From Archaeoglobus sp. (GTDB taxonomy: Archaea > Halobacteriota > Archaeoglobi > Archaeoglobales > Archaeoglobaceae), in NCBI GenBank assembly GCA_017656505.1, contig JACDNU010000017.1, forward strand, positions 1-47,108: a stretch of 47,108 bases of DNA, read 5' to 3'. The position numbers and the translations under genes were made by a program. How positions within the stretch are numbered: position 1 is the first letter of the stretch; the number at the start of each line of letters is the position of its first letter. Of this stretch, positions 1 through 47,108 are shown piece by piece. The notes under the pieces were generated by a model. It saw only the letters and a program-made list of their open reading frames with translations, was not told where the DNA came from and did not search any database.

Positions 1-51
1 AAGGTGGGGATACTGAATCTGGCTTCGAAGCTCGGGTTTGGGTTTGGCTGA
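1..51 (+). CDS. Possible C-terminal end of a truncated upstream gene
   Basis: An open frame enters from the left edge and stops with TGA at 49-51, giving 16 residues ending in Gly-Phe-Gly. A second frame is also open from the edge to a TAA at 69-71, so which of them is coding, if either, cannot be decided here. No family can be recognised from so little sequence. Confidence 0.2.
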   Translation, partial: KVGILNLASKLGFGFG

Positions 52-131
52 GGTTTTTAGGGTTTTTCTAATGGCTTACTTTGGTTTGGCTAAATCCATT
101 AATTATTTAACTTTTCAAACTTATTTTTATC

Positions 132-368
132 ATGGTATCCGGAGAATCGAAAGAATCGGATGAGGAAAGAATCGTTAAGTACATTAAAAAACTCATCGAT
201 GAGAGGGTCTCGAAGGAGGGGATAGTTTTTCTCGATTTGCGTAAAGCTAATGACATAGCCTCGGAGCTGGGACTCGATTTGAGGAGCATAAAGGTTATTT
301 TTGATGAACTTAACCATATGCTTGACGAAAGATACAAAGGCTTGCTTAGCGAGGGCAGTATGCTCTAG
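132..368 (+). CDS. Small hypothetical protein (78 aa)
   Basis: A 78-residue soluble, charged protein of unrecognised family. The first 12 residues are Ser/Glu-rich, followed by predicted helices (about 13-28 and 60-75) around a central segment, a pattern compatible with a small helix-turn-helix or helical-bundle protein, but no diagnostic motif is visible. It starts at ATG 132. An AT-rich TATA-like stretch (about 98-110) lies close to 28 nt upstream and there is no clear ribosome-binding site, so a leaderless transcript is likely. It stands alone, 136 nt before the secreted-protein gene. Function unknown. Confidence 0.6.
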   Translation: MVSGESKESDEERIVKYIKKLIDERVSKEGIVFLDLRKANDIASELGLDLRSIKVIFDELNHMLDERYKGLLSEGSML

Positions 369-454
369 ATATGTTTTAGATTTTCTAAGCTTGTAAGCAT
401 CTAGAATCTAGGATTTCGTAGAACTTCTCAACTTCTCCAAACTATTTTCATTTC

Positions 455-483
455 ATTCAAAAAGATTCAAAAAGATTTATCTT
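455..483 (+). promoter_or_regulatory. Putative promoter with 10-bp tandem repeat
   Basis: ATTCAAAAAG occurs twice in tandem (455-464 and 465-474), followed by ATTTATC. The AT-rich end sits about 25-30 nt before ATG 505, where a TATA box would drive a leaderless transcript of the secreted-protein gene. The repeat could be chance AT-richness. Confidence 0.35.
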
Positions 484-504
484 CCCTACGCCTCGACGTT
501 GATC

Positions 505-1425
505 ATGGCTAAGAGAATGGAATCAAAAGGGGCTAGATTACTTGCCATTTTACTTGCGCTCATAATGATCGGCTCAGTTTTGACATATGCAGCGAAGCGG
601 GGCCAAACATCCCCCCAACGGGAAGTAGAATTCAATTTTCCTGATGGCTTTAATGGGATAATCTCTCATATTCCCGCGGGAGCAGATCAGGTAGTTTATG
701 TTAATTTAGAAAATTCCAATCCGGAACTGAGCGAAATTCTCAAGAAAATCGTTACTAACAATATGGATTCGATGTTTTTCTCACATTTAAGACTCAGTCA
801 GGGTGTGGAGAGGTTTATGGTGTCAAGCTACTCTGGAACTTTTCCAGAAATTTTATATCTAATCGATGTAAACCGAACAAAGGTTTTCTACACCCATGAT
901 TCAGAAGATGTCTATAATGGCTACAAGATCAAGTCAAATAATGGAATCTCCCTCGTGGATCAAACCAGTCCTTTCTTGCTTGGCACCACACCAATCGTTG
1001 CGAAAACCCTCGATGTCATTTCCGGAAAAGAGAGAAGCCTAGCATCGGAGGTCGGTAACTTTACCGAAAGAATGCCTCCTGGCGACTACAATCTTATTTT
1101 AATGTTTAAAGGAGATGCGGTGAGACAGCTAGTTCGCGGTAATGCTTCGAATTTCTTCGATTTCTATCTCGCAGCCTACAGAATAAATGCTTCGAACCCA
1201 TCTTATTACGAGAAGGTAGTTCTCATGAACTTCATAAAGAGTGGTGGATTCGTAAGTTCAAACAAAACAGCCTACTACAGCTACGAGAACTTCAAAGATG
1301 GTCTGAGCATTGCCATTATGGGAGACACCAACCTTACAAAGCTGATGCAACTCGAGCCGGAAATGAGAATAATTGAAATTCAGCAAGTTGAACCGGGGAA
1401 TGCTGGAAATAATTCAACCAAGTAA
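505..1425 (+). CDS. Secreted or membrane-anchored glycoprotein-like protein, unknown function
   Basis: A 306-residue protein with a basic N-terminus (MAKRMESKGAR) and a hydrophobic stretch at about residues 12-30, i.e. a signal peptide or membrane anchor. The rest is soluble and should lie outside the membrane. At least seven N-x-S/T sequons are visible (NRT, NFT, NAS twice, NKT, NLT, NST), consistent with archaeal N-glycosylation. I recognise no catalytic domain. An in-frame TTG lies six bases upstream at 499, but ATG 505 is preferred because it directly begins the basic n-region. Next gene begins 58 nt downstream. Probably lineage-specific; function unknown. Confidence 0.65.
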   Translation: MAKRMESKGARLLAILLALIMIGSVLTYAAKRGQTSPQREVEFNFPDGFNGIISHIPAGADQVVYVNLENSNPELSEILKKIVTNNMDSMFFSHLRLSQGVERFMVSSYSGTFPEILYLIDVNRTKVFYTHDSEDVYNGYKIKSNNGISLVDQTSPFLLGTTPIVAKTLDVISGKERSLASEVGNFTERMPPGDYNLILMFKGDAVRQLVRGNASNFFDFYLAAYRINASNPSYYEKVVLMNFIKSGGFVSSNKTAYYSYENFKDGLSIAIMGDTNLTKLMQLEPEMRIIEIQQVEPGNAGNNSTK

Positions 1426-1483
1426 AATAACCAATCTAGGCCTTTTCATTATATTTTTATTCTGAGCTAATTTAATTAAATCA

Positions 1484-2695
1484 ATGATTTCTTTCAGCGA
1501 CAAAAAAGATACTACTGTCATCGTTAAAGGCCCGACAAGCGTTAGTGTCGAGGGGAAAGCAAGCGTTTTTGGATGTGAAGTTCGGCATTTTCACATTCCA
1601 GAAGGAAAAACCCTCCCTGTGTATTTGGAGGAAGACTCAACCCTCTTTTTTGATGACGGAACATTCTACATCCCAGTCAACGGAAGCACAATTCCAGACT
1701 CTTGGGAAAAAGCAGCAAAGAGATCAGAAAAGAGCTTTTTCATCTATGGCTCATCAGATTCCGGAAAGAGCAGTCTTGCCACTTACCTCAACAATATGCT
1801 TCCCGGCAGAAAGGTTATTGTAGATCTTGACATCGGGCAGTCTAGTGTAGCCCATCCAGGAGCGATGGGAATTGCCGTATCGGATAACAAACTCATATCG
1901 ATTTCAGAGGCCAAAATGACTGATGGGGAGTTCGTGGGGACAATATCTCCGGGGGGAATGGAAACTCGCTGCTTAAATGCTGTTTTTGATGTAAAGAGAA
2001 AAGTTGAAAGACTGAATGAAAAGGTAAATGGAGCGACGATCATAGATTCAACAGGGTGGGTTAAAGGAAAGAAAGCTCAGGAGTATAAGCTCGCAAAGCT
2101 GAACATCTTACAGCCCGAATTAATTCTTGCTTTCGAGAATCCATCCTTTACCGAATTCGTGGATTTCGAATTCTTAGAAGTCGAACCATTCCCTGCTGCT
2201 AAAAGGAGCAGGAATGCTAGAATAAATTTCAGGAGCAAGAAATATGCGGAACATCTTTCTGAGGCTGGTGAGATCGAGTTGGAGGTGAAAAATCTTCGGT
2301 CAAGAAGCTGGAAAATTTTTAAGGGAAAACCGTTGGATGGGGAGGAACTAGGAATTCTTCGCGAAATTTTCGGAAAGATCGTTTATGCAGAAAAAGGGGA
2401 CGATTTTCTGAACGTTTTCGTTGAAGAGAAGCCTGAGATAAGCAAAGGGATTCTGAAAACCCTGAAGGAGATTTATTCAGTGGGGGATCTTCATATCGTG
2501 CCGGAGGAAGAACTAATCGGGCTAGTTGTGGGCCTGTATTCCGAAAGGTATCTCGGTTTCGGGCTGGTAAAAGGAATAGATTATGAGGGAAAGCTCAAAA
2601 TTCTGACATCGGTAAAAGACAGAATTACTAGGATCGAATTCGGGGAGTTCAGGCTGGACGAGAACTTCAAGGAGTGCTATGTCAAGTTCGTATAA
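1484..2695 (+). CDS. Clp1/Grc3-family polynucleotide 5'-hydroxyl kinase
   Basis: A 403-residue P-loop NTPase of the Clp1_P family, whose archaeal members phosphorylate 5'-hydroxyl ends of RNA/DNA and resemble eukaryotic Clp1 and Grc3 (RNA processing). An N-terminal beta-rich domain (1-80) is followed by the kinase domain: Walker A GSSDSGKSS at 89-97, then VIVDLDIGQ at 111-119, the family's characteristic D-x-D-x-GQ strand. IIDSTGWVKG (about 186-195) matches the conserved D-x-x-G-W element of the family. A C-terminal domain of about 130 residues follows. An AT-rich TATA-like element (1448-1461) lies 25-30 nt before the ATG, suggesting leaderless initiation. It precedes rRNA-modification and nuclease genes, but 101 nt separate it from yjbQ. 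The precise substrate cannot be told from sequence. Confidence 0.85.
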   Translation: MISFSDKKDTTVIVKGPTSVSVEGKASVFGCEVRHFHIPEGKTLPVYLEEDSTLFFDDGTFYIPVNGSTIPDSWEKAAKRSEKSFFIYGSSDSGKSSLATYLNNMLPGRKVIVDLDIGQSSVAHPGAMGIAVSDNKLISISEAKMTDGEFVGTISPGGMETRCLNAVFDVKRKVERLNEKVNGATIIDSTGWVKGKKAQEYKLAKLNILQPELILAFENPSFTEFVDFEFLEVEPFPAAKRSRNARINFRSKKYAEHLSEAGEIELEVKNLRSRSWKIFKGKPLDGEELGILREIFGKIVYAEKGDDFLNVFVEEKPEISKGILKTLKEIYSVGDLHIVPEEELIGLVVGLYSERYLGFGLVKGIDYEGKLKILTSVKDRITRIEFGEFRLDENFKECYVKFV

Positions 2696-2796
2696 AACTT
2701 TCGAGATTGTATAGGAGGCAAGAAAACTAAAGATCTCGAAGTGAGTTTGAGTGAGATATATGTAAAGATTTTTTAATTTGAATTTGAAGTAGTATT

Positions 2797-3192
2797 ATGC
2801 TTGAGTTGAGAACTTCGAAACGAACGGAGATAATTGACATAACGGAAAAAGTTCAGGAGGAAGTCAGAAGGAGCGGTATCAAAGATGGCCTTGCGATAAT
2901 TTACACCCGTCATACTACAACGGCTATAACAATCAACGAAGGAGAGAGGGGGTTGATGGAGGACTTGGAAGACGTTCTTTGCCGAATAGTGCCGAGGGGA
3001 GCAGGCTACAAGCATGACATAATGGATGACAACGCAGACTCGCATATAAGGGCGATTCTGATAGGCAACAGCGTTGTTGTGCCGGTTAGCAACGGCCGGC
3101 TCGAACTTGGAACTTGGCAGAGGGTTCTTTTCATCGAACTGGATGGGCCAAGGAGTAATCGGAGGATAGTTGTAAAGGTTCTTGCAGCTTAG
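2797..3192 (+). CDS. YjbQ/UPF0047 family protein
   Basis: A 131-residue single-domain protein matching the YjbQ family (secondary thiamine-phosphate synthase family, UPF0047) over its full length. Visible family motifs are YTRHTTTAITINE with the conserved His in the N-terminal third, the KHD segment followed by DDNADSHIRA, and GTWQRVLFIELDGPR near the C-terminus. Some members show weak thiamine-phosphate synthase activity; the physiological role is not settled. It begins 101 nt after the kinase gene and ends only three nt before rlmE, so it probably leads an operon with rlmE and the XPF nuclease. Confidence 0.85.
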   Translation: MLELRTSKRTEIIDITEKVQEEVRRSGIKDGLAIIYTRHTTTAITINEGERGLMEDLEDVLCRIVPRGAGYKHDIMDDNADSHIRAILIGNSVVVPVSNGRLELGTWQRVLFIELDGPRSNRRIVVKVLAA

Positions 3193-3195
3193 ATC

Positions 3196-3801
3196 ATGAA
3201 ACCAAGACGAACTAAGGACAGACAGGATTACTACTACTGGAAAGCTAAGGAGAAGGGATATCGCAGCAGAGCAGCTTTTAAGCTCCTCCAGATCAACAAA
3301 AAATTCAACCTGATCAAGCCCGGCTATAAAGTTTTGGATCTTGGAGCCTCGCCTGGGGGATGGAGTCAGGTGGCAGCAGAGTTAGGCGCTGAAGTTGTTG
3401 CCATCGATTTAAACCCAATGCCACCTATCGAAGGGGTTATTTTTATCAAAGGAGATATAACCCAAAAATCAACCCTTGAAGCTGTTAAAGAGCTTGGAGT
3501 AGATTTTGATGCCGTCATAAGCGATGCATCTCCGAAACTCACGGGAAAATGGACGATAGATCATCTAATCTCCATCGATCTTGCTAAAGCTTCGTTCAAC
3601 TTCGCAAAGAACTTCCTCAGGCATGGCGGAAATTTTCTGGTTAAGGTTTTTCAGGGAGAAGAGATCGAGGCGTTTTACAAGGATATAGCTCCGAATTTTC
3701 GATTCAAAAAATTTCACTCTCCGCAAGCTTCGAGAAAGAGAAGCGCGGAAGTTTACTTCATTGGTAAAGGGTTTAAACGTAAACCCAGGAAGGAAAAATG
3801 A
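3196..3801 (+). CDS. rlmE: 23S rRNA (uridine-2'-O-)-methyltransferase RlmE (FtsJ)
   Basis: A 201-residue Rossmann methyltransferase of the RrmJ/FtsJ family, which uses SAM to 2'-O-methylate a uridine in the large rRNA A-loop. Motif I is VLDLGASPGGWSQ (46-58), followed by the acidic motif II AIDLNPM, the SDASP motif and FLVKVFQGEE. The catalytic K-D-K-E tetrad can be traced: Lys in the AAFKLLQ helix, Asp in SDASP, Lys in LVKVF, and Glu in SAEVYF. Length and N-terminus (KDRQDYYYWKAKEKGYRSRAA) are typical of archaeal members. The stop codon overlaps the next start as ATGA. Confidence 0.95.
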   Translation: MKPRRTKDRQDYYYWKAKEKGYRSRAAFKLLQINKKFNLIKPGYKVLDLGASPGGWSQVAAELGAEVVAIDLNPMPPIEGVIFIKGDITQKSTLEAVKELGVDFDAVISDASPKLTGKWTIDHLISIDLAKASFNFAKNFLRHGGNFLVKVFQGEEIEAFYKDIAPNFRFKKFHSPQASRKRSAEVYFIGKGFKRKPRKEK

Positions 3802-4424
3802 TCTTCGTGGATGATAGGGAGCCGGAAAGAATTTTTGAGATGCTTAAAAGCATTGGTGTGAATGCAATAAGGAAAAGGCTTGAGCTGGCAGATTATCTGA
3901 TCGCTCATCAAAGCTACGCCGTTGCAGTTGAAAGGAAGAGCGCATCTGACTATATCTCATCTATCGCTGACGGAAGATTTTTCAATCAGCTTCACGATCT
4001 ATCAAAATCCTATGAACTTTCGTTTCTTTGCGTCATCGGCAGACCTGATTTTTCCAGAATTTCGAGGGAAGCTTTTGTAGGGAGCTTTCTCAGCATTGCT
4101 TTGAAAAGCAAAAGAAGAATTATACCGATTCAGCTTGAAAATGAAAGGGATTTCTGTCTTATGCTCAAGTCTCTGGATCGCCAGCTAAGGAGAGGTGATC
4201 TTAGAACAGCTCCGAGACTCAGGAAGGCGGATGTGGATGATTCGGTAGCTATGCTCACAGCAATCCCTGGTATAGGGATTGAGAAAGCGAGAAGACTGCT
4301 GGAAAAGCTTGGAAGCATTCAAAGAGTCGTTAACGCATCGATTCCAGAACTGATGAGGGTTGAAGGAATTGGAGAGAAGCAGGCAAGAAGGATCTACGAC
4401 TTTGTGAGGGGGAGGAAGGATTAG
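3798..4424 (+). CDS. xpf: XPF/ERCC4-type structure-specific endonuclease
   Basis: A 208-residue nuclease with an ERCC4 domain (about 1-130) followed by tandem helix-hairpin-helix motifs (about 150-205). The catalytic signature is intact: DDRE at residues 5-8, Asp32, and VERKSASDY with Glu45-Arg46-Lys47 and Asp51. HhH motifs read AIPGIGIEKARRLLE and VEGIGEKQARRIYD. This is the short, helicase-free form, in contrast to the long Hef helicase-nuclease fusion of some euryarchaea. Such enzymes act as dimers on flap and branched DNA, often with PCNA; I do not see a clear C-terminal PIP box (it ends FVRGRKD). The ATG overlaps the rlmE stop, implying translational coupling. Confidence 0.9.
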   Translation: MIFVDDREPERIFEMLKSIGVNAIRKRLELADYLIAHQSYAVAVERKSASDYISSIADGRFFNQLHDLSKSYELSFLCVIGRPDFSRISREAFVGSFLSIALKSKRRIIPIQLENERDFCLMLKSLDRQLRRGDLRTAPRLRKADVDDSVAMLTAIPGIGIEKARRLLEKLGSIQRVVNASIPELMRVEGIGEKQARRIYDFVRGRKD

Positions 4425-4471
4425 ATAGTAAGTAGATCAGTAAATGATCATGATTTGTAGTTAACCGATTT

Positions 4472-5239
4472 TCAATCGATGTCTTTCACTTCTGCCCTCC
4501 AGAACGAGGAGATCATCGAAGCCACTCTTGGATTTTTGAAATTTTTTATCAGCCTGAGATCCTTGGGATAACCTATGTATGGATCAATCGTTAGGCTTTT
4601 GTGATTTGCAACCCATATTCTCAGCCCGGCTTTTTTTGCATCCTCAGAATGTCTTCTGTAAAAGTTAATAAAGTTCTTAGGACTTCTTTCAACCGGCACA
4701 ACCACACAGTACCTTCCGTTACACTTTTTTGCCAGTTTAAGATGATAGTCAAGATCCTCAAAGACATCGTCCATTGTGGAATAGAAAACCCATGAAGTGT
4801 GCTTGTCTTTGGTATACTCTCTTATTACGTCTCCTTTCATCGTGTATCCTTGGAAGAAGTTATCAGTTATCTTTTTGAGCTTTGGTAGGAGCTCTAAAAA
4901 CTCTTCAGCTTTCCTGTAGTTATCCAAGGCCCTTTGAACGTTCTCAGCATCGGGTTTGCAAGTATGTATATGACAGAAAACGGTTCCATCTATCTCGAAT
5001 CTTTCCGAGAAGTGAGGGGATGTGATCGAATGGGGAATCTCAAAGAGGCTCTCTTTAACGTCTTCAAAGAGTGAGGGGAAATCTAACTCACTAATTAAGT
5101 TAAACTCTGGTCCGGTAAATTCTGATCTGGCAGCCATTCTCATTACGACTCTCTGGAGCTTTTGTTCAACCTCTTTCTCGGTAATAATCTCATTATCGAG
5201 CAAATTAGAGAGTTCTGAGAGGACTTTTGTGAGATCCAT
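4472..5239 (-). CDS. Conserved hypothetical protein (255 aa)
   Basis: A 255-residue soluble protein I do not recognise. A helical N-terminal part (1-60) is followed by a stretch with clustered Cys/His (FCHIHTC, about 108-114) and a C-terminal alpha/beta part containing YCVVVPVERSPKN and RIWVANHKSLTIDPYIGYP. The alternation of strands with charged residues could fit a nuclease-like or Rossmann-like fold, but no catalytic motif is secure. It is convergent with the XPF gene (47 nt between stop codons) and lies 82 nt downstream of scpB on the same strand, so it might be read through from the smc operon. Function unknown. Confidence 0.7.
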   Translation of the reverse strand: MDLTKVLSELSNLLDNEIITEKEVEQKLQRVVMRMAARSEFTGPEFNLISELDFPSLFEDVKESLFEIPHSITSPHFSERFEIDGTVFCHIHTCKPDAENVQRALDNYRKAEEFLELLPKLKKITDNFFQGYTMKGDVIREYTKDKHTSWVFYSTMDDVFEDLDYHLKLAKKCNGRYCVVVPVERSPKNFINFYRRHSEDAKKAGLRIWVANHKSLTIDPYIGYPKDLRLIKNFKNPRVASMISSFWRAEVKDID

Positions 5240-5321
5240 AAAACTGGTTGGTTAAAACCTGTAAAAAGGTTTTCGGAGTATTGCTCCGATTAAAATTCCG
5301 GATTTTAACTGGATTTTAAAT

Positions 5322-5972
5322 TCAAGCTTCCTTGAGCCACGCTTGAAGACCTGAGTCGCTTCTTTCTGCGAGCATTTTCCTAATCTCCTCCGGATCGGAG
5401 GATTTTAGTCCAAAATATTTCGCAAAGTATCTTGTTGTGGTTAGGATTCTGCTTCTTCCTTTTTTCTCGCTTTTGATAAGCCCAAGTTCCTCCAGATTTT
5501 TCACATGGTTGTAGCACTTGTTCCCCCTTATTTTCGCAAGTTTGGAAAGCAAAATCGGCTGTTTTAAAGCTATAACCGCAAGTGTTCTCTGTGTTCCCCT
5601 ATCCATATCTTTCTCAGCGAATTTTTCGGTGTAGGAATAGTATTCGGGCTTCACCCGCATTAAAAATTTCTTTCCAAGTTCCAGAATCTCGATTGAACTG
5701 TCTCTTGAGTTATATTCTTCAACGAGTTCCTTTAAAATTTTCTCCACAACTTTTGAATCCAGTTTCGTCATTTTTGAAATCTTTGTAATTGGCAGCGGAT
5801 CGGGGGAGGAGAAAAGGATCGCCTCAACGATTTTTTTCTGTTCATTTGATGGATTCACAGAGTTTGATGAATTCTTTGGATTTGTTGAGTTTTCCAGATT
5901 TTCCGGATTCTCAGGGTTCTCTGGATTTCCCGGATTTCCTTGGTTTGCTGAGTTCTGGCTAATCGCATCCAT
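5322..5972 (-). CDS. scpB: Segregation and condensation protein ScpB
   Basis: A 216-residue winged-helix kleisin-associated protein. The core begins at about residue 44 (EQKKIVEAILFSSPDPLPITKISK), the usual ScpB N-terminus, and continues through the second winged helix (LAVIALKQPILLSKLAKIRG). In SMC-ScpA-ScpB condensin, ScpB dimers bind the middle of ScpA. The first 43 residues are an unusual Asn/Pro/Glu-rich run made of N-P-E and N-P-G units, encoded by a short-period DNA repeat (about 5845-5950). ATG 5972 is supported by GGTGAT seven to ten bases upstream, which overlaps the scpA stop. It is the last gene of the coiled-coil/smc/scpA/scpB operon. Confidence 0.9.
   Translation of the reverse strand: MDAISQNSANQGNPGNPENPENPENLENSTNPKNSSNSVNPSNEQKKIVEAILFSSPDPLPITKISKMTKLDSKVVEKILKELVEEYNSRDSSIEILELGKKFLMRVKPEYYSYTEKFAEKDMDRGTQRTLAVIALKQPILLSKLAKIRGNKCYNHVKNLEELGLIKSEKKGRSRILTTTRYFAKYFGLKSSDPEEIRKMLAERSDSGLQAWLKEA
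5845..5950 (-). repeat. Short-period coding repeat at scpB N-terminus
   Basis: The plus strand shows a run of imperfect nine-base units of the type TTTCCGGAT/TTCTCTGGA, read on the minus strand as repeated Asn-Pro-Glu/Gly/Lys codons. It keeps the scpB frame open and adds about 35 residues ahead of the conserved core. Slippage expansion is the likely origin. Confidence 0.7.
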
Positions 5973-5976
5973 CCAA

Positions 5977-6708
5977 TCACCTGCATAACTTTAGTTCGAT
6001 GTCCGCCTCGAAAAGCCTCTCCTGCCTAACCTCTAGAATCTTTCTGAAGGCGAGATGCAGAATTGAGATGTAGTAGGTGAGCTTCTCCTTCTCCTTACCC
6101 TTGACAACTTCGGAGAAGTAGAGTAGATCCTTTCGCCTGAAAAGCTTGAGAAGTTCGTTTTCAACCTTTATCAGGATATCCTCAATGTCCTCTTCGTGCG
6201 GAGTTTCCAGCGTTTGCTTAATCGCTTCCTCTCTCTCAACCTTCTTTCTGATCTTTCTTCTCTTCTCAACGTTTTCTGCCATCTGAAGCTCCCTTATTAA
6301 ATCTTTCAGCGTCGTGAATCTTCGCGTAGTCTTTCTCTGCACAGCCATAAGGCTATCGATAAGCTCATCTCCAACGGTTTCAGGCTTAGAAATTTCGTAC
6401 TCGCTTTCAAAGAACTCAGCTTCGAAGCTGCTGAAATCAATCTCATCGGGAATTAGTTCGGGCTCTTTCTCCTCCTCTCTAACTTTTGAGGCTTCCTGGC
6501 TTAGAATTTCTGCCTTCATCCTGATTAGTATGGCAGCATACAGAAGAACCCTTCCAGAGATCCTCAAATCAAGCTTCTGGGCTTTTTCGAGCTGCTCGAG
6601 AAATCTGGCGGCAACATCAACTACATCGATGTTCCAGGGGTCGATCTCCCCCTTCCTCGCCATCTCAACGAGCATCTCGACAGGGTCTTCCAAATCTTTC
6701 AGACTCAT
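5977..6708 (-). CDS. scpA: Segregation and condensation protein ScpA (kleisin)
   Basis: A 243-residue kleisin. The N-terminal signature DPVEMLVEMARKGEIDPWNIDVVDVA corresponds to the ScpA opening that contacts the SMC neck, and LRISGRVLLYAAILIRMKAE continues the conserved N-terminal domain. A Glu-rich linker (about 95-115) precedes the helical middle. The C-terminal winged helix (LLYFSEVVKGKEKEKLTYYISILHLAFRKILEVRQ) binds the SMC head. It bridges the SMC heads to close the ring in chromosome organisation and segregation. It lies nine nt after smc and four nt before scpB. Confidence 0.93.
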   Translation of the reverse strand: MSLKDLEDPVEMLVEMARKGEIDPWNIDVVDVAARFLEQLEKAQKLDLRISGRVLLYAAILIRMKAEILSQEASKVREEEKEPELIPDEIDFSSFEAEFFESEYEISKPETVGDELIDSLMAVQRKTTRRFTTLKDLIRELQMAENVEKRRKIRKKVEREEAIKQTLETPHEEDIEDILIKVENELLKLFRRKDLLYFSEVVKGKEKEKLTYYISILHLAFRKILEVRQERLFEADIELKLCR

Positions 6709-6717
6709 CCCTATCGC

Positions 6718-9700
6718 CTACGTCTTCAGCTTTATTCCCGTAACGGTTGAGGAGTTGTCCTTGGAAAGCGTCACTCCTATTATCGAATCGGCCTTTTCCA
6801 GTGTTGGCTTTCTGAGCGAGACGACTATGAACTGCGCCTCCTTCGACCTCTCGTTTATCAGGCTTGCAACCTTCTCAACATTTATCCCATCGAGAAACAT
6901 GTCTATCTCATCAAAAGCATAGAATGGAGCAGGCCTGTACTTCTGAATCGCGAAAATGAGCGATAATGCAACTAAGCTCTTCTCCCCACCACTCATTGAT
7001 TCGATTTTTTGAGTCGGCCTGTCCCTTATTTTTAATTTAATATGTAATCCGCTGTTGAAGGGATCATCCAAGCTATCGAGATAAAGCTCTCCCTCTCCTT
7101 CCGTTAGCCGTGAAATTATTTCCTTGAAATTCGTATTTATAGCGTTAAAAGCTTCAAAGAACGCATCTCTCTTCATGCCTTCGTATCTCTCTATCCGTTC
7201 AAGTATCCCTTCCCTTTCCTTCTCCAAAACCAGCTTTTTCTCCATCAGCTCGTCCTTCCTTGCCTTTACCTCTTCGTAATCTTGAATCGCCTTCAGATTC
7301 ACATCTCCGAACTTTGAAAGTTCATCCTCGATCTCGTTCAGTTTTGTGATTATCTCGTCGTGAGGTGGAATCTTCTCCTTCTCATCGTATTCAACTTTGT
7401 TCTGTTCGATCTCATCCTTTAAAGCCTCAAGGGCCTCGTTTCTTGCCTTAATCCTCTCCTCTATTGACTTCGTCTCGAACCTCTTTTCATCCCTCTTGCT
7501 CTCCAGCTCCCGAATCTCACTCAAAAGTCTGTTTCTCTCCTCTCTCAACCCCTTAACCGACTCTCCAACCTTCTTCTCCTCTTCTCTTAGTTTTTCTAGC
7601 CTCTTCCCAATCTCCTCGTATTCTCTTTCCTCCTCTGCAATCCTTTCGCGAATTTCCTTCTTTCTTTCCTCGACACCTTTGATCTGCATCTCTTTCTCAT
7701 GGATGAAAGCCAAGCTCTGCTGCTTTCTGAATTCAGCATTCTCCAGATTTTTCTCGACAATAACCAAGGCCTCTCTATTCCTTGAGATATCATCCTTCAG
7801 CCTCTCGAGTTCCTCGGTTAGCTTGGGAATCTCACTCCCCCTGAGCTTTTTCTCCAGTGATGAGATTTCATCCTCCAGCTCTCTTATCTTGTTCTCAATT
7901 TCGGAAATCTTTTCTTCTGCGGCCGTTATGCCCTTGTATATCTCTTCTCTCTCTTTCAACTTCTCCTCGATTTTCCTTTCAATTTCAGACAATCTTGCTT
8001 TTGTTGCATCTAACTTCGATTCAAGAACCGATATCTTGTTGTTGAGCTCTTGGTAATCCTGGTTTATCGTGTCGATCTTGCTCTGGAGGATTCTCTTCTC
8101 TTCTTCAGCGCTTCTTAAATCTCCCATTATCTTGGTTTTCTTGCTTTTCAGAATGGTTATTTCTTCGTTTATCCTGTTTTGCTTTTCAAAAAGCTCTTTC
8201 GTAGCCAAAATACCTCTTTTCCTGTCGAGACTTCCACCAGTTAGCGTTCCAGACCTCTCTATAAGGTCTCCGTCAAGCGTAACGATCCTCCTGCCGTCCA
8301 TTAGCCTCTTTGCAACGTCAATGTTCTCCACAACGAGGGTATCGCGGTAGATGAAGTTGAATACAGCCCTGAACTTTTTCTCGCACTTTATGAGATTTAC
8401 AGCATAATCTATAACCCCTCTTTCTCTCAGAACGGACTTATCCAGCTCCAGCTTCCCAAAATTCTTCTTTATCTTGTTCATCGGGATGAAAGTTGCTCTC
8501 CCACCATCTATCTGCTTCAGATACTTGATGCATCTTACAGCATCGTCTTCGTTTTCCACCACGATCCACTGCAGAGCATTTGAAGCTGCGATTTCCAAAG
8601 CAATGACGAACTCCTCGCTAACCTCGCATAGCTGTGAAACCGTTCCGTAGACACCTGGCAAAGCCTTTCTCTTTCTCGCCTCGAGAATCAGCTCAACCGC
8701 TTTTGAAAAGGCGGACTCCAAAACTGATAGCTGTGCTTTGATTTTCGAAAGTTCAACTTCTAAGGATTTTATCTCCTCTTCAACGCTCGATAGCTGATTC
8801 CTTATCGAGAATATTCTACTGTCTATCTCGTTGCGTTTCTTTATCTCCCTCTCAAGCTCCCTTTCGATCCTCTCCCTTTCCTTGCTGATCTCCGAAATTT
8901 CTTTAACTATACTCTCAATTTCTTGACTCGCAGTATCTCTTTCACGCTCCAGATCTTCCAGTTCCATCCCTATTCTTCTTATTACCTCAAGGGCTCGATC
9001 TCTCTCGTTGACCTTTTCCGATCTAGTCTCTTTGAGTGATTCGAGCACTTCTCTCTTCGAAAGCAGCTCATCTTTAAGATTTGAGTGAGCCTCTCCTATC
9101 TGGCTAAGCTTAAGCTCGATCATACTTTTTCTTGCTTCAAGATCGTCGAGGATTTCCTGAACGCTGACTTTCTGGATTGAGAATTTCTGGATTTCATCTT
9201 CTATGTCATTCAGTTCCTCTTTAAGCTTCGAAATCGCCACCAAAAGCTTTGTCCTTTCATTCTCGAGTTCCTGAATTTCCTGGGATCTTATGTCCCGCGA
9301 TTTCTTCAAGGCTTCCCTTCTCGAAGTAAGTTCAACGATCTCCTCCTGAATGGACTTGTAATTCTCATCTGCAAGCTCGTATATCTTTGCTGAGATCTCA
9401 TCCGCCTTGGAGTTCAGCTCGCTTATTTTTGCGTTCAGCTCGATCTCATCCTGCAAAATTCTGTCTTTCTCCCTCTCAAGTCTTGAGATCTCATATTCTA
9501 TCCTTTTTTTCCTGCTTATTAGGTTGAGATACCTGTTAATCTTTAAGTAACGGTTATATTTCTCTTTCTCCTCGAGAAGACCTTTGTAGCGCAAAGCTTC
9601 TTGCCTATCCGCTTCAAGCTGTTCGAGCTGCCTGTTAACCTCTATAAGGATCGTGTTTATCCTTTCTATGTTCTCCCTCACGACTTCAAGCTCTTCCAAG

Positions 9701-10230
9701 GCCTTCTCCTTCTTTTCGTCGAATTCTGAAATTCCGGAGATATCGTCTATTATCTTCCTTCGCTGGAATGGTGTCATCTCCGCTATCCTCGTAACATCTC
9801 CCTGCATCACTACATTATAGGCATCGCTGTGGATTCCCGCAGCTGACAGGAGCTTCTGGATCTCTGAAAGGCTTGAGGCCTTGCCGTTTATGTAGTTGTA
9901 GCTGTAATAGCCTTTCTCCGTTCTTTTAATTCTCCTCGTTATCTTTATTTCTTTGTCTCCTTTTAGCTCTCCATCTGAATTGTCGAAAACAACACTCACT
10001 TCTGCTTCTGTAAGATTACCATTCCCCGTATGGATCAAATCTGTCAGGCGATCGGCTCTCAGCAGTCTCGTTGAAGGCGTCAGACCTAAGCAGAAAAGGA
10101 TCGCATCGACTATATTCGACTTTCCGCTTCCATTAGGCCCGCTGATAACCGTAAATCCCTTGAAAAGTGGAATCTCAACCCTTTTATTAAATGATTTGAA
10201 ATTTTTTATTATTATTTTTTTGATATGCAT
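6718..10230 (-). CDS. smc: Chromosome segregation protein SMC
   Basis: An 1170-residue SMC ATPase of normal length. Walker A is GPNGSGKS at 31-38. Two very long charged coiled coils (about 160-500 and 680-1010) flank a hinge at about 525-670 (LPGVYGTVSQL ... TLTGGS). The C-terminal head carries the ABC signature MSGGEKSLVALSL near residue 1077 and Walker B FYAFDEID near 1102. Homodimers form the ring that ScpA and ScpB close to organise the chromosome. AGGAGT immediately upstream supports ATG 10230. The neighbouring scpA and scpB confirm a complete condensin operon; a small coiled-coil gene lies 32 nt upstream. Confidence 0.97.
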   Translation of the reverse strand: MHIKKIIIKNFKSFNKRVEIPLFKGFTVISGPNGSGKSNIVDAILFCLGLTPSTRLLRADRLTDLIHTGNGNLTEAEVSVVFDNSDGELKGDKEIKITRRIKRTEKGYYSYNYINGKASSLSEIQKLLSAAGIHSDAYNVVMQGDVTRIAEMTPFQRRKIIDDISGISEFDEKKEKALEELEVVRENIERINTILIEVNRQLEQLEADRQEALRYKGLLEEKEKYNRYLKINRYLNLISRKKRIEYEISRLEREKDRILQDEIELNAKISELNSKADEISAKIYELADENYKSIQEEIVELTSRREALKKSRDIRSQEIQELENERTKLLVAISKLKEELNDIEDEIQKFSIQKVSVQEILDDLEARKSMIELKLSQIGEAHSNLKDELLSKREVLESLKETRSEKVNERDRALEVIRRIGMELEDLERERDTASQEIESIVKEISEISKERERIERELEREIKKRNEIDSRIFSIRNQLSSVEEEIKSLEVELSKIKAQLSVLESAFSKAVELILEARKRKALPGVYGTVSQLCEVSEEFVIALEIAASNALQWIVVENEDDAVRCIKYLKQIDGGRATFIPMNKIKKNFGKLELDKSVLRERGVIDYAVNLIKCEKKFRAVFNFIYRDTLVVENIDVAKRLMDGRRIVTLDGDLIERSGTLTGGSLDRKRGILATKELFEKQNRINEEITILKSKKTKIMGDLRSAEEEKRILQSKIDTINQDYQELNNKISVLESKLDATKARLSEIERKIEEKLKEREEIYKGITAAEEKISEIENKIRELEDEISSLEKKLRGSEIPKLTEELERLKDDISRNREALVIVEKNLENAEFRKQQSLAFIHEKEMQIKGVEERKKEIRERIAEEEREYEEIGKRLEKLREEEKKVGESVKGLREERNRLLSEIRELESKRDEKRFETKSIEERIKARNEALEALKDEIEQNKVEYDEKEKIPPHDEIITKLNEIEDELSKFGDVNLKAIQDYEEVKARKDELMEKKLVLEKEREGILERIERYEGMKRDAFFEAFNAINTNFKEIISRLTEGEGELYLDSLDDPFNSGLHIKLKIRDRPTQKIESMSGGEKSLVALSLIFAIQKYRPAPFYAFDEIDMFLDGINVEKVASLINERSKEAQFIVVSLRKPTLEKADSIIGVTLSKDNSSTVTGIKLKT

Positions 10231-10262
10231 GACTCCTAATTTTGAAATTTATGGCCCTGCTA

Positions 10263-10634
10263 TCAGTCACATACTATGAGATCCTCTTCCTCCTCTGTCC
10301 TCTCTTCCTTTCTCTCCTCCTTCACTCTCTTCTCCTTTTTCGGCTCACTGAGCTCGAATTTTGTCTCTGGTTTCTTCAGCTCCGTTTTCAGGTAGAGGAC
10401 TTCGGATGTCAGGCTCTCAACAATTTTGTTAAGCTCTACAATCTTCGATTCCAGCTCTTTCAGCTTCTTCAACTCCTCAGAAAGCTCCGATCTGACCTTC
10501 TCTGCAATCGTTTTCTTTATCTCCTCTATTTCAGCCTCTTTTGACGATAGCATCCTTTTCAACTCCGTGATCTCCTTATCTTTTTCAAGTAATTTTTTTT
10601 CAAGTCTTTCAACGAGTATATCACTTCCCGCCAT
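10263..10634 (-). CDS. Small coiled-coil protein heading the smc operon
   Basis: A 123-residue protein that is almost entirely heptad-like coiled coil (about 5-85: ILVERLEKKLLEKDKEITELKRM onward), then a Lys/Glu-rich tail ending DLIVCD. There is no enzymatic motif. ATG 10634 is chosen over ATG 10652 because a TATA box (10660-10667, minus strand) lies only about 12 nt from the latter but about 30 nt from 10634, so 10652 would fall before the transcript start. It is 32 nt upstream of smc and shares its promoter, so an SMC-ScpAB accessory role is plausible but unproven. Coiled-coil sequence alone cannot identify a family. Confidence 0.7.
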   Translation of the reverse strand: MAGSDILVERLEKKLLEKDKEITELKRMLSSKEAEIEEIKKTIAEKVRSELSEELKKLKELESKIVELNKIVESLTSEVLYLKTELKKPETKFELSEPKKEKRVKEERKEERTEEEEDLIVCD

Positions 10635-10658
10635 CCCATAGAAAATTGACATAACTCA

Positions 10659-10671
10659 TTTATAAAATTTT
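10659..10671 (-). promoter_or_regulatory. TATA box for the coiled-coil/smc/scpA/scpB operon
   Basis: On the minus strand AAAATTTTATAAA lies 25-37 nt before ATG 10634, the normal archaeal TATA distance for a leaderless mRNA. No other strong promoter-like element is evident between this gene and smc, so it is taken as the operon promoter. Confidence 0.5.
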
Positions 10672-10811
10672 CCATTGATTCGGCCTTTGATCGCCCTTAA
10701 AGATTTTCTCAACAGAGGACTGAACGATTGAAATTCGCATGGAAAAAATATGGTTACATTATGGTTTGCTTAAATTAAATAGTTAAATATCTCGAAAAAA
10801 GCTTTATTGCT

Positions 10812-12122
10812 TTAAGGAGTGAGCCTGGTTCTATCTCTTGGGAATATAACAGCCTCTCTAATATTTCTCAGCTTGAGGATTGACATGACGAGTCTGTCAG
10901 CCCCAAGACCCCAGCCAGCATGGGGAGGCATTCCGTATCTGAAAGCGTTGAGATAGAACTCGAAGCTCTCCGGATTCATTCCTTTTTCGGCTATTTTCTT
11001 GACGAGCAAGTCGTAGAGATGAACTCTCTGAGCTCCGCTTGCAAGTTCCAGACTTCCAGCCATCAGATCGAAGGTTTTGCTTATTTCTGGCTGATCTTCA
11101 TAGGGCATCGCGTAGAATGGCTTGATCTCGGTTGGCCAGTCAACGATGTAGTAATGTCCTTCAATGTTTTCGGAGAGGGCTTTTAAAGCGGGAGTGGAGA
11201 AATCCTCGCCCCAAGCGATTTCCTCACCCTTGTTTTTTACAATCTCTACAGCCTCATCATAGGTTACCCTTGGGAAGGGGAGTTCTGGGATTTCGATGTT
11301 AACTCCTAACCACTCCAGATATTTCGTGCAGTTCTCAGCTATGTCCTCATAAACCCTTCTTATCAACCTTTCAAGCACTCTCATAACTCCTTCATGGTCG
11401 GTGAAACTCTGCTCGATGTCGATGGATATTGCTTCGTTGAGATGTCTGATTGTGTTGTGCTCTTCAGCCCTGAATATCGGGCCGATCTCGAAGACCTTTT
11501 CCAGCCCGGCCCCCATCAACACCTGCTTGTACAGTTGCGGGCTTTGGTTTAGAAAAGCCTCCTTTTCGAAGTAGCTTATCGGAAATAGCTCTGTTCCTCC
11601 CTCTGTAGCTGTTGAAACTATCTTTGGGGTGTTAACTTCGATGAATCCCTCTTCGCTTAGAAAATCTCTAACGCTTTGAAGCATCTGATGTCTGACTCTG
11701 AAGATGGCCTGAACTCTTGGCCGCCTTAAATCAAGAAACCTTGCATCAAGCCTTGTGTCGAGCTCAGCCGGAACCTTCTCTGCTACATCCAAAGGCAGGG
11801 GAGCATCTGCTTCGTTTAACACTTCAAAGTAGTCCGGCAGAATTTCGTAGCCACCTGGGGCTTTGGGCTCCTTCTTCACCTCCCCTATGACTTTAACAAC
11901 ACTCTCCCTTCTCGTCTTTCTCAGCCTTTTTATTATATCTGGCGATCTTTTCTTGATGCATGTCAGCTGGATGATCCCTTCTCTGTCCCTGAGTAGGGCA
12001 AAGGCAACCCCGCCGAGATCCCTGATTTCGTGGATCCATCCGTAGAGCAGTACTTGCTTCCCCACATCTTCCTCTCCAATTTCTGAGGTGTATTTTCTCG
12101 CAACCTCCAAATCATCGCTCAT
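10812..12122 (-). CDS. aspS: Aspartyl-tRNA synthetase (archaeal type)
   Basis: A 436-residue class IIb synthetase of the short archaeal/eukaryal type, without the bacterial GAD insertion. An OB-fold anticodon-binding domain (about 15-110, [26 protein letters not shown]) is followed by the catalytic core with motif 2 [15 protein letters not shown] and motif 3 [14 protein letters not shown]. It charges tRNA-Asp; whether it is non-discriminating and also makes Asp-tRNA-Asn cannot be decided from this window. GGAGGAGAG stands just upstream of the ATG, which overlaps the hisD stop as ATGA, so the two genes are translationally coupled. Confidence 0.95.
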
Positions 12123-13333
12123 TTCAGTCTCTCCTCCACTGATTTTTTGTGATAAGGCAAACCTTCTGCTTCAGCGAGCTTCAGTATCGCATCTCCTATC
12201 CTTCTCAATCCTTCAGCCTCGATTCTTTGGTAAGTGATATGCTTTAAAAATGTTTCAACGCTCAAGCCGGAGAAGAGCTTTGCGTAGCCCGAGGTTGGAA
12301 GGATGTGATTTGTGCCAGAGGCATAATCTCCGGCTGCGACGGCTGAATGGTTTCCTATGAAAACCGAGCCCGCACTCTTTATTTCGTCTATTTTCTCCTC
12401 TGCCCCGTCAAACACGAGGCTAAGATGCTCTGGCGCAATTTCATTTGCGATTCTTAAGGCTTCATCGATTTCAGCCACGGAAATGTAAAGCTTGCCGTTT
12501 GGGTTATGCTCTCTCACTCTTCTCTCTATTTCTTCAGCCATTCTTTGGTTTGTAACGAAAACGAAAGCAATCGCCTCCGGATCGTGCTCGAGCTGGGCGA
12601 GAACGTCTAAGCAGATGAAGTTTAGGTTGGCAGTTTCGTCCGCGATAACGAAAATCTCTGACGGGCCTGCGGGCATGTCTATTCTCACTTCGTTTTGCAA
12701 AAGTAATTTGGCAGCGGTTACGTATCTGTTGCCGGGGCCGGCGATTAAATCGACTTTTTCAACGCTCTCTGTTCCGAAGGCCATAGCAGCTATGGCTTGC
12801 GCCCCTCCAACAGCATAAACCTCATCGTAGCCAACGATGTCGCATGCGATGAGAGTTAGCTCATTAACCCTGCCATCGCTGTTTGGTGGTGTGCAAGCAA
12901 CGAGTTTCTCAACTCCGGCTATTTTAGCCGGCAGGCCGGCCATTAAGGCTGTGGAAGGATAGCTTGCCCTTCCACCGGGAATGTAGATTCCAGCTACATC
13001 AATCGGAACGTATCTCTTGCCCAGCAGCATGTCATCGAAATCGATTCTGATGTCCCTCTCAACGCTCGTTATGCTGTGAAAGTTGGATATGTTCTCCCTT
13101 GCCACCTCCAGGGCATCGATAAGGGAATCTTCGACGACATCGTAAGCCCTGTCGAACTCCTCATCAGGCACTCTGATGTACCTCGGCCTAACATCGAACC
13201 GCTCGCTCAGCTCCAGAAGTGCTTTATCCCCTTCCTTTTTTACTTTCTCGATTATCTCCCTTACTATCGGGATTACATCTTCCAAGGAGCTTTTTCTTTC
13301 CATTTTAAGAATAAATTCGGGTTTTACTATCAT
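12119..13333 (-). CDS. hisD: Histidinol dehydrogenase
   Basis: A 404-residue enzyme catalysing the last two oxidations of histidine biosynthesis (L-histidinol to L-histidine, NAD- and zinc-dependent). Family motifs run throughout: [70 protein letters not shown] with the catalytic Glu-His, and [21 protein letters not shown] 13333 is preferred to the GTG nine bases upstream because GGTGGATC is placed ideally before it. No other his genes are in the window. It overlaps aspS by four bases. Confidence 0.96.
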
Positions 13334-13394
13334 CTGATCCACCTATTCGTATTAATTCCTAATTTTAACCTAAATTTTAATGCTAACCTTCTTC

Positions 13395-14156
13395 TCAGCC
13401 TCCCTCTAAAACTCTTTCTGCCATTTCGGTGAGATAATCTCTTATTCTTTTTATTGAGGCTGAAAGAACCCTCCTGTTATCGTAAGACTCGAGAATCTCT
13501 CTGAGTTCTTTTTCTGAATAATTCTGCATTTTTTCACCCATCTCTATCATGTTGGGAACAGCCCTTATCAGGTTGTCAACTATCGTTATATCTGCCATTC
13601 TCGATGTCCGCGAGAGCGGATTGAGATCGATCGTTATAACCTTCTTTCCGTGAAGTCTGAGAATTTCGCACCTGTCTCCGTCCTCCAAGGGAACGAGGAC
13701 GGTGTCAGCTTTATAAATACCTTTGCTGCTCACCTTTCTTCGTGCACTTTTCAGACCTTTAAGCTCCGCGTCAAGATCGGCCAGAATTTTACCACCGCAT
13801 GCCTCAATTTCCTCCTTAATTTTCCTGACTCTTTCCTCACTGAAATGGAATATGTTAACCTCCAAAATTGCATTGAGGGTCTCAGAAAGTTTCACAATCT
13901 CTTCAGGAATCAAAGCTGCAACGTTACCATTAACTGATATTACGGGATGTTTTGAGGTAAGGATCAGAGCGACCGCAGCTCTTTCAGCCTCTAAAGCGAA
14001 ATCATGACTTTTCTCACCGAGAATGTAATCGAAGGTCTCACCTCTTCCGTGAGCTGCAATACCCTCTACAGCGGTAATCCCCTTTCTAACCCCTTCTGCG
14101 ATCTTTTCTCGGTAAAGGAGGGAAACGTATCGGGGATGTTCCTTGGGAACATGCAT
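13395..14156 (-). CDS. 4-phosphopantoate--beta-alanine ligase
   Basis: A 253-residue archaeal phosphopantothenate synthetase (former DUF137). It joins 4-phosphopantoate and beta-alanine with ATP, replacing bacterial PanC in the archaeal pantoate kinase/phosphopantothenate synthetase route to CoA. The match is end to end: PKEHPRYVSLLYREKIAEG, GRGETFDYILGEK, AAVALILTSKHPVISVNGN, DTVLVPLEDGDR and TIDLNPLSRTSRMADITIVDN. It ends 61 nt before hisD, so co-transcription is possible. No pantoate kinase gene is adjacent. Confidence 0.93.
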   Translation of the reverse strand: MHVPKEHPRYVSLLYREKIAEGVRKGITAVEGIAAHGRGETFDYILGEKSHDFALEAERAAVALILTSKHPVISVNGNVAALIPEEIVKLSETLNAILEVNIFHFSEERVRKIKEEIEACGGKILADLDAELKGLKSARRKVSSKGIYKADTVLVPLEDGDRCEILRLHGKKVITIDLNPLSRTSRMADITIVDNLIRAVPNMIEMGEKMQNYSEKELREILESYDNRRVLSASIKRIRDYLTEMAERVLEGG

Positions 14157-14251
14157 GCTTGGCTTTGAGCGGAAGGATTAAAATTGTTTTTGTAGTTTTT
14201 TGGGTTTTCGTGGTTTGAAATATACCACCACTAATGCCATCACTATACCAA

Positions 14252-14689
14252 TCATCCAACCAGCTCAACCGCCTCTTCAGCCGAATCGGCAACAACCAAT
14301 CTCGGCAGTCTAATCTCCGGTTTTATCGCAACTACTTTCTTCCCCTCTTTAAGGGCTATTGCCATCTCAGAAATCGTTCCATAACCTCCACCAACGGCAA
14401 TAATCGCATCGCTGGAATGCACTATTATCATGTTCCTCGCATGTCCCATGTTTGTTGCTATGACAGCGCTGCAGTAGCGATTAGCATCCCTTTTAGAGGG
14501 AGTAGGAATGACTCCTATGACAAAACCGCCAGCATCTCTCGCCCCTTTCGCACTCGCTTCCATCACACCTCCGAGTCCGCCGTTTATCAGAATGTAGCCT
14601 TTCTCCGCTATAAGCTTTCCAACCTCATAGGCGGTTCTGTATAACTCTTCCCCGCAGTAAGAGCTCCCTATCACTCCGATCTGCTTCAT
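14252..14689 (-). CDS. TIGR00725/LOG-like Rossmann protein
   Basis: A 145-residue protein resembling the TIGR00725 branch of the LOG/DprA-like nucleotide-binding fold. Visible motifs are MKQIGVIGSSYCGEELY, INGGLGGVMEASAKGARDAGG and IAVGGGYGTISEMAIAL, the last corresponding to the P-G-G-x-G-T-x-x-E motif of LOG phosphoribohydrolases, with GGGYGT here. Activity in this subfamily is not established. ATG 14689 is chosen because the family N-terminus begins there; the frame is open a further 57 nt upstream but those residues are not conserved-looking. It is divergent from vapB, sharing a 99-nt intergenic region. Confidence 0.8.
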   Translation of the reverse strand: MKQIGVIGSSYCGEELYRTAYEVGKLIAEKGYILINGGLGGVMEASAKGARDAGGFVIGVIPTPSKRDANRYCSAVIATNMGHARNMIIVHSSDAIIAVGGGYGTISEMAIALKEGKKVVAIKPEIRLPRLVVADSAEEAVELVG

Positions 14690-14750
14690 AGGTGATAGAT
14701 TCTTTGGGAAAATATTTAATTTTAGGGTAATACCAGAAATCCTCAAGTTT

Positions 14751-14780
14751 TAAATACATTTAAATACACGTAAATACACT
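14751..14780 (+). promoter_or_regulatory. Triple 10-bp iteron in the vapBC promoter
   Basis: Three contiguous units TAAATACATT, TAAATACACG and TAAATACACT share TAAATACA at an exact 10-bp (one helical turn) period. They end eight nt before vapB ATG 14789 and contain the TATA-like TTTAAATA at about 26-30 nt upstream. VapB antitoxins typically bind their own promoter, so this is a good operator candidate. Confidence 0.55.
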
Positions 14781-14788
14781 AAAAAAAT

Positions 14789-15010
14789 ATGGCACATAAA
14801 ACGTTGACGATCTCGGAAGAGGCGTACAATGCACTGCGAAAATTGAAAGGCAAAGGCGAGTCTTTTAGCGATGTAATTATCAGGATAACGAAAAAGGCGA
14901 GTTTACTCGAATACATCGAATCGACAGACTTCCCGGAAGATTTAGTTGAGAAAGTTGAGGGAGTCTATGAATCTAGGGAATCTGTAAGAAGAAGGGTTTT
15001 TGAACTTTAA
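14789..15010 (+). CDS. vapB: VapB-type antitoxin (DUF217/UPF0330 family)
   Basis: A 73-residue antitoxin. The N-terminal KTLTISEEAYNALRKLKGKGESFSDVIIRI resembles the DUF217 family of archaeal VapB antitoxins, with a DNA-binding N-terminal half and a C-terminal toxin-wrapping tail (EGVYESRESVRRRVFEL). It should neutralise the PIN-domain toxin encoded next and repress the pair. No Shine-Dalgarno sequence precedes the ATG, in line with a leaderless transcript from the iteron-containing promoter. VapC begins 36 nt downstream. Confidence 0.88.
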   Translation: MAHKTLTISEEAYNALRKLKGKGESFSDVIIRITKKASLLEYIESTDFPEDLVEKVEGVYESRESVRRRVFEL

Positions 15011-15046
15011 TTGGAGTTGAATTGGTAACTGCGTTGAGGTGGTTAA

Positions 15047-15442
15047 ATGGTCTGTTTAGAAACGGATTTTCTTGTTGCACTTATGAGAAAAAACAAGAAT
15101 GCACTCGGCAAATTGAGAGAGCTCGTATCTAAGGGGGAAAGATTGTCTACCACTCCAATAAACGCTGCAGAACTATTTAGGGGTGTTTATTCTTCTGGAA
15201 GGGTTGAGGACAATCTCAAAAAGGTTAGGGGACTATTGGGCAGACTTGATTTGCTTGATTTCAACTTTGCAGCATCTGAGATTTACGGCCGAATTTCTTC
15301 GGAATTGGAGAAGGAAGGAGAACCTATCGGTGAGTTTGACGCTCTTATCGCTAGTATTGCCCTTGCCCACAATGAAAGGGTTGTAACGAGAAACATTAAA
15401 CATTTTGGGAGGGTTGAGGGGCTGGAGATCGAGGAATGGTGA
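15047..15442 (+). CDS. vapC: VapC-type PIN-domain ribonuclease toxin
   Basis: A 131-residue PIN-domain protein. The acidic metal-binding residues are visible: Asp7 in ETDFLVAL, Glu42 in NAAELFRGVY, and Asp98 in GEFDALIASIAL, with Asn116 in VVTRNIKHF near the fourth position. VapC toxins are Mg-dependent ribonucleases that cut tRNA or rRNA; the target here is unknown. GAGGTGGT a few bases before ATG 15047 supports the start. All catalytic residues are present, so the toxin is probably active and held by the upstream VapB. Confidence 0.92.
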   Translation: MVCLETDFLVALMRKNKNALGKLRELVSKGERLSTTPINAAELFRGVYSSGRVEDNLKKVRGLLGRLDLLDFNFAASEIYGRISSELEKEGEPIGEFDALIASIALAHNERVVTRNIKHFGRVEGLEIEEW

Positions 15443-15460
15443 GGATATTTTAAAACCGCA

Positions 15461-15484
15461 ATTCATTAAAAGGATTCATTAAAA
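15461..15484 (+). repeat. Direct repeat upstream of the ACS-like gene
   Basis: ATTCATTAAAA occurs at 15461-15471 and again at 15474-15484, a 13-bp period, ending ten nt before the ATG at 15495. It lies in the 52-nt gap after vapC and may belong to the promoter of the following gene. Confidence 0.4.
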
Positions 15485-15494
15485 AAGTTGGTTA

Positions 15495-16571
15495 ATGATA
15501 AACCGTTACATCGATCCAGAGAAAATAAATGTAAAGGAAGAATGCGCCGAGGTTGATGAAATCTACGCTGGTGAAAGGGTTGAAGGTATCAGTTTGAGAG
15601 GATTCGAGCTGGTTGAGAAGGCCGAAGATGTTGAAGACGGTATAGATCTCGTTCTGAACGGTGAAATAAAGGTTGCAGGGTTTCACGTTCTGGTAAGCGG
15701 CGATTTAAGCGAGGAGGCGGTTTCAGCCCTTGAGGCTTTGATTGGCGAAGTTCTGAACAGAATTAAAGGAGTCGAGTACAAGTTCAGGAAAGAGAAAGTT
15801 GTGGTAAATTTGGCAGACATGGATCAGAAAACATTCGAATGTATGGCCAAGCTTTTGTATGATGCTTTCAAGAAAATCCCGGCTGTTGATAGGGTTAGGG
15901 TTAAAGTAATCCTCGATGAAGGGGAGTTTGAAAAGGAACTTAATTATGCCGCTAAAATTCACGAAAAAAGAGAGAATCTCTTTAGAAAAAGCGAAGAGGA
16001 GGTGGATAAATTCTACATCTGCACTTCCTGCCAGTATTATCTGCCTGGCCATGGATGCGTTATATCGCCGGAAAGACCGTCTCCATGCGGTACAACTTGG
16101 ACCGAAGCCAAAGCAGCCGAGGAGCTTGAGGTCGTGAAGTATTACTCTCCTGCTGAAAAAGGTGAAAAAGTCGGCAGTGAGTACGAGGGCATTAACTCAG
16201 CCTTAAGTGCTGTAACTGAAGGAAAAATAAATAGAGTTTCACTCCATTCGGCCCTTAAAAATCCCCCTTCAACTGGACTGTATTCCGAGCTGATAATATT
16301 CTACGATCCAAGCCGCGATGCCTTCGGTATCGTTGACAGAGCTTATAAAGAAAAGACCCCTCTCGGCCTGACCTTTGACGAAATGGAGAAGATCATGGTT
16401 GGGCAGCAGGTTGAAGGATTCGTTGGAGCGAGTTATGTATATCTGAAAAGCGAGAAATTCTTGCAGGATGATGGTGGGTGGAAGAGGGTTTACTGGGTTT
16501 CTCCAAACGTTTACGATTACGTAAAGGAGTTTCTCGATCCTGATATATTGCAAAGGTTGAAGAAAGGGTAG
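15495..16571 (+). CDS. Acetyl-CoA synthase (CdhC/AcsB)-like protein lacking the dinickel site
   Basis: A 358-residue homologue of the CODH/acetyl-CoA synthase beta subunit (CdhC; AcsB C-terminal region). Cys176-x2-Cys179-x8-Cys188-x9-Cys198 with VISPERPSPCGTTWTEAKA reproduces the A-cluster cubane motif and its spacing. The C-terminal half keeps ACS hallmarks (FGIVDRAYKEKTPLGLTF, GFVGASYVYLKSEKFLQDDGGWKRV). However, the segment that in true ACS contains Cys-Gly-Cys, which binds the two nickels, reads S-T-G-L-Y here (Thr260-Gly261-Leu262). An iron-sulfur cluster is therefore likely but the normal Ni-Ni chemistry is not. No CODH subunits adjoin it; MoaD- and MoeA-like genes follow. Probably a paralogue with a new role. 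Confidence 0.8.
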   Translation: MINRYIDPEKINVKEECAEVDEIYAGERVEGISLRGFELVEKAEDVEDGIDLVLNGEIKVAGFHVLVSGDLSEEAVSALEALIGEVLNRIKGVEYKFRKEKVVVNLADMDQKTFECMAKLLYDAFKKIPAVDRVRVKVILDEGEFEKELNYAAKIHEKRENLFRKSEEEVDKFYICTSCQYYLPGHGCVISPERPSPCGTTWTEAKAAEELEVVKYYSPAEKGEKVGSEYEGINSALSAVTEGKINRVSLHSALKNPPSTGLYSELIIFYDPSRDAFGIVDRAYKEKTPLGLTFDEMEKIMVGQQVEGFVGASYVYLKSEKFLQDDGGWKRVYWVSPNVYDYVKEFLDPDILQRLKKG

Positions 16572-16636
16572 AAGGGGTAATTAATAGAAAACCGGACAAC
16601 GTTACGTTCATATACAAGCTCGATGAATCTCGGATA

Positions 16637-16906
16637 ATGGCTGTGGTTAAAGTGAAGCTTTTCGCTAACTTTCGTGAAGCAGCGGAAAAAGAGGTGGAGC
16701 TTGAAGCCGATTCTGTGGAAGGGTTAATTCGAGCACTTGTGGAGAAATACAAGAAGCTTGAAGAATTGATGTTCGAAGACGGGAAGCTGAGAGATTACGT
16801 TCACATAATGGTAAACGGGAGGCACATAAACCATTTGGACGGCTTGGAAACGCGTTTGAATGATAATGACATTGTTGCAATATTCCCTCCGGTGAGCGGT
16901 GGGTAG
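16637..16906 (+). CDS. MoaD/SAMP-like ubiquitin-fold sulfur carrier
   Basis: An 89-residue beta-grasp protein of the MoaD family ending in PPVSGG, the C-terminal di-glycine needed for adenylation and thiocarboxylation or for protein conjugation (SAMP). Internal motifs typical of the family are VKLFANFREAAEK, HIMVNGRHINHLDGLETRLNDNDIVAIFPPVSGG (read in parts). Its neighbours, a MoeA-like gene downstream and an ACS-like gene upstream, suggest molybdopterin synthesis or sulfur delivery, but archaeal MoaD-like proteins also serve tRNA thiolation and conjugation. The start ATG 16637 lies 65 nt after the ACS-like gene. Confidence 0.88.
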   Translation: MAVVKVKLFANFREAAEKEVELEADSVEGLIRALVEKYKKLEELMFEDGKLRDYVHIMVNGRHINHLDGLETRLNDNDIVAIFPPVSGG

Positions 16907-16942
16907 TGGTTGGTGGTTATTGGTTGGAAGTGGTTGGTTGTG
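16898..16942 (+). repeat. T/G-rich TGGTTGG repeats between the moaD-like and moeA-like genes
   Basis: The stretch has at least eight GG tracts separated by one to five mostly T bases (GGTAGTGGTTGGTGGTTATT and onward), with no C. It begins in the last codons of the moaD-like gene and covers most of the 64-nt spacer. The transcript could form a two-tetrad G-quadruplex. Confidence 0.5.
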
Positions 16943-16970
16943 AATTAAGTATCGGGGGTATGCAGTGGTA

Positions 16971-18038
16971 ATGCAAATACCATCTTACAAAGAAGCTTTG
17001 AAAGTCGTATTGGATAGATTTGAGCCCTTAGATGCTGAAATCGAGAGGATAGATTCCTGTTTAAACAGAGTTACTGCGGAGGATTTAAGGGCGAAAAGGA
17101 GCATCCCATTCTCCGATGTTTCTAGGGTTGATGGCTATGCTCTCTCTAGTTCCCAAAATTACAGATGGGTGAACACGGGAGAAGTCCTGCCGGAAAGTTT
17201 CGACAGAGTTGTAAAGGTTGAAGACGTGGTTGAGGAGGATGGGAAACTTCTCTACAAGAAAAAACCCGGAAAATGGGAGAATGTAAGGAGGAAGGGAGAG
17301 GATATAAAGGAAGGAGAAGTGCTTTTGAAGAAAGGAAGTTTTATTGATGCTTTGAAGCTTGTTACTTTAAAGAACTGCGGAATCAAGGAGGTGAAAGTCT
17401 TCAGAAAGCCCAGAATTGCTATTTTAGCAACGGGAGATGAGCTCGGAAAGGAAATTCCCGCAACCAACCATCTTATGCTCTCTTTTCTGCTGGAAAGGTT
17501 GTGCGAGGTGAGATCGTACTTTGCGAAGGATAGCAGAGATCAGATAGAGTCGTTTCTGCTCAGAAAAGGTTACGATGCTCTTATCACAACCGGTGGAACT
17601 TCGAAGGGTAGAAAGGATCTGCTGAGAAAAGTTTTGACGGAGATTGGCGAGATCTATTTTGAAGGAAGCAAAATTAAACCTGGGAGAACGGCCTTCTTCG
17701 GCGAAATTAGGGAGAGTGGAACACCTGTCTTCTGTCTGCCTGGGACACCTTCTGCATGTCTTTCTGCTTTCATGCTTTACGTGAAGCCGGCCGTTCTTAA
17801 AATGGTTGGGCTGAAGGAGTCTGCTTTTAAGGCGACCATTTCCGGAAGCATTTCCCCCTCTAAGAATACAAGATTCATCCTACTGAATCTCGATGGTGGG
17901 AAAGCAACTCTGTTAAATGGAGAATTTTTCAGGAGTTTGCTGTCTGCAAACTGCTATTTCGTCTTAGAAGAGGGTATGGGGGTTGAGGAGGGAGAAGCTG
18001 TTGAAGTCCATCCTTTAAGTCTTCATCCTGAATTTTAA
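16971..18038 (+). CDS. Compact MoeA-like molybdopterin molybdenumtransferase
   Basis: A 355-residue protein of the MoeA family, which inserts molybdate or tungstate into adenylylated molybdopterin. Family motifs are DVSRVDGYA (canonical DNSxMDGYA), RRKGEDIKEGEVLLKKGS, ILATGDELG, TTGGTSKGRKD, IKPGRTAFFG and FCLPGTPSACLSAF. It is about 50 residues shorter than usual (about 400): the loop region after DGYA is cut down and the segment after TGDELG is abbreviated. ATG 16971 is preferred over GTG 16965. The pairing with MoaD-like and ACS-like genes suggests a shared task; an alternative is an ordinary, divergent MoeA paralogue. Confidence 0.85.
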   Translation: MQIPSYKEALKVVLDRFEPLDAEIERIDSCLNRVTAEDLRAKRSIPFSDVSRVDGYALSSSQNYRWVNTGEVLPESFDRVVKVEDVVEEDGKLLYKKKPGKWENVRRKGEDIKEGEVLLKKGSFIDALKLVTLKNCGIKEVKVFRKPRIAILATGDELGKEIPATNHLMLSFLLERLCEVRSYFAKDSRDQIESFLLRKGYDALITTGGTSKGRKDLLRKVLTEIGEIYFEGSKIKPGRTAFFGEIRESGTPVFCLPGTPSACLSAFMLYVKPAVLKMVGLKESAFKATISGSISPSKNTRFILLNLDGGKATLLNGEFFRSLLSANCYFVLEEGMGVEEGEAVEVHPLSLHPEF

Positions 18039-18080
18039 CAGTTTAAATAAGGTTATCGACATCAAATGAGGTGGGATTGG

Positions 18081-18887
18081 ATGGATCGGGAGCGAATGAC
18101 CGATAGGGCTGATAAATCTAATAGAAAATTTAATCTCATTACTCTTCTTACCGATTTTGGCGATCTCTACCTGGGGATTATGAAAGGGGTAATCCTTTCC
18201 ATCAACCCGGCTGCAAGAATAATCGACATTAGCCATTCGGTCGAGCCGCAGAATGTTAAACAGGCGGCATTTCTCCTTGCAAGCTACCACAGCTTTTTCG
18301 AAAACTGCGTGCATGTCGCTGTTATCGATCCGGGTGTTGGGGGTGAGAGGGAGATCATTCTGGCCGAGAACGATTCCAATTGCTTCATCGCTCCGAACAA
18401 CGGCGTTCTCTCCGAAGTGATAGATGGATGCAGGGTTTATCAAGTGAACACAAAGAAAGCTTCGAAGTACACAGGCAAGCTCTCATCAACCTTCCACGGC
18501 AGAGACGTTTTCGCTCCGGCAGCAGCTCTTGTTACGATGAACAGGAAGGATGAAATATTAGAGCCTTTTAAAGGCGAAATCATCAAGTTAAACATCTTTG
18601 ATGCCAAAATCGAGGAAAATAAAATCGATTTTTCGATTCTCTACATCGACAACTTTGGTAATGCTGTCACGAACATTAAAAAAGAGCTCATCGACGAAAT
18701 TCAGCCGAAAGAATTCATTTTGAATAGCATATCCTTTCCATTCGTCGAGAAGTACGTGGATGTCGGGAAGGGAGAAGCTTTAACACTTGTAGGAAGCTTT
18801 GAAACTCTCGAGTTTAGCATTAGGGAGGGGAATGCTGCGGAAAAATTTGGGTTTAAAACCGGTAGATTTAAGGTGGAATTCAGATGA
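18081..18887 (+). CDS. S-adenosyl-L-methionine hydrolase (DUF62 family)
   Basis: A 268-residue member of the DUF62 SAM hydroxide adenosyltransferase family, related to fluorinase and chlorinase, which splits SAM into adenosine and methionine. Motifs are LLTDFGDLYLGIMKGVI, IDISHSV, VAVIDPGVGGEREIIL (catalytic Asp and Arg), APNNGVLSEV, and STFHGRDVFAPAAA (catalytic His). The fluorinase-specific loop is not apparent. The start at 18081 is preferred because GAGGTGG lies six nt before it, although ATG 18066 is also in frame. The gene follows the MoeA-like gene by 42 nt on the same strand. Confidence 0.88.
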   Translation: MDRERMTDRADKSNRKFNLITLLTDFGDLYLGIMKGVILSINPAARIIDISHSVEPQNVKQAAFLLASYHSFFENCVHVAVIDPGVGGEREIILAENDSNCFIAPNNGVLSEVIDGCRVYQVNTKKASKYTGKLSSTFHGRDVFAPAAALVTMNRKDEILEPFKGEIIKLNIFDAKIEENKIDFSILYIDNFGNAVTNIKKELIDEIQPKEFILNSISFPFVEKYVDVGKGEALTLVGSFETLEFSIREGNAAEKFGFKTGRFKVEFR

Positions 18888-18946
18888 GTTAAACGATTTG
18901 TTATCTGACAGACTTAAGATTTAGGTAGAGTTGAAATAAGTTAACA

Positions 18947-19438
18947 TTAAAGAACAAAAACAGCTGCAGAAACAACGGTAGTGTAGTCTTCTACCTCCGC
19001 AACTTTATGCACGCTGAGCTTTTTTGACGGTTTGGTGTTAAAAGCGCTCTCAACCATATAACTTGCTATTCTTTCTGCATGCTCTAAGGAGCCTTCGTAC
19101 CACTCCCCCGAATGCTCGGCGATGTAGCCGTTTTTCGAATCATCCTCGGGCTTTGCAGCTGCTATGCTTGCAAAAATTTTCTTTCCTCTTTCATTGCTCG
19201 TGTATTTAGCCATGACAACGAAAACTATCTGTCCCGGTTTGAGCTCAGCTAAGCCTTCTTCTTTCTCAACGAACTCACAGTTCGGAGGAAGAATGCTGCT
19301 CACCGGCACCAGATTGAACTTCTCTATGCCTGCATCCCTCAGAGCGAGCTCGAAGCTAACGAGGGCATCCTCATGTTTTCCAGCTCCGCTGACGAAAAAG
19401 ACTTTTTTTGGAATAAGATTGGCATTGTCCAGTCTCTC
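18947..19438 (-). CDS. pdaD: Pyruvoyl-dependent arginine decarboxylase
   Basis: A 163-residue proenzyme of the archaeal PvlArgDC family, which decarboxylates arginine to agmatine for polyamine synthesis. Self-cleavage at the serine pair in VPVSSILPP (Ser47-Ser48) creates the pyruvoyl group; the N-terminal beta chain begins PKKVFFVSGAGKHEDALVSFE. Other conserved parts are AKYTSNERGKKIFASIAAA and EHSGEWYEGSLEHAE. The coding region must extend upstream of the GTG at 19309 (which encodes Val in the VPVSS motif) to GTG 19438, since the whole beta chain lies there; no ATG is in frame before the TAA at 19451-19453, which is on the same strand. It lies 12 nt after the geranylgeranyl reductase gene. 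Confidence 0.92.
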   Translation of the reverse strand, partial: ERLDNANLIPKKVFFVSGAGKHEDALVSFELALRDAGIEKFNLVPVSSILPPNCEFVEKEEGLAELKPGQIVFVVMAKYTSNERGKKIFASIAAAKPEDDSKNGYIAEHSGEWYEGSLEHAERIASYMVESAFNTKPSKKLSVHKVAEVEDYTTVVSAAVFVL

Positions 19439-19450
19439 ACCCCCGTAGGC

Positions 19451-20626
19451 TTACATGAACAAACTTCTGAGATCCCAAAGAATTCTCGGGTTCTTCTTGA
19501 TCAGCTCTATCATAAGTCTTCTAAGGCTTATCTGCTCCAGATCATAGCCCGAAACACTTCTTATTAGCTTGCTCAGCGTATCATCATCGAGTTTGAGAAT
19601 TTTTTTCTGAATCGCTTTGTTTCTGCTCAAGGTCTCACCAAAGTCATTCTTCCAGAGGTCATCGTACCTTTTCAGAAATTCTTTTGAGAAATTATTTACC
19701 TCTACAGCCTCCTTTGCAACCTTGGCAGCGAAGTAACCCCCTTTTATCGCATTCGCTATTCCGCCGCCTGTCATTGGATCCGCATGTCTCGCTGCATCGC
19801 CGACGAGCATAACGTTGTCTGCAACAGCACTCTCAAGCCCACCGCTAACCGGCACACCTCCAGCAACAACCTCGATAATCTCCCCCTCTGGAAAGTGCTC
19901 CTTCACGAAACTATCCAAATGATACTTTGGCCCCTTTTTCGTCTTCGTTGGGAGAACGCCTATGCCAACGTTAGCAACGCCTTCGCCCTTAGGGAAGAGC
20001 CAGACATAGCCTCCAGGAGCATAGCAGTTTCCGATCCAGAAGTGTGTGTAGTCGGCGTCAAACTCTATTCCCGCCATCAGATATTGAATACAGCTCTCGA
20101 TCTCACCTATTTTTACTGTGGTATCGATTCCTGCCCACTTTCCAACTCTACTCTCAACCCCATCAGCCCCTATCACGATTTTCGATCTCACGGAAAAGCT
20201 CTCGCCCATCCTCTTCAGCTCAACTTCAACCCCGTCGTTAACCCTTCTCATTGAAGTTGCAGTTGTCTTCACAACCACGTCGGCTCCAGCTTTTGCAGCC
20301 ATCCTAGCTAGAGCCCTGTCAAAAATCTTCCTTTCGAGAACGAAGCCCACCTCGTTTCCGGCCATTTTTGCGGACATCCTTATGCTGCTTCCATCTGGGC
20401 CGTATATTATCGCTCCAACCACTTCCTTAGCAATCCAGCTTTTTTCGATCTCAAAGAACTCCTCTAAAGCCTCTCTGCTCACACCCTCAGCGCATCTTAC
20501 CGGGGCTCCTATCTCCTGCCTTTTCTCGATGAGTAAAACGTCTAATCCCTTTTCAGCAGCTGTCTTTGCGGCCATCGATCCTCCCGGGCCGGCGCCGATA
20601 ACTATCACATCGTAATCGTAATCCAT
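19451..20626 (-). CDS. Geranylgeranyl reductase family flavoprotein (lipid reductase)
   Basis: A 391-residue FAD-dependent reductase matching digeranylgeranylglycerophospholipid reductases, which saturate the isoprenoid chains of archaeal membrane lipids. The N-terminal dinucleotide site is VIVIGAGPGGSMAAKTAAEKG (8-28, in parts), followed by the family signature EIGAPVRCAEGVS. DADYTHFWIGNCYAPGGYVWLFPKG and VMLVGDAARHADPMTGGGIANAIKGG are the downstream FAD and substrate motifs. GGTGAT upstream supports ATG 20626. The ferredoxin gene just ahead is the probable electron donor, as shown for the adjacent pair in Methanosarcina. Confidence 0.92.
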   Translation of the reverse strand: MDYDYDVIVIGAGPGGSMAAKTAAEKGLDVLLIEKRQEIGAPVRCAEGVSREALEEFFEIEKSWIAKEVVGAIIYGPDGSSIRMSAKMAGNEVGFVLERKIFDRALARMAAKAGADVVVKTTATSMRRVNDGVEVELKRMGESFSVRSKIVIGADGVESRVGKWAGIDTTVKIGEIESCIQYLMAGIEFDADYTHFWIGNCYAPGGYVWLFPKGEGVANVGIGVLPTKTKKGPKYHLDSFVKEHFPEGEIIEVVAGGVPVSGGLESAVADNVMLVGDAARHADPMTGGGIANAIKGGYFAAKVAKEAVEVNNFSKEFLKRYDDLWKNDFGETLSRNKAIQKKILKLDDDTLSKLIRSVSGYDLEQISLRRLMIELIKKNPRILWDLRSLFM

Positions 20627-20641
20627 GCTATCACCTTGGTG

Positions 20642-20902
20642 TCACTCTTCTGCAACCTCAATAATCTCTATCGCTTGCATCGGGCATGTTCTCAAGCAAG
20701 CTTTGCAGAGGGTGCATTTTTCGTCATCCACCCAAACGAAAGTCTCTATAAGGAGGTTGGCATCGTATTTACAGACAGCTATGCAAGCACCGCAGTAAGC
20801 GCATTTGTACCTGTCAATTACGAGTTTACCTTCTCTTTTCTCAGCTGCATTTTCAGCTGTACCCTCAACACCTTCAGCACCTTCAACTCCTTCTACCGAC
20901 AC
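20642..20902 (-). CDS. 2[4Fe-4S] ferredoxin
   Basis: An 86-residue ferredoxin with two cluster motifs, CAYCGACIAVCKYD and CTLCKACLRTCP, each a C-x2-C-x2-C-x3-C set. The first 25 residues are a low-complexity Val-Glu-Gly repeat encoded by a near-tandem DNA repeat (about 20828-20902) not expected in a ferredoxin. GTG 20902 is chosen because GAGGTGG lies just upstream. It sits between proS (nine-nt gap) and the geranylgeranyl reductase gene (15 nt), and most likely supplies that reductase with electrons. Confidence 0.92.
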   Translation of the reverse strand: MSVEGVEGAEGVEGTAENAAEKREGKLVIDRYKCAYCGACIAVCKYDANLLIETFVWVDDEKCTLCKACLRTCPMQAIEIIEVAEE

Positions 20903-20911
20903 CTTCCCACC

Positions 20912-22441
20912 TCAGTATGCCTTTGAAATTGCTGAAAGCACACCTCTTCCCCCGCAAACGATGCATTCTCCTTCCAAATTCCCTTCAAACCATTCTCCTT
21001 TCTCCTCAAAACTTCCGAGAATGCCAGCGGAGGTGTCTTTCTCGATGACCTCAGCGCAGTCTTCAGACATGCAGAAATGCACCAAAGCTACCCCTTCGCC
21101 AACCCACTCCTTTATATCGTTAATTGCGTCGAAGTATCTGACCTTCTCCTTCATGAACCCTAATGCCTTGTTCCTCAACCTCTTCTTCATTTCGGCTGCC
21201 CATTTCTCGATGTTCTCTTTGGTTAGCTCAACTACAGAAATCTTGCTCTTCTTTTTCTCGTCTCTGAAGGAGATCGTGATCTCTCTAGATTCAACCTCCT
21301 TGGGCCCTATTTCTATCCTTATAGCAGCTCCTTTCAGCTCCCACTTGTAATATTTGGCTCCCGGCCTCTCATCGCTGTCGTCCAAAACGACTCTGTAACC
21401 ATACTTCTTAAGCTTCGATTCTATTTCTCTTGAAGCTTCCATCACAACTTCTTCTTTTCCTTTATAAAGCACGGGTATTATCACGAACTGAACGGGAGAA
21501 ACTTCAAAAGGAAGAACCAATCCCTGATCGTCGCCATGAATGCTGATAAGCGCGGCAACACATCTCTCCGATATGCCATAGCACGTTTGGTGAGCGAAGC
21601 TATGATCGCCATCTGGGGTCTCATATTTAATTTCGAACGTTTTTGCGAAGTTATCGGCTAAATGGTGAACCGTTCCAATCTGCATAGTTTTTCCGTCTGG
21701 CATTATTGTATCAAAAGCTATCGTGTAGGCAGCTCCGGGAAACTTATCCCATTCCGGCCTTTTAATCACCATGTATGGAATGCCGAGAAAATCGTAAAAC
21801 TCTTTGTAAAGGCCTATCGCCATTTTGACTTGCTCTTCAGCCTCCTCAAAATTTCTATGGACTGTGTGAGCTTCTTTGAATGAAGTTATCTCTCTAAGCC
21901 TTATCATCGGCCTCGTATGTTTTGTCTCGTAGCGGAAAATGTTAACGATCTGATAAACTCTTAATGGCATGTCTGTATGGCTTCTTATCCAGAGTTTGAA
22001 CATTGGATACATCGCGGTCTCACTTGTGGGCCTTAAAGCGAGTTTCACATCGAGCTCATCCAGCCCACCATGCGTAACCCAGTAAACCTCATCTTCGAAT
22101 CCTTTTATGTGTTCTCCTTCCTTACCAAGCTCCGTTTCTGGAATTAGGGTGGGGAAGTAAACCTCATCATGATCTCTGTCCATTATTTCCCTCAATTTCC
22201 CATAAACTAGCTGTCTAAGCTTGAAACCGAATGGGAACCAGACGTAAAGCCCTTTAACTGGATATCTCACATCCATGAGCTCAGCTCTCTGGATGAGTTC
22301 ATGGTACCACTCGGAAAAGTTAGCTTTTGAAGGTAAGCTTTCCACCTTCTTTTGCTTCTGCTTATCCTGTTTCTCCCGTTTATCCTGCTTCTCCTGCCCC
22401 TCCTGTTTCTCCTGCTTCGCAGCTTTCTCCGCTTCCCCCAT
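20912..22441 (-). CDS. proS: Prolyl-tRNA synthetase (archaeal/eukaryal type)
   Basis: A 509-residue class IIa synthetase of the archaeal type, lacking the bacterial editing insertion. The core begins at about residue 41 (NFSEWYHELIQRAELMDVRYPVKG), with VWFPFGFKLRQLV, RPTSETAMYPMF and IRLREITSFKEAHTVH. The C-terminal extension has the zinc-type cysteines CMSEDC and CIVCGG and ends in Tyr. The first 33 residues are a Lys/Gln/Glu-rich repeat (KQEKQEGQEKQDKREKQDKQ) absent from typical enzymes. ATG 22441 is chosen because GAGGGTGA lies five nt upstream; in-frame starts further up lack one. Confidence 0.94.
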   Translation of the reverse strand: MGEAEKAAKQEKQEGQEKQDKREKQDKQKQKKVESLPSKANFSEWYHELIQRAELMDVRYPVKGLYVWFPFGFKLRQLVYGKLREIMDRDHDEVYFPTLIPETELGKEGEHIKGFEDEVYWVTHGGLDELDVKLALRPTSETAMYPMFKLWIRSHTDMPLRVYQIVNIFRYETKHTRPMIRLREITSFKEAHTVHRNFEEAEEQVKMAIGLYKEFYDFLGIPYMVIKRPEWDKFPGAAYTIAFDTIMPDGKTMQIGTVHHLADNFAKTFEIKYETPDGDHSFAHQTCYGISERCVAALISIHGDDQGLVLPFEVSPVQFVIIPVLYKGKEEVVMEASREIESKLKKYGYRVVLDDSDERPGAKYYKWELKGAAIRIEIGPKEVESREITISFRDEKKKSKISVVELTKENIEKWAAEMKKRLRNKALGFMKEKVRYFDAINDIKEWVGEGVALVHFCMSEDCAEVIEKDTSAGILGSFEEKGEWFEGNLEGECIVCGGRGVLSAISKAY

Positions 22442-22578
22442 TTTTTCACCCTCGAATTGCATGAGCAAAGCTTTGCTTCTTAAACTCAGAGGCTAAAAAT
22501 AGCTTTCGAATTTTAAATTTTTGTTTTGAATTCCTGTTTTGAATTCTTATCGTCCTTCTTGCACGGAAATCAATTCTA

Positions 22579-23172
22579 TTAGATCATCGAAAGTTTGCCG
22601 AGATAGAAAACTATCGTCGGTGTTACAAACGTCTCAACAAAAGCGGCTGCAAAGAGAATCGGGACAATTATCTTTAAAAATTTTCTTAAAAAGAACTTCA
22701 AGGCATCTCCAACGTCTATCTGTTCTCCTTTGAACACTTTTCTGTAGAAGAGAGTTCCGAGTCTCATCCCGTAAGCTGAGGCGAGAATGACAGCTGGGAT
22801 CTCTAGAATGCCATGGGGGAACAAGGCAAGAACTATGGTTTGAAACCCCATCTCTGTACCTTTCACAAAAACGACCATCCCAATCAAATATCCATTTATG
22901 AAAATAAAGAAAAAGGGAAAAATCCCGAAAAAGAAGCCTGTGAGGAGAGAAATAAGCGATTTTATTGTGTTGTTAAGAAATATAACGCCAAAAACCTCCA
23001 GAGGGTTGCTGAAATCGATGAACTTGAAACCCTCAAAGAGTTGTTCAACGAAACTCTCACCCATGTGTGGATTGCTCGATGCATACAGATACCCAATAGC
23101 TGAAGCTATGAAGAAGACGAAGAGCAAAGCTAAGAATGGCTTTGCAATTCCCTTGCCGTAGTCTTCTTCCAT
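22579..23172 (-). CDS. SpoIIM-like (DUF95) integral membrane protein
   Basis: A 197-residue membrane protein with about five hydrophobic segments (residues 11-30, 57-75, 80-105, 110-133 and 160-190). NNTIKSLISLLTGFFFGIFPFFFIFINGYLIG and FPHGILEIPAVILASAYGMRLG are characteristic of the stage II sporulation protein M/DUF95 family, which is widespread in non-sporulating archaea. Its role there is unknown. It is divergent from the potassium-channel gene (85 nt between starts), so the two may share a regulatory region. Confidence 0.82.
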   Translation of the reverse strand: MEEDYGKGIAKPFLALLFVFFIASAIGYLYASSNPHMGESFVEQLFEGFKFIDFSNPLEVFGVIFLNNTIKSLISLLTGFFFGIFPFFFIFINGYLIGMVVFVKGTEMGFQTIVLALFPHGILEIPAVILASAYGMRLGTLFYRKVFKGEQIDVGDALKFFLRKFLKIIVPILFAAAFVETFVTPTIVFYLGKLSMI

Positions 23173-23257
23173 CGATTTTTGTCTCTACTGCTGATTAGTT
23201 AAATTTAGCGGTAAAATCTGGGAAAATTTTAAATTTGTGGGGTTTTATTTTTTTTGA

Positions 23258-24241
23258 ATGCCTACGGACATCAAAAGGCCGGTAATTACGTCAATGATTT
23301 TCCTGATTACAATAATTTCTCTTGGAACCATCGGCTTCACAGTTCTCGAAGGATGGAACCTTTTCGATTCCTTCTACATGACTGTGATAACCATAACAAC
23401 AACTGGTTATAGAGAGATATACGAGCTCTCGTTTTACGGCAGAATTCTCGCAATAATTCTGATGTTTTTGGGCATAAGTGTTTTCTTCTATAGTATCAAC
23501 CTTATAATGCCCGCACTCGTGCAGAGAAGGATTGAGAGGTGGAAAAAGGTGCTTGAAAGTATTACGGATCATTACATAGTTTGTGGATATGGTGTTATGG
23601 GGAGGGAGATAGTAGAGGAGCTTTCCAAGATCACGACCAAAGACAAGATCGTTATCATAGATGAAAACATCGATAAGGTTGCAGTTGCAAGAGAGAATGG
23701 ATACATAGCAATACAGGGGGATAGTGTCGAGGAGAAAACGCTTGAGAGAGCAAGAATAAAGCATGCAAAAGCTTTGATTGCTTGTATGTCTGATTCTGCC
23801 AACGCTTTCACAATCATGACAGCAAAGGAACTAAATCCTGAAATTTATACGATGGCGATCGCAAGGACACCGGCTGGGATAAAGAACACCAGGCGTGCTG
23901 GAGCAGACCAGGTGCTATCACCTTACTCCGACACAGCAAAGAAAGCATCGATAATCCTTAGAAGACATGGGGCTGCGGAGTTCTTCGAAATTATCAGTAA
24001 AGTAGGTGAGGATTTCATGCTTGAGAAGGTTTCGATGACGAACAGGGAGTTTGATGGAGTTAACATAAGAGACATAGACCTCAGAGCGAAAACGGGAGCT
24101 TTAGTCGTTGCAATCGAAAGAAAAGGGGAGATAATCGTACCGACACCAACCCTAAAGCTCGAATACGGCGACAACCTCTACCTTATGGGGAATGAGGAGC
24201 AGCTTAGGAAAGCCTCCGAATACTTGGGACGCTCTGAGTAA
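23258..24241 (+). CDS. Two-TM potassium channel with RCK domains
   Basis: A 327-residue MthK-like channel. TM1 is at about 9-30, the pore helix at 37-46, a filter-like TTTGYRE at 47-53, and TM2 at about 62-86. The cytoplasmic part has a TrkA-N/RCK Rossmann domain (YIVCGYGVMGREIVEEL from 106, with acidic VIIDE) and a TrkA-C domain (about 245-325). The filter differs from the canonical T-V-G-Y-G-D: the second glycine is Arg52 and Asp is Glu53, so ion selectivity is uncertain. ATG 23258 follows an AT-rich leader. It is convergent with the HAD gene. Confidence 0.88.
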   Translation: MPTDIKRPVITSMIFLITIISLGTIGFTVLEGWNLFDSFYMTVITITTTGYREIYELSFYGRILAIILMFLGISVFFYSINLIMPALVQRRIERWKKVLESITDHYIVCGYGVMGREIVEELSKITTKDKIVIIDENIDKVAVARENGYIAIQGDSVEEKTLERARIKHAKALIACMSDSANAFTIMTAKELNPEIYTMAIARTPAGIKNTRRAGADQVLSPYSDTAKKASIILRRHGAAEFFEIISKVGEDFMLEKVSMTNREFDGVNIRDIDLRAKTGALVVAIERKGEIIVPTPTLKLEYGDNLYLMGNEEQLRKASEYLGRSE

Positions 24242-24306
24242 CGTTCTGAGTAACTCTGATAACCTTGATTTCAAATTATCTCGAGAAACTTCAGATTTAG
24301 GGATGG

Positions 24307-24927
24307 TTAGAGGTGGAGTAGTTTCTCAATCTCCTTCAAACTTCTTATATGTCCATTTCTCCCCTCTCTGTCAATAAGGAAGGATTTTATTCCCGCTTTT
24401 TTCGGGACTTCAAAATCGAAAAAGGGATGGTCTCCAACATGAATAATTTTCGAGGGATGCAACTTTACGAAATCACAGATTCGGAGATAGATTTCCGGTT
24501 TTCTTCTTATATCCCCCAAGTCTGAAGGGCATGAAAAAGTTCTCCAGAAGAAGTCTGATATTTCCGCCAGCTCGAAATCCATTATTTCTCTAACCGCATT
24601 CGAAACTGCAATCAGCTTGTACTTTCCCCTAAGCCTTTCGAGGGCATCTATTGCATCCGGATAGATCTCGAGCTCATCCCTGAACTCCTCTAGAACATCC
24701 CTCAGCTTGATATCGAGTTTAAACCTCTCAAACCAGTAGTCTGGTAAATACCACTTTATATCCTTGTCGCCGACCTCATTGTAGCACTTTCTAACATAAT
24801 CTAGAGCTTCTTCATAGCTAACCCCGTGCTTTTCAGCATAGTATCTCGGTATGAGTTCATTCCAAAATCTGTCCATGAATCTCGCTTCTACAATTGTTCC
24901 ATCGACATCGAAGGATATGGCCTCCAT
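24307..24927 (-). CDS. HAD-superfamily hydrolase
   Basis: A 206-residue phosphatase-like protein of HAD subfamily I. Motif I is FDVDGTIVE (6-14) with both aspartates, motif II is IAVSNAVRE, motif III Lys is in RRKPEIYLRICD, and motif IV is HVGDHPFFDFEVPKKAG. A helical cap domain lies between motifs I and II (about 16-90), as in phosphoglycolate phosphatase relatives and haloacid dehalogenases. The substrate cannot be told. It is divergent from the HEAT-repeat gene. Confidence 0.88.
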   Translation of the reverse strand: MEAISFDVDGTIVEARFMDRFWNELIPRYYAEKHGVSYEEALDYVRKCYNEVGDKDIKWYLPDYWFERFKLDIKLRDVLEEFRDELEIYPDAIDALERLRGKYKLIAVSNAVREIMDFELAEISDFFWRTFSCPSDLGDIRRKPEIYLRICDFVKLHPSKIIHVGDHPFFDFEVPKKAGIKSFLIDREGRNGHIRSLKEIEKLLHL

Positions 24928-25029
24928 CCATCTTGAGAGCGATGAAATGTGTAAAATACTTTCGGGTTAAAATCTGCAAAAAATTTTTATATGATTAATT
25001 TAAAAATATGATAAAAAACGGAGAGAATT

Positions 25030-26031
25030 ATGGATTTGGAATCCCTTATTTTGGATCTAGGCTCAAAAGACAGGGATAAGAGGTGGAGGGCATCTGAGGA
25101 ACTTGCAAGAATGGGTGATAAGGCTGTAAGTAAGCTTTTAGAAGCTTTAAAGTCAGGTAACGTAGATTTAAGGGTGGGAGCAGCAATAACTCTCGGAAAA
25201 GTTGGAATGGCCGATCCTCTTATTGAAGCCTTGAAAGATGGTGAGTGGGAGGTTAGATGGGCTGCAGCAACATCTTTGGGTAATTTGAAGGCGAAAAATG
25301 CTGTAGATGATCTGATATCTCTACTAGGGGATGAATCGTGGGAGGTTAGGAGGGCTGCGGCGATAGCCTTGGGCAAAATAAAAGATCCAAAAGCGGTTAA
25401 GCCTTTGGCGGAGGCTATGAAGTCTGAGCTTATGATTAGATTTGAGGCTGCTCGAGCCTTGATTCAGCTTGGAAGTGGGGCTGTCGAAAGTTTGATTAAT
25501 TTACTCTTATCTGATGATCCGGATGTAAGGGTAAAAGCTGCAGAAGCTTTGGGATTTATTGGGGATGAAAGGGCAACGCAAGCGCTGGCAAAATGCTTGG
25601 GAGACCAGGATGCTGGAGTTAGGGATGCTGCTGCAAAGGCATTAGTTAAAATTGGAGGGGAAGGGCTTGACAAACTTCTTTTCCATCTCGCATCGGAAGA
25701 AAGAACCTTGGAAGCTTTAAAGGCTCTAGATCTGGTTGAAGAAGTGGACTTGGAAAAATGTCTGCCTGTTCTCGATGAAATTCTTAAAAAAGGAGATGAA
25801 GAGGCAAGATATGAGGCAGTAGTCGTTCTGGGAAAGCTGGGGGAGAAAGGTATTGAACTTTTAGTTAAGGCTTTGGAGGACGAGAGTGAGCTCGTTAGAA
25901 GGGGAGCTGCAATGGGTATTTTAATTAACGGTGAGAAGTCACTTCCCTTTTTGGATAAAATGGTGGAAAAGGGAAATGAGCTAGCAAAGGAGCTAGCAAA
26001 GGAGCTTGCAGAAAAGATAAAGAGAAAATAA
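25030..26031 (+). CDS. HEAT-repeat (PBS-lyase type) protein
   Basis: A 333-residue all-helical protein made of about ten HEAT-like repeats of roughly 30 residues. Repeats read, for example, DGEWEVRWAAATSLGNLKAKNAV, DESWEVRRAAAIALGKIKDPKAV, DDPDVRVKAAEALGFIGDERAT and DQDAGVRDAAAKALVKIG, with the recurrent D-x-x-V-R-x-x-A-A-x-A-L core. Such proteins are protein-interaction scaffolds; no partner is evident. It ends with a short Lys/Glu-rich helix (AKELAKELAEKIKRK). GGAGAG precedes the ATG. The HerA-type gene follows after 86 nt. Confidence 0.88.
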   Translation: MDLESLILDLGSKDRDKRWRASEELARMGDKAVSKLLEALKSGNVDLRVGAAITLGKVGMADPLIEALKDGEWEVRWAAATSLGNLKAKNAVDDLISLLGDESWEVRRAAAIALGKIKDPKAVKPLAEAMKSELMIRFEAARALIQLGSGAVESLINLLLSDDPDVRVKAAEALGFIGDERATQALAKCLGDQDAGVRDAAAKALVKIGGEGLDKLLFHLASEERTLEALKALDLVEEVDLEKCLPVLDEILKKGDEEARYEAVVVLGKLGEKGIELLVKALEDESELVRRGAAMGILINGEKSLPFLDKMVEKGNELAKELAKELAEKIKRK

Positions 26032-26117
26032 GGGAAAGATAAAGAAGGAAGTAGAGGCCATGCTATTATGAGGGTTTTTGAAAAAGGTTTTTATTTCTCC
26101 ATTCTGAGTTCGATAGG

Positions 26118-27674
26118 ATGAAGGGACTGGTTGGCAGGATTTTTGGTGAAGCAAGCTCAACAGAGTTCAATTTTGTCGTTTTCGATCCTAAGGAGGTTAA
26201 GCGAACGGATTACGTAAAGGTTTGGAACGATACCGATGGTTGGGTAGTTGCTCAGGTTCTCGACATTATCGCGACAACTGATCTGAAAGAATCGGACGTT
26301 TTGAAAGGCAGGAATGCGGAGAAGGAAGCTTATGTTGCGAAGGCTTACGTAATCGGAAAGAGAGATGATAATGGGCTGCTTAGAGTTCCAAAAACACCTC
26401 TCGTTCCGGGAGAGAACGTGTTCAAAGCTGATAAAGATCTTATCGTGGATATTCTTGGCTTGAGGAAGAAAGGTGTTTACCTCGGACTTATCGAAGACAC
26501 CGACATTAGGGTTAATTTGGATGTGAATTCGCTCGTCCAAAAACACTGCTGCATTCTCGCCAAAACAGGAAGTGGAAAGAGCTATACGGCGGGAGTCATA
26601 ATCGAGGAGCTCATTGAAAGAGGAGTTCCGATGTTCATAATCGATCCACATGGTGAATATTCGTCTCTCAAACATGCGAACGACAATCCAGACGAGCTTG
26701 AAAAAATGGGCTATTACGGAATAAGTCCGAGGGGTTATGCTGACAGGATTAGAGTATACGTTCCCCCCAATTCACCCTTTGTTGACAAAGCGGACGGAGT
26801 GCTGAAATTGGATGGTCTCAGCTTAACACCCGAGGAGATAATCGAGCTTACCGGCATAACGAATTCCACCCAGCAGGCATTGCTCTATCAGGCAATAAAA
26901 AATTTGAAAGGCAGGGATTACACGATTGAAGATGTAATTGCTGAGGTTGAGGAGTTAAAGCATAACGCGAAATTTGGTTTGCTAGGGCATCTTGAAAAGA
27001 TCCTTGAATCGAACCTTTTCGGCAGGGATGCAACACCTATAGAGCTTCTGCTACAGAAAGAAAGAGCTGTCGTGCTTGACATGCGTGGAAGCCCGCCAGA
27101 GCATCAGGACCTTATTGTTTCGAGAGTTTGCAGCATGCTATTCGAGCTCAGAAAGAGGGAAGAAGTACCGCCCGGAATGATAGTGCTCGAAGAAGCTCAT
27201 AACTTCATTCCTGAACGTGGATTCGGGAAAACGGTGTCAACTCAGATTTTAAGAACTATAGCAAGCGAGGGTAGAAAATTCGGGCTTGGATTGCTTGTAA
27301 TAAGCCAGAGGCCAGCGAGGGTTGACAAGAACGTTGTGAGTCAGTGCAACACACAGATTATACTAAGAATAACTAACCCAAACGATCTTACAGCGATAAA
27401 GAAAGGTGTAGAGGGGCTGACAGCTGAAACGGTTGATGAGATAAAGAGGCTCCCTCCCGGAACCGCTCTGGTTGTGAGTCCAGAGTTGGAAAAGCCGGTA
27501 ATCGTTAACATAAGAGTGAGGAAAAGCAAGCATGGTGGAGCTTCGGTAAGTGTTGTGAGGAGAAAAGGGAAGGCAGAGAAGAAAGAAAGAAGGGAAGATA
27601 AAAAGAAAAAAGAAAAAAGGGTTGGGAAACCAAAATCTGAGAAGAAAGGACTCCTCAGAAAGATGTTTGGATAA
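26118..27674 (+). CDS. HerA-type hexameric DNA-translocase ATPase
   Basis: A 518-residue ATPase of the HerA/FtsK superfamily (COG0433). The N-terminal HAS-barrel (about 1-110, GLVGRIFGEASSTEFNF) is followed by the RecA-like core with Walker A AKTGSGKSYTAG near residue 149, IDPHGEY, Walker B MIVLEEAHNFIP near 354, and the sensor motif LLVISQRPARVDK. The tail is very basic (Lys/Arg/Glu rich, about 480-515). HerA partners with the nuclease NurA in end resection, but no nurA is in this window, so this could be a paralogue. An AT-rich TATA-like element lies about 25 nt before the ATG. Confidence 0.88.
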   Translation: MKGLVGRIFGEASSTEFNFVVFDPKEVKRTDYVKVWNDTDGWVVAQVLDIIATTDLKESDVLKGRNAEKEAYVAKAYVIGKRDDNGLLRVPKTPLVPGENVFKADKDLIVDILGLRKKGVYLGLIEDTDIRVNLDVNSLVQKHCCILAKTGSGKSYTAGVIIEELIERGVPMFIIDPHGEYSSLKHANDNPDELEKMGYYGISPRGYADRIRVYVPPNSPFVDKADGVLKLDGLSLTPEEIIELTGITNSTQQALLYQAIKNLKGRDYTIEDVIAEVEELKHNAKFGLLGHLEKILESNLFGRDATPIELLLQKERAVVLDMRGSPPEHQDLIVSRVCSMLFELRKREEVPPGMIVLEEAHNFIPERGFGKTVSTQILRTIASEGRKFGLGLLVISQRPARVDKNVVSQCNTQIILRITNPNDLTAIKKGVEGLTAETVDEIKRLPPGTALVVSPELEKPVIVNIRVRKSKHGGASVSVVRRKGKAEKKERREDKKKKEKRVGKPKSEKKGLLRKMFG

Positions 27675-27703
27675 AATCTTGGATAAAATCTAAGCGTAGG
27701 GTG

Positions 27704-28048
27704 ATGGGCTTGAACTACATCGTAAGACTTCAGGGAGGGTGGATTGTTAAGAACGCTCGAACCATAGAGGATGCGATGAACATAGCCGTTGCGGAAGCGG
27801 GAAAAAGGCTCAATCCAGATCTTGATTTTGTGGAAATAGATGTTGGAGATGTTGAATGCCCGAAATGTGGGGAGGCTTTTAAATCTGCTTTCATGGTTGC
27901 TGGAGTTGCTTTGGTAGGCTTGCTTTTCGAGATGAAGGTCTTTAATGCTGAGAATGAGGAACATGCTGCCAGAATAGCCAGATATGAGATAGGGAGGAGG
28001 TTAGGAAGAATACCGCTGGATGTTTTGGAAGTGGTTGAGATCGATTAG
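27704..28048 (+). CDS. UPF0212 (DUF555) family protein
   Basis: A 114-residue archaeal conserved protein of the UPF0212/DUF555 family, recognised from YIVRLQGGWIVKNARTIEDAMN, ECPKCGEAF and ARIARYEIGRRLG. There is one CxxC pair, perhaps a half zinc-binding knuckle completed by dimerisation. Function unknown. ATG 27704 is preferred to GTG 27701. It follows the HerA-type gene by 29 nt on the same strand, so it is probably co-transcribed. Confidence 0.85.
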   Translation: MGLNYIVRLQGGWIVKNARTIEDAMNIAVAEAGKRLNPDLDFVEIDVGDVECPKCGEAFKSAFMVAGVALVGLLFEMKVFNAENEEHAARIARYEIGRRLGRIPLDVLEVVEID

Positions 28049-28150
28049 TAAATGCAAACTAACATTTAGATTTTAAAATTTGCTAAATCATTCGACCTCA
28101 TCATATATTTCAGAAAAAATTAATTAATTTAATTTATAAGGGAGTGGCGG

Positions 28151-31100
28151 ATGCAGAAATTGAATGAGGGCAAGCTTTTAGAAATTGTGCCCATTATTAA
28201 CAAGGTACCTCTGGGTATCACTCTGCTGGATAGAGAGATGAGGGTTCTGTTAGTAAATAAGTCCGTTGAAAAAAGTTTTGGATTTAAATTCGAAGACGTA
28301 AGGGGAAAATTTTGCTATGATGTTGCAGGGGATGGTAAGGTATGTGAGGGATGCGGTGCTGTTAAGGCTTTGAAAGATGGAAAGGTACATTTTCACGAAA
28401 GGAGAGTCGGACCAAACCTTTTTACAAGAAATATAGCCGTACCCATTAAGAAAAATGGGGAGATTGTGGCTGTCCTGGAGATAGGCTTGGATGTAACAGA
28501 TGCTGTATCTATCCAAGAAGAACTTCATGAAAAGGAAAAAGAGTATCAGGAGCTCTTTGAGAATTCTTTGGATGCAATTGTAGTAACAGACCTCAAAGGA
28601 AGGATTCTCCGAGTTAACAAGGGATTTGAAAGACTTACCGGTTACTCAAGGGATGAAGTCACAGGGAAGAGTTATGCCGAACTTCTCCCTGAGCCGATGG
28701 CAAGGCTAGTTTGGGAAAAATACAACGAAGCCTTCAAAGAGAACAAGAATGTATACGGGATCGAATTCGAATATTTCAGAAAGGATGGAGAAAGAAGAGT
28801 AATAGAGGGTAATGTAACTTTGATAAAAAAGAAAGGGAGAGTAATCGGATTCTTGGGTAATTTTAGAGATATAACCGAAAAGAAGAGATATGAGAAGACT
28901 ATAAACGATATGAATAACACTCTCAGACTAATAAACAAGATAATGCGGCACGATCTGTTAAACGATCTTACAGTAATTAATTCTGCGCTCGAACTTTTCG
29001 AAGAAAAAAGAGATGAAGAGATACTTGAAACGTCGAAAAAAGCTGTCAAAAGGGCTATGGAAACAATAAAGAGGATGAGGGAATTTGAAGAGTCCACGCG
29101 GGTTGGGAAGCTAAAGATAGTCCGAGTGAGAGATGTGGTTGAAAAGGTTGCATCGAACTATCCTCTTGAAATTAGCATTGTGGGCGACTCCGAGGCGATT
29201 GCTGATGAGGCTCTGGCAACTATCTTTGATAATTTAATCAGGAACGCTATTAATCACGGCAAAACTGATAAAGTTGACATCAAAATTTCGCGAAACGATT
29301 TCTGCGAAATAAAGGTTGCAGATTATGGGAAAGGTATTCCGGATGAGATAAAGGGCAGGATTTTCGATGAGGGTTTTTCAACGGATGGAACTGGTTTAGG
29401 GCTTTATATCGTGAAAAGAATCGTTGAAAGGTATGGTGGGAGCATAGGTGTTGAAGACAATAAACCTAACGGGACGGTTTTCACGATAAAACTCAGATAT
29501 CCAGGGAGTAAAACGTTGGAAACCTCTCTAATCGACTTAGATTTGATATCAGAACCAAAACTTAAGGAAATATCAAGATCTTTCTACAGGATTTTCAAGA
29601 TACTCAATTCCATTCGTGAACATATCGTTTACCATGGAGAAGATCTAAGAATAAAGTGGGTGAACAATGCTGCGGCGGAATCCGTGGATGCAAGACCCGA
29701 AGAGCTGATAGGCAAGTTCTGCTATGAGGTTTGGCATGGAAGAAAGACTCCTTGCAAAAACTGTCCAGTTTACAGAGCTTGGGAAAACGGGAAGTACGAG
29801 GAAGGATTTATTCATTCTCCCGACGGAAGAGTCTGGTACACAAGGGCAAATCCGGTATTCGAGGATGGAAAACTCAAAGGGATCGTTGAGGTAGCCTCAG
29901 AAATAACCGAGAAAGTTAAGCTTGAGGAGAAGCTGAAAGAGAGTGAACAACATTACAGGATGCTGGTAGAATCATCAATCGATGCAATAATAACTGTAAA
30001 CAGCAACGCCGAGATAGTATCTTGGAACAGAAGTGCTGAGAAAATCTTTGGTTACAAAGCTGGAGAAGTGATAGGGAAACCTTTAACGATTCTTATTCCA
30101 GAAGAGTTCCGCAAAAGATTTGAAAGAGGCTTCAACCATTTCAAATTGACTTTAGATTCCGAAGAATTGCCAGGTGGAAGGTTTGAAACGGTAGGGATGA
30201 GGAAGGACGGGGAGGTATTTCCCATCGAAATCACTTATTACGCTTGGAAAAGTGACGATGAGATCTTCTTTACCTCAGTCATCCACGACATCTCCGAAAA
30301 GAAAAGGTTAGAAGAAAAACTCAGAGAGAGAGAAGAGATGTTCAGAACTTTCTCTGAAAAATCACTCGTTGGGATATACCTTATCCAGGATGGTGTTTTC
30401 AAGTATGTCAACCCGAAACTTGCAGAAGATTTCGGATACAGGGTTGAAGAAATAATAGGAAAGCGAGTCCTGGATTTCATATACCCGCCAGACAGAGAAA
30501 CGGTGGCCGAAAATATAAGGAAGAGAATTTCCGGAGAAATCCAGTCGATCAGATACCGCCCGAGGGTTAAAAGAAAGGATGGAGCCGTAAGAACTTTTGA
30601 AGTTTTTGGAACCAGAACAACCATAGCCGGAAAGCCGGCAATTCTGGGTACCGCAATAGACATCACCGAAGAAGAGGATAGAAGGAAGAGATTAGAAGCT
30701 TACGAACGATTCTTTATGAGGGCCCAAGACTTATTTTTCGTTTTGGATTCGAAGGGAAGATTCGTTGATGTAAACCCGAGGTATGCTGAGATGCTAGGGT
30801 ACAAGAGAGAGGAACTGATCGGCCATACTGCAAGGAGATTCTTCGCTTCGAGTGAGATTGACATGGCGAGGGAGATGTTCCAGAGGGTGATGAAAGGGGA
30901 GAGCGTGAGATACGAGGCTAAAGCTATTCCAAAGGATGGAAAAAGTGTTTTCATGGTCGAAATAAATCTCTGGCCTGTTTTCGATAATGGCAAGATAGTA
31001 GGAGCGGAGGGAATTGTCAGGGATGTAACTGAAAGAAAGAAAATGGAACAGAAACTTAAAGAAAGTGAAGAGATGTTTAGAACGCTTGCTGAGAAGTCTT

Positions 31101-31690
31101 TGGTTGGTATTTACCTCATCCAGGACGGAGTTTTCAAGTACGTTAATCCGAAGATGGCAGAATTATGGGGATACAGCGTTGAAGAGTTGATTGGAAGAAG
31201 CCCCCTCGAATTTATCTATCCTGCGGATCGGGAGACCGTCAGGATAAACATCGAAAAAAGAATCAGGGGAGAAACTGAGTCTGTGAATTACAAACTTAGG
31301 GTAGTCAGAAAGGATGGAGAGGTTAGACATAACGAAGTCTTTGGCTCCAGAATAATCTACAAGGGGAAACCAGCAGTGATCGGGACTTTGATCGACATCA
31401 CAGAAAGGCTTGAGCTTGAAAGGGCAAAACATAAGGCGTTTGAACAGATTGAAAAGAACATCGAAAACTATGCAATCTTAGTTGACCAAATAAGAAACCC
31501 CCTTGCGGTAATCCAAGGCCTGTGTGAGGTTGTACTTGATGGGAAAGAGGAGCTTAAGGAATTAAAACAGGTGATTAACGAATCGGTTAAAAGAATCGAG
31601 GAGGTTGTCGAGAGATTGGACAGGGGCTGGCTTGAATCAGAAGCCATTAGGAAATTCCTTAAAGGTGAGCTCAGAAAAAGCGAATTCTGA
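28151..31690 (+). CDS. Multi-PAS sensor histidine kinase with internal catalytic core
   Basis: An 1179-residue cytoplasmic kinase with no membrane segments. Order: PAS1 (about 18-120), PAS2 (130-248), HisKA with MRHDLLNDL (phospho-acceptor His267), HATPase_c (about 340-450, N-box DNLIRNAINHG, DYGKGIPDE, GTGLGLYIV), then PAS3 (485-590), PAS4 (598-718), PAS5 (725-840), PAS6 (848-962), PAS7 (970-1087) and a C-terminal dimerisation-like helix pair (1095-1160) where the His position is Gln1113 (VDQIRNPLAVI). PAS1 and PAS3 each carry C-x(9-10)-CxxC (Cys55/65/68 and Cys524/535/538). PAS5 and PAS7 are near duplicates. The receiver gene follows by 11 nt and is the likely partner. Confidence 0.93.
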   Translation: MQKLNEGKLLEIVPIINKVPLGITLLDREMRVLLVNKSVEKSFGFKFEDVRGKFCYDVAGDGKVCEGCGAVKALKDGKVHFHERRVGPNLFTRNIAVPIKKNGEIVAVLEIGLDVTDAVSIQEELHEKEKEYQELFENSLDAIVVTDLKGRILRVNKGFERLTGYSRDEVTGKSYAELLPEPMARLVWEKYNEAFKENKNVYGIEFEYFRKDGERRVIEGNVTLIKKKGRVIGFLGNFRDITEKKRYEKTINDMNNTLRLINKIMRHDLLNDLTVINSALELFEEKRDEEILETSKKAVKRAMETIKRMREFEESTRVGKLKIVRVRDVVEKVASNYPLEISIVGDSEAIADEALATIFDNLIRNAINHGKTDKVDIKISRNDFCEIKVADYGKGIPDEIKGRIFDEGFSTDGTGLGLYIVKRIVERYGGSIGVEDNKPNGTVFTIKLRYPGSKTLETSLIDLDLISEPKLKEISRSFYRIFKILNSIREHIVYHGEDLRIKWVNNAAAESVDARPEELIGKFCYEVWHGRKTPCKNCPVYRAWENGKYEEGFIHSPDGRVWYTRANPVFEDGKLKGIVEVASEITEKVKLEEKLKESEQHYRMLVESSIDAIITVNSNAEIVSWNRSAEKIFGYKAGEVIGKPLTILIPEEFRKRFERGFNHFKLTLDSEELPGGRFETVGMRKDGEVFPIEITYYAWKSDDEIFFTSVIHDISEKKRLEEKLREREEMFRTFSEKSLVGIYLIQDGVFKYVNPKLAEDFGYRVEEIIGKRVLDFIYPPDRETVAENIRKRISGEIQSIRYRPRVKRKDGAVRTFEVFGTRTTIAGKPAILGTAIDITEEEDRRKRLEAYERFFMRAQDLFFVLDSKGRFVDVNPRYAEMLGYKREELIGHTARRFFASSEIDMAREMFQRVMKGESVRYEAKAIPKDGKSVFMVEINLWPVFDNGKIVGAEGIVRDVTERKKMEQKLKESEEMFRTLAEKSLVGIYLIQDGVFKYVNPKMAELWGYSVEELIGRSPLEFIYPADRETVRINIEKRIRGETESVNYKLRVVRKDGEVRHNEVFGSRIIYKGKPAVIGTLIDITERLELERAKHKAFEQIEKNIENYAILVDQIRNPLAVIQGLCEVVLDGKEELKELKQVINESVKRIEEVVERLDRGWLESEAIRKFLKGELRKSEF

Positions 31691-31701
31691 GGGGTGGTAT
31701 T

Positions 31702-32082
31702 TTGAGTGATGGGGATTTGATTGGAAATAGGAGAATTTTAATTGTTGAGGATGATGCCGGCCTTGCGGAAATCCTCTGCCGGATGCTTGATGGCTATGAT
31801 GTTGCTTTAGCCACTGATGGTGACAGTGCTGTAAAAGCTTACCTTAAATTCAGACCGGCCTTGGTGCTGATGGACATAGTCATGCCGAATATGAGTGGAA
31901 AGGAAGCAACGAAGAAAATCCTCGAAATCGATCCAGATGCAAAGATTGTAGGCGTCACCGCTTTTGGTAGAAGATGGGGTAAGGAATTGCTTGAGGCTGG
32001 AGCACTTGAAATCATAAACAAACCCTTCAGAAAGAGGGATCTGATAGAGGTTGTTGAGAGATATACAAATTCAAATAAGTGA
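31702..32082 (+). CDS. Stand-alone response-regulator receiver protein
   Basis: A 126-residue CheY-like receiver without an output domain. Acidic pocket residues are in ILIVEDDAG, the phospho-acceptor Asp is in VLMDIVMPNMSG, Thr in VGVTAFG and the conserved Lys in IINKPFRKRD. The start is TTG 31702, with GGGGTGG four to ten bases upstream; no ATG is available before the conserved strand. It follows the PAS kinase by 11 nt and should receive its phosphate; being single-domain it must act through protein contacts. Confidence 0.92.
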   Translation: MSDGDLIGNRRILIVEDDAGLAEILCRMLDGYDVALATDGDSAVKAYLKFRPALVLMDIVMPNMSGKEATKKILEIDPDAKIVGVTAFGRRWGKELLEAGALEIINKPFRKRDLIEVVERYTNSNK

Positions 32083-32156
32083 TAGATAGTGATAAATGGA
32101 GAATTATTGGAGATGCAAGAGTAAGATAATTAAGCTCAAAATTACAGTTGATTAGG

Positions 32157-32702
32157 ATGACCGAACTCAATCGGGATTTTGGTAAGTTCATCAGATCGAG
32201 AATTGATGGGAAGATTGTGGAGATAATTGGTGAAAGAAGTCGAGGTTTGCTTAAAGATGTGGTTGAATATTTTGGTGAGGAAGTTCTTTTTATTCTCACG
32301 GTTAGAGGATACGAGAAAGCGATAAAGGAGCTTCTTAGGAACTCGATAGTTTACGTTCTCTCGGAGAGATACTATGAGCTGAGACAGAACACCGACGTTA
32401 AGGATATGATGAAACTTGTAAAGCAGATAGTAAATGAGCTGATAATGGAGATGAGGAAATCCGGAATGGAAAACTTGGTTCTCTACAGGGCAAATGATCT
32501 GCCACCTTTGATACCCGGAGCGGATCTCAACAGAATTGAAGAAGAATTCTGGAGGTTACTCACAATCGATTTAAGATCTCTGGAAGGCAAATTCATGTTC
32601 GTCTATGAAAAGATGGATTACAAACCCGACATTCTATCTTATTTCGCGGACAACGTCATAATCATGACTCATCCACCTCAAATCTGGAGCGTTCTCGGCT
32701 AG
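32157..32702 (+). CDS. Hypothetical protein between receiver and glycosyltransferase
   Basis: A 181-residue soluble, mostly helical protein of unrecognised family. The first half (1-100) is amphipathic helix with many charges (GERSRGLLKDVVEYFGEEVLF, KDMMKLVKQIVNELIMEMRKSG); the second half ends with strands (KFMFVYEKMDY, NVIIMTHPPQIWSVLG). No catalytic or metal-binding motif is evident. ATG 32157 is preferred to the TTG nine bases upstream. Only one base separates its stop from the glycosyltransferase ATG, so the two are surely co-translated; it may regulate or escort that enzyme. Confidence 0.7.
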   Translation: MTELNRDFGKFIRSRIDGKIVEIIGERSRGLLKDVVEYFGEEVLFILTVRGYEKAIKELLRNSIVYVLSERYYELRQNTDVKDMMKLVKQIVNELIMEMRKSGMENLVLYRANDLPPLIPGADLNRIEEEFWRLLTIDLRSLEGKFMFVYEKMDYKPDILSYFADNVIIMTHPPQIWSVLG

Positions 32703-32703
32703 T

Positions 32704-34191
32704 ATGAGATCGCGGGTTGTAAATGTCTTGGTATTTCTCAGCCCATTTTTTGTTTCAGCTATTCTCACTTGGTTTTTCTCTGTTCCGGGAATTCTGGCGG
32801 TTCTCTCGTATCTAGTTTTTCTAGGGATGATGATCGGTGCTTTCACGTTCATAGTCTTTCTAAAACAGTACGTTTCAGCGATGAGATATTTGCCGCCTCT
32901 TTTCAGCCGCTACGCAGAATACAGGATCGCTGCTGTAATTCCAACTTATAACGAAGATCCTGAGATCGTAAGGGGAACTGCAATCTCGGTTATGCTGGCC
33001 TTGAAGGGGAGAGGGGATGTTTTCATTCTGGATGATTCAACTTCCGATTATTCGAGAAGTGGTATTCAAAAGCTGGAAAAGCTCGGAGTCAAAATTTTCA
33101 GAAGGAAGGACAGGAGAGGATATAAAGCAGGAGCCATAAACGATTTTCTCAAAGCCCGCGGGAAGGAATACACCCTTCTTGCAATATTCGATTCTGATCA
33201 GAGGCCTCTGAACTCATTTTTCGATGAAATCCTCCATCATTTTGCCGATGAAAGAGTTGCATTTGTTCAAGTTCCCCAAGCCTATACCGAACTCGAAACG
33301 GGTGTTGGAATGGCTGCCTACTGGCAGCAACAACCTTTTTTGCGATTTATAATGCGGGGCAGGAAAAGCTCTGCATTTTCCCTTGGAAGCGGAACTGTTT
33401 TCAGAATCAAGGCTCTTGAAGAGGTTGGAGGCCTAGATGAGGAGAACATAACCGAGGATGTTGCAACCTCCGTAAAGCTTCATGGAAGGGGCTACAAAAG
33501 TATCTACATCGATAAGCCTCTCGTTTGGTATGGAGAGCCACCAAAAGATCTGAAAGCTTACCTCTCGCAGCAAGCAAGATGGGCACTAGGCGGGTTCCAG
33601 CTTCTTGGTAGCTTGCTGAAAGAGAGACTTACCCTCTCCGCCTTCGTGGATTATATAGCATCCTGGATGTACTGGTTTAAGGAGGGTCCGATAACGGTGG
33701 TTGAAATAATTGCTCCAATCGTTTTTCTGCTCTTCGATGTGCACTTTCTCAAGATAGATGCGTTCGTTTATCTGGCAACCTACATGCCCTTTTTCATCTC
33801 CACCCTGGTGGTGTTTATCGTGGCTGCGAGGAAACTCTACGGCTTCAGAGGTTTTGTATATCATCAAACAATTGAGCTTTTAGCTTTTCCTTCGATAACG
33901 GCTTCTTTCTTCGCATGGCTTTTGAGGAGACAGAGACCTTTCGCGGTTACAAGGAAGAAGGCTGAGAAGATTCCGCTGAAGCTGATAGTCCCGTATGTGG
34001 TTATCCTCTTGTTTTTGCTCGCTTCGGTCGTAAAGGGAATTTTTATTCTAACCAATCCGGTAATTCGCTCTGCAGCTTTGGTTAACATTTTCTGGGCAGC
34101 TTACTTCATCCCTTTCATCGCTTTTGGCATACATACCGTTTTGAAATACTACAAGAAAGAGGAGGAAGTTAAGATTTTCGTGAGGGTATAA
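32704..34191 (+). CDS. Membrane family-2 glycosyltransferase, cellulose-synthase-like
   Basis: A 495-residue processive-type GT2. Two N-terminal membrane helices (about 5-25 and 28-52) precede the cytosolic catalytic domain: AAVIPTYNEDPE, FILDDS, IFDSDQRP (the D-x-D nucleotide-sugar/metal site), the acceptor-site motif ENITEDVATS, and QQARW, i.e. the D,D,D,QxxRW signature of cellulose and hyaluronan synthases. Four or five further membrane helices lie at about 325-355, 362-385, 395-415, 430-455 and 463-485. It should make or export a surface polysaccharide; the sugar is unknown. The upstream kinase, receiver and unknown protein suggest signal control. Confidence 0.88.
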   Translation: MRSRVVNVLVFLSPFFVSAILTWFFSVPGILAVLSYLVFLGMMIGAFTFIVFLKQYVSAMRYLPPLFSRYAEYRIAAVIPTYNEDPEIVRGTAISVMLALKGRGDVFILDDSTSDYSRSGIQKLEKLGVKIFRRKDRRGYKAGAINDFLKARGKEYTLLAIFDSDQRPLNSFFDEILHHFADERVAFVQVPQAYTELETGVGMAAYWQQQPFLRFIMRGRKSSAFSLGSGTVFRIKALEEVGGLDEENITEDVATSVKLHGRGYKSIYIDKPLVWYGEPPKDLKAYLSQQARWALGGFQLLGSLLKERLTLSAFVDYIASWMYWFKEGPITVVEIIAPIVFLLFDVHFLKIDAFVYLATYMPFFISTLVVFIVAARKLYGFRGFVYHQTIELLAFPSITASFFAWLLRRQRPFAVTRKKAEKIPLKLIVPYVVILLFLLASVVKGIFILTNPVIRSAALVNIFWAAYFIPFIAFGIHTVLKYYKKEEEVKIFVRV

Positions 34192-34316
34192 ATAAGGTAA
34201 TAGGTATAATTTATGTGCTTTTATTTATGTTTTTGTTGGTTTATTAGATTTGTTAAAACTAAACTTATTGAAGCAGAAGCCCGAAAATTTTTGTTATTCG
34301 ATTGCCAAGTAATTTC

Positions 34317-35099
34317 ATGCCTCTTAAAATTGCAACGTTCAATGTGAATTCAATAAGGTCGCGGTTGCATATAGTCATTCCGTGGCTTAAGGAAAACAGG
34401 CCGGACGTCTTCTGTATGCAGGAAACGAAAGTCGATGACAGAAACTTTCCTGAAGCGGATTTCCATCGCATAGGCTATCGTGTGTTTTTCAGCGGGATAA
34501 AGGGGAGGAATGGCGTAGCCATAGCTTCACTTAAGGAACCCGATAAAGTTGAATACGGCCTCGACAGTGAACCAAATGATAGAGATAGACTTATAAGGGC
34601 TGATTTCTCTGGGCTGACGGTTGTTAACACCTACGTCCCCCAAGGTTTCAAAATTGATAGCCCAAAATACCAGTATAAGCTTGAATGGTTTGCTAGGCTG
34701 AAAGAGTACTTCAAGAGAAATCTTGATTTAAATGGCTACGCTGCTTGGTGCGGAGACATGAATGTTGCGCCTCTGGATATAGATGTTCACAATCCGAAAA
34801 GACTGAGAAACCACGTTTGCTTTCATGAGGATGCTAAACGTGCCTTTGAGGAAGTCAAGGCCTTGGGTTTCATCGATGTTTTCAGAAAACACCATCCTGA
34901 GCCGGGACATTACACCTTTTTCGACTATCGAGTAAAGAATTCGGTGGAGAGAGGACTAGGCTGGAGGGTGGATCACATCCTCGCTTCGAAAGCGTTGGCT
35001 GGTAAATCTAAGGGCTGCTATATCGACATGAAGCCGAGGCTGCAGAATAAACCATCCGATCATACCATTCTTGTCGCTGAATTCGATCTCGATCTTTAG
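34317..35099 (+). CDS. xthA: Exodeoxyribonuclease III / AP endonuclease
   Basis: A 260-residue Mg-dependent nuclease of the ExoIII/APE1 family for abasic-site repair. Motifs in order: IATFNVNSIRSR, FCMQETKVDD (catalytic Glu), VVNTYVPQG, WCGDMNVAP (Asp-x-Asn), GWRVDHILAS and PSDHTILVAEF (catalytic Asp-His). Length is typical. ATG 34317 begins directly at the conserved PLKIATFNVNS; a TTG 15 bases upstream is also in frame but less likely. A lone gene with about 125 nt of AT-rich sequence upstream. Confidence 0.95.
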   Translation: MPLKIATFNVNSIRSRLHIVIPWLKENRPDVFCMQETKVDDRNFPEADFHRIGYRVFFSGIKGRNGVAIASLKEPDKVEYGLDSEPNDRDRLIRADFSGLTVVNTYVPQGFKIDSPKYQYKLEWFARLKEYFKRNLDLNGYAAWCGDMNVAPLDIDVHNPKRLRNHVCFHEDAKRAFEEVKALGFIDVFRKHHPEPGHYTFFDYRVKNSVERGLGWRVDHILASKALAGKSKGCYIDMKPRLQNKPSDHTILVAEFDLDL

Positions 35100-35140
35100 A
35101 AGGGCTAGAGTGTAATTATGAGAGAGCTAAAATCTCATCA

Positions 35141-35154
35141 TTATCATATGATAA
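35141..35154. promoter_or_regulatory. 14-bp perfect palindrome upstream of the 43-residue gene
   Basis: TTATCATATGATAA is its own reverse complement. It lies 50-63 nt before ATG 35204 and six nt from a second palindrome. The position just upstream of the TATA region suits an operator or activator site. Confidence 0.4.
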
Positions 35155-35159
35155 CCAAG

Positions 35160-35176
35160 AGACTTTCAGAAAGTCT
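35160..35176. promoter_or_regulatory. 17-bp palindrome next to the TATA box
   Basis: AGACTTTCAGAAAGTCT is a perfect inverted repeat of eight bases around a central A. It is followed directly by TTAAGTTTTAAATA (TATA, about 35177-35190), so the right arm overlaps the BRE position of the promoter for the 43-residue gene. A bound repressor here would block TBP/TFB. Confidence 0.45.
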
Positions 35177-35203
35177 TAAGTTTTAAATAGAGTATCTGAG
35201 ACC

Positions 35204-35335
35204 ATGAAATCCACCAATATCCAAATCGTGATTTCAGAAGAACTTTTGGATGAATTGATGAGTTTATCTAACGCTGAATCAATAGAGGATGCTATTCGAC
35301 TTGCAGTTGAGCATTGTATAGAATGTAAAGGATAA
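35204..35335 (+). CDS. Very small protein (43 aa), ribbon-helix-helix-like
   Basis: ATG 35204 opens a 43-codon frame ending with TAA at 35333. It begins with a short strand-like segment (IQIVIS) followed by two helices (EELLDELMSLS and SIEDAIRLAVEHCIEC), the strand-helix-helix order of ribbon-helix-helix proteins and small archaeal DUF families; two cysteines stand near the C-terminus. A TATA box lies about 16-25 nt upstream, and two palindromes precede it. It is too short for certainty, but the codon pattern and a possible promoter support expression; autoregulation is an inference. Confidence 0.55.
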   Translation: MKSTNIQIVISEELLDELMSLSNAESIEDAIRLAVEHCIECKG

Positions 35336-35356
35336 ATACGAATGATAAATACGAAT
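35331..35356 (+). repeat. 13-bp perfect tandem repeat over the small gene's stop codon
   Basis: GATAAATACGAAT occurs twice back to back (35331-35343 and 35344-35356). The first copy contains the TAA stop of the 43-residue gene. It then leads into AT-rich sequence before the L15e promoter. Likely a simple duplication. Confidence 0.6.
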
Positions 35357-35493
35357 CAATTTTTACTATTTTAAAAATTTTTACAAAGCTTATCACTTAG
35401 GTTTCTCGCTAAAAACGCTTGCCGATATATTTATTAACTCACCCCGACCTCTGTATCCAATCAAGCTCAAAAGTTAATCGAGAGGTGTGATTT
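35336..35493 (+). promoter_or_regulatory. Ribosomal protein L15e promoter and leader
   Basis: GATATATTTATTAA (35424-35437) is a good archaeal TATA box. Transcription would start about 25 nt later, giving a roughly 30-nt leader. GAGGTGTGA (35482-35490) is the ribosome-binding site before ATG 35494. I see no RNA gene in this stretch or in the rest of the 394-nt gap between the exonuclease and L15e genes, which otherwise holds only the 43-residue gene and its palindromes. Confidence 0.6.
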
Positions 35494-36072
35494 ATGAAAT
35501 CAAGCTACGCGTACATCAGAGAAGCGTGGAAGAATCCCGATAAAAGCTATGTAGCCGAATTGATGTGGAGCAGGATGCAGGCGTGGAGAAGGGAGCCGGC
35601 AGTAGTGAGGGTTAGAAGACCAACAAGGCTGGACAGAGCAAGAAGCCTTGGCTACAAAGCAAAACGTGGGATAATCGTTGTTAGAGTTAGAGTTGGAAGG
35701 GGAGGCAGATACGTTACGAGATTCAAGAGGGGAAGAAAGACAAAGAGGATGCTCGTCAACAAGAAAACTCCAAAAAAGAGTCATCAGAGAATCGCGGAAG
35801 AGAGGGCAGCCAGAAGGTATCCGAATATGGAAGTCCTCAACTCCTACTGGGTTGGCGAGGATGGTAGATACAAGTGGTTCGAAGTTATCTTGGTCGACAG
35901 AGATATGCCGGATATAAAGGCAGACAAGGATCTCTCATGGATTACAACGAAGAAAGGAAGGGCCTTCAGAGGACTAACTTCTGCTGGAAAGAAAGGTAGA
36001 GGATTGAGGCATAGGGGAAGAGGAGCAGAGAAAGCTAGGCCAAGTGTTAGGGCTAAGCTCAGAAGGAGGTAA
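35494..36072 (+). CDS. rpl15e: 50S ribosomal protein L15e
   Basis: A 192-residue, very basic large-subunit protein found only in archaea and eukaryotes. The full family pattern is present: [81 protein letters not shown] (in parts) and [21 protein letters not shown]. It has its own TATA box and Shine-Dalgarno sequence. It heads a run with an RNA-binding protein and RNase P p30, a grouping of translation and RNA-processing genes common in Euryarchaeota. Confidence 0.97.
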
Positions 36073-36093
36073 TTCCTCCATCTATTTTGTTTT

Positions 36094-36525
36094 ATGAAAA
36101 TTGAAAGGATAAACATTTACGCAACCGTACACTCAACTGAAGATCCGGAAAAGGTTGCAGAGGCCATAGCAACTCTCATTCCATTCGAGTTTGAGATTCA
36201 GGTTTCTAAAGCTGAGGGTCACTTCGGGAATCCTCTGGAGTTCTTGGAAGTTGAAATAAAAAAACAGAGGGAGATCAAAGAATTCCTGAATTTTTTCCTT
36301 AAAGAGATTGAGAGTCAGAAAAGGAAGCTTCTGGATGAGCTACCACTCAGAATCGATGAGAATGGCATGCTTCATCTTAGGGTGGACAAGCAGCAAGCTT
36401 ATCTTGGTAGAATAGCCCTCATATCCCATGGAGACGGGATAATTGTAAGAATCAAGATCACAACATATCCATTGAAAAGGGAAAAGGTTTTAGAAGCTGC
36501 CAGAGAGATGCTAGAGAGCTATTAA
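36094..36525 (+). CDS. Predicted RNA-binding exosome-associated protein (COG1325-like)
   Basis: A 143-residue protein that matches my memory of the archaeal COG1325 family (predicted exosome subunit/RNA-binding), based on INIYATVHSTEDPEKVAEAI, the ligand-like SKAEGHFGNPLEFLEVEI, and the C-terminal VRIKITTYPLKREKVLEAAREML. No catalytic residues are expected. It sits 21 nt after L15e and 24 nt before the RNase P p30 gene, an arrangement consistent with an RNA-processing role. No exosome core genes are in the window. Confidence 0.75.
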   Translation: MKIERINIYATVHSTEDPEKVAEAIATLIPFEFEIQVSKAEGHFGNPLEFLEVEIKKQREIKEFLNFFLKEIESQKRKLLDELPLRIDENGMLHLRVDKQQAYLGRIALISHGDGIIVRIKITTYPLKREKVLEAAREMLESY

Positions 36526-36549
36526 AGAGCTGTTAGAGGGTTAATAAGG

Positions 36550-37287
36550 TTGATAGATTTCGAGATTCCGGAGATTCGAAATATGGTGGACTTTAAAAAT
36601 CTCAAACCTGATTTGGTCAGGTTCAAACCTAGGATCGAGGAGCTGAATCTTCTGGGTTTTGATTCGTGCATTTACTTTACTAAAAATTTGGAGGAACTGA
36701 AGGAGCTTGAAGCTGAACTTGAGGCTGAGCTGGAAGCTAAATCAGATTTTAAATCGGATTCTAATTCTGCGATATTCCCAGCCTATCTCATTGAATGCGA
36801 GGATGTTCAAACACTGAAAAGGGAGCTGAAGAAAGCGAGCAGCTCATGGATAATCGGTGTTCTCTCCTCGGAGAACTCCGTTATAAGGGAGGCTATTTCG
36901 AGAAAGAAAGTTGATATACTTCTCGATTCTCCCCAGAACAGAATCGATTACATAGCTTTGAAAATGGCTGCAGAAAAGGATGTTGCAGTTGAGCTCTCCA
37001 TCTCGAAGTTCATAAATAGTAAGGGAGTTCGAAGGATGAGGCTTTTCGAGCAGACGAAGGATATTGTTAAAATTGCAGCGAAGTTTTCAACTCCGTTAAT
37101 TCTATCTTCTGGAGCCTCAGAGTTTTTAGAAATGAGAGGAGCAAAGCAAATAGAAGATTTCTTTAAATTTTTAGGTGCTGAAGTGGAGGATTGTTTATCC
37201 AATGCAAGAAGAATGATCAGAAGGTACTTTGACGATAGCTATTTGCTAGATGGGCTTGAGAAAATGGGTTTGAAAAGTTTGGATTAG
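36550..37287 (+). CDS. rnp3: Ribonuclease P protein component 3 (Rpp30)
   Basis: A 245-residue RNase P subunit of the Rpp30/TIM-barrel family, which with other archaeal protein subunits assists the catalytic RNA in trimming tRNA 5' leaders. Recognisable parts are NLLGFDSCIYF, KKVDILLDSPQNRIDYIALKMAAEKDVAVELSIS (in parts), and KFSTPLILSSGASEFLEMRGAKQIEDFFKFLG. Residues about 51-73 form an unusual Glu-Leu-Glu-Ala repeat and Ser/Asp/Lys-rich insertion (36700-36768) between strands. TTG 36550 is chosen, with GAGGG nine bases upstream; ATG 36583 is an alternative. Confidence 0.88.
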   Translation: MIDFEIPEIRNMVDFKNLKPDLVRFKPRIEELNLLGFDSCIYFTKNLEELKELEAELEAELEAKSDFKSDSNSAIFPAYLIECEDVQTLKRELKKASSSWIIGVLSSENSVIREAISRKKVDILLDSPQNRIDYIALKMAAEKDVAVELSISKFINSKGVRRMRLFEQTKDIVKIAAKFSTPLILSSGASEFLEMRGAKQIEDFFKFLGAEVEDCLSNARRMIRRYFDDSYLLDGLEKMGLKSLD

Positions 37288-37329
37288 TTAGCAAAAAGCG
37301 TTAAATCATGCAAAACTGAAATAACTAAA

Positions 37330-38439
37330 TCAGATGAGAAAATGTATAAGAATCCCTGCTGCGGTTGCCGATCCGATAACTCCCGCAACATTTGGCCCCA
37401 TCGCATGCATTAACAGATGGTTTTCAGGATCCTCAGCTAAAGCTAGTTTTTGAACCACCCTGGCTGACATCGGAACAGCCGAAACACCAGCAGCTCCTAT
37501 CATAGGATTAACTTTTTCCTTGACGAAGAGGTTCATAATTTTCGCGAGTATAACGCCTCCTGCTGTTGCCAAGGCGAAGGCAACAACACCGAGTATGAGT
37601 ATCAGAATCGTTTTTGGTTGGAGAAAGCTCTCAGCTTTCATTGTTGCCCCCACTGTAAGACCGAGAATTATTGTCATGATGTTCAAGAGCTCTTCGCTAG
37701 CTCCTTTTGCAAGCCTGTCGGTTACACCGCTCTCTCTAAAGAGGTTTCCTGCCATGAGCATTCCAATAAGAGGTAAAGACTTCGGAACGAGAAGACCTGA
37801 AATAATTATTGTCACGATAGGGAAAATCATCTTCTCCCTTCTTGAGACCTTCCTTAAGGTATTCATTCTGATCCTTCTTTCTTTCTTTGTCGTCAGAGCC
37901 TTGATGATGGGGGGTTGGATCAATGGCACCAAAGACATGTAGCTGTAAGCGGCAACAGCAGTAGCTGCGAGAATGTGGGGGGCGAGAATCGTTGTGGTGT
38001 AGATGGTAGTGGGGCCATCAGCTCCGCCGATAATACCAATCGAGGCAGCCTCTTGCGGTGTGAATCCCAGAATCAAGGCAAAGATTAGAGCAAGGAAGAT
38101 ACCAATCTGGGCGGCAGCTCCAAGAAGGAAGGTTTTTGGATCGGCTATAAGCGGGCCAAAATCAGTCAAAGCCCCAATTCCGAGAAATATAAGCAATGGA
38201 ACAATTTCTGTTCCGATAAGATAATGTAGAAAGAGCGACAAGATTCCGTTCTCTCCTAAATCGGCGATACCGCCTTTGGGTATGTTCGCCAAAATCGCTC
38301 CCAGTCCAATGGGGACTAAAAGCAAAGGCTCCATTTTCTTCTCTATTCCCAAGTAAATTAGCCCCCCTCCTATAAGGAGCATCACAATTTCTCCAAGAGA
38401 AAGGGAAACGATTCCAGTCACTTCTAGGAAATCAAGCAA
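37330..38439 (-). CDS. Sodium-pump decarboxylase beta subunit (OadB/MmdB type)
   Basis: A 369-residue polytopic membrane protein, the Na+-translocating subunit of biotin-dependent decarboxylases (oxaloacetate, methylmalonyl-CoA or glutaconyl-CoA). Conserved parts include GIGALTDFGPLIADPKTFLLG, the SIGIIGGADGPTTIY motif with the Na+-binding Asp, and MHAMGPNVAGVIGSA. About ten hydrophobic segments are visible. The start is TTG 38439, with GAGGTGG just upstream overlapping the end of the biotin-carrier gene. Third in the gamma-like/biotin-carrier/beta run; no carboxyltransferase alpha gene is nearby. Confidence 0.93.
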   Translation of the reverse strand: MLDFLEVTGIVSLSLGEIVMLLIGGGLIYLGIEKKMEPLLLVPIGLGAILANIPKGGIADLGENGILSLFLHYLIGTEIVPLLIFLGIGALTDFGPLIADPKTFLLGAAAQIGIFLALIFALILGFTPQEAASIGIIGGADGPTTIYTTTILAPHILAATAVAAYSYMSLVPLIQPPIIKALTTKKERRIRMNTLRKVSRREKMIFPIVTIIISGLLVPKSLPLIGMLMAGNLFRESGVTDRLAKGASEELLNIMTIILGLTVGATMKAESFLQPKTILILILGVVAFALATAGGVILAKIMNLFVKEKVNPMIGAAGVSAVPMSARVVQKLALAEDPENHLLMHAMGPNVAGVIGSATAAGILIHFLI

Positions 38440-38451
38440 GAAACCACCTCT

Positions 38452-38862
38452 CTATTCGATTATCGCCAGCAGATCTCCGGTTTCAACCTTCTCTCCCTTT
38501 CTAACGTTCAGTTTCCTTACAACTCCGCTCTTTGGAGAGGTGATCTCGTTCTCCATTTTCATTGCCTCCAAGACCAAAATTGGATCACCAGCGTTAACAT
38601 TGTCTCCTTCATTAACGAAGATCTTGACGACAGTTCCAGGAAGCATTGCATAAATTCCTCCTGGCTCTTTTTCCAGTTTCTCTGGCTTCTCTGCCAATCC
38701 TGTGACTACGGGAGATACTTGGGCTGAAATCTTCTCTGCTATTTCCTCAATCGAAACAACTGCCTGTTTTCCATTAAGTTCAACTCTGTACACTCCATGT
38801 CTGAGTTTCTCCACTCTCACGACGAATTCGTCTTTATCGATTGTAATCCTAAACTCCCTCAT
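38452..38862 (-). CDS. Biotin carboxyl carrier protein of the sodium-pump decarboxylase
   Basis: A 136-residue protein with a C-terminal biotinyl domain (about 68-136) holding the biotinylation motif VLEAMKMENEITSPKSGVV, a Pro/Glu/Lys linker (EKPEKLEKEPG, about 57-67) and an N-terminal beta-rich domain (REFRITIDKDEFVVRVEKL). It should shuttle the carboxyl group from the carboxyltransferase to the membrane beta subunit. ATG 38862 is chosen because it overlaps the upstream stop as ATGA and has GGTGA four to eight bases upstream; a longer frame to 38898 lacks this support. Confidence 0.92.
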   Translation of the reverse strand: MREFRITIDKDEFVVRVEKLRHGVYRVELNGKQAVVSIEEIAEKISAQVSPVVTGLAEKPEKLEKEPGGIYAMLPGTVVKIFVNEGDNVNAGDPILVLEAMKMENEITSPKSGVVRKLNVRKGEKVETGDLLAIIE

Positions 38863-39152
38863 ACGTTCACCTGTAAACTCCTTGCGAACTCCTTCCACCT
38901 TTCGCTGACGCTAACATCTACAACATCTTCATAAAGTGTATGATAGTATTGGATTGCTGCGGCAATCGCGAGAAGCTCTTTCTCCGTAAACTTGACTTCT
39001 CTTTTTGGCACTTCTTCAAGCTCGTATCCTTCTCTTCTGCTTTGGATCAAACCCATCAGCCACATGAATCCAGCTAAACAACTGAGGACAATGAAAACTC
39101 CTGATATGCCAAGCAATGAGAGGTATAGGCCCTGAATCAATTCTGAACTCAT
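38859..39152 (-). CDS. Small OadG-like subunit of the sodium-pump decarboxylase
   Basis: A 97-residue protein with one N-terminal membrane helix (about 7-32, YLSLLGISGVFIVLSCLAGFMW) and a charged cytosolic tail (REGYELEEVPKREVKF onward). This is the layout of OadG/MmdD, the small subunit that holds the decarboxylase complex together. ATG 39152 is preferred over TTG 39164. Its stop overlaps the start of the biotin-carrier gene. The family match rests mostly on topology and gene order. Confidence 0.75.
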   Translation of the reverse strand: MSSELIQGLYLSLLGISGVFIVLSCLAGFMWLMGLIQSRREGYELEEVPKREVKFTEKELLAIAAAIQYYHTLYEDVVDVSVSERWKEFARSLQVNV

Positions 39153-39289
39153 CCCTGAACCCAAAGTAAGAAGGATAATAAATTTTTCGAAGTTTTATGA
39201 ATAATTCAAAAGCTATTAAGAGCTAGCAATTTCTAATTTCGGTAATTTCCGAATATTCTAAATCTTCCAAATATATTCTAATTTTGCTT

Positions 39290-39319
39290 CCTAATCTCTC
39301 CTAATCTCCTCTAATCTCT
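39290..39319 (-). repeat. Three 10-bp repeats at the HMG-CoA reductase stop codon
   Basis: CCTAATCTCT, CCTAATCTCC and TCTAATCTCT stand in tandem on the plus strand. They span the hmgA stop codon (39301-39303) and encode the last residues of the protein. A short slippage product; no regulatory role can be claimed. Confidence 0.55.
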
Positions 39320-40560
39320 TCGAGAACCTCTCTTGCTCTGTCAACTCTGATTTTTCTCTCCTTAACAAGGATCTCAACGACCCTGTCCACCTCGTCTCCT
39401 TTGGCTCCAGCGGAAATGGCTATGTTTCTAGCATGCAGGGCCATGTGTCCGCGCTGAATACCTTCGGTCGCTAAAGCTCTGAGGGCTGCAAAATTCTGAG
39501 CTAGGCCAACAGCAGCGATAACTCTCGATAACTCGTCTGCGCTTTTAACTCCTAAAATCTTCAAATTCGTTCTTGCAATGGGATTCACAGAAGTTGAGCC
39601 ACCTACGGTTCCGACAGCAACTGGAAGCTCAATCGTTCCTACGAGGTCTCCATTTTTGTCCTTCTCGTAGGTGGTAAGGGGCTTGTAGCCATTTAAAGCA
39701 GCGTAAGCATGGGCTCCCGCTTCTATAGCCCTGAAATCATTTCCAGTTGCTATGGTTACCGCTGAAATTCCGTTCATTATTCCTTTATTATGGGTTGCGC
39801 ATCTGAAGGGATCGGCTAAAGCAAAGGCGTAAGCGTTGAGTATCCCCTCAACAACTTCCTCTCCACCAATGGCATCCTTGTCAAAGACTGCATAAGCTCT
39901 TGCAAGTCTGTAAACAGCCAGATTCGAAATTATTCTGAGGTAAACTCTTCCCCCTGTAATTTTCTCGATTAGAGGAGCTACAGCCTCGGCCATAGTATTT
40001 ACGGCGTTCGCTCCCATTGCATCCCTAACATCAACAATAAGGTGAATTATGAGCATTTCTCCCTTGATTGTGTTCAGGACTCTTGCTTCAATGTCCTTGC
40101 AACCTCCACCCAACGATATGAGCATGGGATCCTGCTCATTCGCCTTCTCGACTATCTCATCTTTGCTCTCCATAACCTTGAGCCTTGCTACATACGGATT
40201 CGTGTCAACCACCTGAATCTGCCCGATCATCCTCGGGCCGGTGGACGAAGTCCTAAATCCTCCCTTGAATCTCGCCATCTTGGCAGCGTTGCTGGCTGCC
40301 GCAACAACGCTCGGCTCCTCGATGACCATAGGGATCAGGTAATCCTTTCCATCTATCAGAAAATTTGTGGCTATGCCTATGGGAAGCTCAAAAGTGCCAA
40401 TAACGTTCTCAATCATTCTGTTTGCAATGTCCAAAGGGAGACTTCCCGTCTTTGAGAGGATTTCCTTCTCTTCTTCGCTGAGCTCTGCAAACTCTGCAAC
40501 CTTTTCAAGTCTCTCTTCAACGGAGAACTTGTAAAATCCCTCGATCCTCGAAGACTTCAT
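39301..40560 (-). CDS. hmgA: Class II hydroxymethylglutaryl-CoA reductase
   Basis: A 419-residue HMG-CoA reductase of the class II (bacterial) type, which in archaea of this order replaces the usual class I enzyme and makes mevalonate for isoprenoid lipids. Motifs include [19 protein letters not shown] (catalytic Glu), [41 protein letters not shown] (catalytic Lys), [15 protein letters not shown] (catalytic Asp), [16 protein letters not shown] and GHMALHARN (catalytic His). A TATA box (40583-40590, minus strand) about 26 nt upstream of the ATG indicates leaderless initiation. Bacterial origin by ancient transfer is established for Archaeoglobales. Confidence 0.95.
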
Positions 40561-40582
40561 GGCCTTAAATTAAGAAAGAATG

Positions 40583-40604
40583 ATTTAAAACTTTCCCGAA
40601 AGTT
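40583..40604 (-). promoter_or_regulatory. hmgA TATA box with overlapping palindrome
   Basis: TTTTAAAT on the minus strand (40583-40590) lies 23-30 nt before ATG 40560. Overlapping its upstream edge is AACTTTCCCGAAAGTT (40589-40604), a seven-base inverted repeat around CC. The GAAAGT half also fits a BRE, so the symmetry may be partly fortuitous. Confidence 0.4.
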
Positions 40605-40706
40605 GTAAAAAAGGTAGTAAAATTTTGTAAAATTTTGAGCAGAGTTTTGGAGTAGGCAATTCAAATTAGTAGTTAAACTTTTTTGCCCTGTTCAATTTCA
40701 GCTTTC

Positions 40707-40886
40707 ATGTACCTGGAGGTTTGGATAGATCTATCCAAGAAGGATGAGGTTTTGAAAAGGCTGCGAGAAGTATGTTATGAAGTTCATGAGGTTTTTTACA
40801 ATTACCAGTTTATCGTTAGGGTTGATGATGAGAAAAAACTGGATATTGATGGCGTTCTGAAGTACAGAAGGCATTATAATTGTTGA
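40707..40886 (+). CDS. Small hypothetical protein (59 aa)
   Basis: A 59-residue protein beginning MYLEVWIDLSKKDEVLKRLRE and ending in Cys. The strand-helix-strand-helix pattern resembles a half of a ferredoxin-like (ACT or AsnC C-terminal) fold, but the family is not recognised. ATG 40707 is preferred over TTG 40683. It is 109 nt upstream of the PyrK-like gene and divergent from hmgA. It may be real but small size lowers certainty. Confidence 0.5.
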   Translation: MYLEVWIDLSKKDEVLKRLREVCYEVHEVFYNYQFIVRVDDEKKLDIDGVLKYRRHYNC

Positions 40887-40995
40887 TCTAATTGTTAAAT
40901 TGTCGGTGCAGTTGCTGTGGGATGTGCTGTGTTTAATTCGTTCACCGTTCTCCATCTCTCAAAAATTTTATTACCTCGTCCACCAAATTAGCCCC

Positions 40996-41703
40996 ATGTT
41001 CACACTGAAAATCGACAAGATCATCAAGCACTCGGACAGTATATCGACCCTCTTCTTTAACTCGAGGCTAAAATCCTATCCGGGCCAGTTTATAATGCTG
41101 AATCTCCCTGAATACGAGGAGATTCCCCTCAGCCTTTCTTCATCCGCCTCTGTTACAGTTAAGGCAGTTGGAGAAACAACGAAGGCCTTAATCCGTATCA
41201 AAGCCGGGGAGAGGGTTGGTATAAGAGGGCCTTTCGGTAAACCTTTCTCCTTTACTGATAAGAGGGCCTTGCTGATCGCGGGCGGAATAGGAGTGGCTCC
41301 CCTGTTTTACTTGTACGACTATCTTTCCGATAGAGGAGCAGAAGTCGAAGTTCTTTACGGTGCAAAAACGTCTGAGGAGCTAGTGTGGAAAGACAAGTTT
41401 GAAAGCGCTGAATTCACAACGGAGGATGGCTCTGAGGGGTTTAAGGGTACTGTTCTCGATCTTGTGAAACAGAAAGATCTTAGCGAGTTCGATAGGATTT
41501 ACGTCTGCGGGCCTGAAGGAATGCTTAAAGAGGCGTTAAATCTTCTCAAAAAACTGAATTTGCTTGAAAGGTCCGAATTTTCGCTGGAAAGATACATGAG
41601 GTGTGGTATTGGTTTGTGCGGCTCATGCGTGCTGGATGATGGATCGAGGGTTTGTGCAGATGGACCAGTTTTTAATGGAAAGGATCTGGATGGTCTGATC
41701 TAA
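40996..41703 (+). CDS. pyrK: Dihydroorotate dehydrogenase electron-transfer subunit (PyrK-like)
   Basis: A 235-residue FAD/[2Fe-2S] protein of the PyrK family. The FAD-binding barrel contains YPGQFIMLNLPEYEEIPLSLS; the NAD-binding part has LLIAGGIGVAPLFYLYDYL, VLYGAKTSEELVW and YVCGPEGMLKEAL; the C-terminal cluster motif CGIGLCGSCVLDDGSRVCADGP carries four cysteines. It passes electrons between the dihydroorotate dehydrogenase PyrD and NAD. ATG 40996 starts the conserved barrel; an upstream extension to 40900 is hydrophobic and unlikely. No pyrD adjoins, so assignment to PyrD versus another oxidoreductase is by similarity only. Confidence 0.85.
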   Translation: MFTLKIDKIIKHSDSISTLFFNSRLKSYPGQFIMLNLPEYEEIPLSLSSSASVTVKAVGETTKALIRIKAGERVGIRGPFGKPFSFTDKRALLIAGGIGVAPLFYLYDYLSDRGAEVEVLYGAKTSEELVWKDKFESAEFTTEDGSEGFKGTVLDLVKQKDLSEFDRIYVCGPEGMLKEALNLLKKLNLLERSEFSLERYMRCGIGLCGSCVLDDGSRVCADGPVFNGKDLDGLI

Positions 41704-41721
41704 AGAGTTAGATGGTTCAAT

Positions 41722-42894
41722 CTAAAATCCATTCTCATTCAAGACTTTCAGAACAACTTCGGAAATGTCGAGAATCTCGGGCTTATCGTTTCTTTCTAGT
41801 CCTGAAACCTTCTTTGAGTGGGAAAGATGCATCTTACAAAACGGACAGCATGAAATTAGGTAGTCTACGTTCAGCTGTAAGGCCTCTTCAAGCCTCAGCT
41901 TTCCTATCTCCAGCGAGAGATCTCTGAATTGGGCTCTTACTCCCCCTCCGGCTCCACAGCAGAAAGAGTTCTCCCTAGAATGTTCCATTTCCACAAGCTC
42001 CAACCCGGATGCCTTTATGAGTTCTCTTGGCTCATCATACACCCCAGCATGCCTTCCGAGGTGGCAGGGATCGTGGTAGGTTGCTCTTCCTTTCAGCTTC
42101 GCTTTCATACCATCTTTGATAACCTTTCCCGCCTCCCTTTCTATGAACTGGGAGAGGTGGAGAATTTCGAAGTTGAAGTCAATTCCCCTTTCCTCACATA
42201 TCCGTGGGTAGTCCAACGCGAATGTGCGATAACAGCCAGCACAGGTTGTTATTACCCTCTCGATTCCGTTTCTCTCCCAAATTTTAATGTTTTTCTCTAC
42301 AAGCCTTTCTGCTTTTTCCTTCTGTCCCGTACGTATCAGTGTTGAACCGCAGCAGACCTCATCTCTTCCGAGGTAGTTGAACTCGATTCCAAAGCGGGAG
42401 AAAATTTTTACTGCACTTTCGGCTATCTCTCTTACTCTATAGCTTGCAGTACATCCGGCGAAAAATAAAGTCTCAGAATCGGAAATTTCGACGTTATCTG
42501 GGAACCACGCATCTCTGAGATTTCTGTCTTCGCCATAGATGTTCATGTGAATTCCAATGTTGTCTGCGAGCTTCTTGTGGGCAGGTAGGGGGCCTTTAAC
42601 TTTGGTGAGCCAATTTCTTGCTTTCTCCCATAACTCTAGCAGTGGAATATCGACTATGCATATATTCTCACACAAACCACAAGTTGTGCATTTGAAAAAG
42701 TCTTTAAGCATTACGCTATCGATTTTTGAACCATTCAGCATGAGTTTTAGCAAGTAAAGCCTCCCCCGAGGCGAGACACTTTCCCACTTCTCTATCTTGT
42801 AAGTTGGGCATACTCTGCAGTAATTGCATTGAGCGCATGCGTAGATTTCATCCGAGAGATTTTTGAGGAAATTTGCCTCACTCAACCCAAACAC
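41722..42894 (-). CDS. GlcF/HdrD-like iron-sulfur subunit of a 2-hydroxyacid dehydrogenase
   Basis: A 390-residue protein with two N-terminal [4Fe-4S] motifs (CAQCNYCRVCP and CTTCGLCENICI) and two cysteine-rich CCG domains (CCGSTLIRTG with TCAGCYRTF, and CCGAGGGVRAQF with SCCPFCKMHL). This is the architecture of GlcF, of anaerobic glycerol-3-phosphate dehydrogenase GlpC and of HdrD. It probably takes electrons from the FAD subunit encoded immediately upstream (25-nt gap) and passes them to the membrane or a quinone. Start GTG 42894 is tentative; TTG 42882-42884 with AGGTG upstream is possible. Confidence 0.88.
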   Translation of the reverse strand: MFGLSEANFLKNLSDEIYACAQCNYCRVCPTYKIEKWESVSPRGRLYLLKLMLNGSKIDSVMLKDFFKCTTCGLCENICIVDIPLLELWEKARNWLTKVKGPLPAHKKLADNIGIHMNIYGEDRNLRDAWFPDNVEISDSETLFFAGCTASYRVREIAESAVKIFSRFGIEFNYLGRDEVCCGSTLIRTGQKEKAERLVEKNIKIWERNGIERVITTCAGCYRTFALDYPRICEERGIDFNFEILHLSQFIEREAGKVIKDGMKAKLKGRATYHDPCHLGRHAGVYDEPRELIKASGLELVEMEHSRENSFCCGAGGGVRAQFRDLSLEIGKLRLEEALQLNVDYLISCCPFCKMHLSHSKKVSGLERNDKPEILDISEVVLKVLNENGF

Positions 42895-42919
42895 CTAGGA
42901 TAGCTATGTGATCAACCCC

Positions 42920-44218
42920 CTATATGATCAGTCCCGCGATCTTGAGCATCATCGGGAGCCTCCCTTTGGGGAAGATTTTGCCGGGATTCAAGAGGTTTTG
43001 GGGATCTACTTTTCTTTTGAAGTCCAGTAGATCATCAAAATGCTGAATAACCTTTTTGCTGAGATGAGAAAGATATAGGCCAGTTGCATACGGCTTACCA
43101 CCAAGTTTCAGTCCAATTTTAAGGAGCTTAAATGCCTTTTTCCAGTCTTGGGTGAATCTTTTTTCCCTCTCATCGCTTGGTATGAGCACGATCACATTAG
43201 CTTCGCCCCTTGAAAAGTAAGTCTGGATTGCATGCTGGATTTCAAGCTTTCTTGCTTCGCCATAAAACGCCTCCAATGCCTCAAAGGGAAGGAGTATCTC
43301 AACGGAAACCAAAGAGGGCCCTTTTTTCTTAATCCTCAGCGGGTAGAACCTGTCCTTCCAGATTTCGCTTGCCTCCTCATATTTAAATCCCTCGATTTTT
43401 GGTTCTTCGTCAAGATAGACTGCCACAAGAGTATCTTTCTCCTTGAAATCCGATCCTTTGACTTCGTTCATCAGTCTGAAAAACTCTGAACTCATCAGTA
43501 TTGCCGAATACGGCTTTGTTTTTCCAAAGACCTTCAGGGCATTGCCTACGCTTTCAACCTCGATTGCCAAGGGAATTTCTTTGGCAGCATCCATTAGCTT
43601 CACTGCAGAGGAGATTATAAGCCCAGTTGTACCTTCCATACCGACGTAGTATCTCAAATCTTCCCCTTCAACAACCTTTTCCCCTTGAAAGTCGAGAACT
43701 CTCAACCATTCCACGTTCTCTTTAATGTCTCCAAACATCGTGCTTCCTATCCCTATTCCTCCCTGCCCTATCCAGCCTCCCACAGTTGAAGAGATAGCAC
43801 TTGTTGGATATATTCGAAGGCTGAGACCTCTTTTCCGGGCAGCTTTCTGGATATCCCACCAAATCGCTCCCGGCTCGGCTATAACGAGTTTTAAGTCCTC
43901 ATCGATTTCAAACCCATTCATTCTTGAGAAGTCGACGACTATACCTCCATTAAAAGGGATAACTCCCCCATAGCCTGATGTGGCAGCCCCTCTGGGCACA
44001 ATGGGTTTGGAGTATTCCTTGCTGAGCCTCAAAATTTCTTTGACTTCCTCAACATTTCGGGGCTGAATTATAACATCCGCTTGGCTGTACACCATTTTTT
44101 CCACAAAGCTGGGGAGAACTGAAATATCGTGAGAGTAAATCCTTCTTTCGAAGGGATGAAAGGAAAAATGGGAAAATGATCTTCTCACATCTATCTCGAA
44201 TCTCTCCATAATTTCCAT
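42920..44218 (-). CDS. GlcD/Dld-type FAD-linked 2-hydroxyacid dehydrogenase
   Basis: A 432-residue FAD_binding_4 (PCMH) oxidase. The FAD-binding half (about 45-215) includes DVIIQPRNVEEVKEILRLSKEYSKPIVPRG, GGIVVDFSRMNG, VIAEPGAIWWDIQKAARKRGLSLRIYPTS and STVGGWIGQGGIGIGSTMFGD (read in parts). The C-terminal half ends with DPQNLLNPGKIFP, the family's closing motif. Substrate is probably D-lactate, glycolate or a related hydroxyacid; it cannot be fixed from sequence. Pairs with the iron-sulfur gene downstream. ATG 44218 or 44209 may be the start. Confidence 0.88.
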   Translation of the reverse strand: MEIMERFEIDVRRSFSHFSFHPFERRIYSHDISVLPSFVEKMVYSQADVIIQPRNVEEVKEILRLSKEYSKPIVPRGAATSGYGGVIPFNGGIVVDFSRMNGFEIDEDLKLVIAEPGAIWWDIQKAARKRGLSLRIYPTSAISSTVGGWIGQGGIGIGSTMFGDIKENVEWLRVLDFQGEKVVEGEDLRYYVGMEGTTGLIISSAVKLMDAAKEIPLAIEVESVGNALKVFGKTKPYSAILMSSEFFRLMNEVKGSDFKEKDTLVAVYLDEEPKIEGFKYEEASEIWKDRFYPLRIKKKGPSLVSVEILLPFEALEAFYGEARKLEIQHAIQTYFSRGEANVIVLIPSDEREKRFTQDWKKAFKLLKIGLKLGGKPYATGLYLSHLSKKVIQHFDDLLDFKRKVDPQNLLNPGKIFPKGRLPMMLKIAGLII

Positions 44219-44335
44219 TGGAGAATCCTTTCATGTAAAAACTATAAAAGCTTTGAGATTTAAGCAGATTAACATTATTAAATCTTTTAGATTCAAATCA
44301 GAACCTATATGGGAGCTTTAGTTCCAGTTTTAGTT

Positions 44336-45622
44336 TCAGTATTTCTTTTCAAAAGTCTCTTTTACGAGTTTTATCGCACAGAGCTCACCGCACATCGAGC
44401 AAGCATCGCTTTGCGACTTTCTCCTCTCCCATATCTGCCTTGCCTTTGTTGGATCGATCGAAAGTCTGAACTGTTTTTCCCAATCGAGGTTTTTTCTTGC
44501 AAGTGATAATTCGAAGTCCCTTTTTCTAGCTTTCTCCCTCTGCCCCTCCTTAACTAAGTCAGCCGCATGGGCAGCGATCCTTGCAGCTATAACTCCCTCT
44601 CTGACGTCTTCAACCGTGGGCAAGGCAAGATGCTCTGAAGGTGTGACGTAGCATATAAAGTCGGCTCCGCTCATTCCAGCTATCGCAGCTCCGATGGCGG
44701 CGGAAATATGATCGTATCCCGCTGCTATGTCGGTAACTAAGGGGCCGAGAAGATAGAGAGGTGCGTTGCCCGTTACGAACTTCATAGCTTTGACAGAAGT
44801 CTCGATCTCGTCTATAGGCACATGGCCGGGACCTTCAACCATCGCTTGGACTCCAGCTTCTCTGCATTTCTCAACGAGTTCCCCAAGCAGGATGAACTCT
44901 GTATACTTCACCCTGTCGCTCGCATCTTCAATGCATCCGGGCCTGAATGCATCGCCTAGGCTAATGGTGATATCGAATTCTTTAAGAAGTTCGAGCAGAT
45001 AATCGAAGTTCTCGTAGTACGGATTCTCCTTCTGGTTATGGATCATCCAGCCTATCGTTATAGCTCCCCCTCTGCTGACAACTCCCAGCAATCTCTTGCT
45101 CCTCTTAAGCCTTTCAACACTGTTCCAGTTCACTCCTGCATGGATGGTCATGAAATCTACACCATCTTTCGCCTGCCTTTCTATCACTTTGAAGAAATCA
45201 TCCTCGTCCATGTCGACTACCCTCTTACATCCCTTCGCAGCCTGATAAATCGGAACGGTACCGAAAGGAACGTCAACCACAGCCATAATCTCTCTTCTGA
45301 TTCTGTCGAGGTTTCCACCAGTAGAGAGATCCATCACCGCATCTGTTCCAGCTTCAATGGCTGTTTTTGCCTTCAAAATCTCCTCTTCAACGTTGACGTA
45401 GTCGTCTGAAGTTCCAACATTTGCGTTTACTTTTGTGGAAACTAATCTGCCAATAGCCTTTGCCTTGAAGTCATCACCTCTAAGAATACTTCTTGGGACG
45501 ACAACTTCTCCCTTGGCTATCAACTTGACAAGTAACTCAATATCGATGTCCTCATCCTTTGCAACCTTCTCAAGCCATCCGGGATGTTGGCCCTTCTTTG
45601 CGAGCTCCATCAGGGTATCCAT
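44336..45622 (-). CDS. thiC: Phosphomethylpyrimidine synthase ThiC
   Basis: A 428-residue radical-SAM enzyme converting aminoimidazole ribotide to HMP phosphate for thiamine. Family motifs are [95 protein letters not shown], and [14 protein letters not shown]. The C-terminal CSMCGELC (C-x2-C-x4-C) binds the [4Fe-4S] cluster. ATG 45622 begins the family N-terminus; the frame continues upstream without similarity. No TPP riboswitch is apparent in the 96-nt divergent region shared with leuC. Confidence 0.95.
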
Positions 45623-45718
45623 CAGCTTAAGTTGAAAGTGAGGATAGATAAATCTTTGTTTATGTTCATGCAAGCAGAACAACGAAAGTCTAATAAATTG
45701 AAGTTGGGTTGTGGAGGT

Positions 45719-46999
45719 ATGGGTGAGCGTAGCGGTAAAACCATCAGCGAAAAAATTTTCTCAAAGCACTCAGGAAAGGATGTGAGGGCTGGAGATTTCG
45801 TTTTTGCAGGAATTGACAAGGCAATGATCCATGATATAACTGGGCCTCTGGCTGTAAAGGTTTTTAACGAGATAACAGCTGGTGGTAAGGTTTGGGACGC
45901 CTCAAAGATAGTTATCGCCTTCGATCATCAGGTTCCCGCTGATAGTGTGAATGCTGCTGAAAATCATAAAATGCTCAGGAAATTTGCCGAGGAGCAAGGC
46001 ATACTGAATTACGACGTTTACGAGGGTATAGCCCACCAGCTCATGGTTGAGAAGGGTCATGTTTTGCCCGGAATGCTTATCGTCGGAGCGGATAGCCATA
46101 CATGCATGTATGGCGCTTTAGGAGCTTTCGCAACCGGAATAGGCTCCACAGATATGGGGGCTGTTTTTGCTTTAGGAAAGCTCTGGTTTAAGGTTCCTGA
46201 AACGATAAGATTCGAAATTTCTGGGAAGCTTGGGAAGAGGGTTTACAGCAAAGACGTGATTCTTAAGCTTATCGGGATGATCGGAGCTGATGGAGCGAAT
46301 TATGCAGCATGCGAGTATGCTGGCGATACAATAAGGAAAATGAACATGTCTGAGAGATTAACGATTACGAATATGGCGATAGAGATGGGAGGGAAGGCTG
46401 GCTTAATAGAGCCGGATGAAATCACGCGTAGATATTTATCGTCCGTCTTATCGTCCATCGCAGATCATGAAATGCTGGATTGGGTTTACAGCGATGAAGA
46501 TGCAAGCTATAAAAAAATCGTGGAGCTTGACGTAAGCGACTTGGAACCGCAAGTTGCTCTGCCCCACAGAGTTGATAACGTTGCAAATGTTTCAGAAGTT
46601 AAAGGCTTGAGGGTTGATCAGGTCTTTATCGGATCATGCACGAATGGAAGATATGAGGATTTGGAGATAGCAGCTGAAATTCTTAAGGGAGAAAAAATTG
46701 CAAGGAATGTTAGGCTCATAGTAATCCCTGCCACTAGGAGTATTTACCGGAAAGCCTTGAAAGAAGGACTTATCGAGATATTTGTTGAAGCAGGCGGCAT
46801 AGTTGAGTTCCCCAGCTGTGGGCCCTGCATGGGTGGAAGCTTTGGCTTAATAGCCTCGAATGAAGTTAGTGTTTCTACCTCTAACAGAAACTTCGTAGGC
46901 AGACAGGGAAGTCCCGAAGGTAAAATCTACCTTGTCTCTCCTGCTACAGCTGCAGCAACAGCCATTTACGGAGAGTTGAAGGATCCAAGGGAAGTTTAG
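45719..46999 (+). CDS. leuC: 3-isopropylmalate dehydratase large subunit family (LeuC/homoaconitase)
   Basis: A 426-residue aconitase-superfamily large subunit of the two-subunit type. Motifs include [58 protein letters not shown] (in parts), [13 protein letters not shown] with the first cluster Cys and [13 protein letters not shown] with the other two. Archaeal homologues act on isopropylmalate, citramalate/methylmalate or homocitrate, so LeuC is the default name. ATG 45719 fits the family N-terminus; GGAGGT sits only one base from it, too close for normal use, so a leaderless start or a TTG slightly upstream is possible. The small subunit is not in the window. Confidence 0.88.
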
Positions 47000-47108
47000 C
47001 TTTTGCGAAATTTTAGTCTTTTATAATAAATTTTTCTCACATTTTCTCACGATGGTAGTGTCAAAATAACAAAAAATAAATAAAGAAAATACAAATTATG
47101 CAACCAAC
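47000..47108. other. AT-rich right edge without a recognisable gene
   Basis: After the leuC stop the remaining 109 nt are A/T-rich, with TTTTATAATAAATTTTT (47020-47036) that may act as a T-rich terminator or as a promoter element for a gene outside the window. No coding frame is supported. Confidence 0.3.

Follow-up and report, generated by a model that had tools for sequence, protein, structure and literature searches.

Acetyl-CoA synthase (ACS) is considered to be among the most ancient enzymes, and the cubane and nickel pair of its A-cluster are usually treated as one unit. Its Cys-Gly-Cys motif holds the distal nickel and bridges to the proximal nickel. The equivalent in ACS of Cys179 of the protein described here is the cysteine that bridges to the proximal nickel, and the alcove phenylalanine is Phe512 in Moorella ACS. 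In the Methanosarcina thermophila structure 9c0s, the alcove phenylalanine of the A3 domain is Phe195 (PMC11474084). In Geoglobus ahangari, GAH_00919 was reported as an "additional copy" of the CODH/ACS beta subunit, and the loss of a nickel site was not mentioned (PMC4600277). This gene is very probably a direct orthologue of the ACS-like gene described here, because it lies near the NiFe hydrogenase GAH_00910-00912, as in our locus L037. The ACS family is known; in the literature searched, we found no description of ACS paralogues without the nickel site, and published annotations treat the members as ordinary beta subunits.

We analyzed a stretch of 47,108 nucleotides from Archaeoglobus sp. 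(GCA_017656505.1, contig JACDNU010000017.1, positions 1-47,108), hereafter the window, in which no RNA features were found at gathering thresholds. An ACS-like gene in the window had been described in a sequence-only reading. Beyond that reading, we report a flanking gene for a Moco-carrier-like protein, an apparent operon with moaD and moeA, forms of about 175 amino acids, and similar losses in gut Methanosarcinaceae. What is new here is the molybdenum/tungsten cofactor gene neighborhood.

An ACS-like protein with the fold of CdhC

The gene is as follows:

15495..16571, plus strand: ACS-like protein of 358 amino acids, with the A2 and A3 domains of CdhC and without the Cys-Gly-Cys (open reading frame with ATG start; profile, PDB, and model matches)

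The sequence-only reading had called this frame an ACS homologue, and this was confirmed. In a profile search, PF19436 (ACS/CODH beta subunit C-terminal) matched at 8e-40, and the NCBIfam CdhC models matched nearly the whole protein at 1e-60 to 1e-85. The PDB chains of ACS matched down to 7e-40, the best being 9c0s, the beta subunit of M. thermophila. These values place the homology to ACS far beyond chance. Yet the NCBIfam scores were under the cut-offs (205.5 bits against 355.95 for TIGR00316; 288.3 against 372 for NF003379), and the curated CdhC equivalog level was not reached. The AlphaFold model had a mean pLDDT of 88.8, with residues 1-30 modelled poorly, and a Foldseek search with this model returned ACS alone below an E value of 0.001 (TMq up to 0.81).

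On the one hand, the protein resembles CdhC (PF03598 and PF19436; 9c0s and 9c0t) in its A2 and A3 fold, in the identical spacing of the cubane cysteines, and in most of the A3 core. On the other hand, it differs from CdhC in the nickel site, the alcove, and the A2 domain, as described below, it lacks the C-terminal extension of CdhC, and its gene lies outside the cdh operon.

Cubane cysteines and the lost nickel site

The cysteine codons and the former nickel site are located as follows:

16020..16022, plus strand: Cys176 codon, cubane ligand 1 (invariant in 16 orthologues, also in the short forms)
16029..16031, plus strand: Cys179 codon, cubane ligand 2 (invariant in 16 orthologues, also in the short forms)
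16056..16058, plus strand: Cys188 codon, cubane ligand 3 (invariant in 16 orthologues, also in the short forms)
16086..16088, plus strand: Cys198 codon, cubane ligand 4 (invariant in 16 orthologues, also in the short forms)
16275..16283, plus strand: Gly261-Leu262-Tyr263 under the ACS Cys-Gly-Cys, both nickel-site cysteines lost (ungapped alignment to CdhC)
15543..15545, plus strand: Cys17 codon (kept in 14 of 15 long forms; absent from CdhC)
15840..15842, plus strand: Cys116 codon (invariant in the long forms, 16/16; variable column in CdhC)

The motif Cys176-x2-Cys179-x8-Cys188-x9-Cys198 has the ACS spacing that had been claimed for it. The claimed loss of the nickel site also held, since neither nickel position carries a cysteine, but the residues had been misassigned: Thr-Gly-Leu (16272-16280) lies one residue upstream of the true counterpart, Gly261-Leu262-Tyr263. 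Across the alignment of the 16 long-form orthologues, the Cys-Gly-Cys is replaced throughout by Gly-[Leu/Asn]-[Tyr/Phe]. A Cys-Gly-Cys elsewhere in the protein or an error in the sequence had been named as possible refutations; the motif occurs nowhere in the protein, whose only cysteines outside the cubane four are 17 and 116, and the loss is common to 16 genomes.

The position of the alcove phenylalanine is occupied by Tyr182, and tyrosine is found here in 15 of 16 long forms, compared with phenylalanine in all 42 CdhC sequences. Among the columns invariant in CdhC, the ACS-like proteins kept 40 of 66 in A3 and 6 of 25 in A2. The 19 altered A2 columns include the Trp and the Arg of the segment G-x-M-H-L-N-Q-R-x3-W-x-R, a region that we assume may lie near the CoA site.

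The predicted loss of the nickel site is well supported by the alignment. With the nickel-site cysteines, the alcove phenylalanine, and most conserved A2 positions gone, the prediction that a normal A-cluster cannot be carried is also supported. We consider it very likely that the protein is not an acetyl-CoA synthase, in line with the sequence-only reading, which had excluded normal acetyl-CoA synthesis.

Distribution and selection

Sixteen genomes from five genera of the Archaeoglobales, which are heat-loving archaea, carry the long-form gene, the genome of the window among them; the carriers presumably include Ferroglobus placidus, Geoglobus ahangari, Geoglobus acetivorans, and A. sulfaticallidus. 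All 16 kept the four cubane cysteines and lost the Cys-Gly-Cys, and about 60 columns are invariant over these diverged orthologues. Two more genera have a short form of about 175 amino acids, which comprises only the A3 domain with the cubane cysteines, and we take one of its carriers to be A. veneficus. The short form also has the four cubane cysteines and has lost the Cys-Gly-Cys. It carries an extra cysteine directly before the first cubane cysteine (Cys-Cys-x2-Cys in all), and its model is again ACS A3 (pLDDT 79, TMq up to 0.77). Short and long forms have the derived residues Ser178, Pro197, Glu298, and Ser336-Pro337 in common. Between close pairs of both forms, with pairs of saturated dS left out, dN/dS was 0.05-0.23. 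A sequencing error or a pseudogene was ruled out by this purifying selection and by the loss common to 16 genomes.

Canonical ACS genes exist elsewhere in the genome of the window. The complete cdhC, whose presence had been raised as a question, lies on contig C48, where genes for CdhC (with HTSCGCFE), a CooC-like ATPase, CdhD, and CdhE stand in a row, and this CdhE carries its own cluster motif. Prismane-family matches on contigs C7 and C60 are as long as CODH alpha subunits. The genome has one CdhD/CdhE set only, which ruled out a second, dedicated set of genes for the corrinoid protein. No CODH or corrinoid genes were found beside the ACS-like gene, either at the window locus, as had been noted, or at the Archaeoglobales loci compared. 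Another CdhC match exists in every genome with a complete paralogue, yet CdhC is present in most genomes of the order. In the A. fulgidus-like genomes, the ACS complex occurs without the ACS-like protein.

Ancestry and similar losses in gut methanogens

In a tree of 67 sequences, from which the Cys-Gly-Cys columns were left out, the long and short forms made one clade (100/100) on a long stem. A grouping of this clade with the Archaeoglobales' own CdhC was rejected (AU p=0.0017). The ACS-like gene therefore appears not to have been copied recently from the resident CdhC, and a recent duplication of the order's own gene was ruled out. The deep placement of the clade is unsure because long branches are present. 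We tentatively regard the ACS-like protein as an old offshoot of archaeal ACS (CdhC) that is predicted to be nickel-free; taken whole, with the cofactor role discussed below, this reading falls a little short of an even chance.

CdhC without the Cys-Gly-Cys was also observed in Methanimicrococcus and a relative (L072:7713-8966, L079:7755-8987, L080:7995-8960, L091:2031-3296) and in Ca. Methanofrustulum (L082:7618-9009), with Gly-Ser-Val or Gly-Ala-Ser at the motif position. Like the ACS-like protein, these proteins keep the four cubane cysteines. Unlike the Archaeoglobales gene, theirs are followed by CdhD/CdhE-family genes; at L072, L080, and L082, two CdhD-family genes follow, the CdhE-like one seemingly without the cysteine motif of its own cluster. 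In M. blatticola, CdhCDE are listed as anabolic or possibly CO-detoxifying, and molybdopterin biosynthesis is reported to have been lost (PMC9723798). The Archaeoglobales paralogues and these proteins stood apart in the best tree; a joint clade had an AU p of 0.39, so the tree allows one or several losses.

Loss of the Cys-Gly-Cys as a common trait of second CdhC copies was considered and rejected. Among extra loci in 18 genomes of the phylum, the motif was present in all copies readable across the site; L173 was broken in the frame read, and the fragments L171 and L172 gave no motif.

Gene neighborhood

The neighbors of the ACS-like gene are as follows:

14252..14746, minus strand: TIGR00725/PF18306 protein, homologous to Moco carrier proteins (6y01 and 2iz5-2iz7 as best PDB matches); its gene stands head-to-head with the ACS-like gene
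16637..16906, plus strand: MoaD/SAMP1-like protein with a ubiquitin fold, encoded after the ACS-like gene as the next member of the apparent operon (PF02597, NF041918)
16965..18038, plus strand: MoeA-like protein (PF03453/PF00994/PF03454)

The TIGR00725/PF18306 gene is the most conserved neighbor. Of the 18 genomes in which the arrangement could be decided, 12 have it next to the ACS-like gene in head-to-head orientation, and these belong to five of the seven genera (adjoining in G000, G011, G018, G019, G020, G024-G028, G030, and G031; not adjoining in G010, G013, G022, G039, G040, and G042). G009, G012, and G023 were left out of this count, as the gene stops close to the edge of a contig there. 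The Chlamydomonas entries 2iz5-2iz7 are Moco carrier proteins, as is 6y01, from Rippkaea orientalis (PMC7470044). The homology to these carriers concerns the product of the neighboring gene, not the ACS-like protein itself, and the archaeal neighbor is a putative carrier.

Within the genus of the window, moaD and moeA lie downstream of the ACS-like gene, on its strand and in an apparent operon with it, in 6/6 genomes. The MoeA encoded here is the third, lowest-scoring, and most divergent MoeA of the window genome. In four to five Geoglobus genomes, a MoaD-MoeA pair lies about 15-19 kb from the ACS-like gene, and neither cofactor neighbor is found in Ferroglobus and genus g12. G016, of genus g3, lacks the ACS-like gene; there, open reading frames resembling moaD and moaE (named by eye) stand next to the carrier-like gene. 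Most Archaeoglobales possess the genes for the carrier-like protein, MoaD, and MoeA, whether or not they have the ACS-like gene, so that co-occurrence is not strict. MoaD-MoeA as an obligate partner was ruled out, since such units occur without the ACS-like gene. Some general synteny is retained in the region, and the conserved neighbors may reflect inherited synteny and, in effect, one or two independent events.

Several further features of these loci were observed. A gene for a VapC-like PIN toxin (15047-15442) and an open reading frame of 73 amino acids, which may encode its antitoxin, lie between the carrier-like and ACS-like genes (window positions 14789-15442); no such insert was seen at the related loci with which the window was compared. 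Several genera have a YjbQ-family gene (UPF0047) immediately after the carrier-like gene, whether or not the ACS-like gene is beside it (L048:8070-8471, L044:8468-8866, L190:5073-5483, L192:5250-5654). MoaD-like and MoeA-like matches share one long open frame at G022:C1:1689963-1691354 and likewise in G023, G033, G055, and G056, which suggests a MoaD-MoeA fusion in several Archaeoglobales.

Possible role of the ACS-like protein

Judged from sequence and model, the protein has kept the A2 and A3 fold and the four cubane cysteines, with both nickel-site cysteines lost and most conserved A2 positions rewritten. From this anatomy we infer that it would hold one [4Fe-4S] cluster, would carry no nickel pair, and would make no acetyl-CoA. 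The proposal of an iron-sulfur protein with a new role in the sequence-only reading was a fair one, because the four putative ligands of the cluster are absolutely kept. Considering the conserved second copy, the lost nickel residues, and the neighboring molybdenum/tungsten cofactor genes, the protein has probably been put to new use. The neighborhood hints that it might have been recruited to the supply of molybdenum/tungsten-pterin cofactors, as an iron-sulfur accessory protein (a redox partner, chaperone, or metal holder) near MoaD, MoeA, and the Moco-carrier-like protein. We give this cofactor context somewhat less than an even chance. The whole reading, a nickel-free [4Fe-4S] derivative of ACS recruited to molybdenum/tungsten-pterin cofactor handling, is our best explanation, which we hold as nearly, though not quite, probable. 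A more specific version is rather doubtful, namely that the fold of a carbon-fixation enzyme was rebuilt into a maturation factor for molybdenum/tungsten-pterin cofactor, in which the cubane of the former A-cluster, without nickel, would serve as electron donor or metal-holding site for cofactor that MoaD-MoeA makes and the neighboring carrier protein transports.

As the main rival, the protein could be a corrinoid-protein partner that serves the ACS complex of its own organism as an accessory or regulatory subunit and docks on CdhDE or CODH through the conserved A3. With its [4Fe-4S] cluster, it would return the corrinoid to the active state, or else inhibit or adjust the transfer of methyl groups, such as that to methionine synthase. 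This role would suit the fact that A3, the domain of the A-cluster, is the conserved part and the sole part left in the short forms, and that the CdhC of gut Methanosarcinaceae without the motif directly precedes two CdhD-family genes. In addition, Ferroglobus, Geoglobus, and Archaeoglobus have MesC methionine synthases, for which the corrinoid protein is the predicted methyl donor (PMC7857596). The accompanying CdhC match in all genomes with the complete paralogue also fits, but says little because most genomes of the order have CdhC. However, the gene was never beside cdh genes in the Archaeoglobales loci compared, and the A. fulgidus-like genomes manage an ACS complex without the protein. 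Moreover, the A-cluster in 9c0s packs directly on CODH (PMC11474084), and the rewritten loop would alter this contact. On balance, we consider this partnership unlikely, though by no means negligible.

The gained cysteines could instead point to a metalloenzyme in which the former nickel site binds a different metal, with Cys179 and newly gained residues such as Cys17 or Cys116 in the long forms, or the extra cysteine in the short forms, as ligands. Their conservation (16/16 for Cys116, 14/15 for Cys17, and all short forms) would favor this, whereas the two vacated positions hold Gly and Tyr/Phe and offer no Cys or His, the region of Cys17 is modelled at low confidence, and the gained cysteines are not the same in the two forms. 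The single or different metal suggested in the sequence-only reading is not borne out; no new candidate ligand appeared at the old nickel positions despite these gains, and we judge such an enzyme improbable. The ACS fold and the overall conservation of A3 might still suggest a functional ACS in which other residues stand in for the Cys-Gly-Cys ligands. This is very improbable given that the nickel-site thiolates, the alcove phenylalanine, and most conserved A2 positions were all lost together and that an intact CdhC exists in the same genome. Decay into a functionless gene, for which the patchy distribution and the loss of a whole domain in the short forms could speak, is less credible still: it is largely refuted by the dN/dS values in both forms, and the invariant columns and the confident fold oppose it as well.

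A conserved, selected lineage with only the cubane ligands suggests a use of the ACS fold without nickel chemistry, and it would offer a natural control, predicted to be nickel-free, for studies of the A-cluster. It also serves as a warning that genome annotations, among them the additional beta copy in G. ahangari and the CdhC assigned to gut methanogens, credit organisms with more capacity for acetyl-CoA synthesis than is warranted. If the cofactor link is true, the protein would be a new player in archaeal molybdenum/tungsten cofactor supply.

Other atypical ACS homologues

Full-length bacterial-type ACS of 675-718 amino acids with Cys-Ser-Cys for Cys-Gly-Cys was observed in Methanomassiliicoccaceae (L094:7092-9128, L104:6999-9026, L105, and L107); at L094 and L104, its gene adjoins genes for a P-loop ATPase and a RACo-like corrinoid activator. 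A Eubacteriaceae MAG (L110:6831-9086) encodes an ACS homologue of 751 amino acids on a very long branch, with no CODH genes nearby, in which the cubane cysteines are present and VSGFAGAQ stands in place of the Cys-Gly-Cys.
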